Assembly: GCA_938023035.1 (NCBI GenBank)
Contig: CALIDI010000005.1
Location: 1-64,000 of the forward strand
DNA length: 64,000 bases
Direction of reading: 5' to 3'
DNA from: an uncultured Leptolyngbyaceae cyanobacterium
GTDB taxonomy: Bacteria; Cyanobacteriota; Cyanobacteriia; Leptolyngbyales; Leptolyngbyaceae
Shown: positions 1-64,000 of the stretch, piece after piece
How positions within the stretch are numbered: position 1 is the first letter of the stretch
Layout of the letters: the number at the start of each line of letters is the position of its first letter
Notes under the pieces: model-generated
What the model saw: only the letters and a program-made list of their open reading frames with translations
Told to the model about the DNA's origin: nothing
Database searches by the model: none
Made by a program: the position numbers and the translations under genes

Positions 1-37
1 GCGGCAGCGACAGGGGACTTTTCGGCGATGTAACCAT
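1..37 (-). CDS. 5' end of an unidentified protein gene, cut by the window edge
   Basis: An ATG on the minus strand at 37 opens a frame that stays open to the first base of the window (M-V-T-S-P-K-S-P-L-S-L-P). A GAGAGGA ribosome-binding sequence lies about seven bases upstream, which is why I think a real gene starts here. Only twelve codons are visible, so no family can be assigned. It runs in the same direction as the two-component genes, but about 100 bases separate it from the end of the kinase gene. Confidence 0.4.
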   Translation of the reverse strand, partial: MVTSPKSPLSLP

Positions 38-137
38 GAATGAGTCCTCTCACAAAAGGCAGAGCAAAGCGTCTCTAAGCTTATTTTACTGGCTTCCCGA
101 TGAATACTGGTGACGTGACACGGTGATCGGGCATTGG

Positions 138-1424
138 TCAGATTATCTGCCGGGGTAGGGTGAGTTCAAAACAGGCCCCTTTACCCGGCTCGCTCCGGAC
201 GGTAATTTGCCCCCCGTGAGCTTGAGCAATTTGTTGCGCGATCGCCAGTCCCAAACCAAATCCTTCTGATTGCGAGCGGGTGGCATTAACTCGATAGAAG
301 CGATCGAAAACATAGGGCAATGCGTCGGCAGAAATACCAGGCCCATCATCGTTGACTTGCATCACAGCCCAACGCCCCTGAGTCATCAACCGCAGTTGCA
401 CCCTGCTATGAGGAGGCGAATATTTAATCGCATTATCCGTCAGGTTCGTGATTGCCTGACCCAGTAAATCGGGATCGGCAGCGACCATCACCGCTTGATT
501 CGGCAACTCACAGTCCACCGTCATGGTTTTGGTTTGTGCCAGAGCTGCCACATCCCAGGCTAATTCCTGCACAAGCTTCGTCAAATCAATCAACTCCAGA
601 TCCTCTGAGCGGAGTCGCCCCTCATGGCGGGCAAGAAACAGCAAATCTCCCACCAAACGACTCATCCCCCTGATAATATGCACAATCTTTTCCAATCGCA
701 AACGAGCGCCAGACTCAATATCTGAAGCAGACATTAATCCAAGTTGGGCATGGCCTAACACCTTGGCCAGGGGGGTGCGCAGTTCGTGCGAAGCATTCGT
801 AGTGAAGTGGTGTAACCGCTGGTAAGACTGCTGCAAGGGTTGCATCGCTACCCCACCTAACCACCAACCCGTCAGGGCAATCATACCGAGGGCGGCAGGA
901 ACTCCTAATGTCAGCAGCAGTCGCAATTGGCTCAGGGTGTGTTGCAGGGGAGTTAACGGCACTGCAATTTGCAAATACCCAATCAAGTTCCCTTCGTGTC
1001 GGACTGGAAGGGTTACTTGCCGCAAGGAAAGGGGTGGGGTGTCCGTTGCATTGGTCGGCGTGACAGTTTCAAATCCCATAGTCGTAACATACAGACTGGA
1101 TGGCTGCTGCTTAACAAATCGAGCCAGTTTACCGTTGCTCGTGTACCAACGGGCGTAAGCAATCTTGCTGTCCATCGGAAGTGTGTTACTGCCCAACATG
1201 GGGACATGATCCAACCGGGGTTGCAGCCGTCCTTGGCGCAAGCGATATTGAATGCCCCCCGCCATGACTCGCGCTTTACTTTCCAACTCGGTGTCAAAGG
1301 CTTGCAAGCGACCGCGCACCTCCAGCACATACACACTCGCCGCAAACACGACTAAAATGCTGCCCATCGACAACGTGAACCAACGGGCTAAATTGCGACG
1401 GCTCTGTTGAAACAGGTTAGGCAT
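138..1424 (-). CDS. Membrane-bound sensor histidine kinase
   Basis: This is a 428-residue HisKA/HATPase_c kinase that should autophosphorylate and pass the phosphate to the response regulator encoded just upstream. Membrane segments lie at about residues 15-36 and 168-190, and the periplasmic sensor domain of about 130 residues between them has no recognisable fold. The H-box NASHELRTP places the phospho-accepting histidine at residue 213. The N-box (DNAIKYS), the G1 box (DDGPGIS) and the G2 box (GFGLGLA) all follow. I chose the ATG at 1424, which overlaps the end of the regulator gene by eight bases, because this suggests translational coupling. A longer in-frame start at 1499 would add only residues that overlap the regulator. 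The stimulus is unknown. The pair resembles RppA/RppB-type cyanobacterial systems, but I do not assign a symbol. Confidence 0.9.
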   Translation of the reverse strand: MPNLFQQSRRNLARWFTLSMGSILVVFAASVYVLEVRGRLQAFDTELESKARVMAGGIQYRLRQGRLQPRLDHVPMLGSNTLPMDSKIAYARWYTSNGKLARFVKQQPSSLYVTTMGFETVTPTNATDTPPLSLRQVTLPVRHEGNLIGYLQIAVPLTPLQHTLSQLRLLLTLGVPAALGMIALTGWWLGGVAMQPLQQSYQRLHHFTTNASHELRTPLAKVLGHAQLGLMSASDIESGARLRLEKIVHIIRGMSRLVGDLLFLARHEGRLRSEDLELIDLTKLVQELAWDVAALAQTKTMTVDCELPNQAVMVAADPDLLGQAITNLTDNAIKYSPPHSRVQLRLMTQGRWAVMQVNDDGPGISADALPYVFDRFYRVNATRSQSEGFGLGLAIAQQIAQAHGGQITVRSEPGKGACFELTLPRQII

Positions 1425-2109
1425 TGAGTTTGGTGGAGGATAGTGCACTGAGGCGATAACCCGCTCCATAAACAGTTTTGATCGCGCGATCGGCGCCAAT
1501 CACCTGCAACCGCTGGCGCAATCGCCGGATCTGCACCGTGATGGCATTGTGTCCCGGTTCTGCTTCCCAATTCCAGAGGGCTTGCTCGATCTGATCGCGG
1601 GTAAGAATTTGGCGGGGATGACGCAAAAACAATTCCAGTAATTGGGCTTCGCGATGAGAGAGGGAAACTTGCCGTCCCTGAAAGTCTGCGGTCAAGGTTG
1701 ATAAGTCCAGACCTAAGTCTCCTAAGCGCAAAATGGAGTCTTGCCAATGGGTCGATCGCCGTCCCAAAGCCCGTACTCGCGCCAGCAATTCCAGCATATC
1801 GATGGGTTTGACTAAATAGTCGTCTGCGCCCGCATCCAACCCCATCACCTTATCCTTAGTACTGTCTCTGGCGGTCAGCATCAGAACCGGGGCTGTTTTG
1901 CCAATCGTGCGATAGTGCTGACAGAGGTCGATGCCGCTGCCAGTGGGCAACATCCAATCCAGAATCAACAGATCATACTCCTGCTGCTCCAACAACCAGG
2001 TTGCGACTTCAGCCGTCTCCACCCCATCCACCACATGCCCAATCTGCGATAAGACCGTATTGAGTGGCTCTAGCAACTCTGGGTCATCTTCCACCACTAA
2101 GATTTTCAT
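1417..2109 (-). CDS. OmpR/PhoB-family response regulator
   Basis: This is a 230-residue two-domain transcription factor. The receiver domain covers about residues 1-118. It has the acidic pair E7/D8-D9, the phosphoacceptor D51 in LLILDWMLP, the conserved T in MLTARD and K in DYLVKP. A winged-helix DNA-binding domain (about 130-225) carries the LSHREAQLLELFLRHP and ITVQIRRLRQRL segments typical of OmpR/PhoB. It is the first gene of a two-gene operon, and its stop codon lies inside the kinase start region. The extended DWMLP and VKPIDMLELLARVRAL segments resemble cyanobacterial RppA-like regulators. The target genes cannot be told from the sequence. Confidence 0.93.
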   Translation of the reverse strand: MKILVVEDDPELLEPLNTVLSQIGHVVDGVETAEVATWLLEQQEYDLLILDWMLPTGSGIDLCQHYRTIGKTAPVLMLTARDSTKDKVMGLDAGADDYLVKPIDMLELLARVRALGRRSTHWQDSILRLGDLGLDLSTLTADFQGRQVSLSHREAQLLELFLRHPRQILTRDQIEQALWNWEAEPGHNAITVQIRRLRQRLQVIGADRAIKTVYGAGYRLSALSSTKLNA

Positions 2110-2235
2110 AGACTTCCCTTTGGAATTACGCTTGTCTCACTGGGAATTGGCTAAACAGGATAAAAACTACTATATACTAATGAAATATTTTCTCAACTGT
2201 TGAGTAACTGTCTGCGATAGATTGCAATTTTAGCT

Positions 2236-2637
2236 ATGGCGTTTCTTCGCCCATCCTCTCTAAAAAAGCTCCATCTCAAGCGCTTAGGCTTAGAGTTTTG
2301 GCTGCCGTTACCCTGCATCGCTCTCTTGTTTTGGGTTGGTGGAGATGTTGTGAATCAGCAACTCTTAAGTTATGCCTACCATCCCAATCGCTACTTGCAG
2401 ACGGATGATCCTCCTAGAATTCAGTTCAGTGCCTCAGTGTTAGCGATCGAGGTTGAAATTAACCAACGGCTGAAGTTCACTAAGGTGATCGTCAAGACAA
2501 CCAACTCCCCCTTGAAAGCTCTGGAACTTGAGTTTCCGCTGACGGAGGTTACAGACGTAGAAGCCGCGATCTCTAGTGAGCTGAATATCAGTGTTAAGAC
2601 AGTAAAGGACTTATCACGGTTTCAGTTTAAAGAATAA
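2236..2637 (+). CDS. Small single-pass membrane protein of unknown function
   Basis: This is a 133-residue protein that I do not recognise. A basic N-terminus (about residues 8-17) is followed by one hydrophobic segment (about 20-36, LPLPCIALLFWVGGDVV). The rest is soluble and presumably faces the periplasm. It could be an uncleaved signal anchor. The gene starts 126 bases from the divergent response regulator and ends 89 bases before the M23 peptidase gene on the same strand, so co-transcription with the peptidase is possible. Confidence 0.6.
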   Translation: MAFLRPSSLKKLHLKRLGLEFWLPLPCIALLFWVGGDVVNQQLLSYAYHPNRYLQTDDPPRIQFSASVLAIEVEINQRLKFTKVIVKTTNSPLKALELEFPLTEVTDVEAAISSELNISVKTVKDLSRFQFKE

Positions 2638-2726
2638 AGCTTTGATTTAAAGTTTTACCCTGGGGCTGATTTTTCAGATCCCTCCGGATTTGGGGACGGT
2701 TAGCGCGAAACCTCTAGCGGAGTTTT

Positions 2727-3989
2727 TTGTCAAAGCCTATGCTCGAATTACTGACTCCGCTGACTGTGCAGCAGCCAGCCCTCCCAATTTTAGAGCCGCT
2801 GTCTACAGATGCTCAGGCTGCTACTGGTACTGCGGTAGAGCCATTACCGCAAAGTACCTGTATCTCTAATCCAGAAACGACTGCCCCTGCTTTTGTGGTT
2901 CAAGCGTCATCCTGTTTGTCGCAAGGCATTTCTGCTCAGGCTGTTACAGCGCAAACACCGGCTTCTAGCATAGAGACGACAACAGCGGGGTTGCTAGTTC
3001 CCGTTGTTCAAACTGAAATGGCTTCTGTCCGAAGTGCTTCCTTTTCAAGCAATCAGCCCCCTAATCCGAATGACCGAGACCGGGCGATTGCCCAACGGCA
3101 ACAAGAACTTGAGGTTAAATTGGCTGAGATTGTGGCCCGCGATCGCCAGCAAATTACTCAATCAACTGAAGATCTGCGGATTACCCAGGCGATGGCCTAC
3201 GCCCAGCAGGGCAACTATAGCGCTGCTCGCCGCCAGTTAGCAGATCCCAACATTCCCCTAGCGCTGCGCAACCGCACTCTGGGGCATATCAACACCTTGG
3301 AAGCTGCCAGCATGCGCCAATCCAATCCCACGGGAGTAACAGCGGGCAGCACCGACCTGCACCCAGAACGGACAACACACCACCAGCCGAGATTCATTCT
3401 GAATCAACCCGCTGCGGCCCCCGACCCCAACCCCGGCCTCACCCAAATCGCGACCGCATCTTACCCTTTGCCAGAGTTACCTCCCCCCTTATTGCCAACT
3501 CCCACCTTGGCAGTGTTACCTGACCCCACAACTGCCGCCAGCTCTGAGTTTCGCTTTCCCCTACCGGCTCCTGTTCCTATTACTTCTGGGTTTGGTTGGC
3601 GCAGGCACCCGATTTTGGGCGATCGCCGCATGCATCGGGGAACTGACTTGGGCGCACCTCACGGCACTCCAGTTGTCGCGGCTTTTTCAGGACGGGTGAC
3701 GACTGCGCGATCGCTGCGAGGCTATGGTCTTACCGTCACAGTTGAACATGAGAGTGGCGCTCAGGATAGCCTCTATGCTCACCTATCTGAAATTGCGGTG
3801 CGTCCAGGGCAATGGGTGCAAGCGGGTGCCATGCTGGGACGGGTCGGTAGTACGGGCCTCTCAACGGGGCCACATTTGCACTTTGAATTACGACAGCGCA
3901 CGGCTGAAGGGTGGCAACACTTTGATCCAGGGCCACATTTGCGTTGGGCCATGGCCCAATTGGGGCAATCGCGTCCGCCCGCTCTGTGA
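2727..3989 (+). CDS. M23-family metallopeptidase (LytM/NlpD-like)
   Basis: This is a probable cell-wall endopeptidase or an activator of one. The C-terminal third (about residues 280-410) is an M23 domain. It has the zinc ligands of the HRGTD motif and the GPHLHFEL motif, within a typical beta-sheet scaffold (GTPVVAAFSGRV, YGLTVTVEHESG). The middle part has a short alanine- and glutamine-rich helical stretch (about 115-200), and the flanks are rich in proline and threonine. No ordinary signal peptide is visible. The frame opens with TTG at 2727 after an in-frame stop at 2715, and the first ATG is at 2739. A GGAG lies four bases before the TTG. Export is therefore uncertain, even though the family normally acts on peptidoglycan in the periplasm. 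An SGNH hydrolase gene follows. Confidence 0.85.
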   Translation: MSKPMLELLTPLTVQQPALPILEPLSTDAQAATGTAVEPLPQSTCISNPETTAPAFVVQASSCLSQGISAQAVTAQTPASSIETTTAGLLVPVVQTEMASVRSASFSSNQPPNPNDRDRAIAQRQQELEVKLAEIVARDRQQITQSTEDLRITQAMAYAQQGNYSAARRQLADPNIPLALRNRTLGHINTLEAASMRQSNPTGVTAGSTDLHPERTTHHQPRFILNQPAAAPDPNPGLTQIATASYPLPELPPPLLPTPTLAVLPDPTTAASSEFRFPLPAPVPITSGFGWRRHPILGDRRMHRGTDLGAPHGTPVVAAFSGRVTTARSLRGYGLTVTVEHESGAQDSLYAHLSEIAVRPGQWVQAGAMLGRVGSTGLSTGPHLHFELRQRTAEGWQHFDPGPHLRWAMAQLGQSRPPAL

Positions 3990-4084
3990 TTACGGGGCTA
4001 CACCCGTGAAGAAATGCGCTTTTGTCCTGATTGGACGATCGCGGCAATGTTAAAGAAAGGGACATCTTCACCTCACCCTCTGTA

Positions 4085-5002
4085 ATGAGTGATCCGACCT
4101 TACTTGCAGCCTTTGCCTTGAGTCAAAGAGCCGCCAATCCAGAACCAGTGAGTTGGGTTCAGTCTGCGCCCGGCGCAACAACTCCGACTTCCTCAGATTC
4201 TGTTTCCAATCCAGTTTCCTTCGCAGTTAACCTGCCAGAGCGCTCGGTTGACCCGAATGAGTTTGCATCTCCCCTGCGCCCTCAATCAGGGGCACAACTG
4301 TTTAGCCAGCGCTGGGCTGCACTTCGCTCTGGCAGGCTTTACACCCGCTTGCCAGCCAATAGCTTTCAGGCTTTATGGCAACGGGCATGGCAACAACCGA
4401 CTTACCAGCAATGGCGACAGTTGTTAGCAGCTGAGGCACGGGCCGTTGCTGCTGGCCAGGGAAATAACCGGTTGTCTATCTTACTAGGGGATTCTCTAAG
4501 TCTGTGGTTTCCCTGCGATCGCCTACCCAGCCATCATCTCTGGCTCAATCAGGGTATCTCTGGTGATACAACACGCAGTATCCTCCAGCGTTTGGGCGAC
4601 TTTGCCCAAACCCGCCCCCACACCATCTATTTAATGGCCGGTGTCAACGACCTCAAGATGGGTTTTACGGATACTGAAATTCTTAATAATTTGCATCAAA
4701 TTTTGGTTCGCTTGCAGCAACAGCACCCCCAGACTCAGATCGTGATGCAATCGATTTTGCCAACTCGCACTCCGCAAATTTCTAACCATCGGATTCAGCA
4801 TCTCAATCAGGCGCTTTGGACAATGAGTCAGCGTTATGGCGTTACCTATCTGGATGTGTATACACCCATGGCCGATCCAGATGGATTTTTACAAACAAGC
4901 CTTACAACCGATGGGCTACACCTGAACCCCAAAGGGTACCAGACTTGGGAGTGGGCACTCCGGGGGGTAGATGGCTTGCTGGCGCAAACATCTGTGCAGT
5001 AA
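4085..5002 (+). CDS. SGNH/GDSL-family hydrolase
   Basis: This is a 305-residue esterase- or lipase-like enzyme. The catalytic fold occupies about residues 128-300. Block I is ILLGDSLS (serine near 137), block III is GVNDLK, and block V is DGLHLNPKGY, which supplies Asp and His. The first 125 residues are low-complexity (Pro, Ser, Gln) with no clear signal peptide. I prefer the ATG at 4085 over a TTG at 4031 because the extra residues are not hydrophobic or domain-like. It lies 95 bases after the M23 peptidase gene on the same strand. A role in acyl-ester turnover at the cell surface is plausible but is inference. The substrate is unknown. Confidence 0.85.
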   Translation: MSDPTLLAAFALSQRAANPEPVSWVQSAPGATTPTSSDSVSNPVSFAVNLPERSVDPNEFASPLRPQSGAQLFSQRWAALRSGRLYTRLPANSFQALWQRAWQQPTYQQWRQLLAAEARAVAAGQGNNRLSILLGDSLSLWFPCDRLPSHHLWLNQGISGDTTRSILQRLGDFAQTRPHTIYLMAGVNDLKMGFTDTEILNNLHQILVRLQQQHPQTQIVMQSILPTRTPQISNHRIQHLNQALWTMSQRYGVTYLDVYTPMADPDGFLQTSLTTDGLHLNPKGYQTWEWALRGVDGLLAQTSVQ

Positions 5003-5070
5003 AGTCGTCTTTTGAAACAAAGGGTCTAACACATTCATCGACTACTTTTACTTTAAAGGCGAGAGCTTGG

Positions 5071-5126
5071 CCACAAAGACGCGGAGGGCAAAAAGAGAGA
5101 GTTCTGTATGCTCGATGTCTTTGTGG
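5071..5126. repeat. Intergenic inverted repeat of the 'CCACAAAGAC' type
   Basis: Perfect 10-base arms (CCACAAAGAC at 5071-5080 and GTCTTTGTGG at 5117-5126) enclose 36 bases. A related element lies at 10522-10579, and a half copy lies near 19708-19727. It sits in the short gap between the convergent SGNH hydrolase and maf genes, so it may also act as a bidirectional stem after both. Confidence 0.6.
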
Positions 5127-5186
5127 TAAACCCTAAGTTAGAAGTGGGCCACTGGTTGGCTAGAAAATCGCCTCAGGTCTTTCCTC

Positions 5187-5783
5187 TTACCAGAATTGGG
5201 TAATGTCTAGGCCAATGTCTTCTAGCATGGCGCGCAACAGCGGCAGGCTCAGGCCAATCACATTAGTATGGCAACCAACGAGTTTTTCCACAAAGACGCC
5301 CCCTTTACCCTCTAGGGCGAAGCAACCGGCACAATGCAAGGGTTCTCCGGTAGCAACGTAGGCTTGAATCTGACGATCGCTCGGCTGAGCAAAATGAACT
5401 TCCGTAACCTGACGCTGCACGAGGGTTTTAACTGGGTCAGCTAACCAAATCAGGGCGTGGCCAGTGTACAAATAACCGACTTGTCCCCGCATTTGCTGCC
5501 AACGGGCGATCGCCTCCTGGGCATCAGCGGGTTTACCATGAATTTCGCCATTGATCGCAAGCACCGAGTCGCAGCCCAATACCACTGCTGGGTAGTCGGC
5601 TCGGTCTAGCTGTGTCGCGACAGCCTGCGCCTTGCAAAGAGCCAGCGTCCGCACTAGAGTATCTGGATCTGCTGCCTGTATCTGAGATTCATCAAATTGA
5701 CTGGGGCGCACTTGGGGCGCAATTCCCACTGCTTTGAGTAAACGAAGCCGAGCCGGTGAAGCCGAAGCAAGAATGAACCGCAT
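5187..5783 (-). CDS. maf: Maf-like nucleoside triphosphate pyrophosphatase
   Basis: This is a 198-residue Maf/YhdE-family protein. These enzymes hydrolyse non-canonical or excess dTTP/UTP to monophosphates and were first linked to septum formation. The family's N-terminal signature is present ([13 protein letters not shown]). The conserved aspartate region ([20 protein letters not shown]), the [21 protein letters not shown] segment and the [13 protein letters not shown] tail also match. Length is normal. The gene is convergent with the SGNH hydrolase gene and lies upstream of nothing obviously related. The GST gene upstream on the same strand ends 170 bases before it. Confidence 0.92.
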
Positions 5784-5953
5784 GAATCTAAACCGCTACC
5801 ACATCACCCCATTACCCTATCACCTGCTCAGCCAAGCCAATAACAGACTCGGCAGTAGGCTCTAAGCCGTTACTCTTATCCCTCTGTCACTCCACCTGCT
5901 GTCAGCCGGCAATCAAAGCTAGCGCGCTGAGGGCAGTCAAAGCGCCTGTATTT

Positions 5954-6556
5954 CTATGGCACCTGCATCCCGCGCTTGACCGCTGGACGCGCCTGCACCC
6001 TTTCAAACCAATGCTTCAGGTGTGGATGATTATCCAACGTTAAGCCCTGAAAAGGGTAGGCCGCTACCCACGGAAATAGGGCGATATCAGCGATACTGTA
6101 CTCACCGCAGATATACTCCTGCTCGGCCAATTGCTGATTCAGCACCCCGTACAAGCGCAGAGTTTCACGCTCGTAACGCTCGATCGCATAGGGAATGGGT
6201 TCTGGGGCATAACGCTTAAAGTGGTTTAATTGCCCAAACATTGGCCCGACACTGCCCACTTGAAACATCAGCCATTCCAAAACCCGAAAGCGATCGCGCT
6301 GATTGATTGGGAGGAAACAACCAGCTTTTTCAGCGAGATAGATCAAAATCGCGCCGGACTCAAACACCGTAATATCGGTCTCGCGGTCAATAATGGCAGG
6401 AATTTTGCTGTTGGGGTTAATGGCCACATACTCAGGCGTAAACTGCTCCCCTTTCGTGATGTCAATTCTATGCACCGTATAGGGAAGTTGCACTTCTTCC
6501 AACAAGATGGAAACTTTACGCCCATTCGGTGTGCTAAATGTAAAGAGATCGATCAT
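5954..6556 (-). CDS. Glutathione S-transferase (YfcG/YghU-like)
   Basis: This is a 200-residue cytosolic GST. The thioredoxin-like N-terminal domain (about 1-80) contains FTFSTPNGRKVSILLEE. It also has the cis-proline region NPNSKIPAI followed by the glutathione-binding E-S pair (VFESGAILIYLAEK). The helical C-terminal domain runs from about 88 to 200. The Asn-Gly in the first helix turn, in place of Tyr or Ser, matches the Nu-class/YfcG group, which often shows disulfide reductase activity. It is probably monocistronic and has no functional neighbour. Confidence 0.88.
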   Translation of the reverse strand: MIDLFTFSTPNGRKVSILLEEVQLPYTVHRIDITKGEQFTPEYVAINPNSKIPAIIDRETDITVFESGAILIYLAEKAGCFLPINQRDRFRVLEWLMFQVGSVGPMFGQLNHFKRYAPEPIPYAIERYERETLRLYGVLNQQLAEQEYICGEYSIADIALFPWVAAYPFQGLTLDNHPHLKHWFERVQARPAVKRGMQVP

Positions 6557-6989
6557 AACTGAGTTGTGAATGAAATTTGAGCGCCAATTGACTTAAATCA
6601 GCGCACTAATTAGCTTAAATCAGAGCGCTCACTATGATAGCCATGCAGCATGTCAGGCGAAACACCCAAAACACCCAAAAGAGAGATGAGCAGCTAACCG
6701 GCCACACCGCCAGAAAATCCTAGTTTTCTTTTTTGATGAGAGCAGTCGCCCTTAGCTCAACAGTGAGTGGCTCAGAAAGATAAGTTGCATGTATCTTTGC
6801 TGCTAAGTGATAATACTGGCCTATCCGTTGCTTGGCAAGGGGGTGTAGCCCCTTTGGTAACGGCTTCAGCTCCTATATTTCTGAGAAGTCAGCGGTTCTA
6901 TTAAATGGGATCACGTTTGAGCAGGTCTTGGCGGTCATGATTAATCTTTAAGTTAGGGGTTAAATCTGACACCTTAGCACATGATTTTT
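6557..6989. other. Intergenic region without an identified gene
   Basis: These 433 bases between the GST gene and the RND permease gene hold no convincing reading frame. A small stem (AAGGGG and CCCCTT around 6837-6854) may be a transcription terminator after the permease gene. The segment around 6660-6680 is a short ACACCCAAA direct repeat. Nothing else was recognised. Confidence 0.5.
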
Positions 6990-9692
6990 TCAGGTTTTCC
7001 CCTGAGTCTTTGCTTGCCAATCATTGAGCAAATCATAGAGAATCGGCACAACCAGCAAGCTCAATAACGATGCTGTCACCAGGCCTCCCATGATTGCGAT
7101 CGCCATGGGTGCTCGCAGTTCTACCCCTGCCCCCAGGGTAAGGGCTAGGGGCAGCATCCCCAAAATGGTTGAGAAAGTGGTCATTAGAATCGGTCGCAGG
7201 CGCGTGGGTACTGCTTCTAGAATGGCTTCACGGCGGCTCATACCGCCTTGGCGTACCTGCCGGATGTAGTCCACGATCAAAATGGCATTTTTACTCGTTA
7301 ACCCTAGCAAGAAGATAATGCCGAGCAGGGAAACCATACCAAAGTCACTGCGCGCTACCAGTAAACCCAGCATGGCTCCCACGATTGAAAGGGGCAGTGA
7401 GAAGAAAATCACCAGGGTATCTACCCAGCTGCGAAAAAGCGCAAACAACATCACTAAGATACAGAGGATTGAGAGCGAGAGCGTTCCGGCAAAGTTCCGC
7501 AAGATGTCGTTGACCTGGGCAGAGTCGCCTGCAAGTTTGAGGGCGATCCCCTCCGGTAACACGGCTTTGGCGGCGGCTAAGGCGCGATCGCTCGCTTCCC
7601 CCAGGGTTAACTCTTGCCCCAGGTTAGCGCTGATGGTGGCAATCCGCTCGCCATCATTGCGGCGAATCGTGAAAACCTCTGCCCCCTGATTAGAGCTGGC
7701 CGTGGTCGAAATATCCACCAGCCCAGGAATGGTTTGCAGGCGGTTGGCGATCGCCACCGCCGCTTGATTAAGGCGCTGCAAATCTGTCCCAACGATCCGC
7801 ACCTGCACTGGTTTTTCTCCTCCAGCATCGACAAATTGAATATCTTCAACACTGGTGGTTACCCCTGGCAGTTGGGGCAATCCCTGGCGGATTTGGTCTT
7901 GGATCGCCGCCGTTGAGTTTACCCGATCCGACTTTAGGCGCACATAAATCGTGCCCTGATTAGGAGTGCCTTGACGTGCCCCGACAACGGTAAAGACACT
8001 GGCGATATCGGGCTGGGCTTGCAAGTAAGTGTCTAAATCAGTCGCTGCCTGCAAAGAGCTAGTCAGGGGATTAAACGGAGGCAGCGGCGGTGGGGGGAAC
8101 TGGCGGGCCTCTGTCGCTGGCCCCGGAGCACCCGCCGCTTGTCGCGCCGCTAATAGCTCTGCTGGAAGCTGCGGTGGTGGTGCCAGATAGGTGACGTTAA
8201 ACTCGCCTCGGTCAAGCTTGGGAATAAACCCCTTGGGAATGAGTGGAATCAGCGCCAGCCCTGCGAGAAAACTGAGTAGAGCTAAGCTAATCACCCAGAT
8301 GCGATGATCTAGTGACCAGGCTAACAGGTTGCGATAGCGGCGATTAGCGCGATTCATCCAGACCTGGGTTTTGGAAAGCGGTGCCTGTGCACCTGGGGCT
8401 GGAGGCCGCAGCCAGTAAACCGATAGCACAGGGGAAAGGGTGCGAGCCACTAGCATTGAAGCAATCATTGTGGCTGAAATAGTAATGCCAAAGGGTTTGA
8501 AGAATTGCCCTAGCACGCCACCCATCAACCCGACGGGCAAAAAAACGGCGACGATCGCCAGGGAGGTGGCCACTACAGTCAACCCCACTTCATCCGTAGC
8601 CGTGATGGCAGCCTGCTTGGGAGGTTCGCCTTGTTCTAAATGGCGCGAGATATTTTCGACATCCACGATCGCATCATCCACCAGGCTACCGACAATCATA
8701 CCCAGAGCCAGCAGGGTAATCGTTTCTAGATTAAAACCAAACAGCGCCATAACAATGAACGTCAGCAATAAGCAGGTGGGAATTGCCAGGGCTGCGATCG
8801 CGGTCGCTTTCCAATTCCATAAAAACGGGAAAATGACAACGACGGCGATGGCGATCGCTTCGATCAAGGCCTTAATCGTGGCGCCAGTTGTCGCTTGGAT
8901 ATAGGTAGCCTGGGTTGTCGCCTGGGTGAGCTGCACTTGGGATAGTTGTTGTTGGAGGGCTTCGACCTGTTGCGTCACCGCCGTCGTCACTTCCAGCGTG
9001 TTCGCATCCCCCCGCTTAATCACTTGCAACGCCAAGGCTGGTTTCCCATTGAAGCGCACAGCCGTGCCAGCTTGGGTTAGGGCAGCCTCAAGATTTTGCA
9101 ATTGGCTCAAGTCAACAGGCTGGTTTTCGCCGAGGATCTTGACCTCGAGTACCCCCGGCACCTGAGCGATCGCAGGCAGGATGGTTTGCCGGGCCGTTTG
9201 GGCAAGTTGCTCAAGATTTTGCGTCGGGCTTTCAAGGGCGTAGGTGACAACCGCTGCTGCGTTTAGATTCACAGGAATCACCCGCGTTGTCGTTCCTTGA
9301 GGTAAATTCAACTGCGCTAGCGCTGCCTCGACCCACTCGGTAGAGTTTTCTAAATCCGTTCCTACCTCAAACCGGGCACGGATCACGGCCTGCCCTGGGT
9401 AGGTCGTTGAATCAATATCCGTACTGCCCCGAATGGCTTTGAGCTGAGTCTCAATCGGCTCAGTCAAGGCTTTCTCAGTCTCTACAGCAGTTTTTAGCGG
9501 AGCCGAGGCATTTACCACCACCACTGGAAAGGTAATATCTGGAAACAGGGCATATTTGAGTGAACTGAAGGCTAGCATTCCAGCGATGGCTACCGCTATC
9601 CAAAAGGCGATGGTTAACCGGGGAAACTGAATAGCGAGTCGAGATAGGTTCAGACGCTCTCGCCAGGAACGTTTGGGGCTGGGTTCTGCCAT
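6990..9692 (-). CDS. RND-superfamily efflux permease lacking docking subdomains
   Basis: This is a 900-residue proton-driven exporter of the AcrB/HAE1 type, about 130 residues shorter than usual. TM1 lies at about 24-45. TM4 keeps the proton-relay pair (GSLVDDAIVDVENISR) and TM10 keeps the lysine (LGLTSKNAILIVDY). In each periplasmic half, the segment between the PN2/PC2 strand (GVLEVKILG in the first half, GLVDISTTA in the second) and the following RFNGKPAL or IRRNDGERIA strand is shortened by some 60-90 residues. In AcrB that stretch carries the TolC-docking lobe. A proline-rich insert (about 510-545) is also present. No membrane-fusion protein or TolC gene is adjacent. The protein may export to the periplasm or act without a tripartite channel. 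Start ATG at 9692. Confidence 0.9.
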   Translation of the reverse strand: MAEPSPKRSWRERLNLSRLAIQFPRLTIAFWIAVAIAGMLAFSSLKYALFPDITFPVVVVNASAPLKTAVETEKALTEPIETQLKAIRGSTDIDSTTYPGQAVIRARFEVGTDLENSTEWVEAALAQLNLPQGTTTRVIPVNLNAAAVVTYALESPTQNLEQLAQTARQTILPAIAQVPGVLEVKILGENQPVDLSQLQNLEAALTQAGTAVRFNGKPALALQVIKRGDANTLEVTTAVTQQVEALQQQLSQVQLTQATTQATYIQATTGATIKALIEAIAIAVVVIFPFLWNWKATAIAALAIPTCLLLTFIVMALFGFNLETITLLALGMIVGSLVDDAIVDVENISRHLEQGEPPKQAAITATDEVGLTVVATSLAIVAVFLPVGLMGGVLGQFFKPFGITISATMIASMLVARTLSPVLSVYWLRPPAPGAQAPLSKTQVWMNRANRRYRNLLAWSLDHRIWVISLALLSFLAGLALIPLIPKGFIPKLDRGEFNVTYLAPPPQLPAELLAARQAAGAPGPATEARQFPPPPLPPFNPLTSSLQAATDLDTYLQAQPDIASVFTVVGARQGTPNQGTIYVRLKSDRVNSTAAIQDQIRQGLPQLPGVTTSVEDIQFVDAGGEKPVQVRIVGTDLQRLNQAAVAIANRLQTIPGLVDISTTASSNQGAEVFTIRRNDGERIATISANLGQELTLGEASDRALAAAKAVLPEGIALKLAGDSAQVNDILRNFAGTLSLSILCILVMLFALFRSWVDTLVIFFSLPLSIVGAMLGLLVARSDFGMVSLLGIIFLLGLTSKNAILIVDYIRQVRQGGMSRREAILEAVPTRLRPILMTTFSTILGMLPLALTLGAGVELRAPMAIAIMGGLVTASLLSLLVVPILYDLLNDWQAKTQGKT

Positions 9693-9762
9693 GGCGGTTG
9701 TTCAACTCCAGACACCTTGAGCTACCATGACATCCTACCGCACTCGATCCCAGGCTTTGCCA

Positions 9763-10515
9763 ATGAATCTCTCACCCATTACAGCGATTTTGGTACCCCA
9801 GGGGGCTGAGTATCGTGCTGTTTGTCGAGGCATCCAGGCTGCCAAGGCTCCTTCTCCTCCAGTATGGCCGCTTCCCATTGGAGGAGCACCTGTTCAGCAA
9901 TGTCTTGCAACCCTACCTTTGCCCAAGTCAGGAGGAATTTTGGTGCTGGGGTTATGCGGTAGTTTGCAACCGGCTTTGTCTGTGGGCAAGGCTGTACTTT
10001 ACAGCGCCTGTTGCCGCCCTGGGCAGCCAACCAGCCTTTTGGACTGCGACCCCACCCTGACAGGTTGGATACAAACACAATTACCAGAAGTTGGTGAATC
10101 AGTTCTGGCTTATACCAGCGATCGCGTCATTTGTACGGCCCAGGAGAAGAGGTATCTGGCCCAAACTACAGGAGCCGCCGTGGTGGATATGGAAGGTTGG
10201 GCGATTCTGCGGGCATTGTCTACGCCGGGCCGGGCGATTGCCATGGTGCGAGTGGTGAGCGATAGTTGTCAGACCGCGATTCCCGATTTATCCGCAGCCA
10301 TTTCTCCAGAAGGAGATGTGATCCCCCTAGCCCTAGCGATCGCCCTGTTGCGTCAACCCCTCGCAGGGGTTCGGCTCGTGCAAGGCTCCCTACGAGGACT
10401 CCAGCAACTGCAACGACTCTCTGCTCAATTGTTTCGCCCTTCAGACCCTCACCCTGAATCGATCAACCCCTGCGACTGCAACAGGCATTCTAAAAATAGG
10501 GATTCTGTAGCCTAA
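9763..10515 (+). CDS. Nucleoside phosphorylase/hydrolase-family protein
   Basis: This is a 250-residue protein of the purine-nucleoside phosphorylase/MTAN fold. The family features are the glycine-rich GGILVLGLCGSL strand, the substrate-site motif VVDMEGWAILRA (Met-Glu that binds ribose), and VRVVSDSC with the catalytic aspartate. Cyanobacterial relatives are often annotated as hopanoid-associated phosphorylases (HpnG-like), which release adenine from adenosyl-hopane. No other hopanoid gene is in the window, so the substrate is open. I chose ATG 9763. The ATG at 9727 would put the start only 34 bases from the divergent RND gene. Confidence 0.72.
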   Translation: MNLSPITAILVPQGAEYRAVCRGIQAAKAPSPPVWPLPIGGAPVQQCLATLPLPKSGGILVLGLCGSLQPALSVGKAVLYSACCRPGQPTSLLDCDPTLTGWIQTQLPEVGESVLAYTSDRVICTAQEKRYLAQTTGAAVVDMEGWAILRALSTPGRAIAMVRVVSDSCQTAIPDLSAAISPEGDVIPLALAIALLRQPLAGVRLVQGSLRGLQQLQRLSAQLFRPSDPHPESINPCDCNRHSKNRDSVA

Positions 10516-10521
10516 ACCCTG

Positions 10522-10579
10522 ACCACAGAGGCCCAGAGAACACAGAGCCAGATCTCAGTGCCCTCCGTATCTCTGTGGT
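10522..10579. repeat. Intergenic inverted repeat of the 'ACCACAGAG' type
   Basis: Perfect 9-base arms (ACCACAGAG at 10522-10530, CTCTGTGGT at 10571-10579) surround a purine/pyrimidine-biased core with repeated CAGAG. It lies just after the phosphorylase gene and resembles the element at 5071-5126. A weaker pair (CACAAAG and CTTTGTG) follows near 10630-10662. The rest of the gap to 10808 shows nothing. Confidence 0.6.
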
Positions 10580-10808
10580 AAAGCGCTCAGGTTATCAGGC
10601 CATTGCATTCATAAGGCTAAAGACAAAACACAAAGCGACCCTCCGGTGATCTTTGTGCTGAGTGTCCTCATATCAGTTTTACAGCTTGATTAGTCTGTAT
10701 TCCTAAGGTGCTCTAGCTCGTAGGCAAAGGCTATGCTTAGTAGCCTGGCAATCGCTATCCGAGGTATAAGAGAAAATATCAGATTAAAATGTTACCTAGT
10801 TTGTCACT

Positions 10809-11753
10809 TTAAATCATAAATTGTTCCTGGTAACGATCTGCGCCTATTACCACCCGTATTTGAAATAATTCCCCCTCCGTACCACTAAATTGTAGTTGTA
10901 CATAATCATTTAACGCAGTGGCTTCAACGGCTAAAAAGACGTCTCCGCTTTCATCTAAAACAATCAGAGCCAACCCCGGTGTCAGGTAGGGGGATGCCCC
11001 TAGGGGATAAACTCGAAGGAGAACATGGGTGACGTTTTGCTGATCAAGCGCAAGTTTCATCACCAGGGCGATCGAATCGTGATTGGGAAAGGTAATAAAC
11101 TTGGCTTGCTCAATCGTAAACTCTGTAGCCTCTGCCAGTTCGGCAGCGAGCGTGGCGTTACCCCGAAAGGCAAAGGTTTGCTGGTGCGATCGCAGCAAGC
11201 TAGCGACCGACTGCCAGCCTGCGGCAATTTCTCCCTGAAACCAACGCCCCAGGGTAATCATACGAGGTGCAGCCGTGGTTGAGGCCGGGTGCAACTGGGC
11301 CAGATGGTCAAACAAATCAGTGGGCGATCGCCAAAGGCTCAGAGCAACTTCTGAGTGGGCCACCGCCGGGAGAAAGCCAAGAAAATTTGCCGCCGCATTA
11401 ACTTCATCTAAACCAATCGCCACATACCCAATCCGGTCTTCCCAGGTTTCGGGGGGAACCCAGCAATAATGATCTCCTGGCAAGAGTGGTCGGCACTCTA
11501 GTTTTCCGATCTCTAACAGTTGTAAATCAGCCACATCCCCACAGAGCCGCAGAACGCAGTTCCAGCTATCACTGGCGGTCAATTGGGTCGGCACCCCCAG
11601 CATCTGCAAATAGTCATTCATCACCCAAACAGCCAAGGTATTTCGATAAACCTGGGCAGCTTTCACCGGTATGGGCTGCTGCTGAGCAAATTGCTGCGCC
11701 GTTTGGATAGCCGCTTGGGAAATAGGTAGGGGAACAGGGAGAATTTCTGGCAT
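10809..11753 (-). CDS. DUF1822-family protein
   Basis: This is a 314-residue soluble protein of the cyanobacteria-restricted DUF1822 family, whose function is unknown. The family signature is an N-terminal AAQVYRNTLAVWVMNDYLQMLGV segment followed by a W-N-x-V-L-R stretch and a C-terminal small beta domain (residues about 230-314). No membrane segments are present. I chose ATG 11753 over one three codons upstream. It lies 33 bases downstream of the sigma-like gene on the same strand, an arrangement that recurs in cyanobacteria, where these pairs often sit near CHAT-domain or haemagglutinin genes. A role in a sigma-controlled surface or stress response is inference only. Confidence 0.8.
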   Translation of the reverse strand: MPEILPVPLPISQAAIQTAQQFAQQQPIPVKAAQVYRNTLAVWVMNDYLQMLGVPTQLTASDSWNCVLRLCGDVADLQLLEIGKLECRPLLPGDHYCWVPPETWEDRIGYVAIGLDEVNAAANFLGFLPAVAHSEVALSLWRSPTDLFDHLAQLHPASTTAAPRMITLGRWFQGEIAAGWQSVASLLRSHQQTFAFRGNATLAAELAEATEFTIEQAKFITFPNHDSIALVMKLALDQQNVTHVLLRVYPLGASPYLTPGLALIVLDESGDVFLAVEATALNDYVQLQFSGTEGELFQIRVVIGADRYQEQFMI

Positions 11754-11786
11754 AAACCTCAAACAACCGATAAAACCCGACTTTCT

Positions 11787-12425
11787 CTATACATATCCCT
11801 CCTGTTCACCAAATTTACGCAAGCGTGGCACACATTGACGCTGATAAAAGCTACTCAGTGTCGGAATCGGGACACCCCATTCTGCGGCTAGGTCTTTCCA
11901 ACTGGTTTCGGGAGGCAACCGCCGCAAAATTAGAACCTGACAGGTCAGGTCGGGTCGCCCTTGAATGTGAGTCTGGCATAGTTCTCCGGTAGGGTCTTGC
12001 TCTACCCAGAGCTGCACCTGCTCCAGAATCGGCGGAATGTCAGGAGCAGCGGCAATCTGTTCAATCAGATCCAAGCGATTACGAGTCTCGTCCATGCCTC
12101 CCTGGGAAGGTGCCTGCAACGCTTGCTGCCGTTGCCTGGCAATATAGAAATCCTGCAAGCGGCGTTTGAGGTAGGTGTTGAGCCAGGTGATGACACTACC
12201 GCGATCCGGATCGTAGCGTTCGCCACTGCCGCGATCGCAAATATTTTGGCAAAAGTAGACCCAAGTCTGCTGCAAGGCATCCGCATAGTCAGGGGTTGCT
12301 TCTCGCCAAAGATGAGGGCTGGCAAGGCGGATCACCTGGGTCAAACAACGTTGCCGCTGAGGACTGCCAGCAGAATGTTGACACGCTTCGATAACCAGTT
12401 GCCGCAGCCGTTCTAAGTCCGTCAT
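11787..12425 (-). CDS. Sigma-70-like (ECF-type) regulator
   Basis: This is a 212-residue protein with the architecture of an alternative sigma factor. A region 2-like part (about residues 45-100) contains DYADALQQTWVYFCQN and SVITWLNTYLKRRLQDF. A region 4-like helix-turn-helix (about 172-205, SWKDLAAEWGVPIPTLSSFY) lies near the C-terminus. It belongs to the divergent sigma-like proteins found upstream of DUF1822 genes in cyanobacteria, and region 2 is less conserved than in SigG or SigH. Whether it binds core RNA polymerase is not shown. It is the first gene of the pair with DUF1822. Confidence 0.72.
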   Translation of the reverse strand: MTDLERLRQLVIEACQHSAGSPQRQRCLTQVIRLASPHLWREATPDYADALQQTWVYFCQNICDRGSGERYDPDRGSVITWLNTYLKRRLQDFYIARQRQQALQAPSQGGMDETRNRLDLIEQIAAAPDIPPILEQVQLWVEQDPTGELCQTHIQGRPDLTCQVLILRRLPPETSWKDLAAEWGVPIPTLSSFYQRQCVPRLRKFGEQEGYV

Positions 12426-12495
12426 CCTGAGTTAAAAAGGTGACTCAACCAGCATCCAGATTTCCAGATTCATAGAAATAACATAGATATGAGGG

Positions 12496-13029
12496 TCATT
12501 GACAGGTTGCTGTCCCCACACGGCCATCGTATTCCACCGAGACTTGATCCCCCTCTTGGGGAGCCGCAGTAGAAAGATGAGTCAGCACCACATCAGCCAT
12601 CTGCTTGACATTACCCCGCCAAACCCCCTGGTTTTTATCATTCTTACCCGTATAAGAGAGGTTCGCAACTAGGGGGGCCGGGGCTGCTGCCGGGCGAAAC
12701 TCAACGCGACTGAAGCCAGCTTCGCGGCTATAAGAAGCCGTGAAGTCTAAGCTATCTTGAATCTTACCAGCACAGGTCATGGCCAAATCGTCCTGGTTGG
12801 GTTCGGTCGGGGTACCCGGAGATGCAACTGAAGAGAGGCGTTCTTGTTTGGGGGCTGGTGATGGCGCAGTTGAACTCTCAGGAGGTGGAGGGGTGAGACT
12901 TTCTGTCACCCCATTCGGTGCAGAGGCAGGGGCCTCGGTTTGCGGGGGGGCTGCACAACTTATCAACCAACCGCAAACGAAGAGAAGGATCAATTGGCGA
13001 GCGATCGCCCAGGGTTGATGGTGCATCAT
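12496..13029 (-). CDS. Putative lipoprotein of unknown function
   Basis: This is a 177-residue exported lipoprotein. The signal peptide (residues 1-24) ends in the lipobox LISC with Cys25. A proline- and serine-rich linker (about 26-75) follows. A small C-terminal domain (about 80-177) contains three cysteines and the segments DDLAMTCAGKIQ and VSVEYDGRVGTATCQ. I do not recognise the domain. The gene ends about 70 bases upstream of the sigma-like gene on the same strand, so joint transcription is possible. Confidence 0.7.
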   Translation of the reverse strand: MMHHQPWAIARQLILLFVCGWLISCAAPPQTEAPASAPNGVTESLTPPPPESSTAPSPAPKQERLSSVASPGTPTEPNQDDLAMTCAGKIQDSLDFTASYSREAGFSRVEFRPAAAPAPLVANLSYTGKNDKNQGVWRGNVKQMADVVLTHLSTAAPQEGDQVSVEYDGRVGTATCQ

Positions 13030-13634
13030 TTCTCACAAGAACTATTCTAAGTCAAGCCTGAATCCATCAATCTGAGGCTCGTAACCCGCGCTGACAGATT
13101 ACTAAGGCCTGTTTGAAACGCCAATCAAAGCCCTCTTCATTCATCAGAAAGTCAGGACTTCAGTGAGACTTCACCCCGATCCTAGCGCACAGGTTTAACC
13201 AATCCTGCCCCATTCGGTAAGATTTCTTGCGTCATCACCTGATTGGCTGTAACGCTAACAAAGCAGAGTTGCCTAGTTTGTCAGAATTCAAGCAGAGACG
13301 CTGTCGATATGATTTGGCTGGATGGACGCCAAATCGTAGATTAAGGTAAATGGAATTGGCACTAGGCGACCCTGAGTCGGAGTTGCTTCCATGGTCAAAA
13401 CCTTGGCTGCCATATCCCCTCGGCTCACGCCCCGTAGCAGCAAGTAGCTGGGTGCCATTAAATTGAAGCTGATTTCCGAGGGGGTGCCCCTGCCTCGAAG
13501 GAACAGCCCCAATCTTCCCTGCCTATAGGTAATGAGGACGACCTACTTAGCTTTAGGCAGAGAGCCCACAACAATGTGCAAGTGTTTAACCACCAATGCT
13601 GGCCAGGCCCTTAAAGCACGGCAACAGTCATCAC
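13030..13634. other. Intergenic region without a supported gene
   Basis: These 605 bases lie between the small 68-residue protein gene and the lipoprotein gene. A 74-codon minus-strand frame (13288-13512) opens only with TTG, lacks a ribosome-binding site and matches nothing I know. No RNA gene or clear terminator was seen. Confidence 0.4.
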
Positions 13635-13841
13635 TCAGGACTTAATCGCAGTCCAGTTCTTTTTCAACAGCGCCAGAAAGGTAGTAATGCCTTGAGAAAA
13701 TCCCTCTGGGTCGGGCAGGGCATATTGGGGAAACTCTTCGTAGTGCCGCCACGGCTCTGAGGCATTATGGCGTAGATGCAGAACCCGGCGATTGTCCTCC
13801 ATTTTCCAAAGCATCTGTCCCCCTGTCAGTACATCAGCCAT
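13635..13841 (-). CDS. Small conserved-looking protein, unknown function
   Basis: This is a 68-residue soluble protein rich in Trp, Arg and His (LWKMEDNRRVLHLRH, EPWRHYEEFPQYALPDPEGF). The start at 13841 is well supported, because AAAGGAGGA lies six bases upstream on the minus strand. An upstream ATG at 13877 would bury that site inside the gene. It has no membrane segment and no recognised domain. It is probably a stand-alone gene, because flanking spaces exceed 400 bases on both sides. Confidence 0.65.
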   Translation of the reverse strand: MADVLTGGQMLWKMEDNRRVLHLRHNASEPWRHYEEFPQYALPDPEGFSQGITTFLALLKKNWTAIKS

Positions 13842-14279
13842 GGCGTCCTCCTTTGTGTTATCTAGAATACCAAGCAAAAATTAACTTCTCCCAATTCTGC
13901 CAGTCTAAGCGTTAAAATCTGTAAATATTGCTACGTTATGTCTAGACTTTCTCGCAGAACTGTTGTAAGTCCTGGACTTATCATAGGTTCTTCAGAATGA
14001 GGAAAATAGACCCTGAGAGGGTACTTTTTCTCTTGAAAAACAGGTAGGCAGCGGGTGAAAGTGGGACTGAACCCCTGGGCTTGTGACCCCATTAGCGGTG
14101 GTTATCCTTCTGAGGAGATTTCTGGCAACAAGACGACTCACGCTACGCGATCGTTGCGTTGCTAGGAAGGTGGCAAGCCCTCATCTCAGGGGCTTACAAT
14201 ATCGGTCGTTGTGTTCCTGACTGAGGCACTTCTGTTGCCACCCGTGCAACGTCTCACCCTATGGTTAAACAAAAAGCAA
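13842..14279. other. Intergenic region between divergent genes
   Basis: These 438 bases should contain the promoters of the small protein gene (minus) and the ABA4-like gene (plus). The part nearest 13860-13990 is AT-rich. No reading frame, RNA gene or repeat was recognised. Confidence 0.4.
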
Positions 14280-14759
14280 ATGGCTTCTACTTTGAATGTT
14301 CCAGATTTGATTTTTAATGTAGCAAATCTGTTTGTGCTGCCCTTTTGGGCACTGATAATTTTGCTACCTGGGTGGAGCATGACCCAGCGTGTGATGGCTT
14401 CCTACATTCCCTATGGAGTGCTCGCCAGCTTGTATATTTATCTTTTCCTTACTCTCGATTCCAGCATTTTGCAGACCTTTGCTGATCCCCAACTCAGCTT
14501 GACCAAGCTGGCTGGAGTTTTTGCGAATCCTCCAGTGACTGCTACAGGCTGGGTTCATTTCCTAGTCATGGATTTATTTGTCGGTCGCTGGATTTATCTT
14601 CAAGGGCGCGCATCTGGAATCTTCACACGCCATTCCCTAGCGCTTTGTCTATTTGCCGGGCCTTTGGGGCTATTGTCTCACCTCATTACCCAGGCTGTGA
14701 CTCAGCGCTTTTTTGCTAGCCCCAAAACAGAAGCATCGGTAGAAAATTCAGCGCTTTAG
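14280..14759 (+). CDS. ABA4-like (DUF4281) membrane protein
   Basis: This is a 159-residue integral membrane protein with about four hydrophobic segments. It matches the ABA4-like family through FNVANLFVLPFWALIILLP, the ATGWVHFLVMDLFVGRWIY signature, and TRHSLALCLFAGPLGLLSH. Plant ABA4 is needed for neoxanthin formation. Cyanobacterial members have no established role, although a link to carotenoids is commonly suggested. I chose ATG 14280; a GTG at 14211 would add residues with no family similarity. It lies just beyond the 3' end of the convergent cpc operon. Confidence 0.82.
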   Translation: MASTLNVPDLIFNVANLFVLPFWALIILLPGWSMTQRVMASYIPYGVLASLYIYLFLTLDSSILQTFADPQLSLTKLAGVFANPPVTATGWVHFLVMDLFVGRWIYLQGRASGIFTRHSLALCLFAGPLGLLSHLITQAVTQRFFASPKTEASVENSAL

Positions 14760-15009
14760 ATTTGTCTATATTGAGGGCGAGGTGCGAGGGTAGAACCTCT
14801 GGTCAGGGGAGCGCCCCCATCCCCGATTAACCTCTAATGGTTCAGCAACCTGGCGATGGCTACAAAAAATCCCCCAACCTGGGGGATCAAGCTGTTGCTC
14901 TCCTACGCATGGATCAAAGGCAGAGTCAACCGTAGCTGTTTCTGAAGACTCTATAGATCTTCCGAGCAAGGTAGGCAGGCAATTCTGTTGCAAAGGTTAG
15001 GTTAGTAAG

Positions 15010-15252
15010 CTAAGATCCCTGGGTTGCAAGGGGTCGAATGTTTACGATCTTACCCCCCAGACGGGTGATGCGGCGCATTTCATGATTCATCCGGCTATAG
15101 GGAACCTGAATCATGACAGTGCTGCTATTCCGCACGGGATAGCTCTGATTTTGAGTTTGATCGTTTTGACGAAGCCCTTCGACTTCGTAGACAAAAATGC
15201 GATTGTCTGAAATCGAAACGGGTGTACCCATTAAGCTAGGCTGTCTCGACAT
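15010..15252 (-). CDS. cpcD: Phycobilisome rod-capping linker CpcD
   Basis: This is an 80-residue CpcD-domain protein that caps the core-distal end of the phycocyanin rod and so limits rod length. The family pattern is clear: RIFVYEVEGLRQ near residue 18, the VMIQVPYSRMNHEMRRI segment and the LGGKIVNIRPL end. Length is typical (about 70-85). It is the last gene of the cpc operon, 118 bases after the proximal cpcC copy. It acts in the cytoplasm on the thylakoid-attached phycobilisome. Confidence 0.95.
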   Translation of the reverse strand: MSRQPSLMGTPVSISDNRIFVYEVEGLRQNDQTQNQSYPVRNSSTVMIQVPYSRMNHEMRRITRLGGKIVNIRPLATQGS

Positions 15253-15370
15253 AGTGCTGCTTTACTCCTACTGGTTCATTAACTCAATTGCGATCGCGGC
15301 TAAATCTCCGGAAGTGTATCCGAGCAAGATTTTACAGTTTTTGATCGGCTCTTACCTGTTAGCGAACAGC

Positions 15371-16243
15371 CTACTGCGCCAGCGTAATGCTGGCTACCTT
15401 CCCTCCTAGCTTGTTGATTTGCTGGAGCGTATTTGAGAGTTGCTCGTAGGGCACGATAAATTCCTTATTGCTACGACGCACTTTAGGATAACGAGGCAAG
15501 CTGATGCCAGCAACCTCAATCCGATACAGGCGAGAGGTCGATCCTAAAGAGGAGCGCCCAAAAGTGCGGCTGGGGGCAGTGCCCAATGTAGAAGGCTTGT
15601 AGGCCCAACCTTCGCTGCCACCAGAGGGCGCGACGATCGCAGAGGCACTGTTCCTTGCTAAGTCGGTTGCTAAACGAGAACTTGCCCCGGCTAACTGGGC
15701 GCGATCGCTGTTTGCATAACCGCGATAAAGGCGAAACATGCGCGTAAACCCAACTGTACGCTGTCCCACCCCGGTCGTTACCAAATCCCGATAGTAGGGC
15801 ACAATCGCATCACCAAAGTAGCGGTCATACTCCTCAGAGTCGATGTAGGAATCAATATCCGCTTCAAACCCTTGATTCTGATAGCGATCAAGATGCTCAA
15901 CCACCTCAGATTCATCATAGGGAGCACGACCTAGCAGGTGTTTAAAGTTGAGTTCAATCACCCGTGTTTGAAAGTGGGGATACAAAAACTTGGTTTTGTA
16001 GAGGTCAGATTTTGCAACGGCCCGCACAAAATCTCGCACGGTGATTTGCCCATTGGTTAACAACGACTCCAAACTGATTAAACGTTCAGATTGCATCAAG
16101 TAGTCATTACCTAATACTTGCCGGTAGACAGCTTGAATAACGACTTTGGCATCTTCTGGAGTCCAATCTGGGCGTAACTCAATCGGGCGAACTTCATTAA
16201 AAGCAGCGGTTCCTAAACGCGATGCTGCGGTAGTAATGGGCAC
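15371..16243 (-). CDS. cpcC: Phycocyanin-associated rod linker CpcC (second copy in operon)
   Basis: This is a 290-residue rod linker polypeptide. The N-terminal phycobilisome linker domain (Pfam PBS_linker_poly, about 20-150) contains [16 protein letters not shown] and the [12 protein letters not shown] signature. A Ser/Gly/Thr-rich hinge (about 195-235) leads to a C-terminal CpcD-like domain (about 238-290, [31 protein letters not shown]). It joins phycocyanin hexamers in the rod and tunes their absorption. It is separated by 550 bases from the other linker gene upstream. The two linkers share much of their sequence and presumably occupy different rod positions. Confidence 0.95.
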
Positions 16244-16700
16244 GGATAACGCTCCTTATCTTTAGTAATGGGCAAAACTGAGTAGCGTAATAGCAAGCTG
16301 AGCATGAAAGCATCGGGTTTTGGCCGAATCGACGGGGCTCCTGTATCCATGGTGAGAGAAGTGGCATAAGCGACTTTTCTGATTCTCAAACCAATCTAAA
16401 AGGTTAAATTTTCTTGAGAGTGGGTTTGCCGGATCACCAAGAACGCAGAAAACCTCAACAGACGCACTGAAGACAGAAACACTCACTTAACAATCGAAGT
16501 AAGGAAGTTTCCTGACTAGGAACTGTTTAGGATTCGCCATCCTCTCGCTACCGCTAGGTTGCTTAGTACATTCAGGGTTAAGAGAGTAGAGGGCAGTGCC
16601 CCCAGCCAGAGGTAACCTCCCTGCATCCCCCCAAAACCAGATGGCTACGGCTATAGCTTGAATATTACTTCAGTAGATAGCCGCCATATCAAAACAGACA

Positions 16701-16747
16701 GATGAGCAGATGGGTGAAACACGAGATGTTTTACCTATCCACTCATC
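16701..16747 (-). terminator. Imperfect long hairpin after the first rod-linker gene
   Basis: Arms 16701-16720 and 16728-16747 pair at about 16 of 20 positions with a seven-base loop. On the transcript a UGUUUUGAU run follows. It sits about 50 bases after the end of the upstream cpcC copy and inside a 550-base spacer within the cpc operon. It may be a partial terminator, an mRNA 3'-end stabiliser or a processing site. A 74-codon frame inside the same spacer (16262-16486) resembles nothing known. Confidence 0.4.
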
Positions 16748-16793
16748 CACCCGCTATCAATCGTAGCTCCTGCTGCGATCAATGCGAAGTACC

Positions 16794-17609
16794 TTAGGCA
16801 GGAGAAATGCTCACAACCCGGCTACCCCGCTGATTGAGCCGTTGCAAAGTGGGTGAAAGTTGATCATAGGTGACCAGGTATTCACCCATGCTGCGCCGAA
16901 TCTGGGGCGTACGGCCTTGATTCGCCTGCATCACCCGTACCCGGTATAACTGGCCGCGCTCGTCACCCGCCGCGCCGGCCAAACCCCGCCCAAAAGACGG
17001 CGTTTGAATCGGTGATGCCAAATTGCGGGCGAGGTCTTGGGTTAACCAGGCTGATTTATTTTTGCCCTGGGCGCGATCGCTATTGGCGTAGCCCCGATAG
17101 AGTTGAAACATGCGGTTGAAGCCCACAGTCTTTTGCCCTGTTTGCGTAGCAAAGCCACGGTAATAGGGAACAATCGCTTCTCCAAAATTGGTTTGATATT
17201 CCAGAGAATCAATGTAGGAATCGATTTCCGCTTCATACCCCCTTTGAGTATAGAGATCAACATGGTAAGCAATCTCTGACTCATCGTAGGGGGCGCGACC
17301 CAGAAGATGTTTGTAATTCAGCTCAATAAAACGGACTTGGGGGGTGGAGTAAAAGAACTTTCGGCGATACAGCTCTGACTGAGCCAGATAGCGCACAAAT
17401 TCTCGAACCGTAATATCACCCTGACGCAACAGCGATTCTGCACTGGTAAGGCGCTCACTTTGCATTAGATAGTCATTGCCAAACACCTGGCGATAGGCCG
17501 CATGAATGATGGCTTGAATATCATCTTCCGTCCAATATGACCGCAGTTCTACGGGAGCACTCTCTGCAAATGGCTCAAACCCTAATTGTCTGGCTGCCGT
17601 GCTAGTCAT
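16794..17609 (-). CDS. cpcC: Phycocyanin-associated rod linker CpcC (first copy in operon)
   Basis: This is a 271-residue rod linker with the same architecture as the 290-residue copy downstream. It has a PBS linker domain at about 20-150 ([47 protein letters not shown]) and a CpcD-like C-terminal domain at about 215-271 ([26 protein letters not shown]). The hinge between them is shorter than in the other copy. It lies 112 bases after cpcA, behind a strong stem-loop. Two tandem rod linkers suggest rods of at least three phycocyanin hexamers. Confidence 0.95.
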
Positions 17610-17632
17610 GACTTCTCCTTAATTGCAATGGG

Positions 17633-17710
17633 AAAAAATCATGCCCAGAACCTGCAAAAACTGCCCATGCTAGACGCTCTAGCACTCACAATCTTTCATA
17701 GCTCTGGGCA
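17633..17710 (-). terminator. Stem-loop with U-tract between cpcA and cpcC (candidate attenuator)
   Basis: Outer arms 17642-17649 (TGCCCAGA) and 17703-17710 (TCTGGGCA) are perfect complements. An inner hairpin at 17668-17684 has 7-base perfect arms (TGCTAGA and TCTAGCA) and a three-base loop. On the minus-strand transcript six uridines (17638-17633) follow the outer stem after a three- to four-base gap. Location and shape fit a leaky terminator that would make cpcBA transcript more abundant than linker transcript, as is known in other cpc operons. Confidence 0.55.
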
Positions 17711-17721
17711 ACGGAAAACCC

Positions 17722-18210
17722 TTAGCTCAGGGCGTTGATAGCATAGTCGATGTAGGAGTTGGCTTCTACAGCAGGGTCACCACTCAAACCATGGTTCGCT
17801 TTGATGTACTTGAGGGCTTCAACGTACCAGCTCGGAGACAGGTCGAAGGTGCGGTTGATTTCCGCCAAACCACCAATTAAATAGTCATCCAGCGGCCCGG
17901 TACCCCCAGCGATTAGGCAATAGGTGATCATCCGAATGTAGTAGCCAATGTCACGGGCACACTTGGCCTTACCTTCGGGGGTAGAGGCAAAGTTATTTCC
18001 CTGCATTTGGGTGGTGTAAGGAAACTTCTGATACACAGCGTTGGCGGCTCCATCAGCCAGACTTTGAGCCTTGGCACTCAGAGCCTTAGCCGCATCGAGG
18101 CTAGCAGCGGCTTGACGGAAACGGCCAAAGGCAACCTGAATTTCGGTAGAGCTGAGGAACCGACCTTGAGAATCAGCAGTAGCAACGGCTTCGGTTAAGG
18201 GGGTTTTCAT
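17722..18210 (-). CDS. cpcA: C-phycocyanin alpha subunit
   Basis: This is a 162-residue globin-like phycobiliprotein, exactly the usual length. The bilin attachment cysteine is residue 84 in [15 protein letters not shown]. The N-terminal [10 protein letters not shown] and C-terminal [11 protein letters not shown] are diagnostic of CpcA. It pairs with CpcB to form the light-harvesting (alpha-beta) trimer of phycobilisome rods. It lies 97 bases downstream of cpcB. Confidence 0.97.
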
Positions 18211-18307
18211 GCGAATTATTCTCCCAAAATGTGTACGAATCTAAACATTTAGAACTGCAAACAAAAAATGAAAACAAAAAGAATGACAGGGATGAGTCTA
18301 GAAAGAC

Positions 18308-18826
18308 TTAACCGACAGCCGCTGCTGCTTGATCAAAGTAGCCGCCTAGCTCGGCCATCAAAGAGCTACAATCGCCACGGGTAACGCCGTTGGGGTCATT
18401 CGCGATCGCGATCGCAGCTTCTTTCATCTTTTGCACACCGGTTGCCACGGAACCGCCAGGAACGCCCAGTGCCAGGTAGGTTTCACGCAGACCATTGAGG
18501 CAGCGATCGTTGAGAACGCTGGCATCACCGGTAAACGTAGCATAAGTAACATAACGGAGAATGATTTCCATATCGCGCAGACAAGCGGCCATACGGCGGT
18601 TGGTATAGGCATTACCACCCGGCTGAATTAACTGAGGCTGCTCAGCAAACAGGGCACGAGCGGCATTGGCCACAATCGTCGATGCATTGCTAGTGATCCG
18701 GTTGACCACATCCATCCGCTTGGAACCATCATTCACCAGTGCTTTCAGAGCGTCGATTTCTGAATCGCTAACATAAGCGCCACGAGTATCTGCTTGAGAG
18801 ACTACTTTTGTAAAAGCGTCGAGCAT
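18308..18826 (-). CDS. cpcB: C-phycocyanin beta subunit
   Basis: This is a 172-residue phycobiliprotein and the first gene of the cpc operon. The two chromophore cysteines are residues 82 (MAACLRDME) and 153 (TRGDCSSLM). Asn72 in GGNAYT is the site that is methylated in the family. I chose ATG 18826, preceded by TAGGAGATTC, because it gives the canonical MLDAFTKVV start. An upstream frame extension to 18859 is not family-like. Confidence 0.97.
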
Positions 18827-19551
18827 TCTGAATCTCCTAGTAGTTTTACATCTGTACAAAACAAGATTCGCAAAGCCTAACTAGGGCAAAACATCTTCGC
18901 GTCATTGAACCTTCGCTTGCCATTCTTGAGGCAACTAACAGCCCACCCTGACGAACTCAATCAGTTCGACATAAGGCAAAAACAGGTAAGATTCAAATAC
19001 CTGAGTCTCAATAAACAGCTAGCAAGTCAATACTAAAAAGATTCATGCCCAGCATTTTCCTAAAAACCTCAAGTGGCCTGCGCCGAAGTCATTTGAAGTA
19101 AGTATCAAATTAAAACGTAATCAGAAGTATCTTCGGATTACCACCTCAAAAAACAACATCTACAGACAACTTAATTGTTAGCAAAATCATTTTTAATGAG
19201 ATTTTAGGAAACCAAACCTTAATTCAATCAAGAATCAAAGTTTTTGTGCTTTTTGAACTTGACACTCATTAAAGCAAGCGAGTTGTGCAAAATTTGTGCA
19301 ATTCAAAAGCAGCTAGCCAAATAATCGGTTACAAAATATTAAGGAAGTTTGGGAGATTCGGTTCCTAGTAGCGCTTTGATTAGGCCAAGCCTGTCAACGT
19401 GAAACAAAATTTAGTGCTGTTTAGGAAGGCGGTTTCGCAACATAACTTAAAAAAGATGCGATCAACAATAAAAGCATGTCGATGAAATAAACGGCAAAAC
19501 TCACGATAACCCCACAGAAATTCAGGAGTCTCGAAGCCATGTTTCTGGAGA
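18827..19551 (-). promoter_or_regulatory. Long untranslated/promoter region upstream of cpcB
   Basis: These 725 bases hold no reading frame. They are clearly AT-rich, especially 19060-19330, and end at a dispersed repeat element (19552-19693). Highly expressed cpc operons usually have long leaders and more than one promoter, so the region probably contains the cpc promoter(s). I could not place a -10/-35 pair with confidence. Confidence 0.5.
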
Positions 19552-19693
19552 GCATGTCACCTTTTCAGGCTCTCATCCCCCAACCCCTTCTCTCAAGTTG
19601 GGAGAAGGGGGCTTTAATCCCTCTCCCCAAATGGGGAGAGGGATTAAAGCCCTGCGGGCATACCAGAAAAGGGTGAGGGCAAAAGTGACATGC
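19552..19693 (+). repeat. Dispersed element, family A, copy 1
   Basis: This 142-base element has perfect 9-base terminal inverted repeats (GCATGTCAC and GTGACATGC). The inside is made of pyrimidine-rich and purine-rich blocks (CTCATCCCCCAACCCC, GGGAGAAGGGGG, CTCTCCCC, GGGGAGAGGG) that can fold into a long hairpin. Related copies lie at 44704-44831 and 52297-52436. It lies in the gap between cpcB and the nucleoside transporter gene. Confidence 0.7.
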
Positions 19694-20070
19694 ACCCTGT
19701 TTCTGTACCCTCTGAATCTCTGTGGTGAAAGTTCAGATTTTTCATGTCAATCCCTCCGCTCTCAGAAGCCCCCTGAAAGCCTATCCCACGATAGTGCTGG
19801 GATGTTTACAAAGCCTTGCCACTTTGAACCACTGGGCACTTTGCCACCACTTGCCAGGGTAAGGAATCGGGTTGCTGAGCACCCGTTCTTGAGAAAGCGG
19901 TGCAGCAGGGAAATGAAGTTGTGCAATGGTGAACAATTTCAGCTATTGTCTAATTGCGACTTGTCTGCTTCGCTGGCGGTGTATCCGTATTTTTTGTTCA
20001 GCCTGCGCTTAATTTGCACTGAACTTATGAGCTTCTCAACCGTAATGGCCTTTCAAAGGAGCGCAACTCT

Positions 20071-21960
20071 ATGACCTCCCTCAATGCCCTTTCGCTACTT
20101 GGGATTTTCGGTCTCTGTTTTGTGGCGTGGTTGCTCTCCGAAAACCGCAGCCTGCGTGTTTTCCCCTGGCGGACTGTCATCACAGGTATCTTGCTGCAAC
20201 TAGTACTGGGAGCTTTTGTGTTTGTCATTCCCGGCAGTCGAGATTTCCTTAAATGGTTTAGTGACTTGGTGGATGTGGTGTTCGCCGCTGCCGAGTTTGG
20301 AGCACGGTTTGTGTTTGGTGCCCAAATTGTGCCTAGGGTTTATGGTGACAATCCTCCTCTAGGCTACATCTTTGCCTTTCGTGCCCTGCCAACCGTGGTG
20401 TTTTTCTCTGGGCTGATGGCATTGCTTTACAACCTAGGAGTGATTCAGGCGATTACGAAGTTTTTTGCCAAAATTTTTTATTGGGTGATGCGGTTGAGCG
20501 GTGCGGAGGCCTTGAGTGGTGCCGCCAATATTTTTGTGGGTATTGAGGCAGCCATTGTGGTGAAGCCCTACCTGCCCAAAATGACCCGGAGTGAGTTGGC
20601 GGCTGTGCTGGCCTGCTGCTTTGGTACGGCGGCTTCTTCAACCCTAGCGATCTATGTCAGCTTTTTGAAGCCGGTTTTTCCTAACATTTTAGGACACCTG
20701 ATTTCGGCGTCGATTATGGCGATTCCTGCCTGTTTTGTGATTTCTAAGATTTTGGTACCCGAAACAGGGATGCCTGAAACTTTGGGAGGGATTCCTGAGG
20801 AAGATAAAACCCTTCCTAAGTCTGACCAATCCGCTATGGAAGGGTTGGAGGCAACTGCATCAACCCAGACGAATGCCGAGCCGCGTTATGCCCCACGGAC
20901 AAAATTGCAGGTCGATGAAGAGGAGGCGTTTGACTCGACTCGCTCCGACTTTTTGGCGGTTGAAGCGGATCCTCCTCAAGAAATAGTTGGCGGAGGGATC
21001 GCATTTACATCAAAGGCGCCATTGGCTCAAGTTGAAGCGGATCCTCCTCAAGAAATAGTTGGCGGAGAGGTCATGGAGCGTATGAGTCCTCTTGATGCGG
21101 CAATTGTAGGCGCACTGGATGGGGTTAAGATGGCGGTGGCGATCGCGGCTGTGCTGATTCTGATTCAGGGGTTTGTGTATCTTATCGATCAATCCTTTGC
21201 TGCTCTGGGAAATCTCCCAAGTCCAGTAGGGGATTTCTTCAAAGTTGTGACGTTGCCGAACATTCTGGGCGCGTTGTTTCTGCCAATTACAGCACTGACG
21301 GGGGTTTCTCTGGAGTGGGAGGAACTCTGGCGCTCTTCGGTGATTATTGGGCGGCGTTTGTTTGAAACGGCGATTCCCCCCTATCAGGCTCTTGCTGAGC
21401 AGTCAGGGCAGGGGCTGTTGAGCGATCGCGCTACAGTGATCATCAGCTATGCCCTATCAGGATTTGCTCATATCGCTTCAGTCGGGATCTTTGTTGGTGG
21501 CATGATTGGGCTGATCCCTTCGCGGCGTAAAGATATTTCAGAACTAGGTTGGAAGGCTTTGCTAGCTGGCACCCTGGCCACTGCCATGATTGCCGCCGTG
21601 GCGGGGGTTTACTTTACCCCTGGCAATGTCAGCATTTTAGGAGAAAAGGAAGAACCTGTTCCCCAGGAAACCCCAGTTCCCAGTCCCACAGCTAGCCCAG
21701 TGGCACCTAGCCCGGCAGCACCCAGCCCCACAGCTAGCCCGGTAGCACCTAGCCCGGCAGCACCCAGTCCCACAGCTAGCCCGGCAGCACCCAGTCCCAC
21801 AGCTAGCCCAGTGGCACCTAGCCCGGCAGCACCCAGCCCTGTGGTATCCCCACTGCCACCCAGTCCAGCAGTGTCGGCTCCGGTTGCCCCACCCTCTCCC
21901 CAGGTTACTCAACCCGCTACTCCCGGCCCGGTGCCCGCCTCTCCGCCTGCCCGACGATGA
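20071..21960 (+). CDS. CNT-family (NupC-like) nucleoside transporter with long insert and Pro-rich tail
   Basis: This is a 629-residue membrane carrier. Concentrative nucleoside transporters import nucleosides with H+ or Na+. The fold is recognisable from GILLQLVLGAFVFVIPGSRDFL, GAEALSGAANIFVGIEAAIVVKPYL, the MTRSELAAVLACCFGTAASSTLAIYV region, and the C-terminal SYALSGFAHIASVGIFVGGMIGLIPSRR. NupC has about 400 residues. The excess here comes from a hydrophilic acidic insert (about residues 230-345), which contains a duplicated VEADPPQEIVGG segment, and from a tail after about residue 525 built from PSPTASPVAPSPAA repeats. The core looks intact. Which side of the membrane the tail faces is not clear. 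The dipeptide epimerase gene follows after 23 bases. Confidence 0.88.
   Translation: MTSLNALSLLGIFGLCFVAWLLSENRSLRVFPWRTVITGILLQLVLGAFVFVIPGSRDFLKWFSDLVDVVFAAAEFGARFVFGAQIVPRVYGDNPPLGYIFAFRALPTVVFFSGLMALLYNLGVIQAITKFFAKIFYWVMRLSGAEALSGAANIFVGIEAAIVVKPYLPKMTRSELAAVLACCFGTAASSTLAIYVSFLKPVFPNILGHLISASIMAIPACFVISKILVPETGMPETLGGIPEEDKTLPKSDQSAMEGLEATASTQTNAEPRYAPRTKLQVDEEEAFDSTRSDFLAVEADPPQEIVGGGIAFTSKAPLAQVEADPPQEIVGGEVMERMSPLDAAIVGALDGVKMAVAIAAVLILIQGFVYLIDQSFAALGNLPSPVGDFFKVVTLPNILGALFLPITALTGVSLEWEELWRSSVIIGRRLFETAIPPYQALAEQSGQGLLSDRATVIISYALSGFAHIASVGIFVGGMIGLIPSRRKDISELGWKALLAGTLATAMIAAVAGVYFTPGNVSILGEKEEPVPQETPVPSPTASPVAPSPAAPSPTASPVAPSPAAPSPTASPAAPSPTASPVAPSPAAPSPVVSPLPPSPAVSAPVAPPSPQVTQPATPGPVPASPPARR
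20959..21067 (+). repeat. 37-base perfect direct repeat inside the transporter gene
   Basis: Copies at 20959-20995 and 21031-21067 are identical, with a period of 72 bases (24 codons). Both are read in the same frame and encode VEADPPQEIVGG. The period keeps the frame, so the duplication expands a hydrophilic loop without breaking the protein. Confidence 0.85.
21679..21831 (+). repeat. 42-base minisatellite encoding a Pro/Ala/Ser tail
   Basis: Full 42-base units at 21679-21720, 21721-21762 and 21790-21831 flank a 27-base shortened unit at 21763-21789. Each full unit encodes PSPTASPVAPSPAA. Units differ at a few silent or conservative positions. All lengths are multiples of three, so copy-number changes would keep the frame. 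Confidence 0.85.
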
Positions 21961-21983
21961 TCGCTCCTGAAAGTTGCTGAGCG

Positions 21984-23093
21984 ATGCAATTACGGATTGC
22001 TGCTTTTACCGTGCATAAGCGTTTTGCCTTGACGATTAGCCGAGGTACAACGGCTCAAACTACTAACGTTTTTGTTGAAGTAGAGCAGGAGGGTATTCGG
22101 GGTTGGGGAGAGGCTTCGCCATTTTCAACCGGGGAACAAACTCAGACTACAGAGGCGATCGCCCGCTCTTTACAAAAGATTGCGCCCCTGCTTAAAGCAA
22201 TCAGCCCCCTAGAGCGCCAGCGCATTGAAAAACTCATGGCCGAAGTGCGCTTACCCTCAGGAGCACGAGCAGCGCTGGATGTGGCTTTGCATGATTGGTT
22301 GGGAAAACAGGCAGGGTTGCCCCTCTGGCAACTCCAAGGTTTAGATTGCGATCGCATTGTACCTACCTCAGTCACGATTGGCATTTGTTCTCCAGAAACT
22401 GCCCAGCAGAGAGTACTGGATTGGCTAGGTAAAGGAACCTTACAAATGCCGTGGCACGGCATTCAGGCATTGAAGGTAAAGCTCGGCAACCCGGCAGGAG
22501 TGGAGGCTGATAAAGCTCTCCTGCAAGCGGTGCAATCGGTCGCTGCCGGGATTTCTAAACTGAGTGTTGATGCAAACGGCGGTTGGGATCTGGCCACAGC
22601 TTTAGCCATGGCAGATTGGTTAGCCGAGCGCGGAGTGACTTATATAGAGCAACCCCTAGCGAAAGGGCAGGAAGGAGATTTACTGGAGTTGTATGAGCGA
22701 TCGCCCCTACCTATCTTTGTCGATGAAAGTTGCTTTACCAGCTATGACATCTTACCCCTGGCAGATCGGGTGCATGGCATCAACATCAAACTAATGAAAG
22801 CAGGGGGGTTAACCGAAGTCTTACGGATGATTCATACGGCCCGCGCCTGTGGCCTCAAGCTCATGTTTGGTTGCTACTCTGATAGCACCCTGGCGAATAC
22901 AGCGATGGCGCATCTTTCCCCCCTCGTAGACTATTTGGACTTAGACAGCCATTTAAATCTACTCGACGATCCCTTTCTCGGTGCCCGCTTCGATGATGGG
23001 CGCATCATCCCCAACCAACAGCCAGGGCTAGGGGTAAGCGCCGCCAGAAAAGAATCAATCAGCCGTAGGAACCACGACCAGGAGGGGATGTAA
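21984..23093 (+). CDS. Dipeptide (L-Ala-D/L-Glu-type) epimerase, enolase superfamily
   Basis: This is a 369-residue muconate-lactonizing-subgroup enzyme. The catalytic and metal residues are visible in order: the KxK motif (IQALKVKLG), Asp in SVDANGGWD, Glu in YIEQPL, Asp in IFVDESCF, and Lys in NIKLMKAGG. The N-terminal capping domain covers about 1-115. The arrangement matches L-Ala-D/L-Glu epimerases, which recycle murein peptides. Related enzymes act on other dipeptides, so the exact substrate is inferred. The start lies 23 bases after the nucleoside transporter stop, so the two may be co-transcribed. Confidence 0.85.
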   Translation: MQLRIAAFTVHKRFALTISRGTTAQTTNVFVEVEQEGIRGWGEASPFSTGEQTQTTEAIARSLQKIAPLLKAISPLERQRIEKLMAEVRLPSGARAALDVALHDWLGKQAGLPLWQLQGLDCDRIVPTSVTIGICSPETAQQRVLDWLGKGTLQMPWHGIQALKVKLGNPAGVEADKALLQAVQSVAAGISKLSVDANGGWDLATALAMADWLAERGVTYIEQPLAKGQEGDLLELYERSPLPIFVDESCFTSYDILPLADRVHGINIKLMKAGGLTEVLRMIHTARACGLKLMFGCYSDSTLANTAMAHLSPLVDYLDLDSHLNLLDDPFLGARFDDGRIIPNQQPGLGVSAARKESISRRNHDQEGM

Positions 23094-23232
23094 AGGCTTT
23101 ACCCTTAGCCGGGAACACCATCCCCACACCCCCCTTAACCCCAATGGACTCAGCAATCTTTCGCCTCTGAATGAGGCATCAGCAAAATATCTCCCCTGAT
23201 TCAAGATCAAACCAGATTGCCACAACCCCAAA

Positions 23233-24159
<927 letters not shown>

Positions 24160-24393
24160 TTAGGGGGCATCACTTTGGCAGGGCAAACTCACTATTGTTG
24201 ACCCAACGATGGCTTTACCAACAGCAATTCTCAACAGAACGGGAACCTAGTCCTTCATTATGCCGCAGAACGCTGAATTATCTTGTCACTTTTATTTTAT
24301 TTACCACTCTAAAATGCCCGAAAGAACAAGTGAATCAGCGTCAAGAAATCAGCATCATTGGGGTGATGACCAGCGCTAATCAACATGCTTACC

Positions 24394-24594
24394 CTAAATC
24401 AGACACAAGCTAGGGGGCTGGTGAGCATCTTTACGCCCACTACCCCGGTGTTGGGGGCGATTTTCAGAGGTAATTGCGTAGACTCCTTGCAAGTTTCCGC
24501 CAGCCATAGATAGGCGGCCTCGACTCACCAGTAAGCCAAGGTACAAAGAGTGAAAGATAGCCCCAATTAAGAAAAGCAAAGTCCAAAGACGCAT
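24394..24594 (-). CDS. patX: PatX-like RGSGR-containing peptide precursor
   Basis: This is a 66-residue protein with a hydrophobic N-terminus (residues 3-23) that looks like a signal peptide or membrane anchor. The pentapeptide RGSGR lies at residues 50-54 in the context HRGSGRKD (bases 24433-24447). RGSGR is the minimal inhibitor of HetR in PatS. PatX proteins are the more widespread carriers of the motif, and their genes commonly sit beside hetR in filamentous cyanobacteria. Here the gene is 252 bases upstream of hetR on the same strand. The ribosome-binding site is weak (AAGTGGA). The combination of motif, small size, N-terminal hydrophobic segment and position makes chance unlikely. Confidence 0.85.
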   Translation of the reverse strand: MRLWTLLFLIGAIFHSLYLGLLVSRGRLSMAGGNLQGVYAITSENRPQHRGSGRKDAHQPPSLCLI

Positions 24595-24758
24595 AAGAAT
24601 TGTCCACTTCAGATCAGCTATTCACTGATACGGAATGCGGAAGAAAGTATCAGGATAAATCTGAGTGAGGACTTGACTAATATGAATTTCTTTGTAAAAG
24701 TTGGGAGAGTTTTCTTAAGCAAGTCCAACAAGGCAGAAATTTCTGGACTCGCCCTCAG

Positions 24759-24878
24759 CTACCCTCATTCCCCACTCCTGATCCCATCAAGGGCGAAAGG
24801 AAGACAACTCGAAGCCCCTCTCCCCACCCCCCTAGCCCCCCGCAAACGAGGGCATGGAGAGGAATAGGGTGAGGGTAG
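24759..24878. repeat. Intergenic palindromic element with CTACCCTCA ends
   Basis: The left arm (24759-24771, CTACCCTCATTCC) and right arm (24861-24878, ending GAGGGTAG) are imperfect complements. They flank a core of CCCCTCTCCCCACCCCCCTAG followed by a purine-rich stretch. It lies downstream of the ABC permease gene and can form a long hairpin. It resembles the family A cores but has different ends. Confidence 0.5.
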
Positions 24879-24899
24879 CCAGACTGACACCTTAGTCCA

Positions 24900-25775
24900 C
24901 TAGGGGCCGATTTGCTGGTCTGAGCGAGGGTCAAAGGCATCTCGCAGGCCATCGCCTAAGAGGTTAAAGGCTAATACCATCAAGGTAATCACTAAACCCG
25001 GAAAGAAGATAGTCCAGGGCTTGGTGAGAGCGTATCCTCCCTTCAAGGCATCGGCCAGAATCGTGCCTAATTCAGGGGTAGGGGGTTGAGCACCTAAGCC
25101 CAAAAAGCCAAGACCGGCTGCTTCCAGGGTGGCGGTGCCAATCGCCAAGGTTGCCTGTACAATGATTGGCGCTAAACTTGCCGGCAGAATATGCCGCCTC
25201 AAGATCTGATAGGGAGAAGCCCCCAAGGCTGCTGCCGCCATCACAAACTCTTGCTCTCGTAGGGATAGCACCATCGATCGCGTAAGCCGAATGAAAATCG
25301 GCACTTGTACCAGGGCGATCGCCATTATCGTACTCTGGAGACCAGCCCCGCGCACGGTTACCAAGGCAATTGCCAACAAAATCGAGGGAAATGCCAGCAA
25401 AATCGTCGTCAGCCAGTTAATTCCAGCCTCAATGAGACCACGGTAATAGCCTGCCAACAGCCCCAGCCCAACCCCAATCCCTAACCCTAGTCCAACGGAT
25501 ACTCCGCTAATTAAGAGAGAGGTGCGAATCCCATACCAAACCAGGGTAAACAAGTCTCGCCCCAGGGCATCAGTACCAAACCACCGGGCCAAAGTCGGAG
25601 CCAAGAGTCGCAGAGCATAATTGCGATCTGTCGCAGGGTTATAGGGATGCAAAATCGGTGCAAATAGCCCTAAGAAAACCAACACCAGTGTTAGCCCCAA
25701 CCCAACCCGCCCGGCTGTGGATTGCCAAAGACGGCGCAGAGGCAGGGGAAGCTCTGCGAACATCACTTGTGCCAT
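24900..25775 (-). CDS. ABC transporter permease, DppC/OppC type
   Basis: This is a 291-residue inner-membrane permease of a peptide- or nickel-type importer. The N-terminal segment (GRVGLGLTLVLVFLGLFAPI, about 22-42) is followed by the FGTDALGRDLFTLVWYGIRTSL signature of the DppC group. The BPD_transp_1 domain (about 85-280) holds the EAA-like loop (EFVMAAAALGASPYQILRRHILP). Its partners (binding protein, second permease, ATPases) are not in the window. It lies 12 bases after riboflavin synthase on the same strand, but a functional link is not evident. Confidence 0.9.
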   Translation of the reverse strand: MAQVMFAELPLPLRRLWQSTAGRVGLGLTLVLVFLGLFAPILHPYNPATDRNYALRLLAPTLARWFGTDALGRDLFTLVWYGIRTSLLISGVSVGLGLGIGVGLGLLAGYYRGLIEAGINWLTTILLAFPSILLAIALVTVRGAGLQSTIMAIALVQVPIFIRLTRSMVLSLREQEFVMAAAALGASPYQILRRHILPASLAPIIVQATLAIGTATLEAAGLGFLGLGAQPPTPELGTILADALKGGYALTKPWTIFFPGLVITLMVLAFNLLGDGLRDAFDPRSDQQIGP

Positions 25776-25787
25776 CGCTCGCCCCCC

Positions 25788-26459
25788 TTAAAGATAGCCA
25801 TGCTCTGCCAAAAACGTTGGGCTTAAGTCCTCTACCGTGTTTGCGAGAGTCCGTTCTGGAGTTTGAACCCGGAGCAGGCGCTCCACATACTTGCCCAAAA
25901 TATCCCCTTCTAGATTGACCCAAGCCCCCTCCTGTAACCGGCTTAGATTGGTTTCAGCATAAGTTAGAGGAATCACAGCCACTGTAAACCAACTGCCGTC
26001 GGTAGCACAATCGGCGATGGTAAGACTCACACCATTAACCGCAATGCTGCCCTTCGGCACAATGTAGCGGGCGGCTGCGGCTGACAGGGTGGCAAACGTC
26101 ATTTCCCAGGCATTCGCCGTGGCGATCGCCTGCTGCAGTTGACCTAGCCCATCCACATGCCCCGTCACAAAATGCCCACCGATCTTACTACCGACCCGAA
26201 GCGACGGCTCTAGGTTGGCGATTGCCGCATCCGCCTGAGCGAGGGTACTACGACTCAGCGTCTCTGGTGAGACATCCGCAATAAAACCCTCCGCCAAGAT
26301 CTCTGTTACAGTCAGGCAAACCCCATCGACCGCCACACTATCCCCCACCTCCAGATCGGCCAGAATTCTCCCGGCCCCATGGGGCAAGCAGTTGACCTGT
26401 AACTGTTCCTGGCTTATTAAAGTGAGGTGACCTAACCCTTGGATCAGTCCAGTAAACAT
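25788..26459 (-). CDS. ribE: Riboflavin synthase, alpha chain
   Basis: This is a 223-residue enzyme that converts two 6,7-dimethyl-8-ribityllumazine molecules to riboflavin. Two tandem lumazine-binding barrels (about 1-95 and 96-195) show the internal repeat: MFTGLIQGLG, SVAVDGVCLTVTE, GHFVTGHVDGLGQ, then SIAVNGVSLTIAD and a second half. I chose ATG 26459 because MFTGLI is the conserved start. The short C-terminal tail (PERTLANTVEDL) is usual. No FMN riboswitch was seen upstream. Confidence 0.95.
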   Translation of the reverse strand: MFTGLIQGLGHLTLISQEQLQVNCLPHGAGRILADLEVGDSVAVDGVCLTVTEILAEGFIADVSPETLSRSTLAQADAAIANLEPSLRVGSKIGGHFVTGHVDGLGQLQQAIATANAWEMTFATLSAAAARYIVPKGSIAVNGVSLTIADCATDGSWFTVAVIPLTYAETNLSRLQEGAWVNLEGDILGKYVERLLRVQTPERTLANTVEDLSPTFLAEHGYL

Positions 26460-26976
26460 CGCAGACCCTCCCAATTTCAACCCATCGTCTGCCGTTTCGC
26501 TACCGTGCGAACAATCTGTACCATTACGACGACGCGGCTCCCATTACAACGGTTCTAGAGTGAGGGCACACCACGGCACGTTCACGCCTTCAGCCGATAG
26601 ACGGCCACCCATACTTTGCAGCTAGCGGTCTGATGCTCAGCCACTTGGCTAACACTCTAGTATTTAAGTTTAGAGGATTTTTTACATTCCTAAATTTGCC
26701 CTAGGATCCTTTAGGATAAGGGCAGATTCAGGGCATACTTATGTTCAACAAACCAACAGCTACCCATAAGCAGGCAATAATTGGAGATGTGCATCACTTT
26801 CTGGGATGGCTAGCACGGCTCTGTGACGAATCAGGATGATGATTCTTGGCCTTGGTGTCAGAGTTCACTGACGGGTTCAAAATCCAGGAGTACATATTAG
26901 ATACAGGCTGAATGCCAGGTGGTTAAGAGCAATTTGCTCTGTCCTTACTGCTCCAAGTGTTCTAGAGGCTGTAACA
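26460..26976. other. Intergenic region between divergent ribE and DUF151 genes
   Basis: These 517 bases should hold promoters for both directions. No reading frame, RNA gene or riboswitch was recognised. The stretch 26650-26760 is AT-rich. Confidence 0.4.
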
Positions 26977-27483
26977 ATGATTGAGATGAAAGTCGCTGGA
27001 ATTGCGTTGGATGCGGCAACCCGCAGTCCAATCGTTCTGCTAAGAGATTCTAGTGACCGGCGCGCATTACCGATTTACATTGGGCAAGATCAGGCAAGGG
27101 CGATTATTAGCGTGTTAGAAAACCAAACCCCCCCTCGGCCATTAACGCACGATTTATTTGTTAATTTGCTGGAAGAGTGGGGCATGACCCTGGAGAGAGT
27201 TGTTATTCACTCTTTGCAAGATAATACTTTCTATGCCTCCTTAACGATTGTGCATGGAGAAACCAGAAAAGAATTGGATGCCCGCCCCAGTGATGCGATC
27301 GCGATCGCCCTTAGAATGAATAGCCCTATCTGGGTACTAGAAGAGGTAGTTGCCGATGCCTCAATTCCTGTAGACCAGGATGCCGATGAAGCAGAGCGGC
27401 AGGCTTTTCGAGATTTTCTGGCAAACCTTCGTCCAGAAGACTTCAATAAAAAAAGGCGTTACCGCAGTGGTGAAACCCAATAG
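26977..27483 (+). CDS. Bifunctional nuclease (DUF151) family protein
   Basis: This is a 168-residue cytosolic protein of the DUF151/BFN family. Plant members have RNase and DNase activity, and bacterial members are mostly uncharacterised. Conserved blocks are RRALPIYIGQDQARAI, PRPLTHDLF, and the ARPSDAIAIALRMNSPIWV segment. A short acidic and basic tail follows residue 135. The gene stands alone after a 517-base upstream region. Confidence 0.88.
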   Translation: MIEMKVAGIALDAATRSPIVLLRDSSDRRALPIYIGQDQARAIISVLENQTPPRPLTHDLFVNLLEEWGMTLERVVIHSLQDNTFYASLTIVHGETRKELDARPSDAIAIALRMNSPIWVLEEVVADASIPVDQDADEAERQAFRDFLANLRPEDFNKKRRYRSGETQ

Positions 27484-27518
27484 TAGTGAAACCCAATAGG
27501 GAGGCTCCAGGAAATCGG

Positions 27519-27683
27519 GTGCATCCCACTTTTGCAAGTTGCCCCGCCCTGCGGCAAGAGCAACGCTCTAAATCTCCCACCCCCTTTGCCCCAAAAGAGC
27601 AAAGGGGAGCTAGGTTCAAAGTCTCTTGCCCTCTTTGGAAAAGGGATTGAGTGTATAGCTTGCTTCCTGCAGGGTGGGTGACG
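27519..27683 (+). repeat. Dispersed element, family B, copy 1
   Basis: The left end GCATCCCACTTTTGCAAGTT (27520-27539) and right end AGCTTGCTTCCTGCAGGGTG (about 27657-27676) both recur, in inverted orientation, at 58201-58414. The interior has paired GC-rich blocks around CCCCTTTGCCCC. It lies in the gap between the DUF151 and DUF427 genes. Confidence 0.6.
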
Positions 27684-27795
27684 AAACTAGAAGGCCCCAG
27701 GAAATCTTTTCCAGGAAATCTTTAATGTGCTGTATTTGCTAAAGGCTAGTAGAAACCCGACCATCGCTCATCGTTTTCTCAGCGCTCGTTAAAAC

Positions 27796-28290
27796 ATGCG
27801 ACCCCAACCACTGCCCCTTCAACCTGGCCAGGAATCTGTCTGGGATTATCCGCGCCCACCTCGCCTAGAAGCCACGACCCGGCATATTCAGGTGATTTGT
27901 AATGGAGTTGCGATCGCAGACTCAACCCACGCCTACCGGGTGCTTGAAACCAGCCACCCCCCGGTTTACTACATTCCGCCAAAAGATATTCGGATGGAAT
28001 ATCTGAAAGCCAGTCCCCGCACGACATTTTGTGAATGGAAAGGGCACGGTGTCTACTACCATGTGCATGTTGCTGACAAACATCTGTTAGATGTTGCCTG
28101 GTACTACCCTAACCCTACGCCTGCTTTTGCCACAATAAAAGACTATGTGGCCTTTTATCCTCGCCCTATGGATGCCTGTTACGTTGATGGCAAGCGAGTT
28201 CAGCCCCAACCCGGTAAGTTTTATGGGGGGTGGATTACACCGGATATTGTCGGCCCTTTTAAGGGAGAACCGGGTAGCTGGGGTTGGTGA
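27796..28290 (+). CDS. DUF427-domain protein
   Basis: This is a 164-residue soluble protein of the DUF427 family, a small beta-rich fold of unknown function. The family core is visible: VICNGVAIADSTHAYRVLET, the proline-rich PPVYYIPPKDI, and YYHVHVADKHLLDVAWYYPNP ending with VAFYPRPMDACYVDG. The C-terminal extension WGGWITPDIVGPFKG-like (about 145-164) is common in cyanobacterial members. The stop codon lies directly before a degraded transposase. Confidence 0.85.
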   Translation: MRPQPLPLQPGQESVWDYPRPPRLEATTRHIQVICNGVAIADSTHAYRVLETSHPPVYYIPPKDIRMEYLKASPRTTFCEWKGHGVYYHVHVADKHLLDVAWYYPNPTPAFATIKDYVAFYPRPMDACYVDGKRVQPQPGKFYGGWITPDIVGPFKGEPGSWGW

Positions 28291-28301
28291 GCATTGCCAA
28301 T

Positions 28302-28664
28302 GTTGCCCAGGCAAGCCCACGACGAGAGCTTTCAGACTGGTTTCATCTAGTCGAAAATCGGCACCAAGTCGGCGGTTCGCTGCAACGATTAGCCACTGTG
28401 GAAGACGTGCTCTGGCAAGGAGATATGACGACTGCAATTCAGCAGTGCCACGGGTAGCAGAGAGAACAGGTTGATAACTTCATCGCCTACCTCACCAAGC
28501 ATCGCCATCGGATCGTGAACTACAGCTAGTACCAAGCCGAGGGGATTTCGATTGGTTCAGGTACGATTGCCTCAACCGTCAAGCACATTGGCGCAAACAT
28601 CAAACTCACCGGGCTACAGTAGAAAGCCGAGAATGTGCCGCAAGTGCTGCTATACCGTTTGTAA
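28302..28664 (+). pseudogene. Degraded C-terminal fragment of an ISKra4-type transposase
   Basis: One reading frame from 28302 to the TAA at 28662-28664 gives a continuous transposase-like product interrupted by three internal stop codons. Recognisable segments are RELSDWFHLVENRHQVGGSL, VDNFIAYLTKHRHRIVNYS, GISIGSGTIASTVKHIG, and KAENVPQVLLYR. These match the C-terminal part of ISKra4-family transposases. The N-terminal two thirds are missing, and the DUF427 gene ends immediately before it. No terminal inverted repeats were identified. Confidence 0.8.
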
Positions 28665-28774
28665 CAGGCAATAGAAGCAACTATCTGTTTTCACCCTTCG
28701 TTCAACCCGTGAGAGTGGTTTAGTTATAGAGTTTTCCCTCCTGTAGCCAAGATTAGCTCCAGGCCATTGACACC

Positions 28775-28810
28775 GTTGAACAGCGGCATTCTGTTGAACA
28801 GCGGCATTCT
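28775..28810 (+). repeat. 18-base tandem duplication
   Basis: Two perfect adjacent copies of GTTGAACAGCGGCATTCT lie at 28775-28792 and 28793-28810. They lie at the end of a possible transposase fragment and may be a slippage product. Confidence 0.85.
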
Positions 28811-28973
28811 ATAGAGCAATGTGAGTATCGGAACAAACGCGACCGTTAGAACTTAGGTCAGACCACCAAAAGGATAGAGGTTGCTCCTTAAAATGCGGCT
28901 CAATGATATAAGCCTTAGCCGCCAGGGAATCATGGAAATATCTTGTGTTCCAGATAGCTACGTTGGTCAGCAT
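28809..28973 (-). pseudogene. Possible remnant of a Tn3-family transposase C-terminus
   Basis: A 54-codon frame reads MLTNVAIWNTRYFH, later PLSFWWSDLSSNGRV. The LTN...WNT.Y motif followed 25-30 residues later by LS...NGR resembles the end of Tn3-type TnpA proteins. The fragment is very short, so chance similarity cannot be excluded. It lies next to the ISKra4-like remnant, consistent with a mobile-element graveyard. Confidence 0.35.
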
Positions 28974-29698
28974 TTCCTTTTAGTGAATCATTAGCCAAGT
29001 GCAATTCAATCACAATCACCTTTCAGGGTGAAAGGAGTAGAATCCCTTTCCTGTGGGTGCAGTGCCTATCTGTCTCTGTTTCCAAAGGATTACAATCATG
29101 TGCTTATTGATGGATATTGCCGTGACTAACTTGATGATCAGTCTTTTGGCATTCGGGCACAGGGGCAACAATTTTCTGAGGATGCCTCCCCCTTGGCCGA
29201 CCTGCATGCAAGTCAGGATTGTTACCGAAACTAGTGTCTTGAACGCAGTCGAAACACGACTCTGAAAATCTCAGGCTCTCACGGTCTGCTATTACTGAGT
29301 GAGTACCCAGTTAGAACCATTCACCCAAACTTAGCTTTTTTCGGGGTTAGACCCAGCGTTTTAGGGGTAGAGCATGACCTGCTTAAAACTGGCCCCGGTT
29401 TAGAGATTTACCGGCTGTTTACATCGGAATCAAAATCGGGGAGAAATGCTGATAAATCTGGCTCTCGTGCTCAAATACTCTGCTCCTGTAAGTTAGGTAG
29501 TCCTACATCAATGGTAAACAGTGAAGGGGTGGAGGCTGCCCCAGGCAGGGGGGTTTACCTTCTCTAATCCCGAAATCATCTTTAATTGAATGGCATCCAG
29601 CTACTTACGGTCTTTTCACCATTCACCTTTAATTGGTAAACCTGGCAAAGCCGTTGTAATTGCCCTTATTCACTCCAAACTCTCTGGGAAGATTTTTC
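28974..29698. other. Gene-poor stretch before the TSUP carrier gene
   Basis: These 725 bases carry only short overlapping frames on both strands, none with a recognised product. The region may contain further eroded transposon sequence. Nothing else was identified. Confidence 0.4.
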
Positions 29699-30715
29699 AT
29701 GCTAGGAATGTTTCGTAAAAGTGCTCAAATCGCTCCGATGGTTTTCATGCTTACCGTTTGGCTGATTTATATGAGCGCAACTCAACAATGGGGATTGTTT
29801 CTAGCGCAGAGCGAGGCTGGCATTCAAAATTGGTACATGTCGGTCACTATGGCTTTTGGCTCTTTTATTGCTGGAGCCACCTCAGAAGGGGGTGGAGCAG
29901 TTGCCTTTCCCGTGATGACCCTGTTGTTCAAAGTTCAGTCTTCAGTTGCTCGCAACTTTAGCCTGGCAATTCAGAGTATTGGCATGACTTCAGCGGCTTA
30001 CCTCATTATTGTGCGGCGAATTCCGATTGAGAAAACTTACCTTAGCCTTTGTAGTTTTGGGGGGGGATTTGGCATTGTTTTTGGCACCTACGCGATCGCG
30101 CCCTTTGTCAGCCCTCCCTATGTCAAAATGCTGTTTGTGACTTTATGGCTCAGCTTTGGTGTGGCGCTATTCTATGCAAATGAATTTAAGCAACGCAAAA
30201 CCCAAAACCAGCTTCCACACCTACCAAAATCAGAAAAGGCCATTCTAATTGGTGTGGGTTTTTTGGGTGGCATCATCTCTGCATTAACCGGAAGTGGCAT
30301 TGATATTTCCTCCTTTGCCTTTGTCACAACCCGGTATAACCTTTCAGAAAAAGTAGCGACTCCCACCAGTGTTTGTATCATGGCTGGGAACACCGTGATC
30401 GGGTTCTTACTCCATGCCTTTATTCTTCGAGACTTCTTTAATACCGATGCCTTTCACTATTGGTTGGTCGCCATTCCAGTTGCCATGTGGGCGGCTCCAC
30501 TCGGTGCTTTTTTCATTAGTCAACGCACCCAACGATTTGTCGCCTATTTACTCTACGTCCTCCTGATACTACAGTTTGTAGGTGCTTGTTTTATTCTCAA
30601 ACCTACAGGAGCTTTGCTGGTGTTTACAGTGGCTGTATTTGTCGCTGGGTTAGGCCTCTTCGCTAGCGTTAGAACTTCAAAATGGAGTTCTCAGGATCTT
30701 TCTCTGGGCAAGTGA
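29699..30715 (+). CDS. TSUP-family (TauE/SafE) membrane carrier
   Basis: This is a membrane protein of about 338 residues with roughly eight hydrophobic segments in two repeated halves. The hallmark first-half motif is GSFIAGATSEGGGAVAFPVMT, and the second-half counterpart is GVGFLGGIISALTGSGIDISSFAF. The family moves sulfite, sulfoacetate and other small organosulfur anions, and the substrate here is unknown. I chose ATG 29699, preceded by GGGAAGA, over a TTG at 29660. The carrier sits alone between gene-poor segments, which may mean that it arrived by transfer. Confidence 0.87.
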   Translation: MLGMFRKSAQIAPMVFMLTVWLIYMSATQQWGLFLAQSEAGIQNWYMSVTMAFGSFIAGATSEGGGAVAFPVMTLLFKVQSSVARNFSLAIQSIGMTSAAYLIIVRRIPIEKTYLSLCSFGGGFGIVFGTYAIAPFVSPPYVKMLFVTLWLSFGVALFYANEFKQRKTQNQLPHLPKSEKAILIGVGFLGGIISALTGSGIDISSFAFVTTRYNLSEKVATPTSVCIMAGNTVIGFLLHAFILRDFFNTDAFHYWLVAIPVAMWAAPLGAFFISQRTQRFVAYLLYVLLILQFVGACFILKPTGALLVFTVAVFVAGLGLFASVRTSKWSSQDLSLGK

Positions 30716-31724
30716 AGCATCCCCTTAAGACCGTTACTAGCAAAGATCGGCTGCTTCTAAAGAGGATCCTGAGGATTGTTTTGAGCAAGGCGACAGATAA
30801 CTTCGTCATTCCTGTCAGCTCTCCCAAAGCGAGGAAGCCAGCCGCAATCCGTCTCATGTTTTGGCTCAGAGATAGGTGTTATTTCCTCATGGGAGGAAGT
30901 CACAATACAAGCATCTTTGAGCCTTGCGAAAAACTTCAAATAAGCTTCAAATGCTCAGCAAATTATGATGAAGCCCTAGCTGAGATTGCTAAAAAATTGG
31001 CTTGACCCGGTTATGCTCAATGAAGCGGTGGTAGCCAGCCTACTGGTTCAGACTGGGGCAAGCAGAAAAGGCCGCTTCATCGCTAGGCGATACTCTGCTC
31101 CTTATTCTGTACGGCGCTTGTACTAGGAGCCTGTCTTATATCCTGTTCAAGACCACAATAGCTAACCGACAAGAGCGTTTAGAGCAGCCATCTATGTGAG
31201 TTGATTTTCCCTCTCAAAATTGTCTTCAGGTAATTTAGGCAGTTTCACCCTCATTAGTCGTTGCATCACCCTGAAATAGATCAAAAATCTCAGTATTTTT
31301 AAGGAATGAAGGTGAGAAAGATTTCTTTAGAATTGCTTGAGTATTGGTTCTTAGCGCCAATACTCACTCAAGTTTCCTTCCATAAATGTTCAGACATCTG
31401 TTTGAGTCGTTCTTAGAGTCAGCAGATCTGATTGATAAATAGAATTCAGATAAGCCCGCATCAATGCTTTTTTGGAAGAGCCGAAGCAAGTTATCGATGC
31501 TCGAATTATCGATGAACAAACTGTATCAAAAGGTCAATTGGGTTGGAGCCTAATTAAGAACTATGTCTGATCTTGTTTCAACCTAAAGTAATTTCTCAAA
31601 AGTTCTAGCTTGCCTGGGCTACTTTAGCATTTTCATACATCAGTTGTGATCATTTAGAGAGTATATTGCATCTCTAAAACCTAATCTTGTCGATGAACTC
31701 ATTGAAAGAAGAAAGGCGATCAAC
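30716..31724. other. About 1 kb without a supported gene
   Basis: A 107-codon plus frame (30682-31005) overlaps the end of the TSUP gene, and two minus frames compete with it. None has a recognised product or a good ribosome-binding site. From 31200 the region is AT-rich and probably includes the promoter of the monooxygenase gene. No repeat or RNA gene was recognised. Confidence 0.4.
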
Positions 31725-33302
31725 ATGCAAAGGAAAGTTGCAGTTATTGGTGCTGGGCTTTGTGGTCTAACTACTGTCAAAGAATTAGTAGAAGCAGGGC
31801 ATAATGTCATTTGCTTTGAAAAAAGCGAAGAGATTGGCGGAGTCTTTTCGGAAGATGGAAGTTATGACTCGGTGAAGCTCACTGTCTCTAACTATTTCAT
31901 GGCATTTTCTGACTTTATGCCCTACGATGAGCCGCTCCGGTTTTGGTCACGCACTGAGTACAGAGATTACCTGAACCGCTATGCCAATCAGTTTGACCTA
32001 CGCCGATACATCAAGTTCAATTGTGAGCTTGACCAGATTACCCGGTTGGAATCTGGGGAATGGCAACTTATTCTACGCACTGGCTCAAATCAGGTTTTTA
32101 CTGAAATCGTAGACCGGGTTGCAGTTTGCTCTGGGCAGTTTCAGCGTCCTAACATTCCGACGATTCCTGGGTTAGACTCTTTTCCGGGGTCGATGCTACA
32201 TTCGGCTGATTATAAAAATGCAGAAGAACTGAAGGAATTTCACGGTAAGCGCATCCTCTGTTTTGGCATGGGTGAGTCAGCCGCAGATGTGATTACGGAA
32301 ATTGCCAGTGTCGCGGGTCGCAGTGTTTTATCCTTACGCCGTCCGCATATGTGTGCCCCCCGTTATGCGGATAGCCCGTTTGGAAAGCTGCCCATTGATG
32401 TTGTGCAAAGTCGTCATTGGCACAGCCTACCCGCAAAAGTGAAATCTGATATTATTCGCGATACCTGGGGACGCATTTTACGAACCACGGATAATGAATC
32501 CACTCGTCTTTTTGCTCAGCATGTGCTGGCTGCTGGTGATGAGGCGGGGTCTGTTGTCACTAAAACAGAGCGGATTTTTGATGCTCAGGCAAACTATGGC
32601 CTAGTTGTTGATATTGGCGGAGTCAAGGAGATTTCTGGAAATTGGGTGACGTTTTATTCTGGCCGAGAGGAAGAATTTGATGCCATTGTTTTTTGTACGG
32701 GTTTCAAATTTATGCTGCCGTTCTTGCAGCCAGAAGACCAGTTCAGTGACATTCGAGAATGCTATCTGCAAATGTTTCATCCAAACTTTAAGGATGAGAT
32801 CGCCTTTATTGGGTTTGTTCGCCCTCAACAGGGAGGAATTCCGCTAATGGCGGAGTTGCAGGCTCGCTATTATGCGCTGGTGTGTTCTGGGGAGCGGCAG
32901 TTACCAGATGATTTAGCCGAACGGGCTAAGAGGGATGCCGAACGGTGGCGACAGGAATTTTATGTCACCCCTAATGTGTTTGGGTTGGTGAATGGCTTGC
33001 GTTATAACGAAATGCTGGCCGATTTAATTGGCTGTCGCCCGCCGGTTCCAAGCTTGCTGCTTACGCCCAAACGGTACTTGCATTATTGGTTTCACCATGT
33101 TTGGCCCAGTCAGTACCGCCTAGTGGGGCCAGGATCTAGAGTCGAGGCTCGCCAAAATTGGATGAAAGCGCCCTCTTGTCGATCGCTCTCCCAGCAACTG
33201 CAAGATCTGAAGGGTTCTGTCTTGATGCAGTTAAAGGGCTGGCTGCCAACCCGCAATCGACAGATCTATCAATGGCGACCTATCTTTAGGCGGGTGAGTT
33301 AG
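31725..33302 (+). CDS. Flavin-containing monooxygenase-like protein
   Basis: This is a 525-residue FAD/NADPH enzyme. The FAD-binding GAGLCG lies at residues 9-14. The FMO identifying sequence FPGSMLHSADY follows at about 163-173. The NADPH site (GMGESA) lies at about 185-190, and the distal FCTGF motif near 325. These order the two Rossmann domains as in class B monooxygenases, which oxygenate N or S atoms or ketones. The substrate is unknown. The C-terminal 100 residues (from about 425) are less conserved and rich in Trp, Arg and Gln. It is convergent with the DUF4346 gene, overlapping it by four bases. Confidence 0.87.
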   Translation: MQRKVAVIGAGLCGLTTVKELVEAGHNVICFEKSEEIGGVFSEDGSYDSVKLTVSNYFMAFSDFMPYDEPLRFWSRTEYRDYLNRYANQFDLRRYIKFNCELDQITRLESGEWQLILRTGSNQVFTEIVDRVAVCSGQFQRPNIPTIPGLDSFPGSMLHSADYKNAEELKEFHGKRILCFGMGESAADVITEIASVAGRSVLSLRRPHMCAPRYADSPFGKLPIDVVQSRHWHSLPAKVKSDIIRDTWGRILRTTDNESTRLFAQHVLAAGDEAGSVVTKTERIFDAQANYGLVVDIGGVKEISGNWVTFYSGREEEFDAIVFCTGFKFMLPFLQPEDQFSDIRECYLQMFHPNFKDEIAFIGFVRPQQGGIPLMAELQARYYALVCSGERQLPDDLAERAKRDAERWRQEFYVTPNVFGLVNGLRYNEMLADLIGCRPPVPSLLLTPKRYLHYWFHHVWPSQYRLVGPGSRVEARQNWMKAPSCRSLSQQLQDLKGSVLMQLKGWLPTRNRQIYQWRPIFRRVS

Positions 33303-33715
33303 TCCTGCACATATTCTTGCTCGCTGAAAAGGGCGGCCTCAGCCTTTTGCAATTCTCGACCGAGGTAGGCGGCATGATCAAGCATGGTGACAAGGCAGGG
33401 GGTGGTGCGTTCAAAAATTTCTACACAGACTTCTTTTGCTGTGCGCCCACTAAATACCCGGCTGGGAATACGCTCTACCTTCTTGTTGCAAGGTAGGGGT
33501 AGGCCTGTTTCTGGGTCGCAGGCTAAACCACGCTCATCAATCACATTGGTAAAGTGTTGGGCGTAGATCCGTTGCTCTTTTCGATCCACATAGATGATAA
33601 AGTAGCCGCCAGGATCTAGGGCGATCGCGCGGTTAGACAGGGCTTCATCAATTGCAGTGGCGGCTGCAATGGTGGAGGTCATAGAATTAGTTGAAATGTT
33701 CGTTACTGTAGTCAT
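33299..33715 (-). CDS. DUF4346-type protein
   Basis: This is a 138-residue soluble protein. The central part (about 30-115) has the DPGGYFIIYVDRKEQRIYAQHF segment and the FSGRTAKEVCVEIFE and LDHAAYLGRELQKAEAAL segments of the cyanobacterial DUF4346 family. In other proteins this domain is joined to a pterin-binding domain, but here it stands alone. Its function is unknown. The gene ends inside the last codons of the convergent monooxygenase gene. Confidence 0.75.
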   Translation of the reverse strand: MTTVTNISTNSMTSTIAAATAIDEALSNRAIALDPGGYFIIYVDRKEQRIYAQHFTNVIDERGLACDPETGLPLPCNKKVERIPSRVFSGRTAKEVCVEIFERTTPCLVTMLDHAAYLGRELQKAEAALFSEQEYVQD

Positions 33716-33890
33716 TTCTTTATCTTAACAAGGGTTATCCCCTACGAGTAGAGATGCAACTAGGCTTGCTCCATCGCCAGCGCTTCCTTGCACCGAGTAA
33801 TAGACCTGTAAGCCAAGGCACCGTTGTGCAGCGGCCAAGCCAGCTTAGACTGAGTAGATGTAAGATTGATGAGCAAACGTAGACACAGCG

Positions 33891-34853
33891 ATGACAAAGA
33901 GACGACGAGTCAGACAGCGGGAATGGTTTCAGGCAGCGCTTCAGATTCGCGGGTCGGTGATTCCGGCGGTGTTGGGGCGATCAATTCTATATGGCCTGTT
34001 TGGCATTTTTGTGTCTTATTTGTACTACCAGAAAGTGCCAGTACACATCCCGGCATTGTCAGCCCTGATTCCAAATCTGGTTTTGGGTTTGCTGTTGGTG
34101 TTTCGCACCAACACGGCCTATGAAAGGTTTTGGGAAGGGCGTAAGGCTTGGGGCGCGCTTGTAAATACTGTGCGAAATCTAGCCCGCCGTATTTGGGTTG
34201 TGATTGGAATGGAGAACCCGGGCGATCGCGAGCAAAAAATTGCTGCTCTGCGCCTGCTCGTTGCCTTTGCAGTTGCGACGAAGTTGCACCTGCGCGGTGA
34301 AGCGATTAATCGTGAGTTAGCCGTACTGTTAAGTATGGAACAATTTGAACAACTTAAGCAGGCGAATCATCCTCCCTTAAAAATTGCTCTGTTTTTGAGT
34401 GAATATTTGAGGAACAAGGCTGATCGAGGATTACTCGATATCTATCATTTCGACACGATGTTACGGATGCTAGACACAATGGTCGATATGATGGGCAGTT
34501 GTGAGCGCATCCTCAAAACACCGATCCCTACCGCCTATGCTGTGCATCTGAAGCAACTGTTATTGCTCTACTGTTTTTCTCTACCGTTTCAAATGGTGCA
34601 GGGTTTGGGCTGGTGGACGGGGTTAGTGACCGGGCTGATCAGTTTTACGCTGCTGGGTATTGAAGAAATTGGCATTGAGATTGAAAATCCCTTTGGTTAT
34701 GATCCCAACGATTTGCCCCTCGATACAATCTGCGAAACGATGCTGCGCAATATTGAGAACCTGGTTAGCCTCGAACCCAGTGCGTCGCGATCCGATGATT
34801 TGGGCGATGCGGTGCGGGTCAACCGGCTGTTGCAAAAAGAGGTGCAGCTTTAG
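33891..34853 (+). CDS. Bestrophin-family anion channel
   Basis: This is a 320-residue bestrophin (UPF0187) homologue. Family landmarks are an N-terminal basic segment with W13, the GRSILYGLFGIFVSYLYY membrane segment, the FRTNTAYERFWEGRKAWG motif, and the C-terminal IEIENPFGYDPNDLPLDTIC signature. Bacterial relatives are pentameric channels. Cyanobacterial and plant members conduct chloride or bicarbonate and have been linked to photosynthetic ion balance. Its last codons are part of a 33-base repeat shared with the convergent CHAT gene. Confidence 0.92.
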   Translation: MTKRRRVRQREWFQAALQIRGSVIPAVLGRSILYGLFGIFVSYLYYQKVPVHIPALSALIPNLVLGLLLVFRTNTAYERFWEGRKAWGALVNTVRNLARRIWVVIGMENPGDREQKIAALRLLVAFAVATKLHLRGEAINRELAVLLSMEQFEQLKQANHPPLKIALFLSEYLRNKADRGLLDIYHFDTMLRMLDTMVDMMGSCERILKTPIPTAYAVHLKQLLLLYCFSLPFQMVQGLGWWTGLVTGLISFTLLGIEEIGIEIENPFGYDPNDLPLDTICETMLRNIENLVSLEPSASRSDDLGDAVRVNRLLQKEVQL

Positions 34854-34937
34854 CACTATTTCTACTTACACCGTTGATTGAAATATCAAGAACTTTCATT
34901 GTTTCAAAAAGAGGTGCAGCTTTAGCACTATTTCTAC
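34833..34937. repeat. 33-base direct repeat spanning two convergent 3' ends
   Basis: Identical copies at 34833-34865 and 34905-34937 start with CAAAAAGAGGTGCAGC and end with TTTCTAC, a period of 72 bases. The first copy contains the last codons and stop of the bestrophin gene. The second overlaps the final codon region and stop (34934) of the convergent CHAT-fusion gene. Confidence 0.9.
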
Positions 34938-37900
34938 CAGGGGTTGCCCACCAGCGTGAACCCCGACCAGTAGTAGGGGTGAGAGAAGTCTTGATCCCTG
35001 AGACCAAGGCTTTCGGGCGGCAATGTCACATCGCCCTCAATTCCTAAACCGACAATGCGATCGCCCTCTAGGCGAACCTCTCCCTTGGCCATTGAGAGTT
35101 GAATCTGGCGTAATGCTTCTGCTTTAATTCGAGCTGTTTGCAGCTGCTTGTAAAAGCCGGTAATCAATGCAACGGCTGAGGCATCATTGACGTACCAGAG
35201 GCTGGCAATTGCCGACTTGACCCCAATTTGAACAGCCATGCCACTAAAGCCCAATTCGGCATTTTGATCGCCGATAGCCGTCGTGCAGGCACTCAGCACA
35301 ATCAACTCGACCTGTGGATTGTTTAAGCCCAAATTCCGCATTTGGTTCAGGTTCAACCGTTGATCCCAAAATTGGATGTAGGACGCCTCTAAAGAGCCAG
35401 GGCGAAAGTCGGCATGGGTTGCAAGGTGCACGATGCCAAAGGGTTGTTGCTGCCGTAGGGCTTGTAAGTTAGCCGGAGTCACACGTTCATTGAGGGCTAG
35501 ACGTCCGGCCCAAAGGCGATTCACCAGAGTATTGACTTCTGTAAAGACTCCTGGCAAGGGTGCTTGTCCGCCGGTGCTGGCGGTAATTCCCATGCCGAGA
35601 ACTTGACTATTACGAATATCTTGATAAACCGTATCGGTGAGGCTGAGACTGGGCATTAACCCAACGCTGTAGCGCTCGATTAGAAAGCCATCCCCGCTGT
35701 GAAGCGCTGAAATTGGGAGTGATCGCAGGCCTAAATCCATCAAAAATACCAGATTTTCAATGCCGCGCTCCTGTAAATCGGGTTCAATCGGTGTCAGAAT
35801 CCACTGATAAAGCTGCTGGGAAGAGGGCAGGTAGCTCTTACCTCGGGTTTTGCGCGGGTCAGACACCTCTGTGCGAAAAGTGGCTGCTGTTGCTAACACT
35901 TTTTCCCGCGTTGCTTCAGGAATTCGCTTCCGTACCGGAGTACCCACGGGAGTAACTAACACTACCTCTAACTGATCATCAGGGCGTTCTTCAAACTGGA
36001 TTGGTGCCAATTCTTTTGTCTTGGTTGCAACTGGTTCTGGGGAGATGGTTGCTGGCACAAAACCCACATAGATGAAGGCGGGCCGTACTCCGACTTCGCG
36101 CTGAATCCGGCGAGTAATCTCTTGGGCTTCATCGGTTGAGCGGATCTGGGTATTAGGGAGGCCCAAGTAACCTTCGAGCTGGCGAGTAAAGCGTTCTTCA
36201 AAGGTAGGATAGGGGCTGAAAGCAACTGTTTCCAGATTCGTAGGTGGTTCTGGTAACTTCACAGTTGTACAGTCGCTAAAGATGCAGGTCGGTAGGCTCG
36301 GGGAAGAAGGTTGCGGTGGCGGTGGCGGTGGGGCTGCCTGTACCTGAATCGGCACAGCCAAGGGTAGCGAGGTTTGTAAAAGGTCACTGGCAACAATTTC
36401 AAAACCGGCGGCCAAGTTGCCTACAAAGCCGGGTGGGGGGGTAAATTCAAACTGTGCCCCAGCGGGGATCAAACTTCCTGTGGTAGCAGCCACACCATTA
36501 ATGGTGAGTATGGCGCCAGGGGCGATCGCCCCCACTTGCAAGGACAGATTAGTGTCGGCATTGGGATCTGTAACAGCGACGCCGAGAGCCGCCAGGTTAA
36601 AACTCAGGGTTTGCCCGGTCTGAACTGGAGGAGGGCTACCTGTACCGGTTAATAGGGGCGCAACATTGGCATAAGTGATTTGAAGATTGCCCCCCGCTGT
36701 CGTAAAGGGACTGGAGGCAAAGCCCAACCCTTGGGTCGGGGCGAGATCGGGAGTTGCTCCCGGCGTGACTTGAATTCCACCAGTGGTGCCGTTACCCGTT
36801 AGGGGCGTGACGGCACTGCCAACGACAAAATCACTCAGGTTGGTGGCGCTGCCATCGTGTTGTAAAGTCAGTTGCCCTGCTCCCCCATCTCCCTGGAGGG
36901 CGATCGTTAAGCCACCGGGGATGCTGGTCAAGGTATTGGTGCCCCGAACCTCACCCCGGGCAATGATAGAAGCTGAGCCGCCGACTCCGGTAGGCCCTAG
37001 ACCTCGTGCTTGAATGCTACCAAAGGCAATATTGCCCCCGTTGCTCAGGGTTTCCAGGGTGACGCGGCCACCAATCACGTCTGTGGGGCTTGATGCACTC
37101 CGTTCCAGCAAAATATTGCCGACTGTGATTGAGCCAGCGGTGCTGGTAATGGTCACAGAGCCAGCCTGGGTTGTGCCAACAGTAAAGTTATTGGCATTGC
37201 TGGTTAGGTTTTGGGTAATCACATTCCCCCCAGCGGTAATGGCGATCGCCCCGCCGTTGCCCGCGAGGGCATCCCCCGCTGAGGCATTAATATTACCGAC
37301 GGTGACAGTGCCCGTTGCTGCAAGGGTGACGTTACCCCCCTGAGTACTGGGTAGGGTAATTAAGCGGGTATCTAGGTTGCCCAGGGTAAGGTTATTGCCC
37401 TGCACCAAAATCCCCCCCCCATTTGTGGCAATGGTGTTACTCGGATCGGCAAAGACGACATTCCCTGTCGTGGATCGGATGGTTAACAGCCCTGTGGCCC
37501 CTAAATCAAGCCGTGCTGTGCCACCAAAGGTAATTAGGGGGGTGTTGCTGGCAATGGGGTCAATGGTGATATCTCCGATCGCTTCCAGGATGACATTAAC
37601 TCCGCTGGCCGCGATCGTCCCCCAGGAAACTGTATTGGCTCCCGCATTGGGAGTGGCTGCGGTAATAGAGGGTAAGGCCCCATCTAAATCACCGTTGCCG
37701 GCGGGGGCATCAATGATGCGCAAAAAGCTGGGGTCGAGCAGGAAGGTGCCCGGCATACCAGCGATCGCGGTCAAGTCGGTCTGGCCACGATAGGTCAAAG
37801 TTTCTTTACCCGAAACCTCAGCAAACCCACCGTTCCCGCTGAGGCGACCCCCCTGGGCCGAGAGGGTGCCATAAAATCGGGTGGTGTCATCAGCCCAGAT

Positions 37901-39823
37901 CACGATCCGACCCCCATCCCCGCTGATGCCCCCATTCGCTAGGATCGTTGTGGTGGCATCCACCACCGTCAACCTTGCATTTGGCAAGCGGCCTTCACCC
38001 CGGTAATCCCCACCAATGCGAATCGTGCCGCCACCCCGACTACCACTGGCGTCAATGGTAGCCCCAACAGCCCCAATCTGCTGCCCCAAGAGGTTAATGC
38101 TGCCGCCCGTTTCTCCGGAGGCATTGATGCTCCCTGCTGCAAGGGCGCTCCCCGCTTCCGTGGGAATCGCTGTTCCCGTACTGGTCAACCGCACACTGCC
38201 ATCGGGCTGAACGCTTACCCCGGTAGCGGTAGAAAGGTTTCCTCCGGTCAACAGTTGGGGCAAAGAGGGTGCGGAGAGGGTATCTGTCGCTGGGATGGGG
38301 GAAAGCTCTAGATTCAGCAGGCTTCCGACCTGGCTAAGCCGCACCCGACCGGATCCTGGCACTGCCGCGAGGGTAATCTGTCCGCCGGGGGCGGTGAGGG
38401 TGCCCGTGTTCACAACCGTGCCCCCCAACAGGGTCAAGGAGTGGCCGGGGGTGACTGCTAGATCCCCGGCATTCAAAATCACCCCCGGCTGCAGACGAGA
38501 GAACGCAAAACCATCAGGGGTTCCATTCAAGTTGGCCACATCGTTGCGACCCGTTGCACTCCACCAGCGATCGCCAAAGCTAAGTTGGTCAGCGGTTGTT
38601 GCCGTGAAGGCAGCGGGCACATTCAAGCTGGCGTTGGCCCCAAAAATAATTCCTGCTGGATTGATCAGATAAAGATTCGGGTTGCCGCCCGTAACCTGGA
38701 GCAGCCCGTTGATGATCGACGGACTGCCGCCATTCACCCGTCCCAAAATATTTTGGAGTTGAGGCGTCGCGAGAAAATTGGCCACTTCGCCTGCGTTTAA
38801 CCCAAACTGACTGAAGGTATGGAACAGATTCGCTTGGTTAGCGGAGAGTTGCCCGCCAGTAATGGTGTACTGGTTACCGCTGGGCAGAACCTGGGTAGAG
38901 CTACCGGCCCCTGGCGTAATTGACTGAGCCTGTGCTGGTTGGGCAAGCGATAAGCCTAGGAGAGCTGTCAAGACCGCCGTAATCGGTGCTGGGGTAGAGC
39001 GTGGCCTCCACAAAGACTGCCGGCAATGCCATTGGGTTGATGCAGTGTTGAAGATGGTTGCAGACAAATGCGGTTGCAGCCGTTCCTGACGATGGCCCCA
39101 GTCGGCCTCCAGGCGATAGTGGGTCGCCAAACCACGGCGAACCAGGGCATCGGCGATCGCGGGTTGCGCCAGACTAAACCAGTCCGCTGCCTGCTGTGCG
39201 GCCAAACCCTCTGGCGGCTGGCGATGAAAGTAGAGCGGCTGGGCCACATGCGCCACCGGTGCCACCTCAGATAGGCGCAGGCACAGGTCGTAATCCGCAA
39301 CACTTGCATACTTAGGGCGAATGCCCCCGACCTGGTCAAAAACAGTCCGCCGCAGCAAGCGAAAGTGAAAAGTCATAAAATCGGCTAGCAACCGATCTGG
39401 GCTGTAAGGAATGGTGCAACGCCAACCATAGCCCAAAAGGTGACCCGCTGCATTGACTTCAAGATAATCGGTATAGACAAAACCAGCTTGGGGATCGGCT
39501 TCTAAAGCAGCAACGGTTTGGGTCAGGGCGCTGGGGTGTAGCCAATCCTCGCTGTTTACCCAGCCCAAGTAAGCACCCGTCGTTTGGGCAATGGCTGTTT
39601 GCAAAGCAAAAACGCGCCCCTGGCGAGGCGCTGCCACCACTTTTACCCTGGGGTCTTGCTGGGCGTAGGATTGGGCCAGCACCACCGAGCGATCGCCAGA
39701 GCCATCATCCCAAATCACCAACTCAAAATCGGTATAGCTCTGTGTAAGTACGCTCTCAATTGCTCGACTCAGGTAGTTTTCACAATTGTCGGTTGCGATG
39801 ACGAGAGAAACCAGAGGGGACAT
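34934..39823 (-). CDS. Glycosyltransferase-2 / TPS haemagglutinin / CHAT protease fusion
   Basis: This is a single 1629-residue frame. Residues 1-240 are a GT-A family 2 glycosyltransferase (VSLVIATDNCENYLSRAIES, DDGSGD, VNSEDWLHP). A signal-peptide-like segment follows at about 274-299 (APITAVLTALLGLSLA, then QPAQA). Next comes a two-partner-secretion/filamentous haemagglutinin domain (about 300-440, NLFHTFSQFGLNAGEVANF, NPAGIIFGANASL). A beta-helix-like repeat region extends to about 1100, then a small Ig-like domain and a PPPPPPQP linker. The end is a CHAT caspase-like domain with His near 1470 (VHLATHAD) and Cys near 1513 (VLSACTTA). A TTG at 39013 would start a separate secreted form at the signal peptide. 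Whether the full fusion is made, or two products arise, cannot be seen. Confidence 0.88.
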   Translation of the reverse strand: MSPLVSLVIATDNCENYLSRAIESVLTQSYTDFELVIWDDGSGDRSVVLAQSYAQQDPRVKVVAAPRQGRVFALQTAIAQTTGAYLGWVNSEDWLHPSALTQTVAALEADPQAGFVYTDYLEVNAAGHLLGYGWRCTIPYSPDRLLADFMTFHFRLLRRTVFDQVGGIRPKYASVADYDLCLRLSEVAPVAHVAQPLYFHRQPPEGLAAQQAADWFSLAQPAIADALVRRGLATHYRLEADWGHRQERLQPHLSATIFNTASTQWHCRQSLWRPRSTPAPITAVLTALLGLSLAQPAQAQSITPGAGSSTQVLPSGNQYTITGGQLSANQANLFHTFSQFGLNAGEVANFLATPQLQNILGRVNGGSPSIINGLLQVTGGNPNLYLINPAGIIFGANASLNVPAAFTATTADQLSFGDRWWSATGRNDVANLNGTPDGFAFSRLQPGVILNAGDLAVTPGHSLTLLGGTVVNTGTLTAPGGQITLAAVPGSGRVRLSQVGSLLNLELSPIPATDTLSAPSLPQLLTGGNLSTATGVSVQPDGSVRLTSTGTAIPTEAGSALAAGSINASGETGGSINLLGQQIGAVGATIDASGSRGGGTIRIGGDYRGEGRLPNARLTVVDATTTILANGGISGDGGRIVIWADDTTRFYGTLSAQGGRLSGNGGFAEVSGKETLTYRGQTDLTAIAGMPGTFLLDPSFLRIIDAPAGNGDLDGALPSITAATPNAGANTVSWGTIAASGVNVILEAIGDITIDPIASNTPLITFGGTARLDLGATGLLTIRSTTGNVVFADPSNTIATNGGGILVQGNNLTLGNLDTRLITLPSTQGGNVTLAATGTVTVGNINASAGDALAGNGGAIAITAGGNVITQNLTSNANNFTVGTTQAGSVTITSTAGSITVGNILLERSASSPTDVIGGRVTLETLSNGGNIAFGSIQARGLGPTGVGGSASIIARGEVRGTNTLTSIPGGLTIALQGDGGAGQLTLQHDGSATNLSDFVVGSAVTPLTGNGTTGGIQVTPGATPDLAPTQGLGFASSPFTTAGGNLQITYANVAPLLTGTGSPPPVQTGQTLSFNLAALGVAVTDPNADTNLSLQVGAIAPGAILTINGVAATTGSLIPAGAQFEFTPPPGFVGNLAAGFEIVASDLLQTSLPLAVPIQVQAAPPPPPPQPSSPSLPTCIFSDCTTVKLPEPPTNLETVAFSPYPTFEERFTRQLEGYLGLPNTQIRSTDEAQEITRRIQREVGVRPAFIYVGFVPATISPEPVATKTKELAPIQFEERPDDQLEVVLVTPVGTPVRKRIPEATREKVLATAATFRTEVSDPRKTRGKSYLPSSQQLYQWILTPIEPDLQERGIENLVFLMDLGLRSLPISALHSGDGFLIERYSVGLMPSLSLTDTVYQDIRNSQVLGMGITASTGGQAPLPGVFTEVNTLVNRLWAGRLALNERVTPANLQALRQQQPFGIVHLATHADFRPGSLEASYIQFWDQRLNLNQMRNLGLNNPQVELIVLSACTTAIGDQNAELGFSGMAVQIGVKSAIASLWYVNDASAVALITGFYKQLQTARIKAEALRQIQLSMAKGEVRLEGDRIVGLGIEGDVTLPPESLGLRDQDFSHPYYWSGFTLVGNPW

Positions 39824-39937
39824 GGCTTAATTTTTGACTCCACAGACCACTACATCATGCTTTACAAATCAGCATTGCCAGCAGAAACCCGCACAATTCT
39901 AAGGCAAATTTTGCTGAATCCAAAATTCTCGGTAGGA

Positions 39938-40543
39938 TTAACGCTGGGACTCTGCGAGCCAATCACTGAGCGTGACGATCGCGAGAAATAAGCCCGCTAC
40001 CATCCAGGAAATTGCCCGATTTTGGCTAGCGCCATAGCTAGCGAGGGCGACGACCACCAGTGCAGGTAGTTTTTGTTGAACAAAAGCCATTAACAAATTG
40101 CGGACATCTGCCCGCAACTTCTGGCGTTGTTCTAAACGAACAGGGAACAACAACTCGCCTAACTGGCGCTGATATCTTAAAAGTGTAAACACGCGGCTAA
40201 AACTCGCAGGTAAATACTCTGGCTGAATTTGCAAGGCCAGGTCGAAATTGGCGATCGCCCCTTTGTAGCGTTTCATTTTACGCAAGACGAGGCCACGCTC
40301 ATGCCAAAGTTGGGGGCTATCCGGTTGTAATTCCAGAGCGCGATTGTAATAGGCCAGCGCCCCTGCAAAATCTTTTAGCGACAGCAAATGCCGCCCCTCT
40401 GCCCGCCACTGCTGAACCTGCTCGCACACCTCAGGTCTAGGAGTGACAGCAACATCAGCCCGCCAATTGAACCCATCTGGGGAATCAGCAGAGTCGTGGG
40501 TTTCCTCTGAAAAATCCGGCTCAGCAGTCATAAAAGAACCCAT
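39938..40543 (-). CDS. TPR-repeat protein with C-terminal membrane segment
   Basis: This is a protein of about 200 residues. Two or three tetratricopeptide repeats lie at about 40-125 ([27 protein letters not shown], then [27 protein letters not shown]). Hydrophobic segments at about 153-190 ([30 protein letters not shown]) anchor it in a membrane. It probably mediates protein contacts at the membrane, and the partner is unknown. The start may be the ATG at 40543 or the one at 40531. It lies 114 bases upstream of the CHAT-fusion gene on the same strand. Confidence 0.75.
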
Positions 40544-40675
40544 CCAGGTAGTAGACTGTCTGTGACAGATGCAACCGCATTCGCACGGAAGAATGCAACC
40601 GTGAGCCTACGTGAATCTGTTCTCAAAAATCTGTTCTCAAATACTATCGGTTTGCTAATTAGGAGAATCTTTAAA

Positions 40676-41389
40676 ATGAGTATAGAGACTGACCCCGTTA
40701 AATTAATGAAACAGCAAGTTGGTTATGCAGCAGCAGCCAGGGTACAGTCGGGAGCAATTGTGGGTTTGGGCACAGGATCAACCACAGCCTATGCGATTCA
40801 AGCCATTGGAGAGCGGTTGCAATCGGGTGAACTAAAAGACATTAAGGGCGTGCCCACTTCTTTTCAGACAATTGTGCTGGCCCGCGATTTTGGCATTCCT
40901 CTAGTGAGCTTAGACGAGGTCGATCACATTGACGTAGCGATTGATGGTGCCGATGAGGTCGATCCTCAGAAAAACTTGATTAAAGGGGGGGGGGCTGCCC
41001 ACACCCAAGAGAAGATTGTGGATACTTTAGCCAATCAATTTATTGTGGTGGTGGATAGCAGTAAGCTCTCCGATAAGTTGGGAACTAACTTTCTGCTCCC
41101 AGTAGAAGTGATTCCGATGGCGGTGACTCCAGTAATGCGAATGCTCGCCAAACTGGGCGGCACGCCAACCCTGCGCATGGGAGTCAAAAAAGCTGGCCCG
41201 GTGGTAAGTGACAACGGCAACCTGATCGTAGATGTTAAGTTTGAGGGTGGCATTAATGACCCGGTAGAGTTAGAGAAAACCCTGAACAACATTCCAGGAG
41301 TTGTCGAAAATGGCATTTTTGCCAGCGTTGCTGATCTGATCATGGTGGGTGAAATTAAGGACGGGCAGCCCAGCGTGCGCCAGTTTTGA
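40676..41389 (+). CDS. rpiA: Ribose-5-phosphate isomerase A
   Basis: This is a 237-residue enzyme that interconverts ribose-5-phosphate and ribulose-5-phosphate in the Calvin-Benson and pentose phosphate cycles. Conserved segments are the phosphate loop [14 protein letters not shown], the catalytic region [20 protein letters not shown], and HTQEKI. I chose ATG 40676 because AGGAGAATCTTTAAA precedes it and [17 protein letters not shown] is the usual start. A longer in-frame extension from 40562 looks non-coding. Confidence 0.96.
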
Positions 41390-41534
41390 GGCCAAGGACG
41401 CGACGGTTTCAATAAAAAAGCAGCCCGGTTGGACTGCGTGTATGCAGAGGAATCTAACAATTAAGATTCTGATCCTATTCAAACAGGGTTTACCCTGAAA
41501 GAGTTCACCCAAATAGAGTAGCCTATCTATTCTT

Positions 41535-41849
41535 ATGTCAAATCTGCTGAATTTTCTCTTAGGTCGCCCGGCTAAAACAGCCAAGGCGACGGTTGAAATC
41601 TATACCTGGCAAACCTGCCCTTTCTGTATTCGAGCCAAGCTGTTATTGCGCTGGAAGGGAGTACCTTTCAGAGAATACAAAATTGATGGCAATGATGTCG
41701 CCCGCAACCAGATGGCTGAACGGGCTAATGGTCGGCGCTCAGTTCCCCAGATTTTTATTAACCAGCAGCACATTGGTGGGTGTGACGATCTCTATGCCCT
41801 TGATCGGCAAGGAAATTTAGATTCTCTCTTGGCACAACCTGAAATTTAA
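41535..41849 (+). CDS. grxC: Glutaredoxin (GrxC-type)
   Basis: This is a 104-residue dithiol glutaredoxin that uses glutathione to reduce disulfides. The active site CPFC lies in YTWQTCPFCIRAK (about residues 28-31), the cis-Pro motif is RRSVPQIFI, and GGCDDL forms the glutathione-binding end. An N-terminal extension of about 18 residues precedes the fold. The gene lies 145 bases after rpiA. Confidence 0.93.
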   Translation: MSNLLNFLLGRPAKTAKATVEIYTWQTCPFCIRAKLLLRWKGVPFREYKIDGNDVARNQMAERANGRRSVPQIFINQQHIGGCDDLYALDRQGNLDSLLAQPEI

Positions 41850-41936
41850 GAGATGATGGGAAGGGTTTTACACTTTTTAACAAGGCTTGTTTTTTGATGC
41901 AGGTTACTTCACTCAGCCCCCAGGAGAGAAGCGCCG

Positions 41937-42875
41937 ATGAATCTCAAACGTCGAGATGTTTTGATTGGGGGAGGGTTTGGGGCGATCGCGTTGACTGTGG
42001 CCCAATCTGCTCAAGCCATTGTCGATTGGTTAAGGTTACCGATGTTTTTGCTGCCAGCGCTGCCAGCAGTTGGGCTAGAGCCAGCCTTGATGTCTGAACC
42101 CGACCTGCCAGATTTGATTTTGCGGTTTGCGATTACAGCCGATGCGGGATCGGGAGATTACTACCAATACCAGGTGGCCCGCGCCATGACCCGTTACTAT
42201 CAGCAGCATCCCTTTCCGCTCGTGTTGCTGGCGGGCGACAACATCTATACCAACGGCGAGATATGGAAGCTTGGGCGGGTGTTTGAGCGCCCGTATCAGG
42301 GGTTACTGGAGTCAAAGGTGCGTTTTCAGGCGTGCCTGGGCAACCATGATATTCGTACACACAATGGTGAAGGTCAACTTCGCTACGCCCCTTTCAATAT
42401 GCCAGGACGGTACTACACCTTTAAGCAGTCATCCGTCCAGTTTTTCGTGTTAGATACCAATGGTAATGCCGATTGGGTGTCGCAACTTTCCTGGTTAGAG
42501 CAGGAGCTGAGTCAGAGCACCGCTCTCTGGAAGTTGGTTTATGGGCACCATCCGCTTTACTCTTGTGGACGCTATGGTAACAATCCCAACCTGATTCAGA
42601 AACTAGCGCCTCTATTTGCCCGGTATGGTGTACAGCTTTACATCAATGGGCATGAGCATAACTACCAACGGAGTCAGCCCCTACAGGGTACAACCTATTT
42701 GACTTGTGGCAACGGTGGGGCCAGACTCTATCCTGTAGAAAGGCGAGATTGGGTGGCCATGGCTGATTCTCGCCATGGGTTTAGTGTGGTAGAGGTTTAT
42801 GGCGATCGCCTCCAAATTCAGGCGATTGATACCCAGGGGCAGGTATTTGACCAATGTTTGATCAAGGGGGTTTGA
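41937..42875 (+). CDS. Secreted metallophosphoesterase with Tat-type signal
   Basis: This is a 312-residue calcineurin-like phosphoesterase. A twin-arginine signal (KRRDVLIGGGFGAIALTVAQSAQA, residues about 4-27) suggests export after folding. Metal-binding motifs appear in order: TADAGSGD (a D-x-G variant), LLAGDNIY (GDN), CLGNHD (GNHD), YGHHPLYS and NGHEHNYQR (GHxH). This is the purple-acid-phosphatase/acid-phosphatase-5-like set. It probably acts on phosphate esters outside the cytoplasm. Its stop abuts the stop of the convergent gene at 42876. Confidence 0.88.
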   Translation: MNLKRRDVLIGGGFGAIALTVAQSAQAIVDWLRLPMFLLPALPAVGLEPALMSEPDLPDLILRFAITADAGSGDYYQYQVARAMTRYYQQHPFPLVLLAGDNIYTNGEIWKLGRVFERPYQGLLESKVRFQACLGNHDIRTHNGEGQLRYAPFNMPGRYYTFKQSSVQFFVLDTNGNADWVSQLSWLEQELSQSTALWKLVYGHHPLYSCGRYGNNPNLIQKLAPLFARYGVQLYINGHEHNYQRSQPLQGTTYLTCGNGGARLYPVERRDWVAMADSRHGFSVVEVYGDRLQIQAIDTQGQVFDQCLIKGV

Positions 42876-43787
42876 TCAAGGGGTTATACGATTATCCTGA
42901 ACCACTAGGGCTGTCTTAATTGGTCGCCAGATCCGTGCTCCTGTTGCATCGACCTTGCCATAATAAGTCGTATCACGGTAAAACAAGGCCGAGGAAGTGC
43001 CCCCATCTAAGTTCATTGCCTTAACGGCTCCCAAATCGCGTAACAGTTTGGCCAGAGCCGTCAACGTCATGCCCGATGTGCCGGGAACCTCTGGATTTTG
43101 GGCCACCATCACCAAGATCACACCGCCATCCCCGGTAATGCCGACGGCGGAGCGGGCATTGGGTTGCTCGACTCCGAGGGGGTCGCGGGTAACCTTACCA
43201 TCGACTCGCTCAAGAAATGCTTCTTCTTCTAGTTGGGCCTGGGGTAGTAGGGCCGGGCCAGCCCCTAGCTCATCCAGTAAGCGACAACCTGTGGGGGCAA
43301 TTTCTCCTCCAGGGGCAATATCGTAGAGAATCTGCCCGGCACAGCGATACCGCCGAAAGGTCGTGCGATTCAGGATTCGACTTAAGTTGGGAGCCAATTG
43401 GGGGTTCTGCACCAGGCGCTCGTTACTCTGAGGGTTTGCCACGGTTTTCCCAGTTTTAACCACAAAGGAGGCAGATTTTTGGTTAACCGGGTCAAAATAT
43501 CCCCCATTAATCGCGGCGATCGCCCCGGTTTGTTGCGCCAGCTCTGCCACAGTGCTGACGCCCTCTGCGATCGCCGGTGTCACTGTGTAGGGAGCACCCG
43601 GGGGCACAATGATGAGATGAATCTGACTGCGACCAATCGTGCGTTGCTCATAGCGCAGTTCTGGAGGTGGAGGTGGAGCCGGTGGGGGCGGGGTCGTTCT
43701 TTGGGGCGGAAGCGGAGCGCAACCCAGGGTTAATAAGAGCAGTCCTACCAATCCCCAACCACCTCTGAACCAAGCTTTAGCGATCAT
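42876..43787 (-). CDS. Lipoprotein with phosphodiester glycosidase (NAGPA) domain
   Basis: This is a 303-residue exported protein. The signal peptide ends with the lipobox LTLGC near residues 17-21, and a proline-rich linker of about 20 residues follows. The NAGPA/DUF2233 domain covers about 55-300 and includes IAAINGGYFDP, the ARSAVGITGDGGVILVMV segment and the AMNLDGGTSSALFY motif. Family members remove N-acetylglucosamine from phosphodiesters or occur in exopolysaccharide contexts. I chose ATG 43787. The longer in-frame start would overlap the 5-FTHF cyclo-ligase gene and bury the signal peptide. Confidence 0.85.
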   Translation of the reverse strand: MIAKAWFRGGWGLVGLLLLTLGCAPLPPQRTTPPPPAPPPPPELRYEQRTIGRSQIHLIIVPPGAPYTVTPAIAEGVSTVAELAQQTGAIAAINGGYFDPVNQKSASFVVKTGKTVANPQSNERLVQNPQLAPNLSRILNRTTFRRYRCAGQILYDIAPGGEIAPTGCRLLDELGAGPALLPQAQLEEEAFLERVDGKVTRDPLGVEQPNARSAVGITGDGGVILVMVAQNPEVPGTSGMTLTALAKLLRDLGAVKAMNLDGGTSSALFYRDTTYYGKVDATGARIWRPIKTALVVQDNRITP

Positions 43788-44001
43788 GCTGTACCCACTT
43801 CCAACCCAATGCATTGTATGGCGATTGCCAGGCAGCCTAGTATAGCCCTCGCTAGGCAGGTTATAACCTATGGCACGCCATCCTTTTGACCTTGTAGTTA
43901 TCCTATGTCTTACCTGTTTCTTAAAGGATGGAGAATCATCAGGCCTTTCCAGCCGCTTTTCAGCAAGAGAAAAATTCACACCTTCATTCAGCCACGCCGA
44001 A

Positions 44002-44577
44002 TTAAGATGGCACGGCAAACCAACCTGACTCTGTACAAACCCCAGATAAGGGTTGATCCCAAGGCTCAACGGGAAGGGTGGGAACCAGAGCCTGGTCAAA
44101 AATTGGGGCGATCGCAGGTTTATTAGCCCAGGCCGGTTGGCTGAGCATCCGGTCATAAAAGCCACCACCATAGCCTAGGCGATAACCCCTGCGATCACAG
44201 GCGATCGCAGGCACCAAAATCAAATCAACCTGGCTGGCCTCCAAAAGAGGAGTATCGGGATGGGGTTCAGGAATTCCAAACTTACCGACTTGCAGAGGAA
44301 ACTCCGCAGCAGGCGACCAGCAATGCCAGACCAACTGCTGACCAACACAACGGGGCAGCCCCCAGGTTTTTTCTGGAGTGAAGAGGGCGGTCAAATCAGG
44401 CTCTTGCCGAACGCTAACGTAGGTCAGAATTGTCTGGGCAGCTTGAAATAGGGCTAAGCTATGCAGATTTTGGCAAAGCCGATGACTCTTTTCCTGCCAT
44501 TCGTTTGGAGAAAGTGCCTGGCGCTGTTGCAATAATATTCTGCGTAAATGCTTTTTAGTCTCTGATGGGAGTTCCAA
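44002..44577 (-). CDS. 5-Formyltetrahydrofolate cyclo-ligase
   Basis: This is a 191-residue ATP-dependent enzyme that converts 5-formyl-THF to 5,10-methenyl-THF. The signatures are the basic N-terminal helix (TKKHLRRILLQQRQAL), the PVKFGIPEP-like segment (QVGKFGIPEPHPDTP), and the nucleotide-binding GYRLGYGGGFYDRML. Length is normal. It is followed after 214 bases by the NAGPA lipoprotein gene on the same strand. Confidence 0.93.
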   Translation of the reverse strand: MELPSETKKHLRRILLQQRQALSPNEWQEKSHRLCQNLHSLALFQAAQTILTYVSVRQEPDLTALFTPEKTWGLPRCVGQQLVWHCWSPAAEFPLQVGKFGIPEPHPDTPLLEASQVDLILVPAIACDRRGYRLGYGGGFYDRMLSQPAWANKPAIAPIFDQALVPTLPVEPWDQPLSGVCTESGWFAVPS

Positions 44578-44637
44578 CCCTTAACCCTAAACAGCGATTC
44601 ACTCAGATTATACCGCCTTATACCGCCCCCAGTAAAG

Positions 44638-44672
44638 ATAAAATCCCTAGGATCTTTGAGAACCCAGGGATT
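44638..44672 (-). terminator. Candidate intrinsic terminator
   Basis: Arms 44642-44651 and 44663-44672 (AATCCCTGGG and CCTAGGGATT on the minus strand) pair at nine of ten positions around an 11-base loop and are followed by UUUA. It lies between the secreted Asp-rich protein gene and the 5-FTHF cyclo-ligase gene, which are transcribed in that direction. Confidence 0.4.
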
Positions 44673-44703
44673 GGCTAAAAGGAGCGAAGAAAATCGAGGG
44701 GAT

Positions 44704-44831
44704 GTATGTCACTTTCGCCCTCACCCTAAATTCCTCTCCCAATTCGGGAGAGGGACTTTGAGATGGCTCGCCTCCCCTTCTCTCTGGTCGGGAGAGGGGC
44801 TGGGGGATGAGGGCCTGCAAAGGTGACATAC
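44704..44831 (-). repeat. Dispersed element, family A, copy 2
   Basis: This 128-base element has perfect 9-base terminal inverted repeats (GTATGTCAC and GTGACATAC). The interior holds the same CTCTCCC/GGGAGAGG blocks and the GAGGGCCTGCAAAGG end as the copies at 19552 and 52297, but in the opposite orientation. Confidence 0.7.
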
Positions 44832-45011
44832 TCTCGATCAAGGCGACCAAACCCGCAGCTACGAAACCGCTATGCAGAATTCAAAATACCGGATGTAAAG
44901 TGAACATTCTCAGTGTATCTGTATTGTAAGCGGCCTGAAACATTGGCTGATTACACTCCCGGTGTACTGACTTGGAGCCTCATTCCCTGAGGTTTCAAGA
45001 AATATATTGCC

Positions 45012-46460
45012 TTAATCATCATCGTCATCACGACCGCCTCTACGTTGATGACGACAACGTCCCTTATCGTCATCATCATCGTCATCACCCCACTTACAGG
45101 CTCCTCGACGCCGGTTATTGCGACGGCCATCATTATCATCATCATCACGGCCAGACCACCTCGGACGATTGTTAACCGTCTGGTAGCTCGTAAGCAATTG
45201 ATTGACCTCATAGACGGTTACCTGGGTGGTATTGATGTCAATGATTCTGACCTGCTGCCCCGGCAAGGCAATCAGATGAGGTGCCAGGTCTGAACCAAAC
45301 ACCTGTACAGAGCGGCTCACCAGGCTGTAAGAACCGGATTGAAAAGACGTTGGATAAACACAGGTTGAGCGCGGAGCGGGCAAGCCAGCCAGGGCAAAGC
45401 TGTTTAAGTTCATTGCCTGAACGGATTGAAGAAACGTAACCTTGGCATTGCGATAGTTTTGTACCTGACTCACCTGAGTAAAGTAATCAAAGACCTGAGT
45501 GTTTCGGTCAATGACCAAGTCTTCGTTGCGATCGACCCCGTAGATGGTGCGAACGGTTCCATAATATTCGGGGCGATCAGGCAGTACCAGGGTAACAGCG
45601 GTTTTGCTGGAAAGAATTTCAAACTCACTGTACCCAATGAACTGGTTTTGGGGAGTAAACAGCCGCACCACGACGCGATCGCCAGTGTACAGCCCTTTAA
45701 TAAACTTAGCCTTATGTTTTTTGTCTTTCAACTTGTAACGAAAGTCGCCAATCAAACGCTCCTGAGCAAAGCCCTGCCGTCCCTGGGGCTTGAGCGAAAT
45801 GCGAGCAATGACATTTTGTAGTGTGACATTCCGTTGCAGAATGCTTAAGCTAAAGCGGCTTTCTCCCCGCCGAACTCGAACTTTGTCCTCATCGTCATCA
45901 AAATCGTTAGAGGAAGATGATGGCCCGGCAACCAGTTGGGTAGTGGTGGTTTGAGCGATCGCCTGGTAGCGTTCAATTGACTCAAAGGAAATTCGCTGTT
46001 CTTGTCGGCCAGTCAGGTCATAGCGTAGAGTAACCACCGTTCTCAGCTCTTGATTGGAATCCAACCTGCGGCCCAGTTGCTTCTCCAGTTCCTGAATCGA
46101 AATTACTTCGGGTGCGAGAACGACTCGTCCGGCCTGATTTTGAATCAGGCGTGCCCCCTGATTGGTGTAGACAGACACCCAGCGCCCATTTTGCCGCGCA
46201 TAGATTTGATAAACCGCATTGGCATAACGGGTGACGGGTTTTTCTAAAATGTTGAGCTGCACCACCAGCTTTTGGGATGAGGTCAGCCGGGCAACTTTGA
46301 GTACTGCATTCCAGCCCTGCTGACGCTGAACGGCGGGTTTAGCGATCGCGGCTGGCGGAACTAGATTGCCCCCCAAAATCAGGGTCGCTGCTGTTACACC
46401 GAGGGTAGCCCGCCGCCAACGCGCGATTGACTGAGTGTAGGCATAAGTGAAACGCTTCAT
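45012..46460 (-). CDS. Exported protein with Asp/Arg-rich C-terminal tail
   Basis: This is a 482-residue protein with a signal peptide (about 1-40, ending PPAAIA). I recognise no domain. The body (about 45-420) looks like a beta-rich extracellular protein with several Gln/Arg/Val strands. A small acidic patch (DFDDDEDK) lies near residue 190. The last 55 residues alternate Asp runs and Arg runs and include one run of seven Asp, ending GGRDDDDD. Such tails can bind Ca2+ or electrostatically attach to polysaccharide, but this is inference. I chose ATG 46460 because an upstream frame to 46544 adds a second hydrophobic stretch and lacks support. Confidence 0.75.
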   Translation of the reverse strand: MKRFTYAYTQSIARWRRATLGVTAATLILGGNLVPPAAIAKPAVQRQQGWNAVLKVARLTSSQKLVVQLNILEKPVTRYANAVYQIYARQNGRWVSVYTNQGARLIQNQAGRVVLAPEVISIQELEKQLGRRLDSNQELRTVVTLRYDLTGRQEQRISFESIERYQAIAQTTTTQLVAGPSSSSNDFDDDEDKVRVRRGESRFSLSILQRNVTLQNVIARISLKPQGRQGFAQERLIGDFRYKLKDKKHKAKFIKGLYTGDRVVVRLFTPQNQFIGYSEFEILSSKTAVTLVLPDRPEYYGTVRTIYGVDRNEDLVIDRNTQVFDYFTQVSQVQNYRNAKVTFLQSVQAMNLNSFALAGLPAPRSTCVYPTSFQSGSYSLVSRSVQVFGSDLAPHLIALPGQQVRIIDINTTQVTVYEVNQLLTSYQTVNNRPRWSGRDDDDNDGRRNNRRRGACKWGDDDDDDDKGRCRHQRRGGRDDDDD

Positions 46461-46878
46461 AGAAAAATACCTGAAGGTAAAAGAGAAGGTAAAAGAGAGG
46501 AAGAGCAAAAAACTTGCACCACAAATCACCCCGAACCCTCTCAACTTTTTGCTTGGAGGCTATCAGGAGTGCATCATCCTTTCTCTCGTCGAGACCCGAT
46601 CTAGAAACAGTCGGTTGCGTGAAATCAGCGCTCTTTATAATTCCTTTAACTTGAAACAGCGCCAGCAACCTCCCACCGGCCAGGTGTAGCGTCCAAATAA
46701 GATGGATTTGATCCCAGAATGCTCAGCAGCATGGCGGATAAAATTTCCATAAAGCTAGTAAAACTGGGAACATTTACACAGACTCTTAGTGAGGCCAATT
46801 TTAAGTCTTGAGTGAAGAAATTAAGGAGTCATAGATGACCCCCTCCAATTTCTTGCGTTGACGCACGCCTAGTTTGGT

Positions 46879-48528
46879 TCACGACTGCCAGAAGCGGCGC
46901 TCGATCGCTTGCCAATAGGGCGATCGCATCGCTGCTACCACCAACAAAGCCGGAAGTAGCCCCGTCTGGAGCAGCAATTTGCTGACTGTTGCAACCGCCT
47001 CTACAGACAAAGCACCTTGTTGCCCTTGCCAGTAAAGAATCCCCAGTAGCATGATAGTGAGAATGGCCAGAAGTTGCAGCGATCGCCCTGCCATTACCAT
47101 CCATTGAAATTGCAGGGGCTGGCGCAACCAACGGGCAACCCAGATGGCTAATTGAGTCAGGCCATGCAACACCACACCAGGCCGAATAACTTCTGGGAGA
47201 AAGAGAAACAGTAGCCCCCAACTGGGAACCACCCCCTCGCCATAGACCGGAAATAGCATAGCCCGCCACTCTTGAAGACGGGAATAGAGCAGGGCGATCG
47301 GCATTTGCAGTAGAAATTGTGGCAACCCCAAAATCCAGCTAGGTTGGGCCATGAATTCAAACCCACGTAGCCCAACAGCGGCTATGCCATAGGCCAACCC
47401 GATCAATACTCCATACAGCCCTGCGATTTGCAGCATGGGGGTAAGTTGAGTCGGGTAACAAAGCGCATAATTTCCAAAGGGTAAAAGAATCGCCAGCCCT
47501 ATGATCAATTGAGTGGTCAGCAACCCAGAAAGCTGGCCACTCATGCCTAAGGTTAGTATCAGCAATACTGCCGCTATCAGGCCCATGGCAAACCAACGCC
47601 GCCGCTGCCGCGGCCGAGCACTGCGTCGCAGCCAGTAGCTGCTGCTGAAAATGCTCCCGAGAAGTAGAAAAAACTGACTCACCATCCCCCCCGACGCCAT
47701 GAATTTTGGTAATTTTGGGGACGACTCATTCAGGTCAAATGCCTGTTTTGCCCAGGCAACGGTTTCATGGATTAAGGTGGGGTCAAAGGGTGCCATCAAG
47801 TGATCGGAAGTAGGAGAAATCACCAACCGGCGGGCCGTCCCCCGCTTAAAATCACCGTAGGTTTGAAAGGCTTTAGCCAGGGGGTCGGTTCCCTGCTGCA
47901 ACATTAAGCGCATTGCCGCAGGCGAATGAAATTGCTCGTATAACCCAATTCCCATTAGCAAGTTGGGCGGCAGAATACGATTAATGTCGGCGCTCATTCC
48001 TAAGACAATGGTGGTTTTAATCCGGCTCTCTTCGTTCGCTAAGAATAGGGCTGTTGCTCCCCCCATGGAGTGTCCTCCAACTCCAATTTGGACGGCGTTA
48101 AATTGTTCGGGATGGGCAAAGACATACGCAGCGATCGCCTGGGCATCCGTCAGGTTTTCTGCCTCGCTGTAGGTACGCGGGTAAGATTCACCAAAACCAC
48201 CTGCATCAAAGGTGGCAACAGCGATTCCCTGACGAGCTAATGCAATAGCAAGCGGTGTCAGAGTCTCTTTAGTAGAGCTGACCCCATGCCACAGCATTAG
48301 AGTGGGGTAGGGCGCAGGCACCCCGTGGGAAGGGGTATAGACTCGACCCACTAGAACTTGCTGTTCGCTGCGAACAACCTTAACCACTTCACTGTGAATG
48401 GATCTAGGGCTGTAAACCCAATTGAGCCATAAACCAAGCGCCAGTAGCCCAACCCCCAACCATAACCCAGTGCGCTGATAGCGAAACATCCTGTAAGGCA
48501 TGAGAGCAATACGCTGCAACCTTTTCAT
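46879..48528 (-). CDS. Alpha/beta hydrolase fused to a multi-pass membrane domain
   Basis: This is a protein of about 549 residues. A membrane anchor lies at about 21-36. An alpha/beta hydrolase domain follows (about 55-265), with the oxyanion segment LMLWHGVSSTKE, the nucleophile elbow GVGGHSMGGA and a likely catalytic His in SPTSDHLMAPFD. The C-terminal half (about 285-530) has roughly eight hydrophobic segments of unknown family. The combination suggests a membrane-bound hydrolase acting on lipid or polymer. The start is the ATG at 48528. A longer frame to 48642 does not extend the hydrophobic start. Confidence 0.8.
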   Translation of the reverse strand: MKRLQRIALMPYRMFRYQRTGLWLGVGLLALGLWLNWVYSPRSIHSEVVKVVRSEQQVLVGRVYTPSHGVPAPYPTLMLWHGVSSTKETLTPLAIALARQGIAVATFDAGGFGESYPRTYSEAENLTDAQAIAAYVFAHPEQFNAVQIGVGGHSMGGATALFLANEESRIKTTIVLGMSADINRILPPNLLMGIGLYEQFHSPAAMRLMLQQGTDPLAKAFQTYGDFKRGTARRLVISPTSDHLMAPFDPTLIHETVAWAKQAFDLNESSPKLPKFMASGGMVSQFFLLLGSIFSSSYWLRRSARPRQRRRWFAMGLIAAVLLILTLGMSGQLSGLLTTQLIIGLAILLPFGNYALCYPTQLTPMLQIAGLYGVLIGLAYGIAAVGLRGFEFMAQPSWILGLPQFLLQMPIALLYSRLQEWRAMLFPVYGEGVVPSWGLLFLFLPEVIRPGVVLHGLTQLAIWVARWLRQPLQFQWMVMAGRSLQLLAILTIMLLGILYWQGQQGALSVEAVATVSKLLLQTGLLPALLVVAAMRSPYWQAIERRFWQS

Positions 48529-48729
48529 TCTAGATGGGTACCCTATCCTTACCTCCCGATTCAGGACAAGTTTTACTGAATCAGATGACCGATCCACCAA
48601 AGTTTTTTCTAAAATGCCGGATAGGGTTGATGGACTGGCCATCGCCCCCCAACCTGACTAAAAGAGCTGGGCAACTCCCCAGCGGGTGTTGCGTTACTAA
48701 TACAACCAGGCAGGCTGCCTGTTATCACG

Positions 48730-49635
48730 ATGAGCTTGACCCAGAACCTGCTTGAATTAGCGAAACAAGGTAACCCAGCGGCGATCGCCCAGTTGCTTAA
48801 TCAGGTTCTACAACCAAAGGGTATGACTGCCCGAGTCATTCGTAATGGTGAAAATCTCAGGGTTTTGTTAGAAGCGTCACCCGTGCCGGAGCCCCAGATC
48901 CTAGTGCCGTATCTCGAAAAAAAATTCACCAAGTTGGCAATGGCCTCAATCCGTACGATCAGACTTCAGGCAAAATCGCCTGAGAGCGCTAAGGTTGCCT
49001 GGAGTCGGCAGCTTACCCTACAGCCGCAATCATTAGCCACTGTAGTGCCACCTTCTACGCCGTCGCCCAAAGCACCAGGGAAAGCAGCGGCTGAAAAACC
49101 AGCCTCAACCCCAAAAACATCTCAAAAACCAGCATCAAAAACTCCTCAGCTTGTTTTTGGTGGTATGCTTGCCCTCCTCTTGATGTTTGTCGGAGCCAGT
49201 TTTCAATCTTTATTACGGCCAGCCCGTACGACCCGTACCAATGTGACCCTCCGTACAGACTCTCAAGGCATTTATCGCGCCCCTATCATTAATCGGATTG
49301 CTGGTATTCCGGTCATCTTGGTGAAATTTAATGACTCCCTCGAGTTTCCCATGATGGTGGATACGGGCGCGAGTGGTACTCTTATTACACCCATGATGGC
49401 AAGCAGCCTTAACCTCAAACCCACCGGACAAGTCCATGTGCAAACTCCCAGCGGCTACACGACCCTTGATGTGGGCTACCTGGATTCTATTGCAGTGGAT
49501 GGAGTTAAGGTTGCTAACGTACCTGTTGCCGTTGGCCTACCCCATATGAATGTGGGCTTGCTGGGGCACGACTTTTTTGGTGATTTAGATGTCTCTGTCC
49601 GTGAAGAGGTTGTTGAGTTTAGTGCCCGCAATTAG
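48730..49635 (+). CDS. Retropepsin-like aspartic protease with membrane anchor
   Basis: This is a 301-residue protein. The N-terminal part (about 1-95) is a soluble alpha/beta module (ELAKQGNPAAIAQLLNQVL, then TARVIRNGENLRVLLEA) that recurs in cyanobacterial proteins. An Ala/Pro/Lys/Ser-rich linker and one transmembrane segment (about 141-158) follow. The clan AA aspartic protease domain (about 180-300) carries MMVDTGASGTLI with the catalytic Asp, and HDFFGDLDVSV. Retropepsins work as dimers. The role is unknown. The gene is divergent from the alpha/beta hydrolase gene. Confidence 0.85.
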   Translation: MSLTQNLLELAKQGNPAAIAQLLNQVLQPKGMTARVIRNGENLRVLLEASPVPEPQILVPYLEKKFTKLAMASIRTIRLQAKSPESAKVAWSRQLTLQPQSLATVVPPSTPSPKAPGKAAAEKPASTPKTSQKPASKTPQLVFGGMLALLLMFVGASFQSLLRPARTTRTNVTLRTDSQGIYRAPIINRIAGIPVILVKFNDSLEFPMMVDTGASGTLITPMMASSLNLKPTGQVHVQTPSGYTTLDVGYLDSIAVDGVKVANVPVAVGLPHMNVGLLGHDFFGDLDVSVREEVVEFSARN

Positions 49636-49659
49636 TATAGAGCCTTCATGCCACCGCTA

Positions 49660-49800
49660 AATCTGGAATGAACCACCCAATTTGCTCCCTCCCAAAGGGC
49701 GAAGGCAACGGCTCCGTCACACCCTTTTCCCAATAGGAGCAGGGTATACCTGACAGGCATTCAAGCAAGCATTCAAGAACGGGGGATGCGGGCAATTCAT
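49660..49800 (-). repeat. Dispersed element, family B-like fragment
   Basis: The segment around 49752-49775 (CCTGACAGGCATTCAAG) is shared with 58331-58349 and 63298-63313. The flanking AAAGGGCGAAGG and CCCTTTTCCC blocks are GC-rich and can pair. No clear terminal repeat is visible, so this may be a partial copy. It fills the gap between convergent genes. Confidence 0.4.
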
Positions 49801-49830
49801 CCCTTCATTCAGCAACACCCAAAGCCGCCA

Positions 49831-51381
49831 TCACTCCTCGGTTTTCTCTGGTTTTAGCAACGGAAAAGCAATCACATCTCGGATGCTAGGGCTATCAGTC
49901 AACAGCATGACCAACCGATCAATGCCAATGCCTAGACCTCCGGTAGGAGGCATGCCGTACTCCAAGGCCGTGAGAAAATCTTCATCCACGCTGTGAGCCT
50001 CCAGATCGCCTGCTGCCTTCTTAGCGGCTTGGGCCTCTAGCCGTTGTCGCTGATCTAGTGGATCGGTTAGCTCTGAGAAGCTATTCGCTGTCTCACGCCC
50101 AACAATAAATAGCTCAAACCGCTCTACTAGGCCAGATTGACTGCGGTGGGGCTTCGCTAGGGGTGAAATTTCTACAGGATAGTCGATTACAAACGTTGGT
50201 TGAATTAAGGTTTCTTCAGCCCTCTGCTCAAACACTTGATTTAACAACTCACCGATCGATTGGCAGTCTTCCACAGCTTGCAAGCCCGCTGCTTTCGCAG
50301 CAGTTCTAGCCTCTTCCAGAGCAGTATATTGCCGAAAGTCCATGCCAGTCGTCTCCTCAACCAGATCGTGCATAGTGACTCGACGCCAAGGAGGCGTCAG
50401 GTCAATCGCTGTTCCCTGGTAGGTGATTTTTAAGGTTCCTAAAACATCTTGAGCGGCTGTTGTGATGATGGCTTCAGTCAGCGCCATCATATCGTGGTAA
50501 TCGGCATAGGCCTGATATACTTCGATGGTTGTAAACTCGGGGTTATGCCGGGTTGAAATCCCCTCATTCCGAAAGACACGCCCTAATTCAAAAACTTTTT
50601 CAAACCCACCGACGATCAGCCGTTTTAGGTGTAGTTCTGTGGCAATTCGCAAGTAAAAGTCTAGCTCTAGAGTATTGTGATATGTCACAAAGGGGCGAGC
50701 CTCTGCACCACCTGCTTCTGCCATCAATACAGGAGTCTCGATTTCGATAAAGCCCCGTTGATCTAGATAGCGGCGGATTGACGCTGTAATCAGTGCCCGG
50801 CGGCGAAAGGTTTCTCGAACCTCTGGGTTGACGATCAAGTCAACATACCGCTGACGATAGCGCTTGGCAATATCGGTTAAGCCATGCCACTTGTCGGGTA
50901 GAGGTAATAGGGATTTGGTCAAAACCGCGTACTTAGCAACATTCACCGACAATTCACCGCGATTGGTGCGCTTGATAGTTCCCTCGACGCCGAGAATATC
51001 TCCGACATCGGTCAATTGCATCAGTTGCGCAAAGGCATCGGGTTGTTCTGGCATGTGCGCTGTAATATGAGCCTGATCTAAATAGAGCTGAATGGTGCCG
51101 GTTTCGTCTTGCAGGCTAAAAAAAGCCAGTTTCTTACCCATCACTCTTCGGGCCATGATGCGCCCAGCCATCGATACAGGAAATTCAACGGCTTCGCCGT
51201 TAGGTAAATCGGCAAACTTTGCTTGCAGATCAGCTGCGTGGTGGGTCACGTCCCAACGATAGGCGAAGGGATTATGCCCTGCTTGTTTAAGTTGCTCAAC
51301 CTTTTCTAAGCGAGTAGCACGAATCTCTTCCAGCGTTGAAGTCGGCTGAGGGGTATCACCAGGGCTGCGATCGCGGGACAT
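49831..51381 (-). CDS. lysS: Lysyl-tRNA synthetase (class II)
   Basis: This is a 516-residue class IIb enzyme. The N-terminal OB-fold anticodon-binding domain covers about 60-160 ([27 protein letters not shown]). The catalytic domain has motif 1 around [26 protein letters not shown], motif 2 [21 protein letters not shown], and motif 3 [15 protein letters not shown] 30-residue N-terminal extension with the [10 protein letters not shown] start is usual for cyanobacteria. Confidence 0.96.
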
Positions 51382-51595
51382 AGAGCATCCTTAAGTCAAA
51401 TAATTCACATCAGCCCAGAGCCAGTTCAAAACCTGGTTATGCTTAGCAGGCAAAACCACCCTTTTAGCCTGGCACCACGTTGAGCTGAAAACCATTGCCC
51501 CGTTAGTGTAACAAAGGAACTATGGGAATGCGATCAGGCTGAGGAAATTGGCGATCGGTCAAAATTGTTCTGACCGCACACTACGCTATCTGCGT

Positions 51596-52111
51596 TTACT
51601 GGATTGTGTTGTCGGTGTAGCCCTGGAGGTTTTCATGGGGAAGCGCTTGCAAAACCCGGTAGGCCCTACGGGTCTGGGCCTCTGAACCTCGAACAACGAC
51701 TAAATACTTTCCTTGATTCAGCCGATTGCGATAAGGCAAAGCATCCCCTCCTCCCACAATCAGCCCAACACCACCACCAACAAACACACTGCCTAAGGCT
51801 CCAGAAGCAGCCCCCAGCAAACCACCAATCGCATGGTTTCCGACTTCACCGGCCCAGGCAAAGGTATTCAAGCGGGTAATCACACTAAAAATTACGCCTG
51901 CGATAAACCCAAAGGGAATTAACCACGAAGCCATCAGCCGAGACTGCTTAATCGCCTGCTCCTTAGGGTCAATCAGGCCATATTCGTCTGCACTTTGATA
52001 GCCTTTTCCTAAGATGGCGACTTGCTCCATCGCCAAACCATCCTTCTCGAGGGCGGTGTAGGCAGTTTCGGCCTGGCTGCGATCGCCCAAAACAGCCACA
52101 AGGTAATTCAT
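51596..52111 (-). CDS. Small membrane protein with glycine-rich segment
   Basis: This is a 171-residue protein of a type common in cyanobacteria but without a known role. An N-terminal ferredoxin-like part (MNYLVAVLGDRSQAETAYTALEKDG, about 1-55) is followed by two hydrophobic or glycine-rich segments (about 65-82 and 93-125, IGGLLGAASGALGSVFVGGGVGLIVGGG). A short C-terminal alpha/beta part (KYLVVVRGSEAQTRRAYRVL) closes the protein. The architecture resembles general-stress 17M-like proteins, but I do not assign one. Confidence 0.65.
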   Translation of the reverse strand: MNYLVAVLGDRSQAETAYTALEKDGLAMEQVAILGKGYQSADEYGLIDPKEQAIKQSRLMASWLIPFGFIAGVIFSVITRLNTFAWAGEVGNHAIGGLLGAASGALGSVFVGGGVGLIVGGGDALPYRNRLNQGKYLVVVRGSEAQTRRAYRVLQALPHENLQGYTDNTIQ

Positions 52112-52296
52112 AGAACCGTTGCGCTCAAGCTTCTGAGTTGATTATTTAGTAGAGGAAAAAAGAAATCCCTGGGAGTCTTTCCATGTTTCGACCCCAGGGA
52201 CTCTTTTGCTCGATTTGCTCCTCACACGACTCTATTATACACAACTATTTTAAGATGTCCAGCAGAATGGTTAAAAAAACAGCGATCTCAGCGAGA

Positions 52297-52436
52297 GCAT
52301 GTCACCTTTGCAGTCCCTCATCCCCCATTTCCTTCTCCATAAGTCTCCATAAGTGGGGAGAAAGGGAGCCGAGCCACCTCAAAGTCTCTCGCCCAAGTTG
52401 GGAAAGAGATGTAGGGCGAGGACAAAAGCGACATGC
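52297..52436 (+). repeat. Dispersed element, family A, copy 3
   Basis: This 140-base element has 9-base terminal inverted repeats with one mismatch (GCATGTCAC and GCGACATGC). The interior matches the other family A copies (CTCATCCCCC near the left end, GGGCGAGGACAAAAG near the right). It lies upstream of purN. A separate short stem at 52170-52201 (TCCCTGGG and CCCCAGGGA) precedes it. Confidence 0.7.
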
Positions 52437-52652
52437 ACCCGAATTAGCTATTGCTCTTGATACACAAAACATCTTCTCCTTTGGGCAGGTGCGAGAACTA
52501 ATTTGCCTCCATACTTATAGAGCTTAGTTTTGCGGGTATCAAGCGGCTTCTAGCAACTGCCTATCGCTGTATACAAACAGGTTCAACCCCTTTTCACGCT
52601 ATGATTTTGAGATTTGCGGTAAGTGCGATCGCTGACATAAAAGGAAGTAGCT

Positions 52653-53303
52653 ATGGGCATAGAGCAGACCGGGGCAGAGGCTAATCTTGTTTCGCCCATC
52701 CATTTCCCGCCCCCTTGGGAGGGTGCGCCCCTATCGCTGGGGGTGATGGCTTCAGGCAGTGGCAGCAACTTTGAGGCGATCGCCCAGGCCATTACCCATC
52801 AGAGACTCAACGCCCGCATTCAGGTGCTGATTTATAACAATCCAGGGGCAAAAGCCGCCGCACGAGCCGAGCGGTTGAAGGTTCCTGCGGAGCTATTGAA
52901 CCACCGCACATTTTCTAGCCGAGAGGCACTTGATTATGCGATTGTAGAAACGTTACAGCGCTATCGAGTGGAATGGGTGATTATGGCAGGCTGGATGCGG
53001 TTGGTCACGCCCGTTCTGATTCAGGCCTTTCCCCAGCGGATTTTGAATATTCATCCCAGTCTTTTGCCCAGTTTTAAGGGAGTTCATGCTGTAGAGCAGG
53101 CGATCGCGGCTGGCGTCAAAATCACCGGTTGCACGGTTCACTACGTTGTCCCAGAAATGGATAGTGGAGAAATCATCATGCAGGCAGCCGTTCCGGTTTT
53201 GCCAGATGACACATCGGCAACACTCCAGGCTCGGATTCAGGTGCAAGAGCATCGCATTTACCCCTTAGCGATCGCCCATGCCGCCCAACAGTCAATCAGC
53301 TAG
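52653..53303 (+). CDS. purN: Phosphoribosylglycinamide formyltransferase (GAR transformylase 1)
   Basis: This is a 216-residue purine-pathway enzyme that moves a formyl group from 10-formyl-THF to GAR. Key segments are VMASGSGSNFEAIAQAI, RILNIHPSLLPSFKGVHAVEQAI (with the catalytic Asn-x-His), and CTVHYVVPEMDSGEIIMQ with the catalytic Asp. About 28 residues precede the fold, so the true start may be a few codons downstream. The ATG at 52653 has an AAGGAAG ribosome-binding site. The end overlaps the convergent VOC gene by eight bases. Confidence 0.94.
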   Translation: MGIEQTGAEANLVSPIHFPPPWEGAPLSLGVMASGSGSNFEAIAQAITHQRLNARIQVLIYNNPGAKAAARAERLKVPAELLNHRTFSSREALDYAIVETLQRYRVEWVIMAGWMRLVTPVLIQAFPQRILNIHPSLLPSFKGVHAVEQAIAAGVKITGCTVHYVVPEMDSGEIIMQAAVPVLPDDTSATLQARIQVQEHRIYPLAIAHAAQQSIS

Positions 53304-53868
53304 AAATCTCCGCCATCTCAATCACATTACCGTCATAATCCTTCACCAGGAAGTTGAGGGGCCGCTCCTGGCGGATCTTATACTTCAAATTCCGCATTTG
53401 AATGCGCAGCAACACCTGTTCTAAACATTCGCGATCGAAACAGACATGGCGCTGACGATTTTTATCTCCCAGACTGGCACCCGCCACAATGTGAAGTTGA
53501 GTATTTTTCTTTAGTTGGTACCACAATCCCTCTGGAGCATTCCGTTGCCCAGCGGTCATACCTCCTAGAGAAGGGCTGAGATACAACGGGTCAATGCCAG
53601 AAGTGCCCAAACTCTGCTCGTAGTTGTAGTAATAGTGCAAAGGCACATCTGCTGGAGCCAAGTTCAGCATACCCTCATAGAGTCTTTTGGCTAGCTCTAG
53701 GTCAGACACCATCACCGTATAGACCTTGGGTGCACTGGTCAAAAACATCCACATGGCAACCGCATAAGCCGCCAGCAGCATTACCATCAGCCCCTGGGTT
53801 GAAAACAAACTATCTAGGCCAGGAATTGCAGCAATTAGGGAGAGAGTGGCAAAAGGGGTCATGGGCAA
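53296..53868 (-). CDS. Membrane-anchored VOC (glyoxalase-fold) protein
   Basis: This is a 190-residue protein. One hydrophobic segment lies at about 27-45 (LMVMLLAAYAVAMWMFL). A vicinal-oxygen-chelate fold follows (about 48-190), with KVYTVMVSDLELAKRLYEGML, HIVAGASLG, RHVCFDRECLEQVLLRI, and the final FLVKDYDGNVIEMAE. The His and Glu of the VOC metal site are plausible in HIVAG and VIEMAE. VOC domains with an N-terminal anchor are less usual. The start may be the ATG at 53862. The function is unknown. Confidence 0.75.
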   Translation of the reverse strand: MPMTPFATLSLIAAIPGLDSLFSTQGLMVMLLAAYAVAMWMFLTSAPKVYTVMVSDLELAKRLYEGMLNLAPADVPLHYYYNYEQSLGTSGIDPLYLSPSLGGMTAGQRNAPEGLWYQLKKNTQLHIVAGASLGDKNRQRHVCFDRECLEQVLLRIQMRNLKYKIRQERPLNFLVKDYDGNVIEMAEISS

Positions 53869-54227
53869 ACTTCAACGGTTTGGCGTCGGGTGAACGGATT
53901 GTAAATATCGGTCGAGCAACTTGGTACCAGTCTATCCTTGATTTTACCGTGCTGTCTCTGAAACTCAGTGAACAGGGGAGGGGGGTGGGGGATAACAATC
54001 CAGACTTAAACCAGATTGAAATCTGAACCTGAGTGGTTTAGCACCAATACATTCGATCATTTTAGATAACCTAGGTTAGATGACCCAGTAACCCAATTAA
54101 GCAGTTGCCGGGTCACCAAACACCCGCTGATCGGGGTGCTCCATTGAGCCGTGATTCCTAGCTCGCTGTAAAACGACGCCCCTCAATAATCGATATTCTG
54201 TTGATCCGTGATTGGCCTACCAATTCC

Positions 54228-54812
54228 TTAACGCGGTTCAGGTCTCACCGGTGGACGCAACAAGGGGCTGACCTCGCAAACATAGGGAAACATCATTGAC
54301 ATTCTTTGATCAAAGCCTACATATTTCCCGGTGTGGTCATAAACCTGGTCGCTATTGTTGGTACATCGGGCATACCAAGTATAATCAGAGCCATTGCTGA
54401 GGCGGCGCACTAAGAAATATTGCCGATCTCCCTGGGCACGCTGCCCCCGGTTAACAACCACATCTCCATAACCTGGTAACCCGTAGAAAATTTTCTCATT
54501 TGGCCCCACGGTTGGATTCACCTGCTCGGGTCTTGGCCCACGCTCGACAACAAATTGGGTCACGCGCATGGCACTTGTGACAAAGCAGTAGCCCGATGCG
54601 CGGTGCCGCCGCACTTCCCAATCGATGAAGTAACCATTACGGTTTTGGCTATGGACACTGGCTTTGACATCCCCAGCGGAGACTTTGTACTTGTTGGTTG
54701 TAAAGTTGCCACAGGTTGCTAGGTGCTTGGTTCCGGGGGCGATCGCAAGGGCTGTCGATGCGACCAATAGGGCACCGATGCCAGTTGTCATAAAAATGGC
54801 TTGCTTAAACAT
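54228..54812 (-). CDS. Small secreted protein of unknown function
   Basis: This is a 194-residue exported protein with a cleavable signal peptide (residues 1-23, ending STALA). The mature part has five cysteines at separated positions (TCGNF, YCFVTS, RCTNN, VCEVS and one near the start). I do not recognise a domain. It ends with a proline/arginine-rich tail (LLRPPVRPEPR). No operon partner is visible; gaps on both sides exceed 140 bases. Confidence 0.65.
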   Translation of the reverse strand: MFKQAIFMTTGIGALLVASTALAIAPGTKHLATCGNFTTNKYKVSAGDVKASVHSQNRNGYFIDWEVRRHRASGYCFVTSAMRVTQFVVERGPRPEQVNPTVGPNEKIFYGLPGYGDVVVNRGQRAQGDRQYFLVRRLSNGSDYTWYARCTNNSDQVYDHTGKYVGFDQRMSMMFPYVCEVSPLLRPPVRPEPR

Positions 54813-54956
54813 GAGATTTTCCTAAAACACGGTTCATTCGGTTCATATGCTGGCGAAGCAGCCCTTTTTGCACCTGCTTAGGAAGCACTCAGAACCCCAG
54901 TAATATTACACCTCTTAAAGAATACTCTGGAATGATGCCCGAGCTGATTTTTTTGA

Positions 54957-55448
54957 TCATTTTGGGTTCACTCGATGGCTTGTTGCAGTCAAAGAGGTTA
55001 ACTGGTCGAGATAGCGTTCAATCAACAGAATCGCCACAATGTCGTCAATTGGGCGAGGAATTGAACGCAGCGATCGCGGTAGCAGCGCGACTAATCCTTT
55101 AGGGGGATAGATCTGCCAGTAGCGATCGCGGGCCTCCAAAGTGCTGTAACGTTCATCCACGAATACGATTTGCAAGGGATTTGGCATCGCTGCCAGTTTT
55201 TGCTTCCATTCTCTAGCCGTTGTTTGATTCCCCATGACCAAGAGAGAAATTAGAAACTGCTGGCGCAACTGCTGAATTTGATCCATCACTTGAGCTGTGG
55301 CAACAACTTCCTGATAGCAAACAGCGCGATCACCACCCATGACTGCCAATCCACACTTCTGCCGCCCTGGGTCAAACCCCAGCAGCACAGGTTGCTCCGG
55401 TGATGCGCCACTATCTGACACAGTAAGCCCTCGCTTTACTTGCCCCAT
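54957..55448 (-). CDS. YqgF/RuvX-family nuclease-like protein
   Basis: This is a 163-residue RNase H-fold protein. The family is linked to maturation of the 16S rRNA 5' end. Conserved parts are the acidic strand VLLGFDPGRQKCGLAV, the VMGNQTTAREWK motif, IVFVDERYSTLEARDRY, and the C-terminal Asp pair in RPIDDIVAILLIE. The N-terminal 17 residues are an extension before the fold. Cyanobacterial members diverge from bacterial YqgF but keep the acidic residues. Confidence 0.88.
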   Translation of the reverse strand: MGQVKRGLTVSDSGASPEQPVLLGFDPGRQKCGLAVMGGDRAVCYQEVVATAQVMDQIQQLRQQFLISLLVMGNQTTAREWKQKLAAMPNPLQIVFVDERYSTLEARDRYWQIYPPKGLVALLPRSLRSIPRPIDDIVAILLIERYLDQLTSLTATSHRVNPK

Positions 55449-55588
55449 TCAAGCACGGGCCTTCCCCTGGTTTCAAGCGGGATCCAAATGCTGTCTACAG
55501 AACTACAGAATGATTCGGGGGTTAATCAAGCTCACTGAATTGCTGCTAAACGGTTTAAAACAGGGCGCTGGGCCATTCTTTCCCAGGG

Positions 55589-56506
55589 TTAGCGTCCTAA
55601 CCAGGCATCGACTTCGGCTTGATTTTTGTGAGAAAACACCCGCACCGCATGGTAAGTCACTTTTTCTCGCAGTCGATAAACTTGTTTCACATCCAGGTCA
55701 AGGGCTTTGGCAATCGCCTCCTGGGAACGCCCCTGTAAATAGAGCCGCAGCCATTCTACAGTTGTTCTATCCAGGGTCTTTTCCAGGTAGGCTTCAAATC
55801 GTTGTTGCACGGCCTGCCGCATTTCCCGCAGTTCCATTTCCGCCTGCTCCTGCTGATATTGGGCAATCGCTTCATTGTCGAGCAAGCTCACCGAACTTTC
55901 TGAATCATCGGGGGCAATCTCTTCGGAAACTAGGCGAATAAACTCAGCTCCCGGAACTTGGGTCATGCCGCCTCGCTGCGATCGCCGTAAATAATTAACA
56001 AAGCGATAGGTCAATAACGGTTGGTTCCGAATCGGGCGGAGACAATATTCTTCAACAGCGGCCATCATCATGGCGTTTCGCAGTCGGGCATCTGTCGTGC
56101 ACTGAGCAATCCAAACAGTTTGCTGCTGCATATAGGTATCGCTCCGCAACAGCTCTTGAATCACCTCTTGTAACACATCTAGAACTGTGCGTTGGCGATC
56201 GCGGGAGAGGGAGATCCAAGTGCGAATTTTATTGCGAATCAGATAGGGCGCACTCAGTCGCTGGAGTAATTGTCGGTAGGCGCGATCTGGCGGCACGCCC
56301 AGGTAACGCTGCCGTAAGATGCGATAGCGATAATCCATCGCATCACAGGCAATCTGCTGCGATTCTGGAGAAAGCTCATCATAGCGGGCGACATCTTCAC
56401 CGATTAACCAGTGAATAATTGCCGTGTGAGTTGCCACATTGTGATTCGGGAGGTCTTGTGCTAGGCGCGATCGCCAGCCTTCTGCCAGTCTTTCAGCAAA
56501 TCCCAT
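55589..56506 (-). CDS. HetZ-related protein
   Basis: This is a 305-residue protein of the HetZ-related group found in filamentous cyanobacteria. The conserved segment is DAMDYRYRILRQRYLGVPPDRAYRQLLQRLSAPYLIRNKIRTWI. The C-terminus (about 245-290) has a sigma-70 region 4-like helix-turn-helix: LQGRSQEAIAKALDLDVKQVYRLREKV. HetZ acts with HetR in early heterocyst development, but the related proteins are not well characterised. It lies 140 bases upstream of the YqgF gene on the same strand, and divergent from psaC. The assignment to the HetZ-related (not HetZ proper) group rests on its short length, about 100 residues below HetZ. Confidence 0.7.
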   Translation of the reverse strand: MGFAERLAEGWRSRLAQDLPNHNVATHTAIIHWLIGEDVARYDELSPESQQIACDAMDYRYRILRQRYLGVPPDRAYRQLLQRLSAPYLIRNKIRTWISLSRDRQRTVLDVLQEVIQELLRSDTYMQQQTVWIAQCTTDARLRNAMMMAAVEEYCLRPIRNQPLLTYRFVNYLRRSQRGGMTQVPGAEFIRLVSEEIAPDDSESSVSLLDNEAIAQYQQEQAEMELREMRQAVQQRFEAYLEKTLDRTTVEWLRLYLQGRSQEAIAKALDLDVKQVYRLREKVTYHAVRVFSHKNQAEVDAWLGR

Positions 56507-56802
56507 GCAAAACAGCCTTATTTACAAGCGCTTTACCTCACCCATGAGTCTACCCCCCGATTCTGGGGGAGTACACTCACCCGCAAGGGCGATGCTACGT
56601 CTTCCCCATTGGGTGACAAGCTCACTAGTTAGCATTTTACTAACAAGCTCAGGATGCAAAAGTGTCATCTCTCGTTAAGGACTTTGAAGTTTTGTAGCCT
56701 TCTGCCAGTTTGGTTTCAGCCCTTGCAGTAGACTAAGCATTGATCAAACTCTTTAGCGGTGGATCAAACCGTTAAAATAGACAGCTCATCGATGCTGCAT
56801 AG

Positions 56803-57078
<276 letters not shown>

Positions 57079-57111
57079 GGCACCGTCTGTTTTGATGTAG
57101 GTTCAATCTTT

Positions 57112-57132
57112 AGGGGCGATCGCCCCTTTTTT
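57112..57132 (+). terminator. Intrinsic terminator of psaC
   Basis: A perfect 16-base palindrome (AGGGGCGATCGCCCCT, 57112-57127) is followed by six T. It lies 34 bases after the psaC stop. The stem contains a HIP1 octamer (GCGATCGC), so one cyanobacterial repeat motif doubles as a terminator stem. Confidence 0.75.
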
Positions 57133-57236
57133 GTTGAGCTATAACCCATCAAGCAAACTCACTACCCTGGTGGAGCCAACCACACTTAAGAGCTAATAGA
57201 TCTAAAATCACCGCTAGAACAGCTAAACCTAGCTAA

Positions 57237-57309
57237 CGAGCATGGCAGGAATCGAACCTGCGACACCCAGAACCGGAATCTGGTGCTCTATCCCCTGAGC
57301 TACATGCCC
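57237..57309 (-). tRNA. tRNA-Arg (anticodon CCG)
   Basis: This is a 73-nucleotide cloverleaf. The acceptor strand is GGGCATG pairing with CATGCTC, followed by the discriminator G at 57237. The anticodon stem is CCAGA/TCTGG with the loop TTCCGGT, which gives anticodon CCG at 57276-57274 and reads CGG codons. The T arm is GCAGG-TTCGATT-CCTGC. CCA is not encoded. It lies between psaC and the 74-residue small protein gene. Confidence 0.92.
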
Positions 57310-57527
57310 TTTTACCCTGCTAGTTGAGTATAGCACCCCTTGAAAAGAGGGCGCACTGACTTCAGGTTAATCCCTGGTTACAAGTTGCCAGCTCGCCTCT
57401 GACGCCATATCACAAGTGAAGATGCTGGGTGTTGACATTGCCCGCACTTCATCACACATACGCTACACTGAAACCCTAGCCAAGGTGACTGCATAGTAGA
57501 AGATTAGAAACTTTTTGACTCCATCGC

Positions 57528-57752
57528 CTAATCATCTTCCCAGGACTCAACTGCCAGCAATTCGCTGACAGGATCTTGCATTGAAAAATCAAATTCTTGC
57601 AATTCCTGCTTCCAAAATGACCATTCATCTCCATAGAGAAGAGCAATTTTCCAAATACTATCGGATGGCTTTAGCAGCTTAGCATCAACTAGCTTTTGAA
57701 CCTGTCGTTGCAGCTTAACCATCGGGTGAGTAACCTGCTGGGTCGTTGTCAT
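57528..57752 (-). CDS. Small protein, possibly DUF4327-like
   Basis: This is a soluble protein of 74 residues. The pattern VQKLVDAKLLKPSDSIWKIALLYGDEW followed by W...LQEFDFSMQDPVSELLAVESWEDD resembles the cyanobacterial DUF4327 family, but the match is partial. I chose ATG 57752; a start three codons upstream at 57761 is also possible. The product is acidic at its C-terminus. Its function is unknown. Confidence 0.6.
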   Translation of the reverse strand: MTTTQQVTHPMVKLQRQVQKLVDAKLLKPSDSIWKIALLYGDEWSFWKQELQEFDFSMQDPVSELLAVESWEDD

Positions 57753-58200
57753 ATTTATCATGCTTGAAAGACTTAATGGACTCCGCTAAAGTGGCACCTC
57801 ACAAGGGAACCTATTATCCCGCCCTTTACTCAGCCACTTGCATACAGAAAGCGAAATTTCCAGAACTCGATATTAACACACTTCTCCTGAACTACAACAC
57901 CTATACAGGAAATTCTCTAAGAAAGGATTGGATAAAACCCGCCCCTGCACGCAGTCGGTCGTCTTACCGTGAGTAAAGCTCTAGTTTTGGACTAAGATTT
58001 TGGACTAAGAAAATGTTTGATAAGGCCTATCTCGCGGTGGCCCTGACGACTCAAGTCGCAGCGATATGAACAAAAAAACTGCCGCCCCAGTTGATAGCAG
58101 GCTCTGCTTGGATGCAGTCAGCGTGAACTCAGGTTAGGCCGAGGTGCAGAGGTGTGGCCCCTTAGCTGGGGGCGAAGCGCTGAGTAAATCCTAGTTCTGT

Positions 58201-58414
58201 AACGCACCCTGCCGGAAGCAAGCTACACCCTCAATCCCTTTCCCTCCCTTTCTTGTTTGCGGGGGGCTAACCGACTCCTCTCTGCCCATTTTAGGAATAG
58301 ACCGCAGGGCGTGCGCAGCAGGGGGATGGCCCTGACAGGCATTTAAGACAAGAAAGGGGAATGGAAAACTTTGCGTTCCCATAGGGTGAGGCAACTTGCA
58401 AAAGTGGAATGCCC
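58201..58414 (-). repeat. Dispersed element, family B, copy 2 (longest)
   Basis: The left end (about 58202-58226, CACCCTGCCGGAAGCAAGCT) and right end (about 58389-58412, GGCAACTTGCAAAAGTGG) match, in inverted orientation, the two ends of the copy at 27519-27683. The interior contains GCCCATTTTAGG and GCCCTGACAGGCATTTAAG segments also found at 63274-63313. It occupies an otherwise empty gap of about 800 bases (57753-58578), in which I see no gene. Confidence 0.6.
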
Positions 58415-58578
58415 TGGAAACCTCCGGTATTTCTCGTTGCGCCTAAATACGTGAACCATTGGGTAAGGCTACGTGGGGTTTTGTTCGGCTTTGCTTGTGC
58501 TCTTTTTTTGTCAAATGCCACATCTTTTGTTTGAATGAATTATCCGGTTGATTCGGATGATGTTTGAGTAAACCACCC

Positions 58579-59451
58579 ATGAATCAAGACCTTCGACGTA
58601 TCCGGGCGGCTTTGCAGGCGATGAAGCAGCTAGCATCAGGAGACACTGCGATCGCACCACAAACCGTAACAAATTCTTTACCCTGTACCTGGTTGCAACA
58701 AACCTCTGCGTTCCTCCGAACTGCCAACACCCCGATGGTTACCCCCCAACTGCCAGCCTTACCAAACTGCCAACAGCCTCCGGCAGCGCCGTCTTCTGCC
58801 CCTCAACGGAGTCAACCAGTGCAAACGACCGCACAGCCCCCTCTAAGTGCCGCCAATGCAAAGCCCCAACCTGCACTGCCGACCGTGCCATCGTTTCGTT
58901 TTACAACCCATCGCAATGTGGCTAATCCGAATCTAGCGATGAATTTGCTAAAGGAACTGCAACAGCGCGTCGCTGCCTGGCAGCAAGAGTTGCAGCAAGT
59001 GACCCAGCAGATTCAGGCAGTCTATTCAGAAGGGCCGATTATCGATGGCTGGCTTGAGTCCGAATTGGTGGAGAGTGGAGAGCGTTTAACCTTTGATTAT
59101 ATGGATGGCCATCAGTTGATGGCTTATCTAGAAAATAGTTTGAACTTGGAGATGGAAAAGTTATCTCCAAGCCAGAGTAAACTCGGCCCGGCCCTATCCA
59201 GAGGAGGGTATCGTCTTTGTGGGTTAGATGAGGATGGACAGCTTTGGTTTCGAGACTGCCCCCCGGAGCAAGTTGCCGCAGTTAGCCTGGCGATCGCGCG
59301 CTATCAGAAACTTCAACTCTTGACCCAACGCCGCCAGAGTCTAGAAACCCAGTTGCGGCAAATGGCCCAGGCGCTCATCCACCTGCATGCGCAAATACCT
59401 GCTACAAGCCACAGCAATGACGGTCATATCCATCCACCAAAACCGCATTAG
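58579..59451 (+). CDS. Conserved-looking hypothetical protein with coiled-coil segment
   Basis: This is a 290-residue soluble protein that I do not recognise. An N-terminal helix (MNQDLRRIRAALQAMKQLA) is followed by a Pro/Gln/Ala-rich low-complexity linker (about 20-105). A Gln/Leu-rich helix (about 115-150, LLKELQQRVAAWQQELQQVTQQIQAV) may form a coiled coil. A compact part (about 155-235) contains IIDGWLESELVESGERLTFDYMDGHQLM and LCGLDEDGQLWFRDCP. The end is again helical. I chose ATG 58579 over a TTG at 58564. Confidence 0.65.
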   Translation: MNQDLRRIRAALQAMKQLASGDTAIAPQTVTNSLPCTWLQQTSAFLRTANTPMVTPQLPALPNCQQPPAAPSSAPQRSQPVQTTAQPPLSAANAKPQPALPTVPSFRFTTHRNVANPNLAMNLLKELQQRVAAWQQELQQVTQQIQAVYSEGPIIDGWLESELVESGERLTFDYMDGHQLMAYLENSLNLEMEKLSPSQSKLGPALSRGGYRLCGLDEDGQLWFRDCPPEQVAAVSLAIARYQKLQLLTQRRQSLETQLRQMAQALIHLHAQIPATSHSNDGHIHPPKPH

Positions 59452-59606
59452 GAACATAGATTGAACCTAACAAATAACAAAATGGGGTCAAGCCAGCCAG
59501 CACCACCGCAGAAAACCTAGCCAGCACCGACATTTAAGCGCTTGACTGTATCCTCAGCCTTCTTGCCCAATCCTATCTTTGCGAAGCTTACCTGTCCAGC
59601 AAGGGT

Positions 59607-60065
59607 TTAGATAGGCATCAGAGCACGCTGGCAAGCTGGACAAACGGCATGAATGGTAAGTTGGCAATCGAGCAGATGGTACCCCTCTTTTTGAGCGGCC
59701 TTTGCACCAATCTTGAGAATCTGGTCGTTCTTGAACTCAATTGTTTTACTGCAACGCACACAAATTAAGTGATGATGGTGGTACGGATGAGGTTGGTTGA
59801 TTTCGTAGTGCTTATGCCCCTCGGCTAACTCCAGTTCTCGCAAAATCCCCATGCGTGCCATCAACTTAAGGGTGCGATAGATCGTTGAAAGGCTAATGCC
59901 AGAGCCTCGCTCTTGCAAGACATTATAGAGATCTTCCGCACTCAAATGCTGCCCCTTTGGCAACTCTTGAAAAACTTGCAAAATCGTCTCGCGTTGAGGA
60001 GTCAAGCGCCATCCTTTCTCATTTAGCTCAGCCTTAAGGGAGGAAGCAGTATAGGTGGCGACCAT
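59607..60065 (-). CDS. furA: Ferric uptake regulator FurA
   Basis: This is a 152-residue Fur-family repressor. The winged-helix DNA-binding domain (about 8-88) has LNEKGWRLTPQRETILQVF and the recognition segment ISLSTIYRTLKLMARMGILREL. The dimer domain (about 89-152) carries the histidine cluster HPYHHHHLICVRC and a second CxxC (CPAC). It is near-identical to Anabaena FurA in the conserved blocks, which controls iron homeostasis and links it to redox and nitrogen metabolism. AT-rich Fur-like sites lie directly upstream, so autoregulation is likely. Confidence 0.94.
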   Translation of the reverse strand: MVATYTASSLKAELNEKGWRLTPQRETILQVFQELPKGQHLSAEDLYNVLQERGSGISLSTIYRTLKLMARMGILRELELAEGHKHYEINQPHPYHHHHLICVRCSKTIEFKNDQILKIGAKAAQKEGYHLLDCQLTIHAVCPACQRALMPI

Positions 60066-60151
60066 TGTTTTATTCTCAACAGCTCTACTCTAATGAGAAT
60101 GTTACATAAAGAATTCAACATTTGCAAGTAGGAGGGCTTATTGAGAATAAG
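60066..60151 (-). promoter_or_regulatory. furA promoter region with Fur-like boxes
   Basis: Three AT-rich sites resemble half or full Fur boxes: TTATTCTCAA (about 60070-60079), TAATGAGAAT (about 60091-60100), and CTTATTGAGAATAAG (60137-60151), which is a 6-3-6 palindrome. They lie within 90 bases upstream of the furA start, where autoregulatory sites are known in Anabaena. Binding is inferred from sequence only. Confidence 0.45.
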
Positions 60152-60696
60152 TGCTAGGAAGTGTTCACGATTTTATGTTGACTAACAAACAGTCGTTTCT
60201 AAAGATCTAGCGCAGGTTATCGGTAAAACCAGGGGTATGAGAGTGAAGTCGTAAGGCTCTAAGGGGAAACACCTCCAGATTTCTTAAGTTTTTTTTCCAG
60301 GTTGATGCCGATTGTCAAAGCCGGAAGCAGCTAGATCAGGTTACTAATTTATACAGAGGCGTGCCGTCTTAAGTCACCTACATTTGGTCTAGCTATTGGG
60401 CCTCTACATGCAAATAAATTTCAGTAAAGGCCTAGTCATTGCTTTATCTGAACAAAAATTAAGCAGGTGGCTGCTCCAGGATAGCCCCTGCCAAAGCAAC
60501 CGGGTAATGACCAGACGACTTCTGTCAGTGGAAGCAAGCCCTTATCGTCAGGGCATTAGGGAAATCGATGGCTGGGGCGATCGCCCTTCATCCAGATTCT
60601 TTCCATCAACTTTTGCCAGGCACTTACCCAAATCCTTTATTCTGTTGGGAGAAGCCGTAAAGAAATAAATTTTTGTGAATCTTTCAAGGAGTTGGG
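60152..60696. other. Intergenic region between divergent furA and glgA
   Basis: These 545 bases probably hold the glgA promoter. A 90-codon plus frame (60396-60668) opens inside but matches no family and has no good ribosome-binding site. No RNA gene was recognised. Confidence 0.4.
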
Positions 60697-62175
60697 ATGT
60701 ACATCGTACAAATCGCCTCTGAATGTGCGCCAGTCATTAAAGCTGGAGGGCTGGGCGATGTTGTCTATGGGCTAAGCCGCGAGCTAGAACTGCGAGGGCA
60801 TACCGTAGAGTTAATTTTGCCCAAGTATGACTGCATGCGTTATGACCACATCTGGGGTTTGCACATGGCCTATCAGGATCTGTTTGTGCCTTGGTATGGT
60901 GCCTCTATTCACTGCTCGGTCTACTGCGGTTGGGTGCATGGGCGGCTTTGCTTTTTTATTGAACCCCACTCCCAAGACAGCTTTTTTGATCGCCACTGTG
61001 TTTACGGGTGTAAAGACGACACCATGCGGTTTGCCTTTTTTAGCAAAGCCGCGATGGAGTTCTTGCTGCGCAGCAACAAGCGCCCTGATGTGATTCACTG
61101 CCACGACTGGCAAACCGGGTTAGTGCCTGTGCTGCTGTATGAGATCTATCAATGGCATGGGATGCAACATCAGCGGGTGCTTTATACGATCCATAACTTC
61201 AAGCATCAGGGTATCGCTGGGGTCGAGGTGCTCTATGCAACAGGGCTCAATCGTCCAGACCATTACTTTCACCCAGATCGACTACAGGATAATTTCAACC
61301 CCTTTGCCCTTAACTTTATGAAAGGGGGAATTGTCTACGCCAATTTTTTGAACACGGTTTCGCCCCACCACGCCTGGGAAGCCCGTATGACTGATGTGGG
61401 CTGCGGGCTGGGCCATACGCTGCATATCCATCAGCACAAATTTGGGGGAATTCTCAACGGCATTGATTATGAGTTTTGGAACCCCGATCGCGATCGCTAT
61501 ATCTCCGCTCCCTACGACATTGATCACTTTGAGGGCAAAGCCAAAAATAAGCGCGCCTTACGAGAACGGTTATGGCTCGCCCATGCCGATGAAAAACCGG
61601 TGGTAGCCTATATCGGGCGGTTAGATGACCAAAAAGGGGTGCATCTGGTGCATCACTCGATTTACTACGCGCTCCATCGGCAGGCGCAGTTCGTTTTACT
61701 GGGAGCAGCAACCGAGGCAGGAATTAATGACTGGTTCTGGCACGAGAAGAACTTCTTGAATGACAACCCCGATGTCCATCTTGAGTTGGGATTTAATGAA
61801 GAACTGGCTCATCTTATCTATGCTGGTGCCGATATGATCGTCGTACCGAGCAATTATGAACCCTGTGGCCTGACGCAAATGATTGGGCTGCGCTATGGCA
61901 CGGTGCCGATTGTGCGCGGGGTAGGGGGGTTAGTTAGCACAGTGTTTGACCGCGACTATGACACCACCAAACCGCCCGAAAAACGCAATGGTTATGTCTT
62001 CTATCAGACCGATCCACCGGCGTTAGAGTCCGCGATGGATCGGGCAATCGGGCTGTGGTATCACTATCCCAAGGAGTTTCGGCAGTTAGCGCTACAAGGC
62101 ATGGAGTATGACTATTCCTGGAACCATCCAGGGGAAGACTACCTGAATGTCTATGAGTTCATTCGCCATAAGTAA
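60697..62175 (+). CDS. glgA: Glycogen synthase (GlgA2 type)
   Basis: This is a 492-residue GT5 starch/glycogen synthase that uses ADP-glucose to extend alpha-1,4-glucan. The ADP-glucose loop KAGGLGDV lies at residues 16-23. The second domain has AYIGRLDDQKGVHLV, the catalytic Glu region NYEPCGLTQMIGLRYGTVPIVRGVGGL, and a matching C-terminal helix. The MYIVQIASECAPVIKAGG start and the Tyr/His-rich insertions fit the GlgA2/plant SSIII-like group and not GlgA1. A Shine-Dalgarno AAGGAG precedes the ATG. Confidence 0.94.
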   Translation: MYIVQIASECAPVIKAGGLGDVVYGLSRELELRGHTVELILPKYDCMRYDHIWGLHMAYQDLFVPWYGASIHCSVYCGWVHGRLCFFIEPHSQDSFFDRHCVYGCKDDTMRFAFFSKAAMEFLLRSNKRPDVIHCHDWQTGLVPVLLYEIYQWHGMQHQRVLYTIHNFKHQGIAGVEVLYATGLNRPDHYFHPDRLQDNFNPFALNFMKGGIVYANFLNTVSPHHAWEARMTDVGCGLGHTLHIHQHKFGGILNGIDYEFWNPDRDRYISAPYDIDHFEGKAKNKRALRERLWLAHADEKPVVAYIGRLDDQKGVHLVHHSIYYALHRQAQFVLLGAATEAGINDWFWHEKNFLNDNPDVHLELGFNEELAHLIYAGADMIVVPSNYEPCGLTQMIGLRYGTVPIVRGVGGLVSTVFDRDYDTTKPPEKRNGYVFYQTDPPALESAMDRAIGLWYHYPKEFRQLALQGMEYDYSWNHPGEDYLNVYEFIRHK

Positions 62176-62214
62176 TGCTCCGGCGAAAGGTTGGGGTGCA
62201 GTTGAGGCAGAGGC

Positions 62215-63213
62215 ATGGGTAGGTTTTCTGGAACCAGGTTCAATCAAAGAATCGCCGTCACTAGCTTGGCTACAGCAATGCTTGGGTTCTCTGCCTGTAC
62301 CTTTCCCTCCCCTCCCCAGGCCTCGCCAAAGCGCGGATCTGGCAATACGAGAAACGTCGCTCAATCGGCTGCGCTTAGCTTCTCTGGTTCTCTGGCTACA
62401 CCTAATATCTGTGCCACTATTTTACAAGAGCGGCTTTCCCAGGAAGACGGCGGTTTGATAGAGGTGGCCAACAATGTGACAACCCCTTACACGACTTCTA
62501 ATGAGATTGAAAGTTTGCGGGGTAGTGCTACGGTGCGGTTTGCTAGCACCAATCGGTTTGCCAACTACCGCTACGACTGTGCCGTCGCGCTTCGCACAGG
62601 GGTTGTTACCCAATTTAACTATCAGCGGGTAGACTCATCTGAACCAAGCCGATTGCCCGATGCCGGTACTGATCGCATGGATTCATCTGAACCAAGTCGA
62701 TCGCTCAATGGCAGCAGTGCCGATCGCTGTGTCAGAAACCTGAGACAGCAGGTCGCCCAGGAAACTGGAGGTTGGGCAGAAGTAACGGCGAATACGGGAA
62801 TGCCTTCCTTTGTTTCTAATGCGGAGGAGCGTGTACAGGGTAGAGCCACCCTACGGCTTGAAAACGTTGACAGTTTAGTAGATTACCGCTATGAATGCAC
62901 TATCAACATTCGGACGGGGAATGTCACCCAGCTAACCTATCGACGGATTACCCTAGAGGCTGGCGATCGCCCCAAAATCCCGATTCAGGATGCCTATAAT
63001 CGGGGTTATCGCCGGGGGCAGTACGATGCCCTCAATACCCAAACCTATGATCCTTCTCCGGGGGGAGAAGACGCAGACATTCGGAATGCCCCTGACCTCG
63101 CCAATGCTTACAGCCGGGGGTACGTTGCAGGGTATCAGGCGGCGATCGATGCAGCAAACCCACCCCCAATTGACCCACCTTGGAGCGGCCCACCTGTGCT
63201 CGGAGGATGGTAA
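62215..63213 (+). CDS. Lipoprotein with an internally duplicated domain
   Basis: This is a 332-residue exported protein with lipobox LGFSAC (Cys at about residue 28). Two homologous modules lie at about 65-140 and 170-245. Each begins with a Cys-x-x-x-L-x-Q helix (CATILQERLSQEDGG and CVRNLRQQVAQETGG). Each ends with YRYDCAVALRTGVVTQFNYQR or YRYECTINIRTGNVTQLTYRR. The linker duplicates DSSEPSR. A C-terminal region (about 255-332) has NRGYRRGQYDA and a Pro-rich end. I do not know the domain. It starts 39 bases after glgA on the same strand. Confidence 0.75.
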   Translation: MGRFSGTRFNQRIAVTSLATAMLGFSACTFPSPPQASPKRGSGNTRNVAQSAALSFSGSLATPNICATILQERLSQEDGGLIEVANNVTTPYTTSNEIESLRGSATVRFASTNRFANYRYDCAVALRTGVVTQFNYQRVDSSEPSRLPDAGTDRMDSSEPSRSLNGSSADRCVRNLRQQVAQETGGWAEVTANTGMPSFVSNAEERVQGRATLRLENVDSLVDYRYECTINIRTGNVTQLTYRRITLEAGDRPKIPIQDAYNRGYRRGQYDALNTQTYDPSPGGEDADIRNAPDLANAYSRGYVAGYQAAIDAANPPPIDPPWSGPPVLGGW

Positions 63214-63263
63214 AAGAATGAAGAGGGATTAGATGAGTGCCGCTACAGAGACTTTGAATCCGG

Positions 63264-63384
63264 TTCCTCTTTGCCCATTTTGGCAAAGGGGTATAGCCCT
63301 GACGGGCATTCAAGCCAAGCAAAGGGGGATGTGGCGCTCTGCTCTTCTCGCAGGGTGGGGCAATCTGCAAAAGTGGGATGTATC
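63264..63384 (-). repeat. Dispersed element, family B, copy 3 (partial)
   Basis: The right end (about 63351-63383) carries GGTGGGGCAATCTGCAAAAG as in the copy at 58201, and the inner GCCCATTTTGGCAAAGGGG and GCCCTGACGGGCATTCAAG blocks are shared. The left end is missing or divergent. It fills the gap between the lipoprotein gene and the last gene. Confidence 0.55.
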
Positions 63385-63474
63385 CGATGTCCTGATGCTT
63401 TGGCAAAGAACTTCTTGAATTGGCGAAACTCGCCTGTATGGACGTTGAGTTCATCGATCCTTTAGCGGTTTGTT

Positions 63475-64000
63475 ATGACTTTACAAATGCCCCAAAAACC
63501 TCTGGTTTGGCTCCTTTGGCTAGGTTTGCTCCTCTATAGTTTTCTACTGGCTCCGCCGGATCACCCTGATACCTTCGACCTGATTCGACGGCTCTCGGCA
63601 GGGCAATTCATGGGCATTAATCCCTTAATTGTGGCTTTGTTTAACCTGATGGGTGTGCTGCCGTTGCTTTACAGTTGTGTGCTTTATGCTGATGGGCGAG
63701 GGCAGCGGGTACGGGCATTTCCTTTCATTTTTCTGTCTTTTTTGATTGGGGCCTTTGGGTTGCTTCCTTACCTGGCTTTACGTCAGGCAAATCCAACCTT
63801 TACAGGGCCTAAGAATTGGGTCATTCGATTGTTTGACTCGCGCTGGCTAGGTTTGCTGATTTTGCTGGGGAGCACGGCATTGCTTAGCTATGGCATAAGC
63901 CAAGGCGATTGGGCTGATTTTTGGCAGCAGTGGCAGACCCGGCGTTTTATCCATGTGATGAGTTTAGATTTTTGTTGTCTCTGCGCCCTGTTTCCGCTGC
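63475..64000 (+). CDS. Multi-pass membrane protein, 3' end beyond the window
   Basis: A frame from ATG 63475 stays open to the window end (175 codons seen). It begins MTLQMPQKPLVWLLWLGLL, with hydrophobic segments near residues 11-24, 47-70, 83-98, and 121-138. Recognisable features are PPDHPDTFDLI and the Trp/Gln-rich QGDWADFWQQWQTRRFIHVM. Similar proteins are widespread in cyanobacteria and plants, but I do not assign a function. Confidence 0.75.
   Translation, partial: MTLQMPQKPLVWLLWLGLLLYSFLLAPPDHPDTFDLIRRLSAGQFMGINPLIVALFNLMGVLPLLYSCVLYADGRGQRVRAFPFIFLSFLIGAFGLLPYLALRQANPTFTGPKNWVIRLFDSRWLGLLILLGSTALLSYGISQGDWADFWQQWQTRRFIHVMSLDFCCLCALFPL

Follow-up and report, generated by a model that had tools for sequence, protein, structure and literature searches.

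The short frame directly upstream of hetR in our window, the whole 64,000-nucleotide stretch of DNA analyzed here, is patX: a real, conserved, and selected gene with a DIF1-like promoter sequence of its own. Judging from its sequence, we consider it probable that the gene encodes an RGSGR precursor paired with hetR, and that the released peptide most likely restrains HetR. The gene is of a known kind, described since 2018. The initial annotation had reported a 66-codon frame with a hydrophobic N-terminus and HRGSGR, 252 bases upstream of hetR (start at 24141) on the same strand. All of these features are present as described, and the proposed PatX identity is supported by the adjacency to hetR, the hydrophobic N-terminus, the HRGSGR block, purifying selection, and the DIF1-like promoter. 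The features of the locus are collected in Table 1.

Table 1. Features of the patX–hetR locus, in positions of the window.
Feature	Position	Strand	Basis
patX, precursor of 66 aa with a hydrophobic N-terminus and a single HRGSGR	24394..24594	-	ORF, relatives, selection
HRGSGR codons, residues 49-54	24433..24450	-	translation
hydrophobic segment of PatX, residues 5-23	24526..24582	-	hydropathy
DIF1-like box TCCTGA, 61 nt before patX ATG	24650..24655	-	leader comparison
probable -10 hexamer TATCAG, conserved spacing	24625..24630	-	inferred from column conservation
inverted repeat TCCGTATCAG ... CTGAAGTGGA around the predicted start	24603..24634	-	leader comparison, arm-pair test
hetR, 302 aa, downstream of patX	23233..24141	-	profiles, alignment

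The patX frame begins with ATG and translates as MRLWTLLFLIGAIFHSLYLGLLVSRGRLSMAGGNLQGVYAITSENRPQHRGSGRKDAHQPPSLCLI. Residues 5–23 have a mean Kyte–Doolittle hydropathy of 2.13 (19-residue window) and may form a signal peptide or anchor, and HRGSGR is followed by a 12-residue tail, KDAHQPPSLCLI. Searches of Pfam and NCBIfam gave no hit for the small protein up to E = 1, and positions 23000–26000 contained no structured RNA matching Rfam at gathering scores.

In order to place the frame among its relatives, we used two sets of hetR loci: the best 80 of 303 loci in titled genome records, and the best 30 of 54 hetR-like places, which were present in 48 of 58 genomes (this genome and its relatives). 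The two sets share some loci, such as the hetR common to L010 and L090, and counting every distinct hetR start once leaves 95 of the 110. We counted frames of at most 130 codons that contain RG[ST]GR and lie within 1 kb upstream of hetR on the same strand. Such a frame was present in 56 of the 95 distinct loci, this one included, compared with 0/95 in each of the three control placements (upstream on the opposite strand, downstream on the same strand, and downstream on the opposite strand); this is the search of relatives that the initial annotation had proposed. In the second set, an RG[ST]GR frame was found within 1.5 kb in 27 of 30 loci, while two loci of one genus had none and one was cut by a contig end. 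Stop codons or loss of RGSGR in close relatives, which had been named as evidence against the gene, were seen neither in the sister species nor in these 27 loci. The two loci without a frame belong to genus g18 (L170 and L171, two genomes of the same family), where hetR has no patX-like frame nearby, and no R[GA][STANC]GR occurred in the 9.0 and 10.4 kb searched.

Within 1 kb, 39 of the 95 distinct loci had no frame. Many of these bear names of genera that form heterocysts, Calothrix, Nostoc, and Scytonema among them, and their patX may be located away from hetR; several other names in this group, such as L029, L077, and L081, we take to be non-heterocystous. patX stood beside hetR in many Leptolyngbyaceae-named records (order Leptolyngbyales). 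An earlier survey did cover intergenic sequence but accepted only candidates with a predicted signal peptide and without a transmembrane domain, and these filters may be the reason for the difference from the occurrence found here. The 54 distinct precursors were picked by their RGSGR motif, so its presence in them is no result in itself; 43 have HRGSGR, 7 have YRGSGR, and 4 have another residue before RGSGR, which forms the C-terminal end in 11 precursors and is followed by a tail in the rest.

Relative to the sister species (L010/L090), patX carries 22, 17, and 42 substitutions at codon positions 1, 2, and 3. The corresponding dN of 0.44 and dS of 1.52 give a dN/dS of about 0.29, which is a rough value, given a nearly saturated dS and an alignment built from amino acids. 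Across the ten codons of PQHRGSGRKD there were five changes, all of them silent, and no replacement. All 14 species pairs had dN < dS, although the values were nearly equal in the pair L019–L034 (dN 0.094, dS 0.102), so that selection on the protein is unclear in 1 of the 14. The codon conservation that the initial annotation wanted checked is borne out as purifying selection, with none but silent changes in the motif block.

The pattern of substitutions also bears on an alternative, namely that patX persists chiefly because it serves hetR as a 5′ regulatory leader, with the peptide of minor importance. A consensus scan of 24100–24920 found neither a sigma-70 promoter nor a terminator, and the missing terminator-like site, together with the shared strand and the short distance between the two genes, is what such a leader would lead one to expect. 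The silent changes in the RGSGR block are not, and neither is a gap between patX and hetR that is anywhere from 203 to 993 bases long in the 54 distinct loci; we therefore regard the leader reading as very improbable and continue with patX as the precursor of a peptide.

Conservation extends to the promoter. Of 54 distinct leaders, 53 have TCC[TG]GA (51 TCCTGA and 2 TCCGGA) at 57–70 nt upstream of the ATG picked by script, compared with 211 of 10,800 random placements (2%) at the same loci. The sole miss, L036, does contain TCCTGAT, closer to its script-picked start. Across the 4.75-Mb genome, TCCTGAT-N16-20-GTATCAG has a single occurrence, at patX. Elhai and Khudyakov reportedly located, in 2018, a DIF1-type motif at most about 69 nt upstream of patX, and the motif in this genome, at 61 nt, falls within that distance. 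Du et al. 2020 (PMC7377430) give the DIF1 motif, placed at the -35 region in the promoters of patS and patX, as TCCGGA. The box here differs from it by one base, and the canonical sequence is therefore absent. We consider this mismatch not decisive, because the TCCTGA variant is the rule in our set (51/53 leaders).

It is important to note that the RG[ST]GR motif alone is weak evidence, because the window has it twice in its six frames, where 60 first-order Markov sequences lead one to expect 0.58 occurrences, and it is not enriched in the genome, where a loose DNA pattern for it (CGN arginine codons) had 42 matches, fewer than the 104 of the reversed control. The second occurrence in the window is RGTGR at 11728 on the plus strand, in an unrelated 50-codon stretch. 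The case for the gene thus depends on hetR adjacency, conservation, and the promoter, not on the motif alone. These observations decide against an open frame that carries RGSGR by chance. The expected motif count leaves some room for such a frame, while its position, the selection on its codons, and the conservation of its promoter do not, and we rejected this explanation as extremely improbable given the conserved frame in relatives, the silent changes relative to the sister species, the 56/95 against 0/95 loci, and the box in 53/54 leaders.

Around the predicted transcription start lies an inverted repeat, which is a candidate operator or RNA hairpin. Its inner pair, ATCAG/CTGAT, encloses a 7-nt loop. 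Many leaders have the form TCCGTATCAG...CTGATACGGA, centered approximately 37 nt downstream of the first base of the box, close to where transcription is expected to begin; in the genus of this genome, the outer arm is degenerate. We compared the fit of each first arm to its own second arm with its fit to swapped ones. In 30 leaders, after the removal of similar ones, the own-arm fit had a mean score of 12.3 versus 9.7 swapped (sd 0.49, 0/5000 permutations), and in all 53 leaders it was 12.4 versus 10.1 (0/2000 permutations), with the reservation for both values that shuffling removes the kinship among leaders only in part. Against divergent partners, the own second arm was better than average in 33 of 53 leaders and worse in 20, and from this split the covariation of the arms appears to be genuine in part of the lineages and missing from the rest. 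The strict dyad CCGTAWCA-N9-16-TGWYACGG was considered separately as a marker of a genome-wide regulon and was rejected, since it showed no enrichment: it occurred in 4 of 39 genomes versus 11 of 39 for the reversed control, with neither in this genome. In three of its four matching genomes, the strict dyad was at patX.

HetR, the presumed target, scores 576 bits against the NCBIfam equivalog NF009718 (cut-off 489) and also matches Pfam S48 and HetR_C, so that both the family profile and the Hood domain are present. No second hetR was found in the 4.75-Mb assembly, which is 95.89% complete and in which this hetR was the only match. Among the best 80 of 303 titled records, the closest HetR comes from a Leptolyngbyaceae assembly, at 92% identity. 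LEELD, the PatS-contact motif of HetR, occupies residues 253–257, just as the initial annotation stated, and the same LEELD is found in 92 of the 95 distinct hetR loci. The equivalent of R223 is kept too: by alignment it is R224 here, numbered differently because of a one-residue insertion in this HetR (for the role of R223, see PMC7476756).

We infer from these sequences that patX and hetR may constitute the "complete activator-inhibitor module" suggested in the initial annotation. The hydrophobic N-terminus would send the precursor out of the cytosol, and peptidases would cut on both sides of HRGSGR, with the 12-residue tail either removed or tolerated. The small HRGSGR peptide would then return, or spread along the filament, and bind the HetR Hood domain at R224/LEELD, and HetR bound in this way would not bind DNA. 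Transcription from the DIF1-like promoter, possibly into hetR, would couple the inhibitor to the activator.

Several parts of this mechanism have counterparts in known systems. The name PatX is said to come from Elhai and Khudyakov (Mol Microbiol, 2018, doi 10.1111/mmi.14003), and the frame shares with that kind of gene a hydrophobic N-terminus, an RGSGR-type motif, a DIF1-like box upstream, and co-occurrence with HetR; it differs in its TCCTGA box, instead of TCCGGA, and in the 12-residue tail after RGSGR. PatS is likewise an RGSGR inhibitor of HetR, with RGSGR at its end and a shorter sequence than the PatX described here. One study (PMC12756182) describes the PatS precursor as likely cleaved in the cytoplasm; the precursor in our window differs in its hydrophobic N-terminus and its tail. 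According to the same study, Nostoc PatX is exported and cut by PatP, and its HRGTGR, which corresponds to HRGSGR in our frame, binds HetR.

The most direct comparison is Leptolyngbya sp. BL0902, a non-heterocystous filament with patX immediately upstream of hetR and a predicted DIF1 promoter (PMC11298460, the source also of the BL0902 data that follow). BL0902 has no nif genes, whereas nifBSUHDKEN is present in our genome, and it has three hetR-like frames compared with the one found here. Deletion of patX in this strain was reported in 2024. There were two gene groups that responded in opposite directions to loss of patX and loss of hetR; in both, deleting the two genes together gave the pattern of the patX deletion, and the authors of the study concluded that PatX acts largely independently of HetR. 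These data put the restraint of HetR by PatX in question for heterocyst-less filaments. The deletion transcriptomes favor an alternative in which PatX is real but, in such filaments, has some target besides HetR or works as a membrane peptide in its own right. However, RGSGR is the one block common to all 54 precursors (which were picked by it), HRGSGR predominates among them (43/54), patX is still beside hetR in 56 of 95 loci, and the HetR contact residues are kept. We judge the other-target reading unlikely on this balance, and restraint of HetR by the released peptide remains our preferred one.

Further support for a peptide precursor comes from relatives in which the motif is repeated. In L117 (G024, same family), a 121-aa frame upstream of hetR (L117:3301-3666, minus strand) contains eight RGSGR units. 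Used as a query against 388 genomes of the class, this protein matched 33, a figure that does not measure frequency because the query is itself repetitive. From 34 places we retrieved 30 loci, and 28 of them held a frame with 2–8 tandem RG[ST]GR copies (L117 and 27 further precursors in L133–L160). Several of these 28 precursors are closely related to one another; TCC[TG]GA lies 59–65 nt before a start in 25 of them, and 23 are followed, inside the locus, by hetR in the same orientation. Copies within one precursor often differ in their codons, with seven codings among the eight units of L117 and all copies different in 20 of the 28, and some precursors swap S and T between copies. Given this difference in codon use, the copies are not just recent DNA duplicates and have probably been kept by selection, which suggests that the repeated RG[ST]GR unit is what selection keeps. 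The differently coded copies thus support the reading of PatX as a peptide precursor, and the multi-copy forms look like multi-copy precursors of peptide signals. No description of multi-copy PatX was found among the listed open-access matches, a scope that does not include the 2018 PatX paper. Genome G008 has a single-copy patX at hetR (L116, G008:C41) and, on another contig (L134, G008:C4), a second precursor that mixes RASGR and RGSGR units.

The genome encodes nifB, nifS, nifU, nifH, nifD, nifK, nifE, and nifN in a cluster at L162 (C21:106000-125000), and all eight score above their curated cut-offs. Directly upstream of patX, at 24900–25775 on the minus strand, is a gene for an OppC-type ABC-transporter permease (BPD_transp_1 and OppC_N). 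With duplicate records counted once, six genomes (this one among them) have a homologue near hetR, out of 112 short-flanked loci searched, and the neighborhood could reflect either a possible link to peptide uptake or just clade synteny. Between the permease gene and patX lies a GC-rich stretch (24805–24876, minus strand) that recurs as four partial copies at other places in this genome; it was not seen in the aligned sister locus.

The analysis adds a well-supported PatX for a Leptolyngbyaceae-like lineage with a nif set. Its interest lies in that lineage and in the by-products, namely the multi-copy precursors and the covarying inverted repeat, and not in the patX–hetR module itself. We tentatively propose, as a possibility we would sooner doubt than assume, that PatX proteins of heterocyst-less filaments are precursors of the multi-copy prohormone type, with one copy here and up to eight in one relative within the family, and are controlled by a dedicated inverted-repeat operator centered on the transcription start. 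If true, HetR–PatX would represent general filament-level signaling, operating here in a nitrogen fixer that may do without heterocysts, with re-uptake of the peptide perhaps occurring via the product of the neighboring OppC-type transporter gene.
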